Positions 1 to 47,220 of a DNA stretch of 47,220 nucleotides are shown here, one piece after another (position 1 is the stretch's first letter; every line of letters begins with the position of its first letter). Made by a program: the position numbers and the translations under genes. The stretch is from Thermoanaerobaculia bacterium (GTDB lineage: Bacteria > Acidobacteriota > Thermoanaerobaculia > Multivoradales > JAHEKO01), in NCBI GenBank assembly GCA_945787635.1, contig CALZIK010000087.1, forward strand, positions 1-47,220, written 5' to 3'. The notes beneath the pieces were generated by a model. That model saw only the letters and a list, made by a program, of their open reading frames with translations. It ran no database searches and was not told where the DNA came from.

Positions 1-1242
1 GGAGCACGCGGCGGCCGCCCGGGCGCGCGCGCCGCGGGAAGCTCGGACAACGGTTTTGGCGACGGCACCGGTAGCACCGCGGTGCCGGTCGAGATCGCTC
101 CCGCCGAGCGCCGCTCGATCTCCCAGTACATCCAGACCAGCGGCACGCTCGAGGCCGAGAACGAGGTCGACCTCGTCGCTCGCATCAGCGGCCCGATCGA
201 GGAGCTTCGCACGGAAGAAGGCAAGACCGTTCGCAAGGGCGAGCTTCTCGCGCGAATCGACGACGACGACGTCCGCTCGCAAGTCGAGATCTCGCGCGTC
301 AGCCTGGAAGAGACCCGGCTCAACTACGAGCGCGCCCAGCAGCTCTACGAAGATCAACTGCTGAGCCCCGAGGCCTACGAGCAGGCCAAGAGTCGATTCG
401 AGACCGCGCGGGCTCAGTACGACGGAAATCAGCTCCTCCTTGGCTACACCGAGATTCGCGCGCCCTTCGCCGGGCAGATCGTCGCTCGTTATGTCGATAC
501 CGCCCAACAGGTGTCGCCCAACACGCCGCTCTTTCGCCTCTCGGACTTCAACCCGCTGCTCTGCACGGTGCAGGTCCCGGAACGCGACCTGCCCAAGCTC
601 GAGATCGGCCAGAGCGCGTACCTGACCGTCGAGGCCTGGCCCGGCGAGCGATTCACGGCCAGGGTGCTTCGGATCAGCCCGGTGATCGACTCGGCTACCG
701 GTACGGTCAAGGTCACGCTCGACGTCGACGCCCGCGACCGGCTTCGGCCGGGCATGTTCGCCCGTGTGTTTCTCGAGACCGACACTCACGAGGACGCCCT
801 GGTCATCGCCAAAACGGCGCTTTCCCTCGAGAGCCTCGGCGACACCGTGTTCGTCCACAACAACGGCGTCGCCGTGCGCCGGAACGTCTCGATCGGCTTC
901 GAGGAAGGCGACATCGTCGAGATCCTCTCGGGTCTGGCGCCCGGGGACGAGGTCGTGACCGTCGGCCAGGACGGCCTGAGCGACGGCACGCCGATCCAGA
1001 TTCTGGGCAAGCCCGGAGCCGGATCGCAGAGCGCCGGAGCCCGTCCGGGCGAGGTCGCACCCACAGCGTTCGGCGGCCCTCCGGGCGGAATGCCCGACCC
1101 CGGCCGGATGACCCCCGAACAGCTCGAACAGCTCAAGCAACGGATGCGCTCGCAAGGTCTGTCCGAAGACCAGATCGAAGAGCGGCTCAAGAGGATGCGC
1201 GAGCGCGGCCAAAGCGCGGGCGCCTCGCCCTCGAGACAGTGA
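1..1242 (+). CDS. RND efflux periplasmic adaptor subunit (5' end outside window)
   Basis: Membrane-fusion (HlyD/AcrA-type) adaptor linking an inner-membrane RND pump to an outer-membrane channel. The frame is open to base 1 with no stop, so the signal peptide and true start lie upstream; a GTG at 82 is internal to the reading frame and not a convincing start. The protein shows a lipoyl/barrel-sandwich half (VDLVARISGPIEEL ... EIRAPFAGQIVARYV) flanking a helical hairpin rich in Glu, Arg and Gln, then beta-barrel and membrane-proximal domains (RLRPGMFARVFLE, GLAPGDEVVTVGQDGL). The C-terminal 60 residues are a Gly/Pro linker and a charged helix (MTPEQLEQLKQRMRSQGL) that reaches past the usual end of the family. 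A P450 gene starts 10 bp after the stop, and the pump follows, so all three are probably co-transcribed. The family is clear; the substrate is unknown. Confidence 0.93.
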   Translation, partial: GARGGRPGARAAGSSDNGFGDGTGSTAVPVEIAPAERRSISQYIQTSGTLEAENEVDLVARISGPIEELRTEEGKTVRKGELLARIDDDDVRSQVEISRVSLEETRLNYERAQQLYEDQLLSPEAYEQAKSRFETARAQYDGNQLLLGYTEIRAPFAGQIVARYVDTAQQVSPNTPLFRLSDFNPLLCTVQVPERDLPKLEIGQSAYLTVEAWPGERFTARVLRISPVIDSATGTVKVTLDVDARDRLRPGMFARVFLETDTHEDALVIAKTALSLESLGDTVFVHNNGVAVRRNVSIGFEEGDIVEILSGLAPGDEVVTVGQDGLSDGTPIQILGKPGAGSQSAGARPGEVAPTAFGGPPGGMPDPGRMTPEQLEQLKQRMRSQGLSEDQIEERLKRMRERGQSAGASPSRQ

Positions 1243-1252
1243 TTCGGAGTCG

Positions 1253-2638
1253 ATGAGCGCCACCGCTCCAGCACCCTCGACCGCGCCGCCCGGCCCCAAG
1301 CCGCTGCCCGTCGTCGGCAACCTGCCCGAGCTGCGCCGCAACCCCATGGAGTTCTACGCGCGCCTCGCGCGGGAGTACGGCGGCTTCTCTCGCTTCTTCT
1401 ACCTCGGCAAGCCCACCTATCTGGCGGCGTCTCCGGACGCCATCAAAGAGGTGCTGGTCGACAAGCGCGAGATCTACGTCAAGAACACCCGGTATGCGCA
1501 GGCCCAGAAGGCGATCGGCAAGGGTCTGCTCCATGCCGAAGGCGAGACCTGGAGACGGCAGCGCCGGGTAACCCAGAACATCCTCAACAAGAAGTCAATC
1601 CGAGAACAGGTCGCCGGAGCCGCCGCCGTGATCGAGCCCGAGCTCGAGACGTGGCGCGAGGCCGCGCGAACCGGCCGTCCGGTCGACATCGAGCCCGACC
1701 TCACCCGGATGGTCCAGCTTCTGATCGGACAGTGGATTCTCGGCTCGGAGTTCGAGCGCCACGGCGAGCGGGTCACCGAGCTGGTGGCGGCGATGCGCGA
1801 GAACTGGCCCAAACCGCCGCGCTCGGTATGGGCTCAGCTCAAGCCGCCGCCGGTCTTCAAGCTCAAAAAACTCAACGGGATCATGGACGCGCTCGACGAG
1901 GTCATCTTCGCGGCCATCCGTGGTCAGCGTGAATCCGACGCCGATGACTTCTCGCTTCTGTCCGGGCTCGCCCGCGCCGAATTCGAAGACGGCGAGCGCT
2001 TCTCCGACCAGTCGCTTCGCGACCAACTGCTCACCCTCTACCATGCGGGATTCGAGACCTCGGCCGCGAATCTCACCTTCCTGTTCTACGAGCTCGACCA
2101 CCACGAAGGCGTCCGCAAGCGGCTCTACGGCGAGGTCGATCGGGTGCTGGGCGACCGCAGTCCAGAGGGCGCTGACATTCCGGAGCTCGAATACACCGGC
2201 TGGTGCCTCAGCGAGGCCCTGCGCATCTATCCGCCGGCCTACAATTTCACGCGGGTCGCGCTCGAGGAGCACACCCTGTGCGGCTACCCGGTGCCCAAGG
2301 GCTCGATGGTGATCGTCTCGCCCTACGCGACCCACCGCATGGAAGAGCTCTACCCCGATCCGCTCCAGTTCGACCCCGAGCGCTTCGGACCTGAGACCTC
2401 CGAAGGCCGCTCACAGTTCGCCTACATCCCGTTCGGCGCCGGTCACCGCTTCTGCGTGGGCCAGCCTCTCGCTGAAGTTCAGACCAAGGTGATCGCCTCG
2501 ATGATCTGCCAGCGCTTCACGCTCGAGTGCGTTTCCCAGAGCCCGGTCGAGACCCAGCCCGGCACCGTGATGCGGCCGGTCGGCGGCATGCCGATGAAGA
2601 TTCGCCAGCGCGGTCGATCCGGACCCGGCGCGGCCTAG
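1253..2638 (+). CDS. Cytochrome P450
   Basis: Haem-thiolate monooxygenase, 461 aa, soluble, with no membrane anchor visible. The hallmarks are in order: helix-C WRRQRR near residue 100; I-helix oxygen-activation motif AGFETSA; K-helix ExxR (EALR); haem-binding loop FGAGHRFCVG with the ligand cysteine at residue 401. Length and the PFGAGHRFCVGQ loop resemble the CYP110/CYP102-like bacterial group, which is a resemblance only. The ATG at 1253 is 10 bp after the adaptor stop, and the RND pump starts 11 bp after this gene ends, so the P450 sits inside an efflux operon. This suggests that it modifies the pump's substrate or makes the exported compound. No ferredoxin or reductase gene is in the window, so electrons must come from elsewhere. 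Confidence 0.95.
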   Translation: MSATAPAPSTAPPGPKPLPVVGNLPELRRNPMEFYARLAREYGGFSRFFYLGKPTYLAASPDAIKEVLVDKREIYVKNTRYAQAQKAIGKGLLHAEGETWRRQRRVTQNILNKKSIREQVAGAAAVIEPELETWREAARTGRPVDIEPDLTRMVQLLIGQWILGSEFERHGERVTELVAAMRENWPKPPRSVWAQLKPPPVFKLKKLNGIMDALDEVIFAAIRGQRESDADDFSLLSGLARAEFEDGERFSDQSLRDQLLTLYHAGFETSAANLTFLFYELDHHEGVRKRLYGEVDRVLGDRSPEGADIPELEYTGWCLSEALRIYPPAYNFTRVALEEHTLCGYPVPKGSMVIVSPYATHRMEELYPDPLQFDPERFGPETSEGRSQFAYIPFGAGHRFCVGQPLAEVQTKVIASMICQRFTLECVSQSPVETQPGTVMRPVGGMPMKIRQRGRSGPGAA

Positions 2639-2649
2639 GACGCCGGCTC

Positions 2650-5600
2650 GTGAAGATCGTCCAGTTCTCCACGCGAAGACCGGTGTCGGTCTTCATCTTC
2701 GCCTTGGCGGCGACGGTGTTCGGACTGGTCGCCTTCCAGCGCCTGGCGCTCGACCTGCTTCCCGACATCACCTATCCCTCGCTCACGGTGCGCACGGAGT
2801 TCGAGGGTGCCGCGCCGGTCGAGGTCGAGAATCTCATCACCCGGCCGATCGAGAACGCGGTCGGCGTGGTCAACAACGTCGAGCGGGTGACCTCGAGCTC
2901 GCGCACCGACGTCAGCGAGGTGACTCTCGAGTTCTCGTGGGGCACCGATATGGATCTCGCCGCGCTCGACGTGCGCGAGCGCCTCGACGTGCTGCTCCTG
3001 CCCGACGATGCCGAACGGCCTCTGCTGCTGCGGTTCGACCCCTCGCTCGATCCAATTCTCCGGCTCGGGCTGACCGGCGACGACGACCTCATCCGGCTTC
3101 GGCTGACCGCCGAAGAACAGGTCAAGCGGTCGCTCGAGCGGATCGAAGGCGTCGCCGCGGCGGTGGTCTCGGGCGGCCTCGAGGAAGAGATCCAGGTGCG
3201 GATCGACGAGCGGTTGCTCGCGGCCCAGGGGATTGCTATCTCGCGCGTCGCCGAGCGCCTCGGCCAGGAAAACATCAACCTGACGGGCGGGCGGCTGAGA
3301 GAAGGCCAGACCGAGTTTCTGGTCCGAACCGTCAACGAGTTTGTTCGCCCCGAGGACCTCGAGGATGTCGTCCTGTCGAGCGCGGGCGGCGCGGTGATCC
3401 GATTGCGCGACGTCGGCAAGGTCGTCCGCCACCACAAGGAGCGCGAAATCGTCACCCGCATCGACGGACGCGAGAGCGTCGAGATCGCGATCTACAAGGA
3501 AGGCGGCACCAATACGGTCGCGGTCTCGGACGCCGTCACCGAGCGAATCGCCGAGATCGAGGCCAGCCTACAGGAAACCAGCGGCAGCCTGCGCCTCACG
3601 GTGGTAACCGACCAGGCGCGCTACATCCGCCAGTCGATCTCCGAGGTTCTCAAGACCGCGATGCTCGGCGGCGCCTTCGCGATCGCGGTCCTGTTCGTGT
3701 TCCTGAGGAGCTGGAAAACGACCACCATCGTGGGCCTGGCGATTCCGATCTCGGTGATCGCGACGTTCTTTCTGATGTACGCCTTTGGGATCTCGCTCAA
3801 CATTATGTCCCTGGGCGGCCTGACCCTGGGCATCGGGCTTCTGGTCGACAACTCGATCGTGGTGTTGGAAGCGATCCAGCGTCGACTGGATCGGGGCATG
3901 AAGGCCGTCGAGGCCGCCGACCGGGGAACCTCCGAGGTCGGCCGAGCGGTGGTCGCGAGCACGATGACGACGATCTGCGTCTTCGTCCCGATCGTTTTCG
4001 TCGAAGGCGTGGCCGGGCAGCTCTTCGGCGACCAGGCGCTGACCGTGACGTTCTCGCTCATCGTCTCGCTTCTTGTGGCGCTCACGGTCATCCCGATGCT
4101 CGCCTCCCGAAGCTGGACTCCCCGAGAGGACACGCCCGAAGAGGCGGCCGAGAGCCGGCCCGCTAAGGTCGCCGTGCGCGCGACGGTGCTGATCCTGAGG
4201 CCGGTCAAGTGGCTGGTGACCTCGATCGCCAGGCTCGTCCATGGACTGTTCTCGCCGATTCTCTCCTTCTTCGGCTTCCTCCTCGACCGCCTGGACGGCG
4301 CCTACACTCGAGTGCTGGGCCGCGCCCTCGCGCGGCCGTGGGTCACCATCGCGCTCGCGGTCCTCGTCCTCGCAGCCTGTCTGACCCTGGCGCCCCGGCT
4401 CGGCCGCGAGCTGGTTCCCGAGCTCATTCAGGGCGAATTCTTCGTCGACGTCGAGATGCCGCCGGGCACCAACCTCGAAGTTACGGAGCGGCGCCTTGCC
4501 CGCCTCGAGCGAGCGGCCGCCGGCCTTCCCCAGGTCGCGACCGTCTACGCCATTGCCGGCGCTTCCAACGAGCAGGGCGGCTCGGCGGGCGAAACGCGGG
4601 AGAACATCGGCCAGGTGACGATCGTCCTGACGCCGCCGACCTCGCGCGAGCGTGAAGAGGGGCTGATGGCCGATCTTCGGACGGCTCTGGACGCCCAGGA
4701 GGGCCTCGACTATCGCTTCGGCCGGCCCTCCTACTTCAGCTTTCGAACGCCGATCGAGGTCGAGATCCGGGGCTTCAACCTGCCGCTCCTGCGCCGGCTC
4801 GCCGACGACCTGACCGCCCGCATGCGCCGGATTCCCGGCATCGAGGACGTCAAGTCCTCGACCGAAGGCGGCAACCCCGAGCTCCAGATCCGCTTCGATC
4901 GCACTCTGCTGGCCAAGTTCGGCCTGACCATTGCCGATGTCGCGCCCGTGGTGCGCACCAAGGTCCAGGGCACGGTAGCGACCGACATCCAGCGGCAGGA
5001 TCGGGCGATCGACATCCGGCTCCAGGCCGCCGACGAGTATCGCGACAACGCCTCCGATCTCGAGCGTCTGATCGTCGCCCAGAGCGGCGGCATCAACATT
5101 CCCCTTTCGGCGGTCGCGACCGTCGCCGAGGTCGAAGGCCCGGCCGAGATCCGCCGCGCCGAGGGTGACCGAGTCGCGGTCATCACCGCCAATCTCGCCG
5201 GCCGGGATCTGGCCGGGGTCTCCGAAGACATCGGCCGCGCGCTCGAGGCCCTGGACCTTCCATCCGGCTTCGATTCGACGATCGGCGGTCAGCGCCAGGA
5301 GATGGAGGTCTCCTTCAATTCGATGCGGCTCGCGATTCTCCTGGCGATCTTCATGGTGTACCTGGTGATGGCCTCGCAGTTCGAATCGCTTCTCCACCCC
5401 TTCGTGATTCTGCTGAGCGTGCCATTCGCGTTGATCGGCGTGCTGCTCGTCCTATTTCTCTTCGGAGTCAACCTCTCGATCGTCGTTCTGATCGGCGCGA
5501 TCCTCCTAGCCGGCGTCGTGGTCAACAACGCGATCCTCCTGGTGGACTACACCAACCGCCTGCGCCGGGAAGGCGAAGCCAAGCTCGAGGCCTTGAAGCA

Positions 5601-5805
5601 GGCGGGCCGCGTTCGCCTGCGGCCCATTCTCATGACCACCTCGACGACGGTCCTCGGGCTCCTGCCGATGGCGATCGGCCTCGGCGAAGGCTCCGAGCTT
5701 CGCAGCCCGATGGCTCTGACCGTGATTGGCGGTCTCCTGACCTCGACCCTTCTGACCCTGGTTCTGGTACCCGCGGTCTATAGCGTGCTGGACCGCAAGC
5801 CCTGA
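2650..5805 (+). CDS. RND efflux transporter permease (AcrB/MdtB type)
   Basis: Inner-membrane pump, about 1051 aa, the normal length for the family. The GTG at 2650 is chosen because the residues after it match the family N-terminus (KIVQFSTRRPVSVFIF) and TM1 follows; the frame is open further upstream but there it overlaps the P450. It has two six-helix repeats with porter/docking domains between. TM4 reads GLLVDNSIVVLE (D400, N401) and TM10 reads VVNNAILLVDY (N959, N960), so relative to AcrB only the first of the paired aspartates is kept and the lysine is Asn. An insertion of about 60 residues lies between TM6 and TM7. It pairs with the adaptor upstream; no outer-membrane factor is in the window. 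Confidence 0.95.
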   Translation: MKIVQFSTRRPVSVFIFALAATVFGLVAFQRLALDLLPDITYPSLTVRTEFEGAAPVEVENLITRPIENAVGVVNNVERVTSSSRTDVSEVTLEFSWGTDMDLAALDVRERLDVLLLPDDAERPLLLRFDPSLDPILRLGLTGDDDLIRLRLTAEEQVKRSLERIEGVAAAVVSGGLEEEIQVRIDERLLAAQGIAISRVAERLGQENINLTGGRLREGQTEFLVRTVNEFVRPEDLEDVVLSSAGGAVIRLRDVGKVVRHHKEREIVTRIDGRESVEIAIYKEGGTNTVAVSDAVTERIAEIEASLQETSGSLRLTVVTDQARYIRQSISEVLKTAMLGGAFAIAVLFVFLRSWKTTTIVGLAIPISVIATFFLMYAFGISLNIMSLGGLTLGIGLLVDNSIVVLEAIQRRLDRGMKAVEAADRGTSEVGRAVVASTMTTICVFVPIVFVEGVAGQLFGDQALTVTFSLIVSLLVALTVIPMLASRSWTPREDTPEEAAESRPAKVAVRATVLILRPVKWLVTSIARLVHGLFSPILSFFGFLLDRLDGAYTRVLGRALARPWVTIALAVLVLAACLTLAPRLGRELVPELIQGEFFVDVEMPPGTNLEVTERRLARLERAAAGLPQVATVYAIAGASNEQGGSAGETRENIGQVTIVLTPPTSREREEGLMADLRTALDAQEGLDYRFGRPSYFSFRTPIEVEIRGFNLPLLRRLADDLTARMRRIPGIEDVKSSTEGGNPELQIRFDRTLLAKFGLTIADVAPVVRTKVQGTVATDIQRQDRAIDIRLQAADEYRDNASDLERLIVAQSGGINIPLSAVATVAEVEGPAEIRRAEGDRVAVITANLAGRDLAGVSEDIGRALEALDLPSGFDSTIGGQRQEMEVSFNSMRLAILLAIFMVYLVMASQFESLLHPFVILLSVPFALIGVLLVLFLFGVNLSIVVLIGAILLAGVVVNNAILLVDYTNRLRREGEAKLEALKQAGRVRLRPILMTTSTTVLGLLPMAIGLGEGSELRSPMALTVIGGLLTSTLLTLVLVPAVYSVLDRKP

Positions 5806-5869
5806 CTCGCCGACACCCCCACTAGAGAGCCGCCTCCACCGTCGGCGGTCTTGGGAAGCCGCCCGGCCA

Positions 5870-6652
5870 CTAGCGCCCCGCCGGCGAGTAATCCTCGGGC
5901 AGCGGCGTCTCTTCGCGGTAGGCCTCGACGCCTCGGTTCACGAACTCGAGGACCTTTTCGGCGTGAGCCCGAATCAGCTTCGCGACTTGCGGATCCTCGG
6001 AGGTCTCGGTCACCACGACCCCACCCTCGACGTCTTCGATCGCAATATCGATCGCGTCGGCGTGATCGAAGAGCTCGACAAACAGCGGATCCCACATGCG
6101 AATCCGGCCACCGGTCTCGACCAGGTCGGCCATCTCGCGGACGTGCTTCCGGAGCTCGGAAACCAGCGCCGCGTCTTTCGTGGTGGTCACCGTCCGCACC
6201 CCGCCCGGGATCTCTTCGATCTTGCGCTCGATCGACTCGTGCCCGTCGATGAGCGCCCAGGTCGACTCCATCAGGGCGCGATGCCCCCGTCCCATGCCGG
6301 GCCCGCGCATTCCGGCACCCATTCCGGCGCCCCGTCCGCCGCGACCCTGGCCTCCATGTCGGCCACAAGCACAACCTCTCGGGCAGCCGAGATCAGCGTT
6401 GGAGGTTTCGGCTCGCATCCGGGAAGGCGCCGGCTTCGCCGAAGCCGCTCGCGCACCCCAGCGCTCGCAGCCGGACACCGCCGCGATCTGAACGCCTTCG
6501 TCCGCGCCGGTCTCGGGAGCAACGGTCCCGCTTGCCGAACCTTGATCGGCCGTGTCCGTCCCTGCGGCCAACGGTCCTCCGGCCATCAGGAGAATCAGCG
6601 CCGCCGCGCCGACGACGACCCTCAGGGTTGCTACTTTCAATGGGGTGCTCAT
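5870..6652 (-). CDS. Secreted Met/Gly/His-rich protein of unknown function
   Basis: About 260 aa. The ATG at 6652 is preceded by a good AAAGGAGT ribosome site, favouring it over an open frame reaching 6727. The N-terminus is a signal peptide (VVVGAAALILLMAGGPLAAG). Residues about 55-110 carry a CPRGCACGRH cluster and then a Gly/Met/Arg tract (GMGAGMRGPGMGRGH), suggestive of metal binding. The C-terminal 150 residues are a mostly helical, acidic domain with spaced histidines (DGHESIERKI, KHVREM, LFDHADAID, RAHAEKV). Copper-binding helical proteins of sediment and soil bacteria can look like this, but I do not recognise the family. It converges on the RND operon (64 bp gap) and diverges from ychF. 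Confidence 0.75.
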   Translation of the reverse strand: MSTPLKVATLRVVVGAAALILLMAGGPLAAGTDTADQGSASGTVAPETGADEGVQIAAVSGCERWGARAASAKPAPSRMRAETSNADLGCPRGCACGRHGGQGRGGRGAGMGAGMRGPGMGRGHRALMESTWALIDGHESIERKIEEIPGGVRTVTTTKDAALVSELRKHVREMADLVETGGRIRMWDPLFVELFDHADAIDIAIEDVEGGVVVTETSEDPQVAKLIRAHAEKVLEFVNRGVEAYREETPLPEDYSPAGR

Positions 6653-6970
6653 ACCGGGACTCCTTTCGAAATCGGATTCAAAGAAACGGTCCGGGCGATG
6701 GTGGCCGGAGGCCAGCTCGTTCGGCATCGCCCTCGTCTCTTGAGAGACAGTTCCAGTTCGGGAGGTTCCCGAACCCGCGCCCGCTGCCCGTCACGTTGGG
6801 GCCGGCGTCGCTCGTGAAACCTCGACGGACCTAGATTACACCCCTGCGGACGATGTTGGCCGAATGCCTTCGGCGTTCTCCGAGCAGAATCAGGGGAGGC
6901 GAGCCCTCCCTTCTGGCGGAAAGCCCGTTAGACTCTCTGCCCCGCAGGACCAACCAACCCCGAGGACTCC
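6653..6970. other. Divergent intergenic region (318 bp)
   Basis: No credible gene. It must hold the promoters of the minus-strand Met/Gly-rich protein and of ychF. A small hairpin (GGGAGG/CCTCCC, about 6894-6910) lies 60 bp before the ychF start. No convincing -35/-10 pair was found. Confidence 0.5.
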
Positions 6971-8026
6971 ATGCAGCTAGGTATCGTCGGCTTTCCCAAG
7001 ACCGGAAAAACCACCCTCTTCAATCTGCTCACCCACTCGCACGAGGCGACCGACAAGTTCTCGAAGAGCTCCGAGGCGCACGTCGCGATCTGCAAGGTGC
7101 CGGACGAGCGGCTGGAGAAGCTCTCCGCGCTCTTCGAACCGAAGAAGAAGACCCCGGCGACGGTCCAGTTCGTGGACATTCCCGGGGTGACCAAACAGGA
7201 AACCTCCGCGGATCTCAACCTCACCCAACTCAAGGACGTCGATGCCCTGGTGCACGTGGTGAGGGCGTTCGAAGATGAGGAGATCCCTCATCCGGAGGGC
7301 TCCGTCAACGGCGAGCGGGATCTCGCCTCACTCGACCTCGAGCTCGTCTTCGCAGACCTCGAGCTGGTCGAGCGCAGGATCGAACGCCTCGAGAAGAGCA
7401 AAAAGCGCGGACTCACCCCCGAGGAAAAGCACGAGCTCGATCTGCTTGTCGAAACCATCACGCCGGCGCTCGAGAACGAAACGCCGCTACGCCGGGTCGA
7501 GCTCGAGGAAGCCGACGAGAAGCGCCTGCGCGGCTTTCAGCTGCTTTCGGCCAAGCCTCTCCTTGTGGTCTGGAACGTCGGTGACGGCGACCTCGGGGCC
7601 GCGGCACCGGATGCCGGCAGCGATGTCCAGACCATCGTCATGAGCCTGCCGATCGAGGAAGAGATCTCGCAGCTTCCCGACGACGAGCAGAAGGAGTTTC
7701 TGGGCGACCTCGGCCTCGAAGAGCCCAGTCTCGAACGGGCGATTCGCGCCAGCTACGAGCTCCTCGGACTGATCTCGTTTTTCACCGTCGGCGAGGACGA
7801 GTGCCGAGCCTGGACCATTCGCCGAGGCACCGTGGCGCAACCGGCAGCCGGCACGATTCACTCGGACCTCGAGCGGGGCTTTATTCGCGCCGAGGTGGTC
7901 GAATGGGACACGCTTCTCGAACACGGTTCGGAGGCCAAGTGCCGGGACGCCGGGCTACTGCGGTTGGAGGGCAAGCAGTATGTGGTCAAGGACGGGGATG
8001 TTATGCATGTGCGCTTCAACGTCTGA
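6971..8026 (+). CDS. ychF: YchF-like (OBG family) GTP/ATP-binding protein
   Basis: 351 aa. P-loop GFPKTGKTT at residues 7-15, switch region DIPG at 69-72, a G4-like WNVGD, then a coiled-coil arm (LVERRIERLEKSKKRGL) and the C-terminal TGS-type domain ending KDGDVMHVRFNV, which is almost identical to the YchF consensus. YchF is a ribosome-associated P-loop NTPase that prefers ATP in well-studied members. This copy departs from the standard form: the P-loop reads GFPKTGKTT instead of GLPNVGKST, and the stretch after DIPG lacks the GASxGEGLGN switch-II segment. It may therefore be a divergent paralogue. The ATG at 6971 gives the family's usual start. The stop codon lies within a large inverted repeat. 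Confidence 0.9.
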   Translation: MQLGIVGFPKTGKTTLFNLLTHSHEATDKFSKSSEAHVAICKVPDERLEKLSALFEPKKKTPATVQFVDIPGVTKQETSADLNLTQLKDVDALVHVVRAFEDEEIPHPEGSVNGERDLASLDLELVFADLELVERRIERLEKSKKRGLTPEEKHELDLLVETITPALENETPLRRVELEEADEKRLRGFQLLSAKPLLVVWNVGDGDLGAAAPDAGSDVQTIVMSLPIEEEISQLPDDEQKEFLGDLGLEEPSLERAIRASYELLGLISFFTVGEDECRAWTIRRGTVAQPAAGTIHSDLERGFIRAEVVEWDTLLEHGSEAKCRDAGLLRLEGKQYVVKDGDVMHVRFNV

Positions 8027-8073
8027 CTGTGGGGTCAGGGTGCAGCACCCTGACCCCACAGTCAGACGTTGAA
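8015..8073. repeat. Perfect 29-bp inverted repeat spanning the ychF stop codon
   Basis: Arms 8015-8043 and 8045-8073 are exact reverse complements around a single A at 8044. The core arm reads GGGGTCAGGGTGC. The outer part of the left arm encodes the last ychF residues (FNV-stop), so the right arm is an inverted copy of gene sequence plus core. With one extra A the match extends about three more bases. There is no T-run, so a standard intrinsic terminator is not indicated, although the RNA would fold into a very stable hairpin. Similar GGGGTCAGGGTGC palindromes behave as REP-type repeats in some genomes; this is inference. Confidence 0.9.
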
Positions 8074-8077
8074 AGCG

Positions 8078-8116
8078 GCCTCGCGGATTCGGTCGACAGA
8101 GACGTCGACCGCTACA
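8078..8116. repeat. Direct repeat copy 1 with internal palindrome (3' side of parA)
   Basis: A 39-bp element matching 9154-9191 at about 34 positions with one gap. It contains the palindrome CGGTCGAC-N6-GTCGACCG (8090-8111). It begins five bases after the ychF inverted repeat and lies about 110 bp beyond the parA stop codon. Confidence 0.75.
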
Positions 8117-8228
8117 AGGCTTACGGCAAGACCAGCCGGTGGAGCCACCGATGAATGGCGTCCCGCTTCCATTCGCCAGGTAGCGTCGGGCCCCGTGCCC
8201 GGCGTGCTGTCCTCAAAAGGCCGGCCCT

Positions 8229-9002
8229 CTACGTCAAGCCCTGGTCGCGCATCCTGCGCAGCACCTCGGCGCCGAGCTTCGAGTAGGCGTGCGCGCTCGG
8301 GGACCAACGCTCGTACTCGAAGATGGTCATTCCCGAGCGGGTGGCCTCGGCCACCGAGACGTTGACCGGAATCGTCGTGCGAAAGACCTTGCCACCGTGC
8401 TTGCGGCGGATCTTGCGGGACATCTCGTCGGTCATGTTGACCCGCTGGTCCATCATCGTCAGCAGAATGCCGAGAAGTCGCGGTTGCCGCCGGAAGTAGC
8501 CGCGCACATTCTCGAGGCCCTCGAAGAAGCGGTCGAGCGCGTCGAACGAGAGCTCGTGCGGCAGCACCGGCAGAATGTAGGCGTGAGCCGCCGCCAAAGC
8601 GTTGATGGTGAGAAGCGAAAGACCCGGTGGGCAGTCGATGATGATGGCGTCGTAGCGCCGCGAGATCGGTTGGATCGTCTCGATCAAGCGGCGCGCGCCG
8701 TTTTTCTTGCGCGCGAGGGCGATGTCGACTTCGGCCAGAGCCATCGAGCCGGTCAACAGATCGAAACGGTTGATGCCCGTATCGACCAGGGCGGCGGAGG
8801 CCGCGACGTCCCCCCTGAGGACGTCGGCCATCGAGGGCTCGAGATCCTGCGCCGGGACCCCGAGAGAGGCGGAGGCCGAACCCTGCGGATCGAGATCCAC
8901 CACCAGAACCTTGAGCTCACTGTTGGCGAAGGCGGCGGCGAGGCTGACGGCAGTGGTGGTCTTGCCGACCCCGCCCTTGACGTTGGTGAGTGCCAGAATC
9001 AT
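8229..9002 (-). CDS. ParA-family ATPase (orphan, MinD/Soj-like)
   Basis: 257 aa cytoplasmic P-loop ATPase. Deviant Walker A KGGVGKTT at 9-16 with the signature lysine K9; VVDLDPQGSAS (D36, D38) and IIIDCPPG as the switch/Walker B motifs; DNA-binding-type C-terminal helix rich in Arg. These proteins form ATP-dependent dimers on DNA or membrane to position chromosomes, plasmids or protein cargos. The ATG at 9002 has an AAAGGA ribosome site upstream. No parB or known partner is adjacent, so the cargo is unknown. Both sides of the gene carry a near-identical 38-39 bp direct repeat with a palindrome, which could be a binding site for a partner or the gene's own regulator. Confidence 0.93.
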   Translation of the reverse strand: MILALTNVKGGVGKTTTAVSLAAAFANSELKVLVVDLDPQGSASASLGVPAQDLEPSMADVLRGDVAASAALVDTGINRFDLLTGSMALAEVDIALARKKNGARRLIETIQPISRRYDAIIIDCPPGLSLLTINALAAAHAYILPVLPHELSFDALDRFFEGLENVRGYFRRQPRLLGILLTMMDQRVNMTDEMSRKIRRKHGGKVFRTTIPVNVSVAEATRSGMTIFEYERWSPSAHAYSKLGAEVLRRMRDQGLT

Positions 9003-9049
9003 CGAGAGGTCCTTTCGTTCGCGGGCATTGGGACGATCGAGTTTACCAA

Positions 9050-9110
9050 GCGGCCTGCCGCATCGCCGAGGGCAGTTGGCTCTCCGGCCCGATCGCCGAT
9101 GGCAGGCCGC
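9050..9110. repeat. Spaced inverted repeat upstream of parA
   Basis: GCGGCCTGCC at 9050-9059 is exactly complementary to GGCAGGCCGC at 9101-9110. The 41-bp interior holds a near-duplicate of its own (ATCGCCGAGGGCAG at 9062, ATCGCCGATGGCAG at 9092). It lies within about 110 bp upstream of the parA start, in the region where its promoter or leader should be. Transcribed, it would form a long hairpin. Confidence 0.7.
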
Positions 9111-9153
9111 GCAGGGCAGAAAAACGCATCGGCGGCTTGCGATCAGCGCCAGC

Positions 9154-9191
9154 GCCTCGGGATTCGGTCGATACGGGCGTCGACCGCTACA
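9154..9191. repeat. Direct repeat copy 2 with internal palindrome (5' side of parA)
   Basis: Partner of 8078-8116, about 1.07 kb away and in the same orientation. It carries CGGTCGA-N8-TCGACCG (9165-9186), the same arms and spacing as copy 1. It lies between parA and the M28 peptidase gene, about 100 bp before the peptidase start. Confidence 0.75.
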
Positions 9192-9289
9192 TCTAGTGCG
9201 AGAGCAGATCTCAGGTGTAGGAAGGGTGTCCCAGGTTTCCTACGGTAAACTCCCCGCGGCTTCGGCCGCCCCCACAAAGGAGTTTCTTG

Positions 9290-10921
9290 ATGCGCTTACG
9301 GTTCGCTCTGGCCCTCGCCGTCCTCGCCTTTCTGATATCGGGAGCCGCCATCCGTGCCGACGAACCGGTCGACTGGGACATGGTCAACCGGATTCGCACC
9401 GAGGGATTCCACCGCTCCCGGGTGATGGACACCCTCCAGCACCTGACCGACCGGATCGGTCCCCGCCTCACCGGCTCGCCGGCGATGAAGAGCGCAAACG
9501 AGTGGACGAAGTGGCAGCTGGCTGAGTGGGGCCTCGAGAATGCGCATCTCGAGGCCTGGGGACCGTTCGGCCGGGGGTGGTCCTTCGACCGGATCTCCGT
9601 CCACATGCTTTCGCCGCGCAAGACACCGCTCCTGGCTCTGCCCAAGGCCTGGACACCCGGGACCAAGCGCAAGACCAAGGGCCTCGCGATCAACGCGGTG
9701 CTCGAGGAAGCGGACGACTTCGAAGATTTCAAGGGCAAGCTCGAGGGCCGGATCGTCTTCATCGCGAAGGCCCGCGATCTCGAAGACCCGACGGCACCGA
9801 AGTTTCTCCGTTACTCCGAGGACGAGCTCCACAAGATGACCGATTTTCCGATCGAGGAGCCGCGCAGCTTCGCGAAACGGCGCCAGCGCATTCTCAAGAG
9901 GATCAAGTTCCGCAAGGCTCTCAACGACTTTCTAGCAGAGGAGAAAGCCCTCGCGGCGGTGGACATCAGCTCTCGAGACGGCGGCACGGTGCGCCTCGGC
10001 TCGGCCGGCTCGCGCGAGCCCGGCGAGAACGTCGGACCACCGACCGTCGCCATGATGGCGGAGCACTACAACTGGGTGGTGCGGCTGCTCGAGGAGGAGA
10101 TCGAGGTCGAAATAGAGATCGAGGTCGATGCGCGGTTTCACGACGACGATCTGATGAGCTACAACACGATCGCCGAGATTCCGGGCTCGGATCCGAACGG
10201 CGAGATCGTGATGGTGGGCGCGCACCTCGACTCGTGGCACGCCGGCACCGGCTCGAACGACAACGGCGCCGGCTCGGCCGTCGCCATGGAGGCGCTGCGC
10301 ATCCTCGAGGCTCTCGACGTTCAGCCTCACCGCACCATTCGGATCGCTCTGTGGAGCGGGGAGGAGCAAGGGCTCTGGGGCTCGATCGAGTACGTCCGCG
10401 AACACTTCGCGTCTCCACCCGAGCCGGAGGACGAAGACGAACGCAAGCTCAGCCCGCTCCTCTGGAAAGAGCAGTTCCCCAGAATGATCAAGCCCGCGCA
10501 CGAGAAGCTCTCGGCGTACTTCAACCTCGACAACGGCAGTGGCAAGATTCGCGGCGTCTATACCCAGGAAAACGCCGCGGCCGCGCCGATCTTCGAGGCC
10601 TGGCTCAAACCGTTTCACGATCTCGGCGCCGATACCGTGACCAACCGCAATGCCGGCGGCACCGACCATCTGCCCTTCGATGCCGTAGGTCTGCCGGGTT
10701 TCCAGTTCATCCAGGACGGGCTCGACTACCGTTCCCAGACCCACCACACCAACCTCGACACCTTCGACCACGCCCGTGAAGAGGATCTCAAGCAGGCATC
10801 GGTGATCATGGCCTCCTTCCTCTACCACGCTGCCCAGCGGCAGGACCTCTTTCCGCGGGAGCCGATGCCCCAGCCACCGGTCGAGAAGGATGAAGAGGAC
10901 GAAGAGGACTCGGACGAATAG
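9290..10921 (+). CDS. Secreted M28-family zinc peptidase
   Basis: 543 aa. A signal peptide (LALAVLAFLISGAAIRA) ends near residue 23, so it acts in the periplasm or outside. M28 aminopeptidases use two zinc ions; the ligands and catalytic residues are visible as H312 and D314 (GAHLDSW), D324 (SNDNGAG), E358/E359 (SGEEQG), D414 (NLDNGSG) and H460 (GTDHLPFD). A protease-associated-like domain (about 110-260) with a basic segment sits before the catalytic domain. The last ten residues are almost all Asp/Glu. The start ATG at 9290 follows an AAAGGAG site at good spacing; a TTG three bases earlier is less likely. It probably degrades peptides for nutrition. Confidence 0.95.
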   Translation: MRLRFALALAVLAFLISGAAIRADEPVDWDMVNRIRTEGFHRSRVMDTLQHLTDRIGPRLTGSPAMKSANEWTKWQLAEWGLENAHLEAWGPFGRGWSFDRISVHMLSPRKTPLLALPKAWTPGTKRKTKGLAINAVLEEADDFEDFKGKLEGRIVFIAKARDLEDPTAPKFLRYSEDELHKMTDFPIEEPRSFAKRRQRILKRIKFRKALNDFLAEEKALAAVDISSRDGGTVRLGSAGSREPGENVGPPTVAMMAEHYNWVVRLLEEEIEVEIEIEVDARFHDDDLMSYNTIAEIPGSDPNGEIVMVGAHLDSWHAGTGSNDNGAGSAVAMEALRILEALDVQPHRTIRIALWSGEEQGLWGSIEYVREHFASPPEPEDEDERKLSPLLWKEQFPRMIKPAHEKLSAYFNLDNGSGKIRGVYTQENAAAAPIFEAWLKPFHDLGADTVTNRNAGGTDHLPFDAVGLPGFQFIQDGLDYRSQTHHTNLDTFDHAREEDLKQASVIMASFLYHAAQRQDLFPREPMPQPPVEKDEEDEEDSDE

Positions 10922-10932
10922 GGTTTCTTGAT

Positions 10933-13188
10933 CTACTTCACGTAGAACGCGACCGGTTCCGTCACCAGCGGTGCCGAGTCGGCTACCGTCCAGATCCGGG
11001 CTCGGGCTTCGTGACGGCCCTCGGCAAGCGGCCAGAGGAATCGGCGCTCGCCGGGGCCCGTAGATCCCACCTCTTGCCCGTTGACCAGCCAATCGATCCG
11101 GGCGATCCGGATCTCGCCGGCGATCTCGAACGGGAAGGCCTCGTCATCGTCCGGAATGCGCGGATCCCGCGCGAGATTGAGACCCGGAGACGGCTGGGTG
11201 AGCCAGGCTCGTGCCGAGCGAGAAACGGGGCTGGCCTCGGCTACGCGGTTCGATTCCAGCTGTTTCGACCCGTGGATCGCGCACGATGTCCTGGGGGCCA
11301 GACCTGGCCGAAACCACTCCGCGGTCGTCGGGCAACCCGGAACCGGCACGCGGCCGCTCACCGAGCAGATCGTCGAGCGACTCAGCTTGGGGCTCAGAAA
11401 CAGCGGCCCCGGCTCGCCGGCACGCGCAAGCTCCGCAAAGATGGCGCGAAGCACCACCGCTGGGCCGGCCGAACCGGAGACACCCAGCATTTCGACCAGA
11501 TCCAGGTTTCCCATCCACACTCCGACCGTGTACCGATCCGAAAAACCCATCGCCCAGGCGTCTCGATAGTCGTTCGACGTCCCGGTCTTGACCGCGGTGG
11601 GAACCGGAAGGGTCAAGACTCCGTTGCGCGAGAACTCGAGTCGGCGCGCTTCCGGATCGGCCAGGATGTCGGTGACGACCGAGCTGACCTCGCGGTCGAA
11701 GACACGCCTCTCGGCCGATGCCGATTCTTCTTCCAGAACTCGCGCCGGGCGATAAAGCCCTCCGCGGGCGAGCGTCGCATACGCCGAGGTCAGCTCGAAC
11801 AGGGAAACCTCGCCGTTGCCCAGCGCCAGGCCCTCGCCGTAGAACTCGGAGTGCTTGTCGAGACTCTCGAAACCCAGACCTTTGAGGCGCTCGAGAAGCG
11901 CTGCCGGCGTGACCTCGGCGGCGGCGCGAACCGCCGGTATGTTGAGGGAGTTGCCTAGAGCTTCCCGCAGACGCAGCGGACCGTAGAAGCGCCCGCTGTA
12001 GTTCCGGAAAGCGTGCTGACCTCGGCCTACCGGCCGGCGGAACGGCGAATCGTCGAGCAAAGTGGCCGCGGTCCAGCCCTTCTCTAGGGCGAGCGCGTAG
12101 ACGAACGGTTTGAGCGTCGAGCCGGGCTGGCGGCGCGTCAGGACCGCGTCGATCTGGCTCCCCGCGGCCTCGTCATCGAAACCACCTGCGTTGACCCATG
12201 CCAGAACCTCGTCGGTGTGGTGATCCAGGACCAGAGCGGCTCCGTCCCCGACCTGGCGTTCGGAGAGCGCCTCGATCTGGCGCTCGAGGGTCCGCCGCAC
12301 CCGGGTCTGGAGCGACCCGTCCAGAGTTGTCCGGACTCGGACGGCGGCCTCCAGACCCGGGTGCGAACGCACGAACTGCACGAAATGAGGGGCTCGAACG
12401 TCCATCGTCGGTTCCGAGAGCTCGAGAGGATTGCCCGCGATCCGCGCCGCGGTGTCGTCGTCGAGCACTCCTTTCTGATGAAACCGCTCGGACAGGCTGC
12501 GCAAGCGCCTGAGCGCGGCGGCCTGGGATCGGCGAAGATCGAATCGACTCGGACTGCGCACCAGGACCACTAGCGCCAGCTGCTCCGCTTCGGTCAGGGT
12601 CTCGAGGTCACGATCGAAGTAGTCGCGAGCCGCCTGAACGACACCCCGGCGCCGCCGCGCATAGGGCACCTGATTCAGATAAAACTCGAGGATCTCGCCT
12701 TTGCCGAACCGCTTCTCCAGTCGTCGGGCCTCGAAACCCTCCACCCAACGGGACCAGAGAGTCCGCCGGCGCGGGTGCAGCATCCGAATCACCTGCTCGG
12801 TGAGCGTGCTCGCCCCACGCACCGCCCGGCCGGCGTGCAAGTTCTGAAGCGCCGCATGGCACCGGGCCTTCCAGTCGACACCGCGATGCTCGAAGAACCG
12901 CCTGTCTTCCGCCTCGACGAACGCTTGGCGCAGAAGGCTCGGCACCTCGTGGAGCGCGACGCCGTCGTGGAGATTCCAGGTGTTCTCGAAGGTGCGCGTC
13001 AGCGGCTGCCCGCCACGGGCCAGAACCTGGGTTCGAACAACGCCCTCGGCTACGGGCCGCAGGCTCTCGGGCAGGTCCTCGAGCGCCAGGGAGGTCGCCA
13101 CCGACACGACGAGAACGCCCAGGGCGACACACACGACGCCGGCCGTAACCAGGCGGCCGGCAAGCGGCGCAAGCCTCCGCGGGTTCAC
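10933..13188 (-). CDS. pbpC: Penicillin-binding protein 1C (bifunctional transglycosylase/transpeptidase)
   Basis: 751 aa, close to E. coli PbpC. An N-terminal membrane anchor (about 13-34) is followed by a GT51 transglycosylase domain with E94 in EAEDRRFFEHRG and STLTEQ at 127-132. The transpeptidase domain has SxxK S357-TLK360 (QPGSTLKPF), SLN at 414-416 and KTG at 534-536 (AVKTGTSND). The C-terminal 120 residues match the PBP1C-specific extension domain. It polymerises and cross-links peptidoglycan in the periplasm. The GTG start overlaps the stop of the alpha-2-macroglobulin gene by 4 bp (GTGA), the classic pbpC/A2M pair; in such pairs the peptidoglycan synthase is thought to work with the protease trap to guard and repair the wall. 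Confidence 0.96.
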   Translation of the reverse strand: MNPRRLAPLAGRLVTAGVVCVALGVLVVSVATSLALEDLPESLRPVAEGVVRTQVLARGGQPLTRTFENTWNLHDGVALHEVPSLLRQAFVEAEDRRFFEHRGVDWKARCHAALQNLHAGRAVRGASTLTEQVIRMLHPRRRTLWSRWVEGFEARRLEKRFGKGEILEFYLNQVPYARRRRGVVQAARDYFDRDLETLTEAEQLALVVLVRSPSRFDLRRSQAAALRRLRSLSERFHQKGVLDDDTAARIAGNPLELSEPTMDVRAPHFVQFVRSHPGLEAAVRVRTTLDGSLQTRVRRTLERQIEALSERQVGDGAALVLDHHTDEVLAWVNAGGFDDEAAGSQIDAVLTRRQPGSTLKPFVYALALEKGWTAATLLDDSPFRRPVGRGQHAFRNYSGRFYGPLRLREALGNSLNIPAVRAAAEVTPAALLERLKGLGFESLDKHSEFYGEGLALGNGEVSLFELTSAYATLARGGLYRPARVLEEESASAERRVFDREVSSVVTDILADPEARRLEFSRNGVLTLPVPTAVKTGTSNDYRDAWAMGFSDRYTVGVWMGNLDLVEMLGVSGSAGPAVVLRAIFAELARAGEPGPLFLSPKLSRSTICSVSGRVPVPGCPTTAEWFRPGLAPRTSCAIHGSKQLESNRVAEASPVSRSARAWLTQPSPGLNLARDPRIPDDDEAFPFEIAGEIRIARIDWLVNGQEVGSTGPGERRFLWPLAEGRHEARARIWTVADSAPLVTEPVAFYVK

Positions 13189-16100
13189 TCGAGCGCCTTC
13201 ACTCGCAGTGAGCCCGGATACCCCTGGCCAAACACGTCCGGGTCGTACATCTCCTCGACATGCAACGGCAAGATCCCGAACTCACCGGGAGCGATCACCT
13301 GCGCCGTGTACGACAAGAGGTAATTGCCCGCCGGCAGGTAGTCCGAGTAGAAGCGCACCGAGTCGTGCCTGAGCTCCTGGTGATAAAAGCTCCAGCGGGT
13401 GTAGGCATAGCGGCGCCAGTCGCTGTACTCGTAGTAGTAGGAGTCGCGGGGAAACACGTTCCTCGCCTTGTCGGCGTCAACGACAGAGGACGTGGCCAGA
13501 TCGCGGTTCACCGGTTCCAGACCGCCGGGGACCGGATCGTCAACGACGACGAAGTTGCGAGGCGCGGGCAGGCTGACAAAGAGATCCACCCGGACCAACT
13601 CGCCCTGCCGCACGGAGAACGGATCCTCGAGCTTGATCCAAACGCCCTCGCGCTCGACGCTGTACTCGCGCCGAACGTCCATTCCCGCGTTGATCCGCCG
13701 CCGCTCGAGAGTCGCGGGCGAATAGAACAGCCCCACGGAGTAGTAGAGGCGTCCCTGTCCTTCACGCTCCAGGCTGACCGTGGTCTTGGTGCCGGGGTCC
13801 TGGGCGCCGAGCGGCCGTTCGAACTCGACGGCGGCATCGCGCAGATCGTCGAACTGGGCCTCGCCCAGCCCCTCTTCGCCAACCGCCACCCAGACGGTCA
13901 TCGCAGGCTCGACGGCCTCGAACTCCCGACTGTACTCGATCAACGCCCGCGTGCAGAACATGTTCTCCTGGGTGTTCTCCCAGTGGCGCCGCTGCTCACG
14001 GGTCTGGGTCACGGTGCGAACGAGCTTGAACGGAAGATCGGCCGTGCCGGAGGCGAGCCGTGTCTCGGGCAGCAGCGCCAGAGCGCTCAGAATCGAGCAG
14101 TTGGTGCGAAGCTCCGAGTGCAGAATGCGCGCGTAGCCGTCGTCCAGCGCCTCCGAAAACACGATCTTGCCGCCGGTCTCATTGGAATGACTCAAGATCG
14201 CGTCTTCGACTTCCGCGCGGGCCTCCTCGGTCCCGGGCACGAGCTCGAGGGCCTGCAGATAGTGGGCTTTGCCAAAGAGGTCCATCTGCGGAACGTGGGA
14301 GCGGTACCGCGCCAGGTCCAGAAGCGTCACCTTGTCCGCGCGCGCTAGAGCCGCCAGCGCCACCGCGCGCACGCTCGACGCCATTCCCTTGCTGAAGAAG
14401 TCCGGAAAAGCGTCCTTGCGCAAGAGGCGCTCGAGATAGTCGTGAAGACGCGACTCGACACCGGCGGGAATCTCGTAGCCGAGCTCGCGGAGCCAACCGA
14501 AAGCAAGCGCCGTATAGGCGCTCAGATACGGGCTCACGTACCTGTCCTGCGGCGACCAATAGACCATGCCGCCATTGGGCGCCTGAAAATCCGCGGCGTC
14601 CTCGAGAACCGACAACGGCAGCTTCTTTGCTCCCGGCCATTCGAGCTCAGGGTCGAGGTAGCCGCGCAGCTCGAGGTAGTGAGCCGCCATCGTGCCCTTG
14701 GTGAGACGCTGTTCCCAGCACCAGTAGGGATAGTCGCGCACATAGTCGAACGCGCCTTCGAGCGAGCCGATGACTGTCGGGCTCGCGACGACGCTGATCC
14801 GTCCGACGTCCGTGCGGATGCCGAGGGGGAACTCGAGCTGCTCCTCGACTCGGTCCGAGTCGATGGTGCCATAGGTCGCGGCGGCCTCGACGGCTTGGTA
14901 CCGACCCACCGGAATCGCGACCGCCAGAGCGTCAGAGTCGTTTCGATCGCCGGCGCTGATAAGAAAGTCGATCTCACCTGGATTTTCTGCCGCCACCGGG
15001 AAGCCGACCGTGTACCGCCGGAAAGGCTCGGCTTTGACCTTGGCCTTGAACGCCGGGCTGCCGCTGGCGGCACCGGCCGCGCTGCCACTGATCTTGAGCG
15101 TGCGCTTCTTGTCGGTGCGGTTCATCACCGTGAAGCGAGCCTCGAAGCGATCCCCCTCGATGACCTGATTGGGCAGAGCCGAGCGAATCTCGGTCGGACG
15201 GTTCACCTTGAAGCCAGCTTGCCCCAGACCCATGTAGTCACCGGGCGTCACCGCCAGGACCAGCACTCGCCACCCGGTGAGGTTGTCCGGCACCTCGAAG
15301 GCGACCTGCGCGCGGCCCTCTGGGTCCGCCTGAATGGAAGGGTTCCAGTAGCTCACAAACTCGAAGACCGAACGCAAAGCGGTGTCCGAGCCCCCGCCGC
15401 CCCCCGGATCGGCGCCCTTCTGCTCGAACTTCTGCCAGCCGATCAACGCCTCGAGCAGGTTGTGATTGAAGAGGTCGAGCGGGCGCAGCTCGTAGAGGCC
15501 CACGTAGGGATCAAAGAGATCGATTCCGCCCTTCAGCAGGTCGAACACAGCCTCGTCCAGCACCGCTACCGCGAACTCCATGTCGGGCGTGCCGCCTTGG
15601 CGATCTGCGGCTTGGATTTCAAGCTTGACCGTGTCGCGAGGTTTGAACTCCTCGCCGCTCACCTTGGCTTTGACATCCAATTCCTTGTACGGATCACGGA
15701 CCGGAACGCGAACGTAGCCCATCCGGTAGCTGGGCTTGCCCAGATCCACTTCACCGTCTTTGGGGGGCGGCGCCACCCTGGGCGACATCGCGACCACCGA
15801 GAGATAGAACCCGGGCAGATAATCCGGCTTGACTTCGAACTCCAGAATCTGTGAGCTGTCGGAGAGGATCTCGATCCAGCTGTCGATCACCCCGAGGCGC
15901 TCGATCGTGACTAGAGCCCGGGCGCCGGGAAACGGATTCTTGACCAGGTAGCGAGCCCTCTCCCCCACGCGGAGGGTTTCTTTCTCCGGCTCGATCTGCA
16001 GATGATGACCGGACGGCTCCTGCCAGACCACCCTCCCCTTACCCACCGACCAACGCTCGATGCTGCTGGTGACCGGGCGATCCTGGCTGTCGCGAACCGT

Positions 16101-18941
16101 CGCGCTCAGCCGATAGGACCCGGCATGCTGGGGAGTGAACCGACACTCGACCGGCGACTTCGCGGCCTCGAGCTCGCACGAAGACTCCGGCTCCCAGCTG
16201 TGGCTGTACTGCGTCAGATAGGCATTGCCCGCACCCTTGACGCGCGCCGCCTTGGTCTTCAGGTGCTCGATCGTGAGCGAGACAGGCGTTCCGGGCGCGG
16301 AGGCTCCAGCTTCGTCGGAGACCACCACCTCGACCCCAGCCGGCTCACCCTCGCGCAAGACCCACTGTCCCTGCCTGATTCCGACGAATCGATCTCGGGC
16401 CGCGAATCGCGCGAACGCCGCCTGCGCGACGTACTTGCCGCGATCGTCGCGAACGGCGGTCTCCACGGTCAGTCGCCCGTAGAGCACCGAGGGCGCCGTC
16501 AACTCGAATCGGGTTTCGAGCTCGCCGCGATCGTCGGTGCTGGTCTCGGCGCTATGCACGGTCAAGCTGTTGCCGCCGCCGGTCTCGAACAGGAAGCCCT
16601 TGAAGACCGGGCTCGACGGCACGAATGGCACCGCCGTCACGGTCGCGTTCACTCGCGCCGCGGCGTCCAGATACGGCCCGCCCGAGTGCAACGTAGCCTG
16701 GCTGGCGACAACGACTTGCTCGCCCTCGCGATAGAGACCCGAGTCAAGGTCGGTCGTGACTCGAAATGGCGCCGGCGTGAAGTCGCTCACCAGGACATTG
16801 AGCGGGTTCCAGGACTCGCCGGCGCTCGAGCTCGACCGCAGCGTGAACTCATGCCAGCCGACAGCTCCGGTCTTGGGCACGACGAACCGACCGTCAAAGG
16901 CACCGAACTCATTGAGCTCGATGCCCTCACGGGCATGCACCACCTTGCCCTGCGGGTCTTTGACCTCCAGCTCGTAGGTGCCGACCGGCGCCGGCTCGAG
17001 GCGCCGGTTGCCTTCGCGTCGGACATAGATCTTGTACTCGATCTCATCTCCGGCCCGATAGATCCCTTGAGGCGTGAGACCCCAGGTCGTCAGGTGGCTG
17101 CCCCTGGCCATGTGGCGCTGAGGGACATACACCTCGCTCGGCCCCCTCGCTCGGACGAAGAAATCACCCGCGAGCGGCAAGATCGCGTGGTCCTCGCCTC
17201 GGGTGACTCGGATCGTGAGGTGCCGCTCGTCACGGTCCCGCCAGCGGAAGATCATCTCTCGGTCGGGGTCGAGCTCTGCGGCTCCGGGAAGCACAGCCAG
17301 GCCGTTTCCGTCGGTGACCGCCGCCGCGAGGACGCCGCTCGTACTGCGCATCGTCTCGAAGATTCGCGCCTGCACTTCGACCTCGGCGCCGCTCACCGGC
17401 TCTCCGGTGACCAGATCCGTCACCCACACCATCGAGTTGTAGAACCCGGTCTTGACATGGACCCCGAAAGGGGTCACCTGCGAGAAGAACCAGTACCCTC
17501 CCAACCGTCGTATCGGGTGGCGGTCACCGGTCAGTTCACTATCCCGCGCGTACAGATCCCGATTCGGGTCGCCGAACAGATCGCCCACGATCGCTCCCGA
17601 CTCACCCACCAGCCAGTCACGCACCTTGAGCGGGTACCGGAAAGCCACATCCTCGAGCGCCGGAATTTCGAGCTCGACGTCGGGCTGGGCTTGCCCGACG
17701 TGGCTTGCGGAGCCGATGCGGTCGATCTCGACGAGCAGGCCGTCCAGATTGGTGACGACCACCGGAAGGTGGCTCTCGACCGACGATTCCAGGGTCGAGA
17801 CCGGGTTCGTCAGCACCATCCGCGGCCGACGGTGAGAGGTTCGAAAGCGAAAGTCGATCGCCTCCGCCAGCGGCCTGTCGAACTCGTCGCGCAACTCGTC
17901 AGCCGCCGCGACGAGTCTGTATTCATTCGCCGCCTTGAGCGTCTCGGGCAGCCAATTGCCGTATCGATGCTCGGTCGGTGTGCTGCTCAGCCGCGAGTAG
18001 GAATAGACGTTCTCCCAGGGATCGTAGTCCTCGCGGCCGCCACGCAGGTCCGGAGACACCTCGAGATGATCGCGAAGAATCTCTTTGACGACCGGAGCGG
18101 TGAACACCAACCGCACGCCTCGTTGCGGATCGCACTTCGACGCGTCTGCTCGCTTACCGGGTTCTATGAAGATCGGCTCGTTCTCGAGGGCCCGGCACTC
18201 AACACCCAGAAAGCGGTGCTCGCCAAACGTATTGAAGACGACAAGCTCGCGACTCTCGACGCTCGGCTCGGCTCCTCTCTCGGAAAGAACTCCGGGCTCG
18301 ACCGACAGGCTCAACCTGCTTCCAAGAGGCAGCTCTCTGACCGGTGCAATGATCCAGCTGGCCCGGTTCTGAGGATGAATCGACTCGACCTCGACCTCCC
18401 ATCGCTCGGCCTGCCTCTTGAAGAAGACGTGATCCCTGATGGTTTCCACGCGCACCGGCTGGTTGAAGGTGACACGAATCCTCGGCGTTCCGGGCGAGTG
18501 CCACTGGTCGAACCAGACGTGACGAATCGCTGGACGCTGGGTTACGAACTCGTGGACGAGCCCTTCCTCCATCGCTTCGCCGTTGTCCGTCGTGAGACCC
18601 GGACGAACCACGATCCGGTAGCGAGTTGCCTCCACCAAGGCGTTCTCCTCGCCAAGTTGGCATGCCAGCGCGGACGTATTGAGCCATCGCCATTCGCAAC
18701 TCGGATCCGGCGAAACCGAGATCGGGATCTCGGCGGCGGTGCGATCCATTCGCCCGACCGGGACCACGGGCCGATCGAATTGAAAGACGATCTGCCGCTG
18801 CTGGGGTACGTCTATTCCGCTCGGATTGACGCGAAGGAGCCTGAGGTTTTCGGATTGCGCTGGGAATGTCGTGGCGAGAACCGCCAGCAAGGCGGCAACA
18901 AGTGTCTGGTTCGATTTGATCCGGAAGGGTGTCGCCGACAT
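13185..18941 (-). CDS. Bacterial alpha-2-macroglobulin (YfhM-like protease trap)
   Basis: About 1918 aa. The ATG at 18941 is chosen because it is followed directly by a signal peptide (LVAALLAVLATTFPAQS); the open frame further upstream is Arg-rich and looks non-coding. The repeated macroglobulin domains are followed by the thioester motif CWEQ (C1408-Q1411) within YPYWCWEQRLTKG and an alpha-alpha toroid, then a receptor-like C-terminal domain. Attack by a protease in the bait region exposes the Cys-Gln thioester, which captures the protease. E. coli YfhM is an inner-membrane lipoprotein; here no lipobox cysteine follows the signal peptide, so the protein is probably soluble or secreted. It is translationally coupled to pbpC. 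Confidence 0.95.
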   Translation of the reverse strand: MSATPFRIKSNQTLVAALLAVLATTFPAQSENLRLLRVNPSGIDVPQQRQIVFQFDRPVVPVGRMDRTAAEIPISVSPDPSCEWRWLNTSALACQLGEENALVEATRYRIVVRPGLTTDNGEAMEEGLVHEFVTQRPAIRHVWFDQWHSPGTPRIRVTFNQPVRVETIRDHVFFKRQAERWEVEVESIHPQNRASWIIAPVRELPLGSRLSLSVEPGVLSERGAEPSVESRELVVFNTFGEHRFLGVECRALENEPIFIEPGKRADASKCDPQRGVRLVFTAPVVKEILRDHLEVSPDLRGGREDYDPWENVYSYSRLSSTPTEHRYGNWLPETLKAANEYRLVAAADELRDEFDRPLAEAIDFRFRTSHRRPRMVLTNPVSTLESSVESHLPVVVTNLDGLLVEIDRIGSASHVGQAQPDVELEIPALEDVAFRYPLKVRDWLVGESGAIVGDLFGDPNRDLYARDSELTGDRHPIRRLGGYWFFSQVTPFGVHVKTGFYNSMVWVTDLVTGEPVSGAEVEVQARIFETMRSTSGVLAAAVTDGNGLAVLPGAAELDPDREMIFRWRDRDERHLTIRVTRGEDHAILPLAGDFFVRARGPSEVYVPQRHMARGSHLTTWGLTPQGIYRAGDEIEYKIYVRREGNRRLEPAPVGTYELEVKDPQGKVVHAREGIELNEFGAFDGRFVVPKTGAVGWHEFTLRSSSSAGESWNPLNVLVSDFTPAPFRVTTDLDSGLYREGEQVVVASQATLHSGGPYLDAAARVNATVTAVPFVPSSPVFKGFLFETGGGNSLTVHSAETSTDDRGELETRFELTAPSVLYGRLTVETAVRDDRGKYVAQAAFARFAARDRFVGIRQGQWVLREGEPAGVEVVVSDEAGASAPGTPVSLTIEHLKTKAARVKGAGNAYLTQYSHSWEPESSCELEAAKSPVECRFTPQHAGSYRLSATVRDSQDRPVTSSIERWSVGKGRVVWQEPSGHHLQIEPEKETLRVGERARYLVKNPFPGARALVTIERLGVIDSWIEILSDSSQILEFEVKPDYLPGFYLSVVAMSPRVAPPPKDGEVDLGKPSYRMGYVRVPVRDPYKELDVKAKVSGEEFKPRDTVKLEIQAADRQGGTPDMEFAVAVLDEAVFDLLKGGIDLFDPYVGLYELRPLDLFNHNLLEALIGWQKFEQKGADPGGGGGSDTALRSVFEFVSYWNPSIQADPEGRAQVAFEVPDNLTGWRVLVLAVTPGDYMGLGQAGFKVNRPTEIRSALPNQVIEGDRFEARFTVMNRTDKKRTLKISGSAAGAASGSPAFKAKVKAEPFRRYTVGFPVAAENPGEIDFLISAGDRNDSDALAVAIPVGRYQAVEAAATYGTIDSDRVEEQLEFPLGIRTDVGRISVVASPTVIGSLEGAFDYVRDYPYWCWEQRLTKGTMAAHYLELRGYLDPELEWPGAKKLPLSVLEDAADFQAPNGGMVYWSPQDRYVSPYLSAYTALAFGWLRELGYEIPAGVESRLHDYLERLLRKDAFPDFFSKGMASSVRAVALAALARADKVTLLDLARYRSHVPQMDLFGKAHYLQALELVPGTEEARAEVEDAILSHSNETGGKIVFSEALDDGYARILHSELRTNCSILSALALLPETRLASGTADLPFKLVRTVTQTREQRRHWENTQENMFCTRALIEYSREFEAVEPAMTVWVAVGEEGLGEAQFDDLRDAAVEFERPLGAQDPGTKTTVSLEREGQGRLYYSVGLFYSPATLERRRINAGMDVRREYSVEREGVWIKLEDPFSVRQGELVRVDLFVSLPAPRNFVVVDDPVPGGLEPVNRDLATSSVVDADKARNVFPRDSYYYEYSDWRRYAYTRWSFYHQELRHDSVRFYSDYLPAGNYLLSYTAQVIAPGEFGILPLHVEEMYDPDVFGQGYPGSLRVKALE

Positions 18942-19042
18942 CGGTCGCAGGCTATCCGGTCGTGGGTCCTCTTGTGGGGCTTGACGCTCGCATCTAGCAC
19001 TTGCCTTGTGCAAACGGATTGCCAGAAAGCGCCCGCGAGATT

Positions 19043-19648
19043 TCAGAGAGGCACCGAGCCGCGAACCTCTTTCCAATCGGCGCACCGAACGACATCCGCG
19101 CCGCCCGCGAACTGCGAGCGGTTCCAGGGCCGGTCGAGAAGATGCACGCGCTGGCCCGCTTCTGCAAGTTGCTCGGCCATCGCGTGCGAGTCCTCGATGA
19201 CCCAGGCATAGTCGCGCCCGAGAACCCGATCCAGAGGCACACCGCCCGGCGCGTGTCCATACTTCTCGACGAAGATGAGCTCGTCGTAGAGCACGCCGTG
19301 CCTGGCGAGCCACGCCTCGGAGGCCTTACGGGTATCCGGCGGCCGGCCGGTGACGACCTCGATCTCGAGGCCGGCGGCCTTCCAGGCCGACAAGGTCTCC
19401 AGAGCGCCCTCCAGGGGCTCGAACCCGTCCAACGCCTCATCCTCGTGGACCAGCTCGAAGAACCGCCGGAGTTTCTCCGGCGGTAGGTCGAAGCTCCGTC
19501 CGAGGTCGAAGTCAATCATGTCCTCGAAGCGCACGGTCTTTCCGAACTCCCGCTCGAGAATCACCAGAAAACCGCGCGCGGTGGCGCACAGGACGTCGTC
19601 GAAGTCGACGTACACGCGGCGCGTTTCGGAAGCGGACACGGCGGCCAT
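19043..19648 (-). CDS. HAD-superfamily phosphatase, 5'(3')-deoxyribonucleotidase-like
   Basis: 201 aa cytoplasmic enzyme. HAD motif I is YVDFDDVL with the nucleophile D15 and acid/base D17; motif II is VVTGRPPD; motif IV is VIEDSHAMAE. The cap between motifs I and II is helical. The overall pattern matches the NT5C-type (deoxy)nucleotidase group, but the substrate cannot be set from sequence alone. The ATG at 19648 gives a compact start. It is 101 bp upstream of the alpha-2-macroglobulin gene on the same strand and diverges from the DUF2461 gene (50 bp between starts). Whether it is in the same transcript as A2M/pbpC is unclear. Confidence 0.82.
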   Translation of the reverse strand: MAAVSASETRRVYVDFDDVLCATARGFLVILEREFGKTVRFEDMIDFDLGRSFDLPPEKLRRFFELVHEDEALDGFEPLEGALETLSAWKAAGLEIEVVTGRPPDTRKASEAWLARHGVLYDELIFVEKYGHAPGGVPLDRVLGRDYAWVIEDSHAMAEQLAEAGQRVHLLDRPWNRSQFAGGADVVRCADWKEVRGSVPL

Positions 19649-19698
19649 GTTAATGCATCGATGTGCGAGAATCTCACACCAACGTCAAGGAGGCCCTC

Positions 19699-20385
19699 AT
19701 GCCGCAAGCCCACTTCCGCCCAGCGCTCTTCAAGTTCCTCAAGGACCTTGCCGCCAATAACGACCGTGACTGGTTCAAAGCCAACCAGGAGCGCTATGAA
19801 GACGATTTGCGCGAGCCGGCGCGAGCGTTCATCAGCGATTTTGGGCCGCTTCTCCACAAGATCAGTCCCCACTTTCGCGCCGATCCGCGCAAGGTCGGTG
19901 GATCCCTTTTTCGAATTCACAGGGATGTTCGTTTCGCCAAGGACAAGAGCCCCTACAAGACCTACACCGGCATTCAGTTTCGCCACAAGGCGGGCAAGGA
20001 TGCGCACGCGCCCGGTTTCTACCTCCATCTCGAGCCCGGCGGCTGCTTCGCGGGCGTAGGGATCTGGCACCCCGACGCCGAGACCACCAAGAAGATCCGC
20101 GCCTTTCTGGTCGAGGACCCCGCCCGCTGGAAGCGCGTCGCCCACGCCAAGCGCTTCCGGCAGACCTTCGAGCTCCAGGGCGACAGCCTCAAGCGGCCGC
20201 CGCGCGGCTTCGACCCGGATCACCCGCTGATCGAGGATTTGAAGCGCAAGGATTTCATCGGAGTCGCGGCGCTGAGCCAGACCGAGATCACGTCGCCCGG
20301 CTTTCTCAAGAGTTACGCCGCGCTCTGCCGGACCGGCGGAGCTTTCGTCAAGGCCCTGTGTGAAGCCGGCCAGGTGCCGTTCTAG
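19699..20385 (+). CDS. DUF2461 domain protein
   Basis: 228 aa, soluble. The start at 19699 is set by a CAAGGAGG ribosome site 5-6 bases upstream; the frame is open to 19663 without a good site. Family signatures are clear: FLKDLAANNDRDWFKANQERYE near the N-terminus, RIHRDVRFAKDKSPYKT in the middle and LQGDSLKRPPRGF in the C-terminal half. DUF2461 proteins are widespread in bacteria and fungi and have no firmly established role. The stop overlaps the stop of the converging gene by 4 bp. Confidence 0.93.
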   Translation: MPQAHFRPALFKFLKDLAANNDRDWFKANQERYEDDLREPARAFISDFGPLLHKISPHFRADPRKVGGSLFRIHRDVRFAKDKSPYKTYTGIQFRHKAGKDAHAPGFYLHLEPGGCFAGVGIWHPDAETTKKIRAFLVEDPARWKRVAHAKRFRQTFELQGDSLKRPPRGFDPDHPLIEDLKRKDFIGVAALSQTEITSPGFLKSYAALCRTGGAFVKALCEAGQVPF

Positions 20386-21638
20386 TTTGAGAGCCGCGCG
20401 GGCGACGGCAACCGCCAGACCGTGAGCTCGAGCTGAGCTTCGGTCCCCTCCTGCTCGCGCAAGAGCGACTCGAGTTCGGAATCGAGGATCACCAGCGCGC
20501 CGTCGCCCTCGCGAAGCGCGGTGAGGTCCGCCCGGTCGGCGAGTACATCTTCGTACCTGCCCGCCGCGAACGCTTCCTTGCGAGCCTCGATCGCGAGCAG
20601 GCCCAGACGGGCTTGTGCCTCCAGCGTCCGCATTTCAGCGACTCCCCTTCGGATCATGGGCATCACCATGTCGGCGACGATCCCGGAAAACGCGAGCGGC
20701 CTCACGGGCGCCGGCTCGGGATCAACCAGGAGCTCTTCGAGGGGCCGCTCGCTCCAGGCACGAAGTCCCACCCAGCGCCGGGCGAGCTGGGTCGCCACCC
20801 GACGCGCGAACACCGGCCCGAACACCCGCGCGAGGAAGCCTCGCCTCGGCTGCCCACCCGCCTCCTCCGGGTGTTCGAGGAAGTGAAGCGCGAACGCTCC
20901 TTCGGCCGCGATCACGCGCTCGACGTGTCCGGCCCCGAGGAAGCGTTCGAGGCCGAGCGTGAATTCGTCGAGCAAGGTGGGCTCGGTTCCAGGGTTCGCG
21001 ACCGCCGCACGGACGAGCTCGAGTCGGGCCCGACTCACGGCGGTCGCCATCACCACGTTTAAGAGATGAGGCTGACTGTAGAGACAATCGCTCAGCCGAC
21101 CCAGCCCGGCGAACGATCGCTCGACCAGGTCGCGGTCCCCGTCGAGCACCCCGACGAAGCCCATGAGCCGGAGCAGCCTCGAGCTCGTGTGAGCGGACGA
21201 GCCGACCGCTGGATCCACCGGCGAGCCCGGCCACACGCAGTGGGGCAGGGCGAGCCCACGCTCGAGATCGAGGATCGCGGGCATCTCGCGCTCGAGCGCC
21301 GCTCGAGCTTCGACCGCTTCGGCCGCCGTCCACGCCGCCGGCTCGGGAGCGTTCGTCCATCCGCCTTCGAGCGCAACGCCCTCGACCGCTGCCGACATCG
21401 CGGTGACGAAGTTCTCCTCCGCCGGCACCTCCGGGCCAGCGTAACGCGCGGGGTTGGCCGGGCCAACCTGCAGCTCGAAGAAGCGGATCGCTTCTTCGTA
21501 CGACCGCGCGGTGTCCCAGACGAAGAGCGCCGCCAGACCGATCAGAAGCACGAGGCCCCACGATCCCCACACCAGAAGCCGCCGCCGCCAGACCTTGCTT
21601 CGGCGCCCCCCTCGGTGCCGGGCGTGTCTTTCGGGCAC
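20382..21638 (-). CDS. Membrane-anchored protein of unknown function
   Basis: 418 aa. Arg-rich cytoplasmic N-terminus (about 20 residues), one transmembrane helix (LLVWGSWGLVLLIGLAALFVW), then an extracytoplasmic domain of about 370 residues that is mostly helical, rich in Ala, Glu and Arg. A short Pro-rich break separates two halves near residue 310. There is no catalytic motif I can recognise. The GTG at 21638 has an AGGA about 10 bases upstream. Similar proteins with an N-terminal helix and a long helical ectodomain are common unknowns in soil acidobacteria. Its stop overlaps that of the DUF2461 gene on the other strand. Confidence 0.72.
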   Translation of the reverse strand: MPERHARHRGGRRSKVWRRRLLVWGSWGLVLLIGLAALFVWDTARSYEEAIRFFELQVGPANPARYAGPEVPAEENFVTAMSAAVEGVALEGGWTNAPEPAAWTAAEAVEARAALEREMPAILDLERGLALPHCVWPGSPVDPAVGSSAHTSSRLLRLMGFVGVLDGDRDLVERSFAGLGRLSDCLYSQPHLLNVVMATAVSRARLELVRAAVANPGTEPTLLDEFTLGLERFLGAGHVERVIAAEGAFALHFLEHPEEAGGQPRRGFLARVFGPVFARRVATQLARRWVGLRAWSERPLEELLVDPEPAPVRPLAFSGIVADMVMPMIRRGVAEMRTLEAQARLGLLAIEARKEAFAAGRYEDVLADRADLTALREGDGALVILDSELESLLREQEGTEAQLELTVWRLPSPARLSN

Positions 21639-21686
21639 TTCGCTTGGTTCCTGCTTCAGAAGCTGTTCAGCACGGGTTCGCCGCCC

Positions 21687-21773
21687 ATGCCCGGCTCATT
21701 CGATCTTATCTGCACCCTGGGTCGGGCAAGCACGCGAATCGCGTCTCCAAAGCGCTCCTCGAAGAGGGCACGG
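21687..21773 (+). repeat. Degenerate copy of the 5' end of the ArsC-family gene
   Basis: Bases 21687-21717 match 23195-23225 at 28 of 31 positions (start codon and first ten codons of the selenoprotein candidate). The likeness fades beyond this, though a later KALLEEG in another frame recalls KAVALLEASG. The frame stops after 29 codons. It looks like a relic of a second arsC-like gene. The two copies lie about 1.5 kb apart, either side of the DUF5916 relic. Confidence 0.6.
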
Positions 21774-21860
21774 TAAAGGCACCCAAGACGCGCTGTACCG
21801 ACGGGATCGAGCTGCCGCCCTGGATCGACGACCCTCGGAATAGGATGCCCTGCTGGAACG

Positions 21861-22979
21861 TCAAAGGACCCAAGCGTAGCCCAGTTTGAGGAAGAAGGTC
21901 CGATCCGACTGGGTCGGCCGCCCTCGACATCGAGCGTTTGCAGAGTGTGATCTAGCTTGATGTTGACGTGCCGCCCGATCTTGGCCTCGACCGCCGGATT
22001 GACCAGAGTCAGGTCCGCCGGTTGATTGTTGCTGAAGTCGACGGTGTCTCCCTGATCGCTGAACAGAGACAACTCGACTGCACCGCTTGGTTGGAACTCG
22101 CCGTAGAATTGAACGCGGTTCATTCCCTCGTAAAGAACGCCGCCGAAGAACTCCTTGTTGCTCTCCAAAGAGATCTCGGTGAACGACTGCAGGGGACCAC
22201 GGACATTGGCAAAGAAGTCGATCCCCTCTTCCGTGAGCCGGCCGCCGTGGTCCTCTGAACGCTCAGCAAAGAGGCCAATATCGACCTGGTTCCACCAATC
22301 CCCTTCGGCACCCCGAAAACGCCGGATCACGGTGCCGGTGGCGCGCTCGAGATCGACCTGCGACACAAAACCGCTGTCGGCCCGAAACCCGAGACCCAGA
22401 GACCGGTAGCTGGCGAACCAGAGCCAGTCGCGCGCCTCGTGATCGTAGTTGATCCGAAACGCGTCTCCCTCGAAGGAGCCGGCACTCTGATCGAACGCGC
22501 CGGCCACGGCGTCCGGATACCGCGTATTGGAGCGTAGGTACTGAAACTCGATCGTGTCGGTCTCTCCCAGACGGAAGAAGCCGTCGAGCCCCCCCGATCG
22601 ATTGTGATAGTCGTCGCCCTCACGACCGGCAAAGAGGACCCCGAGCGCGGAGTTCTTGCCGATGTCTCGCCGGAAACGCAGCACAGAACCGGTGACGTCC
22701 TGATCCCGCGACCGGCGGCTTGACGTTGTCGCCCGGGGACCACTCGTAGCCGAGCGGGATCGCCAGGGCCGCTCCCCAGGCGGCCTCGTCCAGCACAGCG
22801 TCGACCTTGATCTCAGAGGTGGCGCGGACGATCTTCCACCGATTGGACTCGCGCGCCGGTTCCACGGTCTTCTTCTCATCCGCCGCGGCTTTCGTCAAAC
22901 CACCCTGGGCGAAGGCTGCGCTGGTCGATAGCAGCAAGGCCCAAGTGACCACCATCCTGTAACTGGCGCTCGAACTCAC
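21861..22979 (-). pseudogene. DUF5916 / CBM9-like outer-membrane barrel protein, two internal deletions
   Basis: The N-terminus is normal: GTG at 22979 with an AGGAGG site, signal peptide (VVTWALLLSTSAAFAQ) and the start of a CBM9-like domain (IKVDAVLDEAAWGAAL). At about 22721 the frame shifts from GDNVKPPV straight into the late barrel (QDVTGSVLRFRRDIGKNS), losing several hundred codons that normally lie between. The barrel then reads well to LDHTLQTLDVEGGR near 21920, where a second deletion and shift join it to the true family C-terminus RTFFLKLGYAWVL-stop at 21861. The family makes surface barrels of unknown role in Bacteroidota and Acidobacteriota. Two separate in-gene deletions make this a clear relic. 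Confidence 0.85.
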
Positions 22980-23083
22980 CTGCAACCTCCTGGGTCTCTC
23001 CATTCTACGAAGGACGCTTTGGCGGCCTGCGGCAAGCTTGAGTCTGCGGTGCGATTCCTGATCGGCGTGCGCGCCGCGTCAAC

Positions 23084-23179
23084 TCACGGCTGCTCGGCAA
23101 CTTGCATGCGAGCGACCAGATCCTGGATATGACTTTCCAACATCTCGGGTTGTTCCCGCATGGCAAGGGTGGTTAGCAT
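23084..23179 (-). CDS. Possible 31-residue small protein, divergent to the selenoprotein candidate
   Basis: Encodes MLTTLAMREQPEMLESHI and 13 more residues, an amphipathic helical sequence. The ATG at 23179 follows an AAGGAG site at 5-base spacing, which is better than anything in front of the diverging ArsC-like gene 16 bp away. It might be a real small protein or the end of an older gene. I know no family for it. Confidence 0.35.
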   Translation of the reverse strand: MLTTLAMREQPEMLESHIQDLVARMQVAEQP

Positions 23180-23194
23180 GGGCGCTCCTTCAGC

Positions 23195-23548
23195 ATGCCC
23201 GACTCCCTCGATCTTATCTGCACCCGCACGTGAAGCACCTGTCGCAAGGCGGTCGCCTTGCTCGAGGCCAGCGGGATCGAATACAGCTATCGCGATTACC
23301 GCAAGCGGCCGCTCGATGAGGCCGAGATTCGCGACATTCTGTCGATGCTCGGCCTCGGCCCGAGGGACGTGCTGCGGCGTCGCGATCGTGCCTTCCGAGA
23401 GCTCGGGCTCACCGGTGACGAGCCCGATGAGGTTCTCATCGGGCACATGGCGAGGCATCCGACACTGCTCGAACGGCCGATCGGAGTCTCGAGAGGACGC
23501 GCGGCGATCGGTCGCCCCCCCGAGAATCTGCTCTCACTCGTCGACTGA
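23195..23548 (+). CDS. Candidate selenoprotein: ArsC/Spx-family thioredoxin-fold reductase with in-frame TGA
   Basis: 117 codons if the TGA at 23231-23233 is read through. Around it the frame reads ICTRT-U-STCRKAVALLE: the TGA sits at position 13, where ArsC/YffB/Spx proteins have the first cysteine of CxxC, giving UxxC with Cys16 kept. The rest of the family is intact: YRDYRKRPL, RELGL, HPTLLERPIGV and GRPPENLL at the C-terminus. Such proteins are thiol oxidoreductases, of which some reduce arsenate. A hairpin of bacterial SECIS type follows the TGA. The ATG at 23195 is the only sensible start and lacks a clear ribosome site. A one-base Cys-to-stop mutation is the rival explanation, and degraded genes lie nearby. 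The 3' end overlaps the converging AAA+ remnant by 15 bp. Confidence 0.75.
23238..23267 (+). promoter_or_regulatory. Bacterial SECIS-like hairpin
   Basis: Seven perfect pairs (23244-23250 with 23255-23261) enclose the tetraloop GGTC (23251-23254); CCT/AGG (23238-23240, 23265-23267) can add a lower stem. Seventeen nt separate the TGA from the first loop G. Bacterial SECIS elements lie just downstream of UGA, inside the coding region, with a short apical loop carrying G near its start; E. coli fdhF also has GGUC in its loop. Confidence 0.7.
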
Positions 23549-24466
23549 CACGGCGGCCGCTCGCCCGGCCAGCTCGAGCAGGGCTGCCGCATTGCGGCTA
23601 CGCCGGAAGAACGCCAAACCCTCGCCCTCGACCTCGACTTCGACCACGTCACCCGCTGCGATGCCCTCGGAGGCGATCAGCCGCGAGAGCGGATCCACCA
23701 GTTCGCGCTCGATCGCTCGGCGCAACGGCCGCGCTCCAAACCTCAGGTTGGTGCCGCGATCAATGATCCACTGCTTGGCGGCGCCGCTCGGCCGGATCAG
23801 CATCGGCACGCCGGCGTACCTGAGTGCCCGATCGTGCACGTCAGCCAGGAACTTCTCGAAGATGAGCTCGAGCTGCTCGCGCTCGAGCGCCGAGTACACC
23901 AGCACTTCGTCAAATCGGTTCAGAAACTCGAAGGGAAAGCTCGCTCGCGCCGCTTTGAGCGCCAACGCACGGAGGCTGTCCGCTCCCTGCGTTCCCGATG
24001 GCTGGTCACGGCCGAAGCCCACCGGTCGGCGATCGAGAAACTCGCCCATCTCGGCGCTGCCCACGTTCGAGGTCATCAGAATCACCGAGCGGGTGAAGTC
24101 GGTCGTGTCGTTGTTGCCCAGAGTGAGCATCCCGTCCTCCAGAATGCCGAGCAGCGCGTTCCAGAGCGTCGGGTGGGCTTTCTCGATCTCGTCGAAGAGA
24201 ATCACCGAAACGAATTTCGCCGAAGACGACGAGAAGATCCGATCGGCCAAGCCGATCTCGATCGTCTCGCCCGCGGCGCGCGCCTCGATCAGCTTCCGAT
24301 GCGGACGGTCCAGCCTGCCCTGACTCAGCAAGGGATCGATCTGATGACCGACATACCCCGGCGGCGATCCGAGGAGCTTCGAGATCTCATGGCCGTGGGC
24401 ATACTCCTCGCAGTTGACCCGGATCATCGCGCGCTCGGAACCGAAAAGCGCCTGGGCCAGCGTGCC
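23534..24466 (-). pseudogene. 5'-truncated Clp-type AAA+ module (ClpA/B/C second ATPase domain)
   Basis: The visible frame encodes the D2-type ATPase of HSP100/Clp unfoldases: LAQALFGSERAMIRVNCEEY, the pore-loop motif GSPPGYVGH, Walker B VILFDEIEKAH, sensor-1 TSN, arginine-finger FLNRFDE and sensor-2 RFGARPLRRAIERE. Upstream of LAQALFG, where GxxGxGKT should be, the sequence is unrelated (GHQSSG), and the frame continues only to a stop at 24533 with no start codon. The only ATG is at 24427, without a ribosome site. So Walker A and the rest of the N-terminal half are missing. It is probably a decayed remnant rather than a working ATPase. It follows the ribbon-helix-helix gene on the same strand. 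Confidence 0.8.
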
Positions 24467-24494
24467 GGAGGATTGATGACCGATCGCTCCGCGA

Positions 24495-24659
24495 TCAACG
24501 GTCGGCTTTCTGCCGGTATCTGTCAGCGTCCTTCAAAGCGCGCACCAGGAGGTACTCGATCTGGCCGTTGACGCTGCGCAACTCGTCATTCGCCCAACGC
24601 TGGAGCGCGTCGAAGAGCTTGGGATCGATGCGTAGAAGAAACGACTTTCGTCGCGCCAC
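24495..24659 (-). CDS. Small ribbon-helix-helix (Arc/MetJ-like) DNA-binding protein
   Basis: 54 aa. It begins [20 protein letters not shown], the beta strand and first helix of Arc-type proteins, and continues with [12 protein letters not shown], the second helix that packs the dimer, then a basic tail. Ribbon-helix-helix proteins bind DNA as dimers through the paired strand. The GTG at 24659 follows a GAGGAG site at good spacing. It lies 25 bp after the SPFH gene on the same strand, so both share a transcript. Genes for SPFH proteins often have such an Arc partner. It probably represses its own operon through the GATATC sites at 25578-25605. Confidence 0.85.
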
Positions 24660-24684
24660 CAGATAGCTCCTCGACCGGCGTCGC

Positions 24685-25563
24685 TCAGTTGTGGAGCGTA
24701 CCGGTGTTGACTACCGGTTGCGTGTGCCGATCGCTGCAGAGCACGACCAGAAGGTTGCTCACCATCGCGGCCTTGCGCTCTTCGTCGAGCTCGATGATCT
24801 GTTTCTCGGACAGCTTCTCGAGCGCATGCTCGACCATGCCGACGGCGCCCTCGACGATCTTGGCGCGCGCGGCCACAACCGCGCTTGCCTGCTGGCGTTG
24901 CAACATCGCTGCCGCGATCTCGGTCGAATAGGCCAGGTGGCTAATGCGCGCTTCGAGCACCGAGACACCGGCCTCCTGCAGACGCTCCTGTACTTCGGTG
25001 CGAAGCTGCTGGCTGATCTTGGCGGTGTGTCCACTGAGGGTGATCTCTCCGTCCTCGAGTGCGTCGTAGGGGTAGTTGGTCGCCAGACCCCGGACCGCGG
25101 CCTCGCTCTGCACCCGCACGAAATTCACATAGTCGTCGACGTTGAACAGCGCTTCCGCGGTATCGATGACCTTCCAGACGACCACCGCACCGATCTCAAC
25201 CGGATTGCCACGACTGTCGTTGACCTTGAGCTTGCCGGTCTCGAAGTTGCGCGTCCGAAGCGAGATGCGTTTCTTCAAGTAAAACGGGTTCGACCATCGC
25301 AGCCCGGACTGATGCACCGTGCCCCGGTAGGCGCCAAAGAGCATCAACACCCTGGCCTCGTTGGGCTGAACCGTGAACAGGCCGGCGAGGCAGACGACCA
25401 CGACCGAAAAGAGCAGCAACCACCCGATAACTCCGCCGACATCGCCGTACCGTGCAGAGCCGATGAAGCCCCACACCGAAAGGGCGAGAATCGCCAGCAG
25501 GACGAAAAGCGCGAGGAGTCCCGAAACCGCCGAAACTGCCTTTTCTCTGTGTACTTGACCCAT
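24685..25563 (-). CDS. SPFH/Band 7 domain membrane protein
   Basis: 292 aa. Two hydrophobic helices at the N-terminus ([19 protein letters not shown] and [18 protein letters not shown]) precede the Band 7 domain ([19 protein letters not shown] ... [14 protein letters not shown]) and a coiled coil rich in Ala and Glu. Stomatin/prohibitin-type proteins form membrane-bound ring oligomers that organise proteases and membrane domains. The ATG at 25563 has a GGGAGG site upstream; the open frame reaches further but has no site. Its promoter and operator are well defined (25578-25615). It is followed by the RHH gene. Confidence 0.93.
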
Positions 25564-25577
25564 TGGATACCTCCCTT

Positions 25578-25605
25578 GATATCTCAATGATATCATAAAG
25601 ATATC
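25578..25605. promoter_or_regulatory. Operator with three GATATC sites spaced 11 bp
   Basis: GATATC occurs at 25578, 25589 and 25600, each 11 bp apart, so all lie on the same helix face. On the minus strand two of them read GAGATATC. They cover the promoter spacer, the -10 box and the expected transcript start of the SPFH operon. A dimeric ribbon-helix-helix protein encoded downstream could bind them cooperatively. Confidence 0.65.
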
Positions 25606-25615
25606 TCAACATCAA
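25587..25615 (-). promoter_or_regulatory. Sigma-70-type promoter of the SPFH operon
   Basis: On the minus strand, TTGATG (25615-25610) and TATCAT (25592-25587) are separated by 17 bp. The expected transcript start is about 25580, giving a leader of roughly 17 nt ending in the AAGGGAGG ribosome site. AT-rich against a GC-rich background. Confidence 0.65.
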
Positions 25616-25621
25616 GATCCC

Positions 25622-26308
25622 TCAGTGCGACGCTTGGACCCCGCCGAAGTAGGTGCGCACCTCGGCCTCTACCGAGAACACTTCGCTCTGCGACCTCCGA
25701 AACCGGGCCGCCAGTTCGTAGGCCTGGCGCTCGTGAAGGATCTCGCGGTAGCGCCTGCCGCCTTCGAGCCAGCTGTCGACATAGAGCCCCATATAGGCCT
25801 CGAGACCGAGAACGTCGTACTGCACCAGATGGACGAGCTCGTGAAACAGCAACCCGTCTCTCGAACCCGGCCGGTCGGCGCGCCGAGCGATCAGAATCGT
25901 GTCGATCAGCGCCAGCCCGGAGGCCTTCCGCAGATCGATCGGATAGGGCTCGTTGGCCTGCTCGAAGATCCGGAAGAAATCCGGGTTCTCGAACCGCTCG
26001 ACAACGCGAACCCTGGCGGCGTCGAGCAGACGCTTTGGAAAATACGCGGTAAAGAGCCGGCGCTCGCGCGCCCCGAGCGGCGCCCCGTGTGGATGGTGAC
26101 GCTCGCGCTGCTCGCGAATCCAGCGCGTGCCCTCGACTTTGAACAGCCGAGCCTCGTCATCCGCCACCGACAAGGCGTCTTGCGCAGCGCTGGCGTTATC
26201 GACACCGTCGCCTCGCAACCCGCTCAGAAACAGCAAAACGCCGGCAGCGGCCGCCACCAGAACGGCCACCGACCATTCCCGGATCCGCCAGCTCGAGGCC
26301 TGAGGCAT
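25622..26308 (-). CDS. Membrane-anchored putative zinc metallopeptidase (HExxH)
   Basis: 228 aa. One N-terminal transmembrane helix (about 13-30), then a periplasmic domain with HELVH at residues 156-160 (LLFHELVHLVQYDVLG) and a candidate third ligand in the HERQAYE segment about 35 residues later. The HELVHLVQ form recalls DUF4157-type gluzincins. No propeptide is visible, and the substrate is unknown. The ATG at 26308 has only a weak AGGA site. The SPFH operon promoter follows it on the same strand within 20 bp, so read-through between them is possible. Confidence 0.72.
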   Translation of the reverse strand: MPQASSWRIREWSVAVLVAAAAGVLLFLSGLRGDGVDNASAAQDALSVADDEARLFKVEGTRWIREQRERHHPHGAPLGARERRLFTAYFPKRLLDAARVRVVERFENPDFFRIFEQANEPYPIDLRKASGLALIDTILIARRADRPGSRDGLLFHELVHLVQYDVLGLEAYMGLYVDSWLEGGRRYREILHERQAYELAARFRRSQSEVFSVEAEVRTYFGGVQASH

Positions 26309-26416
26309 GGCCGGATCCTACAGCGCCCCAACCGTCGAGAGCAGTTGGACCCGCCGGAGCGCAGGCACTACGATAGACGCCACCGGGACCGACCCGGGAA
26401 ACCCTAAGGAGACTTC

Positions 26417-27595
26417 ATGACGCGATTCACCGGCACCGCCCTGCTGACTCTCGCTCTTGTGGGAGCGAGCGCGCAGCTCACCGGCACCGCTTCAGCCGAG
26501 AGCACCAAGGCGACCCTCGCTCAACATCCGAACCCTCCAGCACCCGGCTTTCTCGCCGCCGAATCCGACGCCGAGGCAATCGCACTGGCCGACCGCGTCA
26601 TGGTGCGCCTGGGCGGTCGCGATGCCTGGAACAGGACACGCTATCTCACCTGGAAGTTCTTCGGCAATCGCCTCCACCTCTGGGACAAGCACACCGGCGA
26701 CCTCCGCGTTGAAGGAACCGACCGCGAGACCCAGGAGCCCTATCTGGTTCTGATGAACCTCGGTACGAAGACCGGCCGAGCCTGGCGTGCCGGCGAAGAA
26801 GTTGCCGACCCGGAAACCCTGGCGAAGCATCTCGAGCTCGGGGAATCCGCCTGGATCAACGACAGCTACTGGATGTTCATGCCCTACAAGCTCAAAGACT
26901 CAGGCGTCGCCATCAAGCACCGCGGCGAGGGCAGGCTCCTCGACGGGCGCGCGGCCGATGTTCTCGAGTTGACCTTCCGGGAAGTCGGGCGCACTCCGGA
27001 CAACCGCTACCTGGTCTACGTCGCGCGAAACACCGGTCTGGTCGAGCAATGGGATTTCTTCACCAACGCGTCGGACGAGAGCCCACGCTTTCAGGTTCCG
27101 TGGCGTAACTGGCGCCGCCACGGGTCGATCCTGCTCTCCGATGACCGCGGCCGCGGCCAGCACACCGACATCGCGGTCCTCGCGGCGGTGCCTCCCGAGG
27201 CCTTTTCGAGCCCCGAACCGTTCGACATAACCACCCTCACCGCCGCGCCTACCGGCGATCTCGTTGAGGCCCCGATCTACTCCGTCGCGGGCGACGTGAG
27301 CAAACCCGAGATTCACGACACGGTGATGCCCGAGTATCCGGACGCAGCCAAGGACGCCGGTAAGACCGGTCTCGTCGTGGTGCGCGCGGTCATCGGCGCC
27401 GACGGAAAGGTCCGAGATGCCTGGGTCACCGAGTCTCTCGACGAGACACTGGATCAAGCAGCTTTCGAGGCCGTGCGCCAATGGACGTTCGCTCCCGCCA
27501 AACTCGCCGGCGCTCCGGTCGAGGTCTATTACAACCTGACCATCAACTTTCAGCTCGACGGAGACGAGCCGGGCAGCGGCGGAGGCGCGCGATGA
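26417..27595 (+). CDS. Periplasmic fusion of a lipoprotein-sorting-like domain and a TonB C-terminal domain
   Basis: 392 aa. ATG with an AAGGAG site; signal peptide ending near AESTKA. Residues about 45-270 form a beta-rich domain (LGGRDAWNRTRYLTWKFFGN ... GRAADVLELTFREVG) like LolA-type or DUF6503 sensors of soil bacteria. Residues about 300-382 are a TonB C-terminal domain (VMPEYPDAAKDAGKTGLVVVRAVIG ... AAFEAVRQWTFAPAK). Ordinary TonB has an inner-membrane anchor and a Pro-rich stalk; here a cleavable signal peptide replaces the anchor, so the TonB domain is probably used for binding in the periplasm rather than to transmit force. It overlaps the next gene by 4 bp (ATGA). Confidence 0.85.
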   Translation: MTRFTGTALLTLALVGASAQLTGTASAESTKATLAQHPNPPAPGFLAAESDAEAIALADRVMVRLGGRDAWNRTRYLTWKFFGNRLHLWDKHTGDLRVEGTDRETQEPYLVLMNLGTKTGRAWRAGEEVADPETLAKHLELGESAWINDSYWMFMPYKLKDSGVAIKHRGEGRLLDGRAADVLELTFREVGRTPDNRYLVYVARNTGLVEQWDFFTNASDESPRFQVPWRNWRRHGSILLSDDRGRGQHTDIAVLAAVPPEAFSSPEPFDITTLTAAPTGDLVEAPIYSVAGDVSKPEIHDTVMPEYPDAAKDAGKTGLVVVRAVIGADGKVRDAWVTESLDETLDQAAFEAVRQWTFAPAKLAGAPVEVYYNLTINFQLDGDEPGSGGGAR

Positions 27596-28044
27596 GCTCG
27601 ACCGGGCGTCTCGAGAAGATCTGGATCAAACGCGCCAAGAAGGGGCCGATGGATGCGGCGGAAGCCGCCCGCGCGGTCGTTGGCTCGGGGCTCGAAGGCA
27701 ACGCTGACCATGGCGGCAAGCGCCAGGTCACCGTGATCAGCGTCGAGAGCTGGGCCGAGGCCGCAGCCGAAGTCGTGGGCGAACCGAACCCCGTGCTACG
27801 ACGCGCGAACCTCCTGGTCAGCGGAGTCGATCTTGCCCACAGCCGCGGCAAGACCCTCCGGGTCGGAGACGTCACGATCCGCATCCGGGGCGAGACTCGG
27901 CCCTGCCGGCGGATGGACCAGGGCCATCCCGGGCTTCGCGCCGCACTCGGCCCCGACTGGCGGGCGGGCGCCTACGGTCAAGTCGTTCGCGACGGCGAGA
28001 TCAAGCTCGGCGATGAGGTCGGGTGGCTGGCCTCTGGCGAGTAG
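27592..28044 (+). CDS. MOSC domain protein
   Basis: 150 aa. The ATG at 27592 overlaps the previous stop, so the two genes are translationally coupled. The domain shows GLEGNADHGGKRQVTVIS, EPNPVLRRANLLVSGVDL and the conserved cysteine C105 in RGETRPC. MOSC domains carry sulfur or bind molybdenum cofactor-type ligands through that cysteine; standalone versions are thought to take part in metal-sulfur chemistry or detoxification. The frame is open for 37 codons upstream but the coupling fixes the start. Confidence 0.92.
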   Translation: MSSTGRLEKIWIKRAKKGPMDAAEAARAVVGSGLEGNADHGGKRQVTVISVESWAEAAAEVVGEPNPVLRRANLLVSGVDLAHSRGKTLRVGDVTIRIRGETRPCRRMDQGHPGLRAALGPDWRAGAYGQVVRDGEIKLGDEVGWLASGE

Positions 28045-28056
28045 ACGGAGTCGGGA

Positions 28057-28081
28057 GGGGACACCACGGAACGGTGTCCCC
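28057..28081. repeat. Hairpin between converging genes
   Basis: GGGGACACC (28057-28065) and GGTGTCCCC (28073-28081) form a nine-pair stem with a seven-base loop; flanking GTC/GAC can extend it after a bulge. It lies between the MOSC gene and the converging acidic-protein gene, so it may end both transcripts, although there is no T-run. Confidence 0.6.
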
Positions 28082-28095
28082 GACTTTCCGGCCGA

Positions 28096-28521
28096 CTATC
28101 CGGCTTTGCGCAGCTGGCGCTTGAGCCGGCGAATCCGGGCTCGCGTCCGCTTCAACAGCGCGCTGTCACCGGACTCGAGTGCCTTGTCGCGCTCGGCCTT
28201 GAGCTCTTTGAGCTTGGCCTTCGCCGGGCCCTTGTCGGGCGCCTTCGGGGCGGGAGCGAGCTCGGGGGCCGCGGCCGCGGGAGCCGGAGCTTCCTCGGCG
28301 ACAGCTTCCACTACCTCTTCCGACTCGATAACTTCCACTGCCGGCGCTTCCGCCGGCGCGGTGGCCTCTTCCGCAACCTCCTCGGCCGTAGCGTCCGTTT
28401 CCTCCGCGCCGCCACCCTCGGCTTCGGCGGCGGCTTCCTCTTTCATCTCGGCCGCAGGCTCTTCGGGCACGACCTCCGTTTGATCTTCCTGGACTTCGTC
28501 GTTCTGTTCGATATCGGCCAT
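28096..28521 (-). CDS. Acidic Ala/Glu/Pro-rich protein with a basic helical tail
   Basis: 141 aa. The ATG at 28521 has a GAAGGAGAT site; an open frame seven codons longer has none. Residues 1-85 are nearly all Ala, Glu, Val and Pro with no cysteine, predicted disordered. Residues 88-141 switch to Lys/Arg-rich helix (KAKLKELKAERDKALESG ... KRTRARIRRLKRQLRKAG), a likely coiled coil or nucleic-acid binding tail. The split in charge is like histone-like or ribosome-associated tails. No family recognised. It diverges from mdh. Confidence 0.7.
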   Translation of the reverse strand: MADIEQNDEVQEDQTEVVPEEPAAEMKEEAAAEAEGGGAEETDATAEEVAEEATAPAEAPAVEVIESEEVVEAVAEEAPAPAAAAPELAPAPKAPDKGPAKAKLKELKAERDKALESGDSALLKRTRARIRRLKRQLRKAG

Positions 28522-28636
28522 ATCTGAGTATCTCCTTCGCAAAAAGAACCTGGATCTTATACGAACCCTTCAAAAAGCCGATTCTTTCCGTCAGGATAGG
28601 TAACTCACCTGAATACTCCGCGAAAGGAAACGCCCA

Positions 28637-29617
28637 ATGAAAAAGCCCGTCCGCATCGCCATTACCGGAGCCGCAGGAAACATCGGCTACCAGCTTTGTT
28701 TTCGTATCGCGGCCGGGGACATGCTCGGAACCGATCAGCCGGTGATCCTCCAGCTGATCGAGATCCCACCGGCTCTCGACACGCTGCGCGGCGTGACCAT
28801 GGAACTCGCCGACTGCGCGTTTCCACTGCTCGCGGGCACGATCGCGACCTCCGACTACGCCGAGGGCTTCGACGCGGCCGACTACGCGATCCTCGTCGGC
28901 GCCAAGCCTCGCGGAGCCGGCATGGAGCGTAAGGATCTGCTCGGCGAGAACGGCAAGATCTTCGCACCGCAGGGCAAGGCCATCAACGACCACGCCAGCC
29001 GCGACATCCGGGTGCTCGTGGTCGGCAACCCCGCCAACACCAACTGCCTGATCGCGCAGAGCAGCGCTCCCGACCTCGACCCGTCGCAATTCACGGCGAT
29101 GACGCGACTCGATCACAACCGCGCGCTCAGCCAGCTGGGTCAGAAAAGCGGCCACCATGTCAGCGAGATTCGTCAAATGGTGATCTGGGGCAACCACTCG
29201 GCCACCCAGTATCCCGACATCTCGCACGCCACGATCGCGGGCGGCAAGGCGACCGAGTCGATCGACGATGTCTGGTACCGCACCGAGTTCATTCCCAAGG
29301 TCCAGAAACGGGGCGCCGAGATCATCAAGGCGCGTGGTGCCTCGTCCGCGGCCTCCGCGGCGTCGGCGGCGATCGACCACATCCGGTCATGGACCCTGGG
29401 CACGCCCGAAGACGACTGGGTCAGCATGGCGGTGGCCTCGGACGGCAGCTACGGCATCGAGCCCGGCGTCATCTACTCGGTGCCGTGCAGATGCCGAGAC
29501 CGCAGCTGCGAGATCGTTCAGGATCTCGAGATCAGCCGGTTCAGCCGCGAGCGCATGGACGCCACCGAGGCGGAGCTGCGCGAGGAGCGCCAGGCCGTCG
29601 AGCACCTTCTGACCTGA
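28637..29617 (+). CDS. mdh: Malate dehydrogenase
   Basis: 326 aa. Reversible oxidation of malate to oxaloacetate with NAD in the TCA cycle. The nucleotide loop is GAAGNIG (11-17), and E42 in LIEIPP is in the position that selects NAD over NADP. Substrate-site residues are in [15 protein letters not shown], with NPANTN and the TRLDHNRA helix; the catalytic histidine is H187 in [11 protein letters not shown]. This is the type 2 (cytosolic-like) enzyme rather than the lactate-dehydrogenase-like form. The ATG has an AAAGGAAA site. A class II aldolase follows 21 bp later. Confidence 0.97.
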
Positions 29618-29638
29618 GGAACGCGTCCGGGTAGTTTC

Positions 29639-30322
29639 TTGCGCGACGAAGGCGTCATCAAGTTCGAGTACGAGCACCAGCGTGAGGCGCTGCCCCGGGA
29701 GTCTGTCGCCGACGCGATCTGCTCGCTGATCGCGTGGCGCGAAATCCTCGCGCTCACCGGGCTGGTCGGCCAGGATCGCGCGCGCTACGAGGGCGCCGGC
29801 TACGGCAATGTCAGCGTCCGGCTCGGGCGTCCGGGCATGGGGCTCGGCCGGCGCAGCTTCGTCATCACCGGCACGCAGACCTCCGGCAAGCACTGCATCG
29901 GGCTGGACGACTTCTGCGTCGTCGAGCGCTACGATTTCGACACCAACCGCGTTGTGAGCAGGGGCCTGGCGCAGCCATCTTCCGAGTCGATGACCCACGG
30001 CGCGGTCTACGACCTCGGGCCCCAGATACGCTGCGTCCTCCACGCTCACACGCCGGTTCTCTGGAACCGGCGACGGGAGCTGCGCTTGCCCGAGACCTCC
30101 GCCCAGGTGCCGTACGGCACTCCCGAGATGGCGCGGGAGGTCCAGCGTCTCTATCGCGAGGGTCTCTTCGCCGAGCGTCGGGTCCTCGCGATGGGAGGCC
30201 ACGAAGACGGCATCATCGCGTTTGGTCGCTCACCGGAGGACGCCGGCCAGGCGCTCTTGACCTGGCTCGCCCGCGCCTACGAGCAGGACTGCCGGCCCGG
30301 CGCCGAGCTATGCCTGCGCTGA
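29639..30322 (+). CDS. Class II aldolase/adducin family protein
   Basis: 227 aa. The TTG at 29639 is the first usable start; no ATG follows for over 70 codons, and the sequence from there (DEGVIKFEYEHQ) looks genuine. The fold signatures are GAGYGNVSVR, SFVITGTQTSGK, the zinc-site HAH in VLHAHTP and the distal histidine in MGGHEDGIIAFG. Class II aldolases of this group act on small sugar phosphates or related acids using a divalent metal; the exact substrate cannot be inferred. It lies 21 bp after mdh on the same strand and converges on the phosphatase-kinase gene. Confidence 0.9.
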   Translation: MRDEGVIKFEYEHQREALPRESVADAICSLIAWREILALTGLVGQDRARYEGAGYGNVSVRLGRPGMGLGRRSFVITGTQTSGKHCIGLDDFCVVERYDFDTNRVVSRGLAQPSSESMTHGAVYDLGPQIRCVLHAHTPVLWNRRRELRLPETSAQVPYGTPEMAREVQRLYREGLFAERRVLAMGGHEDGIIAFGRSPEDAGQALLTWLARAYEQDCRPGAELCLR

Positions 30323-30345
30323 GGCGCGGCGCGACTCGAACCGAC

Positions 30346-32550
30346 CTATCCGTCCTCTCCCGGCTTCGGGGGAATCTCGATTCGATCGTAGGAGACGCTG
30401 ACGGCGTCGTCGGGGCTTCCATACTCGAAGAGCACTTTGTCTTCCCCGAGCCTGGCGATCCGCTCCTCCAGAATCTGCACCACCTTGTCGCGGCGCTTGA
30501 GCATTGATGCCACCTCGAACTTGTCGACCAGGCCGCTCAGCCTCTCGGTTAGGTCCTCTTCGTTCAGCTCCTTCAACGCACTGAACAAGCTCCGGGAGCA
30601 GCGCCTGATGCGTTCTCGGCTGGGAAGCCTCTCCGCTCTGGCAAACGAACGCGTGTGGTCGATCAGCCAGAAGCTGCCGCTCGAATCGTAGAGCATGTTG
30701 CCTTGATTGCGGTCAATGTTGTTGATCAGGTTGTCAAAGACCCACATATCGTCGATCCGCCGCCGGACCCGTACCGGCAGCGCCTTCTTCGAGCCGCGCT
30801 TGTTGCGCTCCTCCTCGTCGTAGGAATCTTCGATCCAGAGCTGGATCGAGCCCTCGCCGTCGAGCCTGCGCACCGTCACCGGCGGCACGTTGTTGATTCC
30901 CATCAACCGGCTGAGCAGATAGGCGGCGACGTTGTTCTCGTAGCTGTCACGGAAGTACAGCACCATCTCGCCTGTGGCGAGGCGATGGCGCGTGCGCCGG
31001 ATCCGAACGTCGTGGAAGATCGCGCGCACGCGAAGACCGTCCTTTTCGAGCACCAATCGCTGTGGCTTGGTGATGCCCTTGCCGACAGTGCTCCGGTCCA
31101 CCACGGGCGCCGTGGCCAGGAACTCGAGCAGCTCCTCATCGGTGGCGAACGGCAGCGGATTGCCGTCCTCGCCCAACCAGCGGGCCTGCGCCGGAGCCGC
31201 CGGGGCGGGCGCATCGGAGGAGGGGACCGCGGCTTTCTCCACGGCCGCGGCCACATCCTGACCGTGCCCGTTGGTGCCCGCTGTCCCGACCGTCTCCCGG
31301 GTCTCTGGGGCCTCTGGGGCCTCTGGGGCCTCTGGGACAGGCTCGGCCTCACCCGCAGGCCACAGCCGGGTCCGGGCATCCTGGTAGATCGCAAAGACGC
31401 TGTCTCCCTGGATCTCCAGCGCCGCCGGGCGGCCGTTCGACACGTCGGCGTAGGCCATGGCGGTGTCGATCAGGAACACCCGACCTTCGAACCGGGCCAG
31501 AATGTTGCCCATCTGCGGCGTGTGCCCTACGACGACACGGTTGCCGCCGAAAGTCGCGAAGACTTTGTCCAGCCCTTCCTCGGCTTCCTCGCCGGTCCAG
31601 GACGCGTATCCACGAAACCAAACAGGCCCGTCGGCGTGAAGCAGCAACCAGGCCTCGGTGCTCGGCAGCCGGCCGCTAATCTCCTCGAGCCGCCGCTTGT
31701 GAAGCATGCCGGCGGGCGACAGACTGCCGGCGGGCTCGGCCCGGGTCTCATGGGCCATCGCGCAGTAGACCTCTCCGAGGGTCGAAAACGGCAGCGTGAT
31801 GCCCTCGGCCTCGAGAATCTCCCGGTCCTGGTCGAAGCGGCGCAGCTCCTCCGCCGCGGCCTCGTTGAGCTTCTCGATCGAGCTCGGGCCGGTCGTCGCC
31901 AGCGCGGGGCTCAGCCCGCCGTGCAAAAAGAGCGTGCCGCCGACGTTGGCGACCACACGTCGGTCCCGAAGCCACCGGCCGTACTCGCCTCGGGGCGAAA
32001 GCGCCTCCAGATACTCGATGAAACCGAGCGGATGCAGAGCCATCCACTGGTCCTTGGTCATGGTTCCGCAGCCCCGGTAGCGCCGTGACCAGGCGCCCCA
32101 CTCCTTGTAAGCGCGCTTGCGGGTCTTCTCCGAGCTCTCGTCGGCAAAGTCGGCGGCAATCTCGGTAAATGCCGGAAGCGGCGTGGACTGATAGTCGAAA
32201 AACCCGATCAGATTGTAGACCTCGTGGTTGCCGAGCAGCGACACGAGTCGGCCGCCGTTCTCGGATGCAGAGCGCTCGAGTCGCCGCATGTAGTCCAGAA
32301 GCGCTCGAATCTCGGTGCCACGGTCGAGCAGGTCTCCGGTCTGCACCAGCACAGAGTCGCCGCCGATCCAATCCCCGCTTCCGTCCACCAGGCCGGCTGT
32401 TTCGAGAATCGCTCGAAACGCGCCCGGGCTGCCGTGAACGTCGCCCACCGCGACAATCCGCCGTGGCGCCTCTTGGGCGACACCCGGCGCCACCAGCCAC
32501 AGAAGCGCCAAAAAGGCGCACGCGACGCGCAGGCTGCCGAACCCCCTCAC
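30346..32550 (-). CDS. Secreted bifunctional protein: calcineurin-like phosphatase fused to a kinase-like domain
   Basis: 734 aa. GTG at 32550 overlaps the stop of the cyclic-nucleotide-binding gene by 4 bp; a signal peptide (VACAFLALLWLVAPGVAQ) follows. Residues 31-368 are a metallophosphatase of the Shewanella-like/PPP type: GDVHG (D37, H39), GDLLDRG (D73), GNHE (N108, H109), LHGG (H210) and VGHTP (H343). A Pro/Ala linker (403-455) precedes residues about 485-700, which match the HipA/PI3K-like kinase fold: VFDNLINNIDRNQGN (D606, D613, N618) and LIDHTRSF (D631). A kinase and phosphatase in one secreted chain is rare; what it phosphorylates is unknown. Confidence 0.8.
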   Translation of the reverse strand: MRGFGSLRVACAFLALLWLVAPGVAQEAPRRIVAVGDVHGSPGAFRAILETAGLVDGSGDWIGGDSVLVQTGDLLDRGTEIRALLDYMRRLERSASENGGRLVSLLGNHEVYNLIGFFDYQSTPLPAFTEIAADFADESSEKTRKRAYKEWGAWSRRYRGCGTMTKDQWMALHPLGFIEYLEALSPRGEYGRWLRDRRVVANVGGTLFLHGGLSPALATTGPSSIEKLNEAAAEELRRFDQDREILEAEGITLPFSTLGEVYCAMAHETRAEPAGSLSPAGMLHKRRLEEISGRLPSTEAWLLLHADGPVWFRGYASWTGEEAEEGLDKVFATFGGNRVVVGHTPQMGNILARFEGRVFLIDTAMAYADVSNGRPAALEIQGDSVFAIYQDARTRLWPAGEAEPVPEAPEAPEAPETRETVGTAGTNGHGQDVAAAVEKAAVPSSDAPAPAAPAQARWLGEDGNPLPFATDEELLEFLATAPVVDRSTVGKGITKPQRLVLEKDGLRVRAIFHDVRIRRTRHRLATGEMVLYFRDSYENNVAAYLLSRLMGINNVPPVTVRRLDGEGSIQLWIEDSYDEEERNKRGSKKALPVRVRRRIDDMWVFDNLINNIDRNQGNMLYDSSGSFWLIDHTRSFARAERLPSRERIRRCSRSLFSALKELNEEDLTERLSGLVDKFEVASMLKRRDKVVQILEERIARLGEDKVLFEYGSPDDAVSVSYDRIEIPPKPGEDG
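31303..31338. repeat. Four 9-bp tandem repeats in the linker of the phosphatase-kinase
   Basis: CTCTGGGGC occurs at 31303, 31312 and 31321, and CTCTGGGAC at 31330, encoding the PEA repeat of the linker on the minus strand. Such units change copy number easily by slippage. Confidence 0.85.
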
Positions 32551-32978
32551 GCCTGGGCCGCTCCCACAACCGGCCTCCCGGCGTCCAGCAACCGCCGGAA
32601 CAGAGCCTTGACGATCTCGATGTTGTTGGCCAGCAGATCGAAGAGGTCGTCGGCGTCGATCTTGAGCACCCGAAGGGTCTCGCCGGCCACCGCGTGCTGC
32701 TCGCGCAGCCTGCCGCTCAAGATCTCCTTGACCCCGAAGGTGTCCGGGCTCGAGAGAGTCCGCACCGCCTGGGCGGTGCCGCGCAGCTCCACCGTGCCGT
32801 CCACGACGCAGTACATGCACTCGGCGGGATCGTTCGCCTGGTAGATGCTTTCGCCGGAATCGAAGCTTTCCTGATTCACAATCCCGGAGATTCGCAAGAT
32901 CTGTTCCGCCGAACAGGCCGAAAAAAGATCGACCTTCTGGAGGAACACTACGGTCTCGATTCTGGTTAGTTGCTTCAC
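32547..32978 (-). CDS. Cyclic nucleotide-binding domain protein
   Basis: 143 aa, a single cNMP-binding beta barrel with flanking helices: VDLFSACSAEQILRIS at the N-terminus, SGESIYQANDPAECMYCVVDGTVEL in the barrel and a helical end rich in Leu. The usual FGE...RxA phosphate cassette is altered (FGVKEILSGRLREQHAV), so cyclic nucleotide binding is not assured. There is no DNA-binding domain. It overlaps the transporter gene by 4 bp (ATGA) and the phosphatase-kinase gene by 4 bp (GTGA), so the three are translationally coupled and probably act together. Confidence 0.85.
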   Translation of the reverse strand: MKQLTRIETVVFLQKVDLFSACSAEQILRISGIVNQESFDSGESIYQANDPAECMYCVVDGTVELRGTAQAVRTLSSPDTFGVKEILSGRLREQHAVAGETLRVLKIDADDLFDLLANNIEIVKALFRRLLDAGRPVVGAAQA

Positions 32979-35809
32979 GATTCCACCTCGCGTCGTCCCG
33001 ACATGCGCGCCTTCACCCAGGTCGCGGTCTGGGCGACAAAAGTATTCTCGTCCGACGTCAGCCTCTCGACCTCTGCCATCCGAGACCGCTCGTCGGCATT
33101 ATGAACCGCGAGCAGCGCCGCGACGGTAAAGAACGACCAGTCCTCATCCTCCCGATCGTCGGTCTCGAGGCAGCGGCTGAGGACTTCCGTACCGGACACC
33201 TTCCGGACTCCGAGCCGCAACCCCACGTCGTGTAGCTTCTCGGCCACGCCCCGTTCGTCCAGAACCGCCATCACGTCTCGTCGCATGCCGCCTTCCAGCG
33301 TATTGTCTAGATACTCCAGGGCGTGCGCGCGGGTCTGCCCGCCGCGCAAGCTCAAGCTCCGATGGGCGGCCCGGATGTGCTCGGGCGGGTAGAGCAGGCT
33401 CAAGAGGCCGAAAATGTTGCGCAGGTGACTTTCCGCTCTCGAGTCCAGCAGCTGCTCGAGAAGTAGCGTCGCGCGGGGCGAGGCCTTCCCCGTGGACAGA
33501 GCCGAAAGATCGGCGAGCCGCTTGAAGTACCGCCGCACTTCGACCCGAATCTGTTCGCCGGCCGCTTCGTGGGATACCTCGCCGGAGACGTTGCCTCGCA
33601 CCGTGCTTAGAGCCTCGATGATCTTGCGCCGCAGAAACGGGTCCCGTTGATGCGAGAGGTTCGCGAACAGCTCACCGGATGCGCCGCGACATTCGACCAA
33701 GGCGATGGTGTTGGGCAGCGCCCGACGGACCCAGATCTGCTCGTCCGGGTCATTCAGGAAGTGCACGAGGGAGGGAAGCACCTGCTCGCCGAGTGCCACC
33801 AGGGCCTCGCGCACGCTGTGCTTGAGCCTTCGATTGCCAAGCAGGCTGATTAAGGTCGGAAGATAGATCGGCGTCCAGCCGTCTCGCTGCACCCTTCGGC
33901 GCACCGAGCCGATCGCCTCACTCACGACCCTCCAATCGCGATCGTACAGAAGCTGCACGAGCTGTTCCCGAAAGAGCGGCTCTGGAATCGCGCCCAGGCA
34001 GCGAGCCCCCTGGATCCGGGGCCGCGGGTCCGCGTCGCTCAACATGTCGTGGAGCGCAGCGGCGGCGGCCGCGGGCACCCGCTCGCCGTTCGAGCTCGCC
34101 AGACAAGCGATCGCGGCCGCGCGGATCGCGGGGTCCGAATCATGAAGGCGGGGCTCCATGAGCTCCCCGACGTCGCCGTGCTGAAGGTCGGCCAGAACCC
34201 GAATCGCGATCGCTCTCACATCCGGGTGCTCGTCTCCCAACCGACGCTCGATAAGCGGCAGGGCGTCGCTGCGTCCCGCCTTGGCCAGGATCTCGAGAGT
34301 GCGGGACCGCACCTCCGCGTCGTCATGATAGAGCAGGAGAGGCGGCACCAGCCGGCCGCGGCCGTTGGCGGCAAGCAGGTCGAGGCTATGCAGGACCTGC
34401 CGGGGATCTTGGCTGCCCAGCGACTCGACCAGAATCTCCAGGGTCGACGCGTCGGTGAAGTCGATCGGCATCGCACCCTCGGATTCGCGCTCCTGCAATC
34501 GCCGCCGAAACGCCTGCACGTACTCCCGGTAGAGGCCCGGCAGTAGCAGCAGCCAGAGCGCCAGAACGGCTAGATTCAGCCAACCGGCGCGCACCGGCGA
34601 CAACCAGCCCAGCGCCACCGGGAGCAACAGAACGGCCGCAAGGCCTTTGGCGCCGCGTTGTAGCAGAACGTCGATCACCGCTTTGGCCCGCATCCGAGCC
34701 TTCTCCGGCACCGGCACGAACAAGAGCTCCCGTGTCGATTGATCGAGCGAGTAGCGAATGCCGTTCTCTCCGACCTTGAGCGCCAAGCCTGCCACGAGTA
34801 GCGCGGCGGGCCAGAAAGTCGCCGCCAGAAACACCATGGCGGTGCCGGCGATCAACGAGGAGGGCAACACGCGCAACGCGAAACCGACGCCCAGCGAACG
34901 GTGAATCCGGCCGGTCCAGAAGATCTGGAAGATCGCCGCAGCGATTCCCATGACGCTGTAGAAGTTGCCAAAGAAGGCCGCGCGGTTGGCCAAGCCCGTC
35001 GTCGCCTGCTCGACGACCCAGTTGAACTGCAGATCGATGATCTGAGCGGCGATCATCGACAGCATCAACACCGTTGCCAGCCGCCGCAAAAGCGGCGAGC
35101 GACGCACTTCTTCGATCCCATGAACTGCCTGACGCCCCTTCTGCTTGCCGGCGTCGGCAAACGCAACCCGACCGGCTCCGGCCGCGTAGGAGCAGGCCGC
35201 GGCGATCACCAGCGCCAGGGCGGCGGTCAGCAGGGTGGCTCGCACGCCGAAGGCAATCGAGACCAATCTCGCGATCTGCCCTCCGGCGATCCCTCCGACG
35301 ATGGCGCCAGCCCCGAGGAATCCGAACAGACGCTTGGCCTGCCGGGCGTCGAGGACGACGCCCGCGACCGCCCAGACCAGGCTCAGGTTGATGCCGATCG
35401 CGACCGTCACCCAGAGGTAGAAGACGAAAGGCACCCAAGCGGCGCTGAGGCTGAACAGGACCCAGAAGAGAGCAAGTCCTGCGGCCGTAGCGAGGCAGGT
35501 GATCGCCAAAACCTTCGTGGGAGGGTGCTTGCGCAGCAGAGCCTCGTAGATCAGCACCCCCGGAAGAGAGACCAGGGGCACGAGCAGATAGACCCACGGC
35601 AGGCTCTCGGCGCCAAACGAGTCAAGATACGAAGCCTGGCGAACCGTCTTGGCGACGTACTGGAAGATCAGCGAGAAGAAAAAGCCAAGAAACAAAAGGA
35701 CCGCCACGCGTCCTTCGCCCGGGCGCATGTCGACTCCGGTGGCTCTGAGAAGCGTCAACAGAGCCGGCGCGCGTGCGGCGCCTTCAGAATCTGAGTCGGT
35801 TCCGAACAT
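32975..35809 (-). CDS. Nucleotide-transporter-like membrane protein with HEAT repeats
   Basis: About 944 aa. Residues about 35-430 contain roughly 12 transmembrane helices in the pattern of the Npt1/Npt2 (ADP/ATP translocase-like) or MFS group, with FQYVAKTVRQASYLD and VGENGIRYSLDQSTRELLFVPVP as the most family-like segments. Residues about 450-940 are a cytoplasmic HEAT-repeat solenoid (LEILAKAGRSDALPLIERRL, IRVLADLQHGDVGELMEPRL). The start at 35809 is chosen over 35848 because a TATAAT box overlaps 35848 and a GGGGAG site stands just before 35809. Its partner downstream is a cNMP-binding protein; some homologues carry that domain in one chain. Confidence 0.82.
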   Translation of the reverse strand: MFGTDSDSEGAARAPALLTLLRATGVDMRPGEGRVAVLLFLGFFFSLIFQYVAKTVRQASYLDSFGAESLPWVYLLVPLVSLPGVLIYEALLRKHPPTKVLAITCLATAAGLALFWVLFSLSAAWVPFVFYLWVTVAIGINLSLVWAVAGVVLDARQAKRLFGFLGAGAIVGGIAGGQIARLVSIAFGVRATLLTAALALVIAAACSYAAGAGRVAFADAGKQKGRQAVHGIEEVRRSPLLRRLATVLMLSMIAAQIIDLQFNWVVEQATTGLANRAAFFGNFYSVMGIAAAIFQIFWTGRIHRSLGVGFALRVLPSSLIAGTAMVFLAATFWPAALLVAGLALKVGENGIRYSLDQSTRELLFVPVPEKARMRAKAVIDVLLQRGAKGLAAVLLLPVALGWLSPVRAGWLNLAVLALWLLLLPGLYREYVQAFRRRLQERESEGAMPIDFTDASTLEILVESLGSQDPRQVLHSLDLLAANGRGRLVPPLLLYHDDAEVRSRTLEILAKAGRSDALPLIERRLGDEHPDVRAIAIRVLADLQHGDVGELMEPRLHDSDPAIRAAAIACLASSNGERVPAAAAAALHDMLSDADPRPRIQGARCLGAIPEPLFREQLVQLLYDRDWRVVSEAIGSVRRRVQRDGWTPIYLPTLISLLGNRRLKHSVREALVALGEQVLPSLVHFLNDPDEQIWVRRALPNTIALVECRGASGELFANLSHQRDPFLRRKIIEALSTVRGNVSGEVSHEAAGEQIRVEVRRYFKRLADLSALSTGKASPRATLLLEQLLDSRAESHLRNIFGLLSLLYPPEHIRAAHRSLSLRGGQTRAHALEYLDNTLEGGMRRDVMAVLDERGVAEKLHDVGLRLGVRKVSGTEVLSRCLETDDREDEDWSFFTVAALLAVHNADERSRMAEVERLTSDENTFVAQTATWVKARMSGRREVES

Positions 35810-35846
35810 CGGCTCCCCGGATGCGGATCTTTTGGTCCAAGGTCTC

Positions 35847-35852
35847 ATTATA
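35847..35852 (-). promoter_or_regulatory. -10 box TATAAT upstream of the transporter operon
   Basis: A perfect TATAAT on the minus strand in the 86-bp divergent gap. No good -35 box is found at 16-18 bp. It supports the transporter start at 35809 rather than at 35848. Confidence 0.5.
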
Positions 35853-35895
35853 GGCCCAGGTTCCTGGAGGCCCGACCCCGTTAAGCTCAGCCTCG

Positions 35896-36783
35896 ATGAC
35901 GGATCTCCCCATCGCGGCCGCGGACGGATTCGAGCTCGCAGCATCCTTGTTCGAGCCCCTCGAGCCGACCAGCCGGGCCAGCGTGATCGTCAATCCGGCA
36001 ACCGGCGTGCGCCGCCGCTACTACCAGCCCTTCGCCGAGTACCTGAACACCAGGGGAATGCGCGCGGTTACCTTCGACTACCGCGGCATCGGTGAATCCA
36101 GGCCGCCCGCCTATCGACGCTCGCTGCGCGGCTTTCGTGCCACCATGACGGACTGGGCAGCCCGAGATACCGAAGGTGTCCTGGCCCACTTGGAGCGCTG
36201 CTGGCCCGGCACGCCGGTACTGCTCGTCGGCCACAGCTTCGGCGGGCAGGGTCTCGGACTCGTGCCCTCGGCCGCCAGCATTCGAGCCGCCGTGATGATT
36301 GCGGCTCAAAGCGGCTACTGGGGGCACTTCGCGGGATCGGGGCGGCTTCGGGCTTGGCCATTCTGGCACCTGCTGCTGCCCCTCGCGACCCGCCTCTTCG
36401 GCTACTTTCCGGCGAAGCTCTTGCGGTTCAGCGAGGATCTGCCGGCCGGGGTCGCACTCGAATGGGCCTCGTGGGGCCGGCACCGTGACTATCTCCTTCG
36501 GGAGGCCGGACGGAAGCCATCCTACGAAGCCCTCGCGCTCCCGATCCTCGCGCTCAGCTTCACCGACGACGCCTACGCCCCGGAGGTCTCGGTGACCGAC
36601 ATGCTCGAACGTTTTCCCAATGCCGACCGCGAACACCTGCATCTGTCGCCGGCAGACGTGGGGGCACAGTCCGTCGGACACTTCGGCTTCTTCCGAGAGC
36701 GCTTCGAGAAGACGCTCTGGCCGATCGTGGGAGACTGGCTCGACTCGCAGATCGGCGCCAGACGGCAGGCCGTCACTCGATAG
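35896..36783 (+). CDS. Alpha/beta hydrolase (COG4757-like)
   Basis: 295 aa cytoplasmic hydrolase. The nucleophile elbow is GHSFGG with S114, the acid is likely in SFTDDAYAP and the histidine is in VGHFGFFRE near the C-terminus. VIVNPATGVRRRYYQPFAEYL at the N-terminus and FDYRGIGESRP are typical of this group, which is widespread and poorly characterised. It diverges from the transporter operon; the second hydrolase starts 38 bp after it ends. Confidence 0.92.
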   Translation: MTDLPIAAADGFELAASLFEPLEPTSRASVIVNPATGVRRRYYQPFAEYLNTRGMRAVTFDYRGIGESRPPAYRRSLRGFRATMTDWAARDTEGVLAHLERCWPGTPVLLVGHSFGGQGLGLVPSAASIRAAVMIAAQSGYWGHFAGSGRLRAWPFWHLLLPLATRLFGYFPAKLLRFSEDLPAGVALEWASWGRHRDYLLREAGRKPSYEALALPILALSFTDDAYAPEVSVTDMLERFPNADREHLHLSPADVGAQSVGHFGFFRERFEKTLWPIVGDWLDSQIGARRQAVTR

Positions 36784-36821
36784 GATCGAAGCCCGCGTCT
36801 CTTCCTGCTGAATTGTCTTCG

Positions 36822-37529
36822 ATGAAATCCGCAGCCAAGGTTCGTTTTTGCGCGACGGCGAGCCGCGGAGAGGTCTCAGGCCTCCTGCTTCGACCGAACG
36901 ACGCCTCGAGCCTCCTGGTGCTGGGCCACGGCGCCGGCGCCGGGATGACGCACCCGTTCCTGGAGTCCTTCGCCGATCGCCTCGCCGAGGGCGGCGTCGC
37001 GACGCTTCGCTATCACTTCCCGTACATGGAAACGGCGACCCGGACCGGCGTGCGCCGGCGACCCGATTTCGCGCCGATTCTCGAGGCCACCGTCCGCTCT
37101 GCGGTCGAGGCCGCCCGAGAGCTCGCCGAGGGGCTGCCGGTCTTCGCCGGGGGCAAGTCGATGGGCGGTCGAATGACGTCCCGAGCCGAGGCCACACGCC
37201 CCATGCCCGATCTGCGTGGCCTGGTCTTTCTCGGCTTTCCCCTCCATCCGGCGGGCAAGCCCGGCACCGAGCGGGCCGACCATCTGGACGAAGTTCGCCG
37301 GCCAATGCTCTTTCTGCAGGGAACCCGGGACCGGCTGGCTGATCTTGCCCTTCTCGAGCCGGTGATCGCGCGGTTGGGCGACCGTGCCCGCCTCCATGTG
37401 GTCGAGGGCGGCGACCACTCGTTTCAGGTTCTCAAACGCAGCGGCCGATCCCCTGACGACGCTTTCGATGAACTGGTTTCGGTCACTCTCGATTGGATCC
37501 GGGAGATCCTCGACAAGGAGACGACATGA
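36822..37529 (+). CDS. Alpha/beta hydrolase (COG3571 / dienelactone hydrolase-like)
   Basis: 235 aa. The ATG at 36822 is preferred to a TTG nine bases earlier. The oxyanion-hole loop is LGHGAGAGM, the nucleophile S113 lies in GGKSMGGRM, the acid in GTRDRLAD and the histidine in GGDHSFQV. It is a predicted cytoplasmic hydrolase of unknown substrate. It overlaps ridA by 4 bp (ATGA), and the two are translationally coupled. Confidence 0.92.
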
Positions 37530-37921
37530 AGCGACAGAATTTCGGTTCCCAAGCCCCTTGGGAGCCGATCGTCGGCTATTCCAGAGCGGTGCGCGTTGGT
37601 CCTTTCGTCCACGTTGCCGGCACCACCGCCACTGGGCCCGACGGCCGCATCGTGGGCGAGCGCCTCGATGCCTACGAACAGGCGAAACAGGCGCTGCGCA
37701 ACGTCGAATCGGCCCTCAAACGCGCCGGCGCGACGCTCGAGGACGTCGTCAGGACCCGGATCTACGTTGTCGACATCAACCACTGGGAGGACGTCGGCCG
37801 AGCCCACGGCGAGTTTTTCGGGGACATCAGGCCGGCCTGCACACTGGTCGAGGTCAGCCGGCTGATCTCCGCCGAGATGCTGGTCGAGATCGAGGCCGAC
37901 GCCGTCGTCGACGACGACTAG
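37526..37921 (+). CDS. RidA/YjgF-family protein
   Basis: 131 aa. RidA enzymes hydrolyse reactive enamine/imine intermediates made by PLP enzymes. The catalytic arginine is in [10 protein letters not shown] and the conserved Glu is in [10 protein letters not shown]; the GTTATGPDG loop is also present. Start ATG 37526 has an AAGGAG site inside the end of the preceding hydrolase gene. A three-residue Asp tail ends the protein. Confidence 0.94.
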
Positions 37922-38030
37922 TGGCCTTTGCGGTAACCTCCTTTACATTCGCGCCGCCAGCATCCCGCTGGGCGGCGTTGCTTGGCCGCGCTCGAGCATT
38001 GCCCGACGACCGAGCCTCGAGGCTGGTACA

Positions 38031-38891
38031 GTGACGCCCGCGGAGAGTGACTCGGTGTTCGATTACGAGAGAGACCAGCTGCCCAAGGCCCTATCCGAAG
38101 CTCTCGGAGCGTATTCGGACATCTTCGCGATCGTGTCGCCGCCCCGGTGCAGCTCGACCGCTCTGGCCCGAGTCTTCTGGGAGCAGCCGTCGATCCGCTA
38201 CTACTGTCACGAACCCTTTGAGACCACCTACTACGACGACGCCGATCTCAAGGAAGTCACAGGCAAACTCTCCCGCCCTCTCGATCTCGACACTCTGAAA
38301 AACGTCCATACCGGCAGTGGCGGCCGGGCGTTGGTCCTCAAAGAGATGCCTTACCAGGCTGGAGAGAACTTCCCTCTGCTCGCCGCGATCGCTACGCGCC
38401 CCCTGGTCTTCCTCATGCGGGATCCCCGCTCGAGCATTGCCTCGCGCATGAGAAAGAAGCGAGAAGTCGGCGAAGACCCGCTTTTCCCCCGAATCGAATC
38501 GGGTTGGGAGCTCCTGCGCGAGCAAATCGATTGGTGCCGGCGCGAAGGAGTGGCACATCTCCTGATCGATTCCTCCGACTTTCGCAATCAGCCGGAAGAA
38601 GTCTTCCCCGAGCTCTTCGCGGCGCTCGGGCTCCCCTTTGAGCCGTCGATGCTCGATTGGCGCCCCTGCCCGCAGGTCGAGCTCGACAATCTCGGCGGGC
38701 GCCATCGACATCTCTACAGCGCGGTCCTCGACAGCCAGGGTCTCGTGCCGGACAACTCCGAGGTTCCGGCCGTGACCTCATTTCCCGCCGAACGAGACTG
38801 GCGCGGGCACGTCGAGCGCTGTGTTTCGATCTACGAAGAGCTCAGCCGTTCGGTCGAGCGCGTCGCTCCTGCCGCCGTGCCGCGTCGCTGA
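38031..38891 (+). CDS. Sulfotransferase-family protein
   Basis: 286 aa. The PAPS-binding 5'-phosphosulfate loop is IVSPPRCSSTALARVF near residue 36 and the 3'-phosphate site is FLMRDPRSSIASRM near 130. Its C-terminal half resembles bacterial proteins annotated as sulfotransferase-like. It may transfer sulfate to a small molecule or use a related nucleotide. The GTG at 38031 has a weak GAGG site. It lies 109 bp after ridA, so it may have its own promoter. Confidence 0.82.
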   Translation: MTPAESDSVFDYERDQLPKALSEALGAYSDIFAIVSPPRCSSTALARVFWEQPSIRYYCHEPFETTYYDDADLKEVTGKLSRPLDLDTLKNVHTGSGGRALVLKEMPYQAGENFPLLAAIATRPLVFLMRDPRSSIASRMRKKREVGEDPLFPRIESGWELLREQIDWCRREGVAHLLIDSSDFRNQPEEVFPELFAALGLPFEPSMLDWRPCPQVELDNLGGRHRHLYSAVLDSQGLVPDNSEVPAVTSFPAERDWRGHVERCVSIYEELSRSVERVAPAAVPRR

Positions 38892-38907
38892 CCGGTGCCG
38901 CAACTCC

Positions 38908-40143
38908 TCAATCGAGGAGCGCGATCACCAGGCCGCTACGCACCTTGGGCACGAACCAGGTCGACTTCGGCGGCATGAACCGATTCTGCCGGCAGACCTC
39001 CATGAACTGCTCCATGGTGACCGCCGGCAGAGTCACCGCGAACGCGGCGCGGCCACCGTCAACCTCGCGACGCAGGTACTCCGCGCTCTTGTTCGCACCC
39101 ACGTAGCGAAGCCGCTCGTCGGCAGGGTCCGTGATGCCGAGGATCTCGCCGAAGAGCTTGCGCTGCACGATATCCGCATCGATCACCTCGACCGCGTTGT
39201 CGGGATCGTAGGTCGCAGGACGTGGAACCAGCCGCAGCCACGAATCGCCGGCATAGAAGCCGATATCGTGAGTCTCCGTCGGCTCGTGGCCGGTAATGTC
39301 GCCGAGCTCCTCCACCGCAAACGACGATGCCAGACTCTCCCGAAAGTCCGCAAACGGCCTCTCGATCATGACCAACCGATTGTAGGGCGCAATTCCCATC
39401 GTGCGCGCCGGGAAAAAGACACTCAAAAACTGCTTTCTACCCAGCATCGCCGCGGCCGCGCTGCGGTGATTGCCATCGGCGACGAACGCCAGCGGCTCGT
39501 CGGCGAGTACGCCGCAGAATCTGTCGATGTCTCCCTGGCTGGTCACTAGCCAGGTGCTGTGCCGGTACCCGTTCTCGTCGTCGACCGTGAGATCGGGATT
39601 CCGACCCTGGGCGTAGTCGTCGAGGGCGCCGAGAAGGACGTCGTTCCGGTCCTCGATGGCGTTGTTGACGACCCCGACATAGGCATTGGTGTGCTCGATG
39701 AGATCGGCGCGGCCCCGGGCCTTCGGCTCGCGCACGCCTTCGTTGCGAACGATGACGCCATTGGGCGTCTCTTTGGTCCGGATCTCCCCGATTCTCGCCA
39801 TGCCGCCGATCCCGATCTGGCGGGTACCGGGGTCCGCGCAAGCGATCTCGTACACCCAGAGCATGTTCGCCACTTCCCGGGTATCACCGCTCTCGACCAG
39901 CGCGACCATGTTGCCGCGTGCCCGCTCCAGGGCCTCCGCCGACCCCTCTTTGAGCCAGGCGCCGGCGGACGGCACGTCGCAGTGGGCCATCGTCACACGC
40001 AGGATGCTCGAGGGCTTCTCCTGCAACAGGTCCCAGATCTCCCGATCGCCCTGAAACTCGTCGTAGTTGGGGCCGGTGATGCGAGCCGCGGCTCCCGAAT
40101 CGACCGGTACAAGGCCTCGGCGGACAGGTTCTAGAGTGATCAT
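38908..40143 (-). CDS. DUF1015 family protein (SerK-like)
   Basis: 411 aa. The motif FVADGNHRSAAAAM corresponds to the DGHHR signature of the family, and the N-terminal RITGPNYDEFQ is also conserved. Members have been linked to free-serine kinase activity; I treat this as family-level, not proven here. ATG 40143 has a GGAG site; the frame is open six codons further to 40161 with none. It converges on the sulfotransferase gene and lies downstream of a TonB receptor gene on the same strand (30 bp gap). Confidence 0.85.
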   Translation of the reverse strand: MITLEPVRRGLVPVDSGAAARITGPNYDEFQGDREIWDLLQEKPSSILRVTMAHCDVPSAGAWLKEGSAEALERARGNMVALVESGDTREVANMLWVYEIACADPGTRQIGIGGMARIGEIRTKETPNGVIVRNEGVREPKARGRADLIEHTNAYVGVVNNAIEDRNDVLLGALDDYAQGRNPDLTVDDENGYRHSTWLVTSQGDIDRFCGVLADEPLAFVADGNHRSAAAAMLGRKQFLSVFFPARTMGIAPYNRLVMIERPFADFRESLASSFAVEELGDITGHEPTETHDIGFYAGDSWLRLVPRPATYDPDNAVEVIDADIVQRKLFGEILGITDPADERLRYVGANKSAEYLRREVDGGRAAFAVTLPAVTMEQFMEVCRQNRFMPPKSTWFVPKVRSGLVIALLD

Positions 40144-40173
40144 AGCTATCTCCGTTGCCATTCAAATGAGAGC

Positions 40174-42330
40174 CTATCGTTGCCACTCGACTGCAAGAGA
40201 CACCGCGCGGCCGGAGGCGAGCGAAACTCTCCGATCGGCGGAGCTGAAATACTCCTCGTCGAGAAGGTTGCGCGCCGAAAGGCGCAGGCCTAGCCCGGGC
40301 CGCCACTGCCAGCTGACCGATGTCGAAACCAGATCGGCTTCGGGAATCGCCTTCTCGCCGCTACCGGGGTCATTCTTCTCGAAGCGTCGCTCCCAGCGGC
40401 CGCGCCAGCGCCAGCGATCGCGCTCGAGCCTCCAGCCTGCGAAGAGGCTCTCGGGAGGAATGTCGGCCAGTGGCTCCCCCGAGGCGTCCTCCCCCTCTAC
40501 CGCGTGACCTCCGAAGGACAGGGTCCAGTCGGAGGTCGCCCGCCATGCCCCGTCCATCTCCACTCCCCGGATGCGCCCCGACGACAGGTTGACAAAGGTC
40601 AGCTGATCCGGAGCTGTCTCGACACGCTCGATGTAGTCGTCGATCTCGCTGCGAAACAAGCAGCCCGAGACGAACAGGCTATCTGCGGCCCAGCGCAGTC
40701 CCAGGTCCGCGGAAAGTGAGCCCTCGGGCTCGAGCTCGGCGTTTCCCGTGACCTCGCCGCGACCAGTGGTGCCGGAGAAGAACCGCTCCGAGATCGAAGG
40801 AAAGCGCAACCCGGTGCCGAGGTTGGCGGTGAGCTCGAGCCCGCCCGCCAGTGGAACCACGGCACCGAGAAAGGCGGTCGCCGCCGTGTCGTCGGTGCTC
40901 TCGAAGCCCGAGTTGCCCTGCCGCTGGACGGCCAGCCGTCCACCGGCCAGAAGCGTGGCCTCATGCCCGAGTTTCGTTTCGACGGCCCCATAGATGCCCA
41001 GCTCTTCCTCCGATGCATCGGACAGGGTCTCCTGCAGCTTCAGAAGCTCTCCGGTGACACTTCGGGCTTCCTCCCGCGCGGTCACGCTTCGGCGAGCCAA
41101 GAGATCCACTCCCCACCGCAGGGTCCGGGTCGGTGTCAGCCGGACCTCGCGTTGCGCGTCCAGACCCCAATCGAACGCGCGGTTGTCGACGAGGTTGAGA
41201 CTCTCGCCGAGCTCCTCGACTCGGGTCTCGAGCTCGTTCGGATGGACCCAAGCCTCGAACCGCCAGCCGCTGTCGTGACTCGCGGCCAGGTGAGCCATGA
41301 GGTGACTCTCGACCGGATAGGTCGTGGCCCGCTCGGGAAAATCGGTGTTGGCTTTGCCGATGTCGGTTCCCCGGGACGCGACGATCAAAGCGTTATAGGT
41401 CATTCGATCCCGAGTCCACCGCCGGTTGTAGGTCGCCGAAACCTGCTCAAAGCCCGAAAACAGTTTGTCGCCCGACGGGGTCTCGGAATCGAGCGCCTGC
41501 CGAGCCGCAAGGCCCCAGCTCCACGCGCTTCGATCCGCGTCGCGGCCGCTGCCCACGCTGACCAAGCGCTCGTCGCCGTCGGTCGAGTACCCGGCGGTCA
41601 CCGTCGGCGCACCAAACCGTCTCGGAAAGAGCTGAATCACCCCGCCCAGAGCTCCCGAGCCCCAGTATGTCGAGGACGGCCCGCGCACCACCTCGACCGA
41701 TCCCACCAGCAGCGGATCCAGGAACGACGCCGAGACCCCGGCACGGCGCTCGCTGACGACGCGCATGCCTTCGACCAGGGTGAGCACGCGCTGGCGCGAA
41801 ACGCCGCGAACAGAATAGGTCTGAAACAGTCCGCCCTGCCCATTTTGCGACACTCCGGGCACCTCCGCGACCATGTCGCCGATCGCGTTGGGCGCCCCGA
41901 TCGAATCGCGAGGGTTGACCACGGACGCGGCGATGCTCTGGGCCGAGAGGCTACCCTGGCTGCGGCTGGCGGAAACGGCGATCTCATCACGCACGACGTC
42001 GCTGCGCCGGGTAAGAACGACGACTATTTGCCGCTCCGGCACCGAGCCGAGCTCTAGCCGACGAGTCTCGAAGCCGGAATGTTCGAACTCGAGAACCATC
42101 GTGCGTTCGCCATCGATCTCGAAATCCCCACGCTGGTCGGTCCGCGTGATCCCCACGGGGCCACCGTCTGATTGGTAGCGAACCAGCGCTCCCTCCACGG
42201 GTCGATTCCCAGCATCGGTCACTCGCCCGGTGACCCGCGCCGCCCGGCCGACGGCTGGATTCGATATCGCTGCCATGAGCGCCAACAAAACGACTCCCAG
42301 AAGGCGCGTCGATGTCTCGGCCCGGATCAT
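40174..42330 (-). CDS. TonB-dependent outer-membrane receptor
   Basis: 718 aa. Signal peptide (LLGVVLLALMAAISNPAVGRA), then a carboxypeptidase-regulatory-like domain (VTGRVTDAGNRPVEGALVRY), a TonB box (DEIAVSASR), the plug (TYSVRGVSRQRVLTLVEGMRV ... VEVVRGPSSTYWGSGALGGVIQLF) and a 22-strand barrel ending SLAVEWQR, with aromatic-ending strands throughout. These receptors import siderophores, cobalamin or glycans using TonB energy. The ligand is unknown. ATG 42330 is favoured over the TTG nine bases upstream. Confidence 0.94.
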   Translation of the reverse strand: MIRAETSTRLLGVVLLALMAAISNPAVGRAARVTGRVTDAGNRPVEGALVRYQSDGGPVGITRTDQRGDFEIDGERTMVLEFEHSGFETRRLELGSVPERQIVVVLTRRSDVVRDEIAVSASRSQGSLSAQSIAASVVNPRDSIGAPNAIGDMVAEVPGVSQNGQGGLFQTYSVRGVSRQRVLTLVEGMRVVSERRAGVSASFLDPLLVGSVEVVRGPSSTYWGSGALGGVIQLFPRRFGAPTVTAGYSTDGDERLVSVGSGRDADRSAWSWGLAARQALDSETPSGDKLFSGFEQVSATYNRRWTRDRMTYNALIVASRGTDIGKANTDFPERATTYPVESHLMAHLAASHDSGWRFEAWVHPNELETRVEELGESLNLVDNRAFDWGLDAQREVRLTPTRTLRWGVDLLARRSVTAREEARSVTGELLKLQETLSDASEEELGIYGAVETKLGHEATLLAGGRLAVQRQGNSGFESTDDTAATAFLGAVVPLAGGLELTANLGTGLRFPSISERFFSGTTGRGEVTGNAELEPEGSLSADLGLRWAADSLFVSGCLFRSEIDDYIERVETAPDQLTFVNLSSGRIRGVEMDGAWRATSDWTLSFGGHAVEGEDASGEPLADIPPESLFAGWRLERDRWRWRGRWERRFEKNDPGSGEKAIPEADLVSTSVSWQWRPGLGLRLSARNLLDEEYFSSADRRVSLASGRAVSLAVEWQR

Positions 42331-42391
42331 GGCGCCCAACCCTATCTGAAACGATCCGACTGCATGGCGCGGGGGACCGCTCTGGTAGGCG

Positions 42392-42429
42392 AAGCGAGCA
42401 GGGGCCCGTCTCCGGGCCCCTGCTCGCTT
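42392..42429 (-). terminator. Strong hairpin terminator of the M36 gene
   Basis: AAGCGAGCAGGGGCCC (42392-42407) pairs perfectly with its complement at 42414-42429 around a six-base loop. It lies 21 bp beyond the stop of the minus-strand M36 peptidase gene. The plus strand carries TTT after it, so it could act in both directions. Confidence 0.75.
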
Positions 42430-42449
42430 TGAATCGCTGAACCCGAGCG

Positions 42450-45400
42450 CTAGTCGACGCTGTGAACCGACCCCACGTCCTCGCTGGTACTGATTCCCAG
42501 CGTGCTCAGATCGAGCCGCATGGAGAACGAGCCCGAGGTCGAATTCCCGAAGCTGCCGGCGAACTCGGCGACGTCCTCGTCATTCCCGCCGAGCCCGCTC
42601 ACGGAGAACGAGCCCACCGTCGAGAACAGAAGCGTGTCGGTCGAAGTGAGGTCCGCCGCGTCCACGTCTTCGCTGCCGGAGCTCGAGAGGCCGACGTCCG
42701 AGCCGTCGAAGAAGAGCTCGAAGCTGCCCGAGGTCGTGGTGCCCAGCGACGTCGCGGTGAAGAGGAAGAGATCTTCGTCCGCGCCGGAGGCGCCGTTGCC
42801 GCTGAATCCGCCCTGCGTGGACACGATCAGCGAGCCGTCGGAGGCCAAGGTCAACCCGTCGACGTCCTCACGGCTGGAGGTCAAGCCCACGTCGCTGCCG
42901 TCGAAGTAGAGGCTGAAGGTACCGCTGGTGGACGATCCGAGCGAGGTCGGCGCGAAACGCAGGACATCGGAGTCATCGAACGAGACGCCGCCGACGCTTC
43001 CGGCAACGGTCAGACTCAGGAGCAGGTCGCCTCCCGGTAGTATCGCCAAGCCGTCGATCTCGTAGGAACCCAGTCCGACGTCCGAACCGTCGAACTCGAG
43101 CGCCCAACCTGTGATTTCGTTGTAGGAAACGACGTCCTCGTCGCGGACGTTGCCGACCCCCGGCACGGAGGTCGTGCTTCGAAATGACATCCACAACGCG
43201 GCAGGTGCACCACCTTCGCATATATCGGCGGTCTCGTTGCACGACTGTCCGGCGCCGCACGGGGCGGTGCCTGCCTGGCAATCGAGTGCCGCGTCGCAGG
43301 TCTCCGCGCCGTCGCAGAACAAGCCGTTGTCGCAGTTGGCGTTGTTGGTCGCGTTGACGACTACATCGTTGACTTCGTCGCAACTGTCGTCGGTGCAACC
43401 CACGCCGTCATCGACCACCGGGGGCGTGCCCGCCTGGCAATCGAGTGCCGCGTCGCAGACCTCCGCGCCATCGCAGAATTGACCATTGTCGCAGTTGGCG
43501 TTGTTGACCGTGTTGACGATCACGTCGCTGACCTCGTCGCAGCTGTCGTCGGTGCAGCTCACGCCGTCGTCGGCCGACGGCGGCGTACCGGCATCGCAGC
43601 TGTCGGTGCCTTCGTTGCAAGTCTCCACACCGTCGCAAAACTGACCGTTGTCGCATGCAGGCGGCGTACCGGCATCGCAGCTGTCGGTGCCCTCGTTGCA
43701 GGTCTCCACACCGTCGCAGAACTGGCCGTTGTCGCAACTCGGCGCGGTTCCGGCGTCGCAACTGTCGGTGCCTTCGTTGCAGGTCTCTTCTCCATTGCAG
43801 AACAGGCCGTCGTCACACGCCGGTGGCGTGCCGGGGTCGCAGCTGTCGGTGCCTTCGTTGCAGCTTTCCACGCCGTCGCAGAAGAGACCGTTGTCGCACG
43901 TCGGCGCCGTGCCCGCATTGCAGGTGCCGCTTCCGACGTCACAGGTCTCCACGCCGTTGCAGAACAGACCGTCGTCGCAATCCGCGTCCACCGTGCAACC
44001 GATTGGCTCACAGACATCGGTGCCTTCGTTGCAGGTCTCGGTACCCGGGTCGCAGGGCGCGGATCCGGGGTCGCAAGCATCGGTGCCTTCGTTACAGGTC
44101 TCGGCGCCGTTGCAGAACTCGCCGTCGTCGCAAGCCGGAGGTGTCCCGGCGTCGCAACTATCGGTCGTTTCGTTGCAGCTCTCGGCGCCGTTGCAAAACA
44201 GACCGTCGTCGCAAGTCGGGGGCGTCCCGGCATCGCAGCTGTCGGTCGCCTCGTTGCAGCTTTCCACGCCGTCGCAGAAGAGACCGTTGTCGCACGCGGG
44301 AGGCGCTCCGGACTGACAGGTACCGCTTCCGACGTCGCAGGTCTCGGCGCCGTTGCAGAACAGACCGTCGTCGCACTCGGCGTTTATCGTGCAACCGCCG
44401 CCCGGGGCTTCGACCGTGAAGACAAGGTCGTCGTGATCATCGTAGGTACCGGGGCTGCAGGGGCTCGCACTGCCGTTGTAGCGGAAGTTGGCTCGTACAG
44501 CCTGCATTCCACCCGCGGGCAGAACGTACTGCGCGGTCAGCGTCTGCACACCGCTACCCGGATTGTTGATCGTGGTGATCAATGTCCACACCGGGTTATT
44601 GGCATCGGCCGCGTAGTAGAGATCGAGGTGGTCCGACGATCCCGTGGACCATGCGTAGACCGTCGCAGCGATCTCCACCGTGTCGCCCTCGGTGAAGTTG
44701 CCGCCGTCGAGCGTCGAGACCACGATCCGGTCATTCGACTCATCGTTGTGATAGCTGCCGGAGGTCCCGTCGCTACAGACGTCCAAAGTGTTCGGTTGGT
44801 TGGGCTCGGCCGGGCTGAGGTTGTCGCGGCTGTCGAGCAGAGTCGTCGAGTCGCAGGAGCTGCCCGCGACCGAGCACTTGGGCGCGCCCAGGCCCGAGTC
44901 GTAGACCGCGGTCTGTGGACCGTTCGAGCCCGCCGGGATGACCTGGACGCTCACCCCAGACACACGAGAGATCGCGCCGTCATTGCCAACGACGTCGAAG
45001 GCGAAGGTCCCGGTGGCCTGCAGCGGGTCGACGGTCACCGTCAGCGTGCTCGCAGCGCTGCCGTCGGCAGGCGGCGACACCGAAGACGGCGCGAAGGTGC
45101 ACGAAACTCCTGCCGGGTTCCCGGTGCAGGACAGGCCGACGCTGCCGGTGTAGCCAAAGCTCGAGATCACGTCGCAGGTCGAGGTGTCGTTGTCACCTTG
45201 CGCGATCGCGAAGCTCGAAGGACTGCAGGTGATCGCGAAATCGGGCTGGCCGACCGGCTGCGCCGTGGCGCACGCCGAGGCCGGGCCCATGCAGCTGTCA
45301 CCGGCCCCGATCGGGACCACAACGTACGAGTAGTCGCGCCCGTTCTGAAGACCGCTGTCATTGAAAGAAGTGCCGGTCGTCTCCCCGAGCTTGACCTTGC

Positions 45401-47220
45401 CGAAATCGCAGGCAAAAACTCCCTCGGTGCGAAACACCTGGTACTTGGCGGCAGCCGGCACCGCACTCCAGTTCAGACCGACCAGCTGGTTGCCGCTGCT
45501 GGCGGACACCGCAGGAGCTACCGTCGGAGTATTGACGCAGCCCGAGTCCTGAACCGTGGGAGTCGAGCAGGCGATCTCCTGGTCATTGAAAGCGCTGAAG
45601 ATCGCGGCCATGTGCGGCGTGCCGTCGTTCAGGTTACCGTTGTCGTCGTCGGCCGCCAAGTAATTGAGGTAGCCGCCCGACGATCCGCAACCGCCGAAGG
45701 GCGGTCCGCCCGAAAACCAGGTGCCGACGTTGCCGGCGCCGATAAAGGTCAACCGGTTGACCAGCTCGTGGGCGGTATTGTTGTCCATGTTGTAGGGCGC
45801 CGATTGGAGCTTGCGCTTCCACAGCGACCACACCGCCTCGGAGTAGACGCTTCCGACGCAATGCACACTGCCGCCGCAGTTGGCGTTCGACCAGGTGTAG
45901 GTGTGAGGTTGCCCGGACTGGCGCTTGAGGTAGTCGATGTCGCGCACGCCGGTGCAGGTCAGGCACGGATCCCCGAAGCCGGTGCACACCGTCGAGCGGA
46001 AATTCCGCCCGATGCAGGACGTGTTGAGCCGAAGGGCGGCATAGATGTCGGCAATGCCCTCGCCGGAGGGGCTGGCGATCGACGGGTTGGCGTCGTTGTC
46101 GTCCATGCCGTGACCCCACTCGTGATCGAACACACCCGCGATCTCGCCGGTGTTGAAGCAGCCGCCGCCGGAGCGGTAGAAGTTGACCGTGCCGCCACCC
46201 CAGAACGCATTGCAGGTCTGGTTGATATTCATGTTCGACGTCAGCTGCTGCTGCAGCCAGACGTTGGAGGGCAGATGAGACTGCGCCATCTCGACGATCT
46301 TGTTGAGCTCGTAGAAACCGGTACGCGAGGCGTGGGTGTTGCCTGCGCCGCCGAATCCCGGAGTCGCGCAGTCGGTACCGGCTGACGCTCCGAAGTCGAG
46401 GCCATCGTTCTGAGTCAGCGAAATCGACCCGCAATTGTCGTTCATGCGGATGAAAGGACCGGAAAGATCGGAGGTCATGCTCCCGGTGGCCGCGAGATTG
46501 CCGCCCGTGCTGGTGGTCTGTGTTCCGCTGGTGGTCGAAATACTGGCAAACGGCATCGGCCATCCCGGTTGCTCGACGCCATCGGGAACGATGCCGTCGT
46601 TGGTGACCGGTAAAACGCCGCCCTTGACCTCGGCGTATCGGTTGGTGTCTTGAAACGAGATCAGCTCTCCCGAATGAGCATCCACCAGCGCCTCCCAGCT
46701 CCCCAGGTCGCCATCGAAAGACGGCCGGATGACATGGGCGAGTCGGTAGCTGTAGCCTTTACCGCGCTCGACCTTGCCGCTCTTCGCCAGCGGCACGAGG
46801 ACGAGCTCGCTCTTGGTCGCAGGCCCGCTCGGTGCATGGGGCTGAACGTACGACCGGACCGCTTTCCAAGCGACCTCGCCCGAAACCGAGGGCCGCGTCG
46901 CCACGTCGATGTCCCCCCACTTCTCGGTACCGATGAGAACCAGGTTGCCGCTGTTGACAACCGCGGTCAGATAGCTGCCGCGCACGGGAACACCGCCAAC
47001 GACTCGCTGCTGGAAGATCTGAGCGATCCTGCCGCCTTGGTGCAGGCTGATGCGTCCCGGCCCGGGAGCTTCGGCGAGATCCACCCGCAGTAGCTCGGCA
47101 TTGCGCACCAGGTAGCCGCGAAAAGCGGAGTCGATCGCGGCGCGCAGGGACGCCTTGCTCGTGGGAGCTTGCAGTCCGGCGGTTTCCCAGCTCAGCAGGT
47201 TTCCTGCGCCGGAGCCGGGA
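42450..47220 (-). CDS. Large secreted M36 (fungalysin-like) metallopeptidase with Cys-rich repeats (5' end outside window)
   Basis: At least 1589 codons visible; the frame is open to the right edge, so the signal peptide lies beyond. In order: FTP and PepSY-type propeptide; M36 catalytic domain with HEWGH (codons 46110-46124) and the downstream GEGIAD glutamate; a fibronectin-III-like domain (VGLNWSAVPAAAKYQVFRT); an Ig-like domain; a jelly-roll-type domain; about 12 cysteine-rich units (CDDGLFCNGAETC form); and a C-terminal domain with repeated FDGSDVGL and EDVDGL. The protein is probably extracellular and large enough to act on cell surfaces or polymers. The gene ends 21 bp before a strong terminator. 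Confidence 0.92.
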   Translation of the reverse strand, partial: PGSGAGNLLSWETAGLQAPTSKASLRAAIDSAFRGYLVRNAELLRVDLAEAPGPGRISLHQGGRIAQIFQQRVVGGVPVRGSYLTAVVNSGNLVLIGTEKWGDIDVATRPSVSGEVAWKAVRSYVQPHAPSGPATKSELVLVPLAKSGKVERGKGYSYRLAHVIRPSFDGDLGSWEALVDAHSGELISFQDTNRYAEVKGGVLPVTNDGIVPDGVEQPGWPMPFASISTTSGTQTTSTGGNLAATGSMTSDLSGPFIRMNDNCGSISLTQNDGLDFGASAGTDCATPGFGGAGNTHASRTGFYELNKIVEMAQSHLPSNVWLQQQLTSNMNINQTCNAFWGGGTVNFYRSGGGCFNTGEIAGVFDHEWGHGMDDNDANPSIASPSGEGIADIYAALRLNTSCIGRNFRSTVCTGFGDPCLTCTGVRDIDYLKRQSGQPHTYTWSNANCGGSVHCVGSVYSEAVWSLWKRKLQSAPYNMDNNTAHELVNRLTFIGAGNVGTWFSGGPPFGGCGSSGGYLNYLAADDDNGNLNDGTPHMAAIFSAFNDQEIACSTPTVQDSGCVNTPTVAPAVSASSGNQLVGLNWSAVPAAAKYQVFRTEGVFACDFGKVKLGETTGTSFNDSGLQNGRDYSYVVVPIGAGDSCMGPASACATAQPVGQPDFAITCSPSSFAIAQGDNDTSTCDVISSFGYTGSVGLSCTGNPAGVSCTFAPSSVSPPADGSAASTLTVTVDPLQATGTFAFDVVGNDGAISRVSGVSVQVIPAGSNGPQTAVYDSGLGAPKCSVAGSSCDSTTLLDSRDNLSPAEPNQPNTLDVCSDGTSGSYHNDESNDRIVVSTLDGGNFTEGDTVEIAATVYAWSTGSSDHLDLYYAADANNPVWTLITTINNPGSGVQTLTAQYVLPAGGMQAVRANFRYNGSASPCSPGTYDDHDDLVFTVEAPGGGCTINAECDDGLFCNGAETCDVGSGTCQSGAPPACDNGLFCDGVESCNEATDSCDAGTPPTCDDGLFCNGAESCNETTDSCDAGTPPACDDGEFCNGAETCNEGTDACDPGSAPCDPGTETCNEGTDVCEPIGCTVDADCDDGLFCNGVETCDVGSGTCNAGTAPTCDNGLFCDGVESCNEGTDSCDPGTPPACDDGLFCNGEETCNEGTDSCDAGTAPSCDNGQFCDGVETCNEGTDSCDAGTPPACDNGQFCDGVETCNEGTDSCDAGTPPSADDGVSCTDDSCDEVSDVIVNTVNNANCDNGQFCDGAEVCDAALDCQAGTPPVVDDGVGCTDDSCDEVNDVVVNATNNANCDNGLFCDGAETCDAALDCQAGTAPCGAGQSCNETADICEGGAPAALWMSFRSTTSVPGVGNVRDEDVVSYNEITGWALEFDGSDVGLGSYEIDGLAILPGGDLLLSLTVAGSVGGVSFDDSDVLRFAPTSLGSSTSGTFSLYFDGSDVGLTSSREDVDGLTLASDGSLIVSTQGGFSGNGASGADEDLFLFTATSLGTTTSGSFELFFDGSDVGLSSSGSEDVDAADLTSTDTLLFSTVGSFSVSGLGGNDEDVAEFAGSFGNSTSGSFSMRLDLSTLGISTSEDVGSVHSVD
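43200..44400 (-). repeat. Cysteine-rich tandem repeats in the M36 protein
   Basis: About a dozen units of roughly 27 residues (81 bp), each with CDxGxFCxG followed by ETC or ESC, NE or DV, and a DSCDAGTPP ending. Two units are altered to DDGVSCTDDSC. Neighbouring units are near-identical at the DNA level, which points to recent expansion or gene conversion. Confidence 0.9.

Follow-up and report, generated by a model that had tools for sequence, protein, structure and literature searches.

Does the in-frame TGA at codon 13 of a small ArsC-family gene in a Thermoanaerobaculia bacterium mark a broken gene, or does it encode selenocysteine (Sec), and what would the resulting protein do? The gene lies within a stretch of 47,220 nucleotides (hereafter, the window), which is one contig (C87) of an assembly that totals 4.36 Mb and is estimated to be 97.7% complete. 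The original prediction was that of a new candidate selenoprotein, and it gains support from the Sec machinery of the genome, the conservation of the TGA and a SECIS hairpin behind it. Judging from comparative sequence analysis, codon 13 is very probably read as Sec, and the protein is identified mainly as a selenoprotein with an ArsC-type active site (probability of about 0.9). The key features are listed below; the clade is the group of close relatives described in the following sections.

23195..23548, + strand: predicted ArsC-family selenoprotein gene (translation with TGA as U; PF03960; TGA in 30/31 clade members)
23231..23233, + strand: UGA codon, predicted Sec13 (aligned with the catalytic Cys12 of plasmid R773 ArsC, 1jzw/1i9d; TGA kept in relatives)
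23219..23221, + strand: Cys9 codon TGC (invariant in the clade; aligned with the His of HNPxC in ordinary ArsC, HNPRC)
23240..23242, + strand: Cys16 codon TGT (second residue of the UxxC pair; invariant in the clade; Ser in ordinary ArsC relatives)
23244..23261, + strand: putative SECIS hairpin of the bacterial type, a GGTC apical loop closed by the 7-bp stem GCAAGGC/GCCTTGC (consensus fold, covariation, frozen codons)
23375..23377, + strand: Arg61, equivalent to Arg60 of R773 ArsC (alignment; invariant in the clade and a broader set)
23474..23476, + strand: Arg94, equivalent to Arg94 of R773 ArsC (alignment; invariant in the clade and a broader set)
23513..23515, + strand: Arg107, equivalent to Arg107 of R773 ArsC (alignment; invariant in the clade and a broader set)

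The reading frame and its surroundings

The open reading frame (ORF) 23195-23548 on the plus strand starts with the ATG at 23195 and ends with the TGA at 23546-23548, and a base-by-base check places the internal TGA at codon 13. As originally claimed, a full-length family member is obtained only when the TGA at 23231-23233 is read through: the product consists of 117 residues including Sec13 (MPDSLDLICTRTUSTCRKAVALLE...RPIGVSRGRAAIGRPPENLLSLVD) and matches the Pfam ArsC model PF03960 with 55.7 bits, against a cut-off of 24, when Cys is placed at U. No other in-frame start than the ATG at 23195 is found from the preceding stop (23174) to the TGA of codon 13. The alignment of Sec13 with Cys12 of R773 ArsC and the presence of Cys16 at 23240-23242 bear out the proposal that the TGA falls on the catalytic Cys of a UxxC motif with its second Cys intact, and the conservation of the whole 100-plus downstream residues in about 30 relatives agrees with the observation that the family continues for more than 100 codons past the TGA.

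If the TGA is taken as a stop, the longest ORF that the standard code allows in this frame is 23258-23548, with 96 amino acids and a TTG start; it begins within the hairpin and does not include the catalytic residue. Because this ORF starts at a TTG inside the hairpin and is devoid of the active site, automatic annotation would truncate the ArsC gene, just as it had been anticipated that gene callers would split or truncate it.

The neighborhood was described in the original prediction as consisting of decayed genes, which is only partly true: the description fits two neighbors, a minus-strand gene on the upstream side that appears to be frameshifted and, on the downstream side, a short ORF similar to the C-terminal part of ClpB. 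The former (21656-23003, minus strand) has no Pfam match and appears to be split over the overlapping frames 22620-23003 and 21656-22879, likely, through a frameshift or an assembly error. The latter (23534-24427, minus strand) is convergent with the ArsC gene, overlaps its end by 15 bases and looks truncated, containing only a part of the AAA_2 domain along with the D2-small domain.

Conservation of the TGA codon among relatives

Codon 13, read directly in each clade member after removal of duplicates, is TGA in 30 of the 31 sequences and TGC in the remaining one, which answers the question, raised in the original prediction, of TGA versus TGC or TGT in close relatives. A scan of genome contigs yielded 7 close relatives with 55-65% identity (TGA in 6, TGC in 1); among 149 genomes of the class that were scanned, 20 close members were found, including that in the window, which come from 7 families of a single order and invariably have TGA. 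The scan of the phylum added 7 members (L133, L135, L136, L137, L139, L142 and L145), and a scan around L014 added L164, again all with TGA. The clade spans about ten families of the phylum as well as Myxococcota; the relatives with names include metagenome-assembled genomes (MAGs) of Thermoanaerobaculia or other Acidobacteriota and one Polyangiaceae (Myxococcota) MAG, and the outliers of the clade are Myxococcota and one further group. Most of the genomes surveyed are MAGs.

No other stop breaks the reading frame in the clade members, so the further frame breaks among relatives that were named at the outset as counter-evidence are not found. In the clade alignment, the segment before the TGA (LICxxT) is as conserved as the residues that follow it, which indicates that the codons upstream of the TGA are translated together with the rest.

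The only TGC form in the clade (L013:3028-3030) has a broken hairpin stem and looks like a switch from Sec to Cys; the single TGA that a search of its genome reported is not codon 13. No tRNA-Sec was detected in this genome, which would fit a loss of Sec coupled to the loss of the machinery; we rejected this possibility because selA is present there, the MAG is fragmented and the coverage of the contig is below 1. With 30 of 31 members carrying TGA, Sec is the dominant and probably the ancestral state in the clade, an unusual situation for a family whose members generally have Cys.

A SECIS hairpin downstream of the TGA

The strongest single evidence for the Sec reading was absent from the original prediction, namely, the SECIS hairpin. 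It begins 10 nucleotides (nt) after the UGA, with 17 nt between the UGA and the loop, and the RNAalifold consensus structure of the clade coincides with the 7-bp stem of 23244-23261. The GGUC loop is also present in Escherichia coli fdhF. Pairing is kept in 202 of 203 pair cells (99.5%; 29 distinct sequences) and falls to 30-57% in controls with the two strands shifted against each other by one to three bases. Compensatory, two-sided changes occur at 2 pairs: one sequence has U-A in place of C-G, and two sequences have G-C in place of A-U. In the latter case, a Lys codon has become an Arg codon (AAG to AGG) and, on the other side of the stem, a Leu codon has changed synonymously (TTG to CTG), a combination that selection at the protein level does not explain.

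The codons that span the hairpin (+4 to +9 after the UGA) show same-codon frequencies of 0.83-1.00, compared to 0.27-0.69 expected from codon usage, and most codons outside this span are close to expectation. In particular, Leu at +9 is encoded by TTG in 20 of 22 sequences, and TTG makes up about 10% of the Leu codons in the large genes of the window. Synonymous recoding of single sequences produces a 7-bp stem in about 2% of the cases and the stem together with the GGTC loop in 0.4%; these are per-sequence chances that we did not multiply because the sequences are related.

The constraints described for bacterial SECIS elements are an upper stem of 4-16 bp, an apical loop of 3-9 nt located 16-37 nt from the UGA, and a G at one of the first two loop positions (PMC13188914). 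The hairpin 23244-23261, with its stem of 7 bp, 4-nt loop GGUC starting with G, and distance of 17 nt, agrees with this model at every point that can be checked. A search of the window against Rfam produced no match at the gathering thresholds.

Because some thirty relatives keep the same TGA followed by the same SECIS hairpin, the Sec reading appears almost certain, and sequence data could hardly lend more support than they do to the insertion of Sec by SelB guided by this hairpin. The alternative already entertained in the original prediction, a pseudogene produced by a plain Cys-to-stop mutation in an ArsC gene, to which a sequencing error can be added, draws on the frameshifted gene and the truncated ClpB-like ORF nearby but fails given that both the TGA and the hairpin are conserved. 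The same TGA recurs in 30 of 31 clade members across the families of the phylum and in Myxococcota, coding constraint extends on both sides of it with no other stops, the hairpin covaries and is under synonymous constraint, and the 55-74% protein identity among the relatives excludes copies of one recent insertion; we consider a pseudogene extremely improbable.

The selenocysteine machinery

All four components that the original prediction proposed to look for are present in the genome that harbors the window. There is a tRNA-Sec (73 bits, E 8e-15; identified by ARAGORN as SeC with the anticodon tca), and matches to selA (426 bits), selB (342 bits) and selD (357 bits). The selD gene itself contains an in-frame TGA in the CAGUASK motif (L096:1471-2490; C151:2790-3722 of the same genome), so that SelD is likely a selenoprotein as well. 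The genome also contains a second, TGA-free selD match on contig C195 (L097). A gene for an FmdB-like zinc ribbon appears, by eye, to lie directly upstream of the tRNA-Sec (L001:1497-1596 and upstream) and has Cys; an FmdB-family selenoprotein has been reported from the Global Ocean Sampling (GOS) study (PMC2398784).

Across the class, tRNA-Sec was detected in 129 of 148 genomes and is detectable in 20 of the 21 genomes that carry the gene, the exception being 82% complete; incompleteness may account for its absence both from that genome and from the genome with the Cys form.

Decoding of the UGA as another residue, such as tryptophan, or general readthrough of stop codons has nothing in its favor beyond the in-frame UGA itself and can be considered negligible: the homologs carry Cys rather than Trp at this site, the genome encodes the full Sec machinery and a SECIS hairpin follows the codon, the ArsC gene itself ends at a TGA, and the large genes of the window can be read with the standard code without meeting internal stops.

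Protein family, structure and phylogeny

The best match among the NCBIfam models is TIGR00014 (arsenate reductase, glutaredoxin) with 88.6 bits, which is below the curated cut-off of 106.05, as are the scores of two other clade members (94.8 for L164 and 92.2 for L011). Membership in two other families was considered and rejected on the scores, namely, TIGR01617 (Spx/MgsR; 54.7 bits against a cut-off of 75.05) and NF041106 (16.6 bits against 85).

Sec13, Arg61, Arg94 and Arg107 align, respectively, with Cys12, Arg60, Arg94 and Arg107 of R773 ArsC (1jzw), and none of these four positions varies within the clade or within a broader set of 31 sequences. The HNPxC motif of ordinary ArsC is replaced by CxxT-Sec in all clade members, which thus have Cys9 for the His of HNPxC, together with Cys16 for Ser15, giving UxxC.

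The AlphaFold model of the protein, with Cys at position 13, has a mean pLDDT of 93.1 and, used as a query, finds arsenate reductases as the nearest solved folds (3f0i, Z 18.8, rmsd 1.4; 3rdw, Z 18.4), followed by R773 ArsC (1jzw/1i9d, Z 16.2), Spx (Z 15.0) and YffB (Z 14.3). Compared to structures, the clade profile scores 73.7 bits with ArsC and 65.6 bits with Spx, and the Spx alignment has no equivalents of Arg61 and Arg107.

In a tree of 74 sequences, which was built from a short alignment and in which many inner forks are unresolved, the clade forms a single group (support 100/99) of 29 Sec forms and 1 Cys form, apart from the HNPx(C/U)xxS group and from the Acidobacteriota KPT(C/U)TxCR group. 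The Sec label requires at least six changes across this tree.

A putative selenol-based active site

The protein would most likely act as an arsenate reductase that uses a selenol, or as a related thiol oxidoreductase, a proposal that draws on the conserved residues and on the established knowledge of the ArsC mechanism. SelB with Sec-tRNA(Sec), directed by the hairpin, would read the UGA of codon 13 as Sec. The selenolate of Sec13 would then attack an oxyanion (arsenate is the simplest candidate) bound by Arg61, Arg94 and Arg107, and the selenium-arsenic adduct would be resolved by Cys16 of the UxxC motif or by glutathione/glutaredoxin. Arsenite would be released and exported by Acr3, which is encoded elsewhere in the genome. 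Cys16 is likely the resolving cysteine of the UxxC pair, and Cys9, which takes the place of the usual histidine, might be a third redox residue or tune the pKa.

Arsenate, or a similar oxyanion, seems somewhat better than an even bet as the substrate. This step of the argument is weaker than the Sec step because the gene is located outside an ars operon and lacks conserved neighbors. Across 29 loci there are no conserved neighbors and no ars operon, and nothing is shared apart from the gene and the frame antisense to it. The presence of Acr3 in the genome of the window is in favor of arsenate, but across the class the occurrence of Acr3 is not associated with that of the gene (10 of 21 carriers and 62 of 128 other genomes; Fisher p 1.0), which counts against it; within the order, Acr3 is found in 10 of 21 carriers compared to 12 of 51 others, a difference (p 0.054) that is confounded by kinship. 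The missing HNP part of the active-site motif and the score under the TIGR00014 cut-off also speak against arsenate reduction.

The observations on gene context and on Acr3 are compatible with a role of the selenoprotein other than arsenate reduction, that of a thiol-disulfide oxidoreductase or of a redox switch similar to Spx. A Sec13-Cys16 selenenylsulfide would, in that case, reduce disulfides in proteins or small molecules or sense oxidants. This is a possibility to which we assign less than even odds. It is in line with the UxxC pair at residues 13-16, found where arsenate reductases have CxxS and reminiscent of the CxxC of Spx, with the clade profile matching the Spx structures nearly as well as those of ArsC, and with the similarity to the Spx fold. 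Against it, Arg61, Arg94 and Arg107 are invariant and the first and last of these have no equivalent in the Spx alignment, the TIGR01617 score is below both its own cut-off and the TIGR00014 score, and the structure is nearer ArsC. If it is arsenate that is reduced, selenium supply would be tied to arsenic detoxification in these bacteria, and the protein would represent a well-studied enzyme in a naturally occurring Sec form, suitable for asking what selenium buys.

Comparison with known systems

Selenoproteins of the ArsC family are not new, and the original prediction was right to point to those from marine metagenomes, which lowers the novelty of the present finding. In 2005, 14 sequences of UxxS type from the Sargasso Sea were predicted to be selenoproteins by Cys/Sec pairs and SECIS elements (PMC1088965); in 2006, an ArsC-like selenoprotein was described in Desulfotalea, with a distant homolog in Desulfuromonas (PMC1794560); in 2008, the GOS data yielded ArsC 1 (UxxS, 77 sequences) and ArsC 2 (UxxC, cd03032, 42 sequences) (PMC2398784); and a review of 2026 assigns the UxxS form to TIGR00014 and a UxxC form to NF041106, ArsC_rel_Se_1 (PMC13188914). 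A text search found no paper that names both Thermoanaerobaculia and selenoproteins. Thus, the kind is known, and the clade looks uncatalogued by the NCBIfam models, with the GOS UxxC set compared by description only. The present analysis adds a well-supported clade of Acidobacteriota selenoproteins, whose scored members fall under the NCBIfam cut-offs and which standard gene calling would truncate.

The UxxS selenoproteins belong to the same ArsC family and likewise have their Sec where the catalytic Cys normally lies, but the clade described here has CxxTUxTC, with Cys for Ser at +3 and Cys for His at -4. Another family of the same class encodes UxxS-type Sec ArsC with the motif HNPxUSKSR (L126, L130 and L131; TGA at 1498), which score 143-150 bits with TIGR00014, compared to the 88.6 bits of the window protein, and belong to a different clade of the tree. 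Next to their close Cys relatives L127-L129, they provide a natural comparison of Sec and Cys.

The GOS arsenate reductase 2 (NF041106) is a predicted selenoprotein of the ArsC superfamily that shares the UxxC motif; the low score of the window protein refers to the NCBIfam model under which the review places this family. The genome of the window encodes a second ArsC-related candidate selenoprotein (C169:10658-10948; L132:1447-1806, minus strand) that is a nearer relative of NF041106 than the window protein (70.3 bits, against the cut-off of 85) and has the motif YRPSUQSC with a TGA followed by a strong hairpin.

The KPTUTxCR clade (L155, L156, L158, L161 and their Cys relatives) comes from the same phylum and shares UxxC with a TGA at the same site, but is separate and strongly supported, has Pro before Thr-Sec and lacks Cys9. 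Sec and Cys members are mixed within one family (f37), and the three Sec members that were scored (L155, L156 and L158) are all below the NCBIfam cut-offs.

R773 ArsC (1i9d, 1jzw) shares with the window protein the fold (rmsd 1.6-1.7), the catalytic position and Arg60, Arg94 and Arg107; the window protein differs in having Sec for Cys12 and Cys for Ser15, and in the absence of the HNP motif and of an ars operon. Spx (1z3e) shares the fold and has CxxC in the same place as the UxxC of the window protein, but has residues other than Arg at the first and last arsenate-site arginines. The window protein has the three arsenate-site arginines of ArsC, two of them without a counterpart in the Spx alignment, and a UxxC pair that resembles Spx. 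A further, rather doubtful suggestion is that the CxxTUxTC clade represents a third, uncatalogued subfamily of ArsC-family selenoproteins, in which the arsenate-binding arginines, together with a Sec/Cys pair that resolves itself and a third Cys in the active site, would make up a selenol arsenate reductase that resolves its adduct without glutathione.
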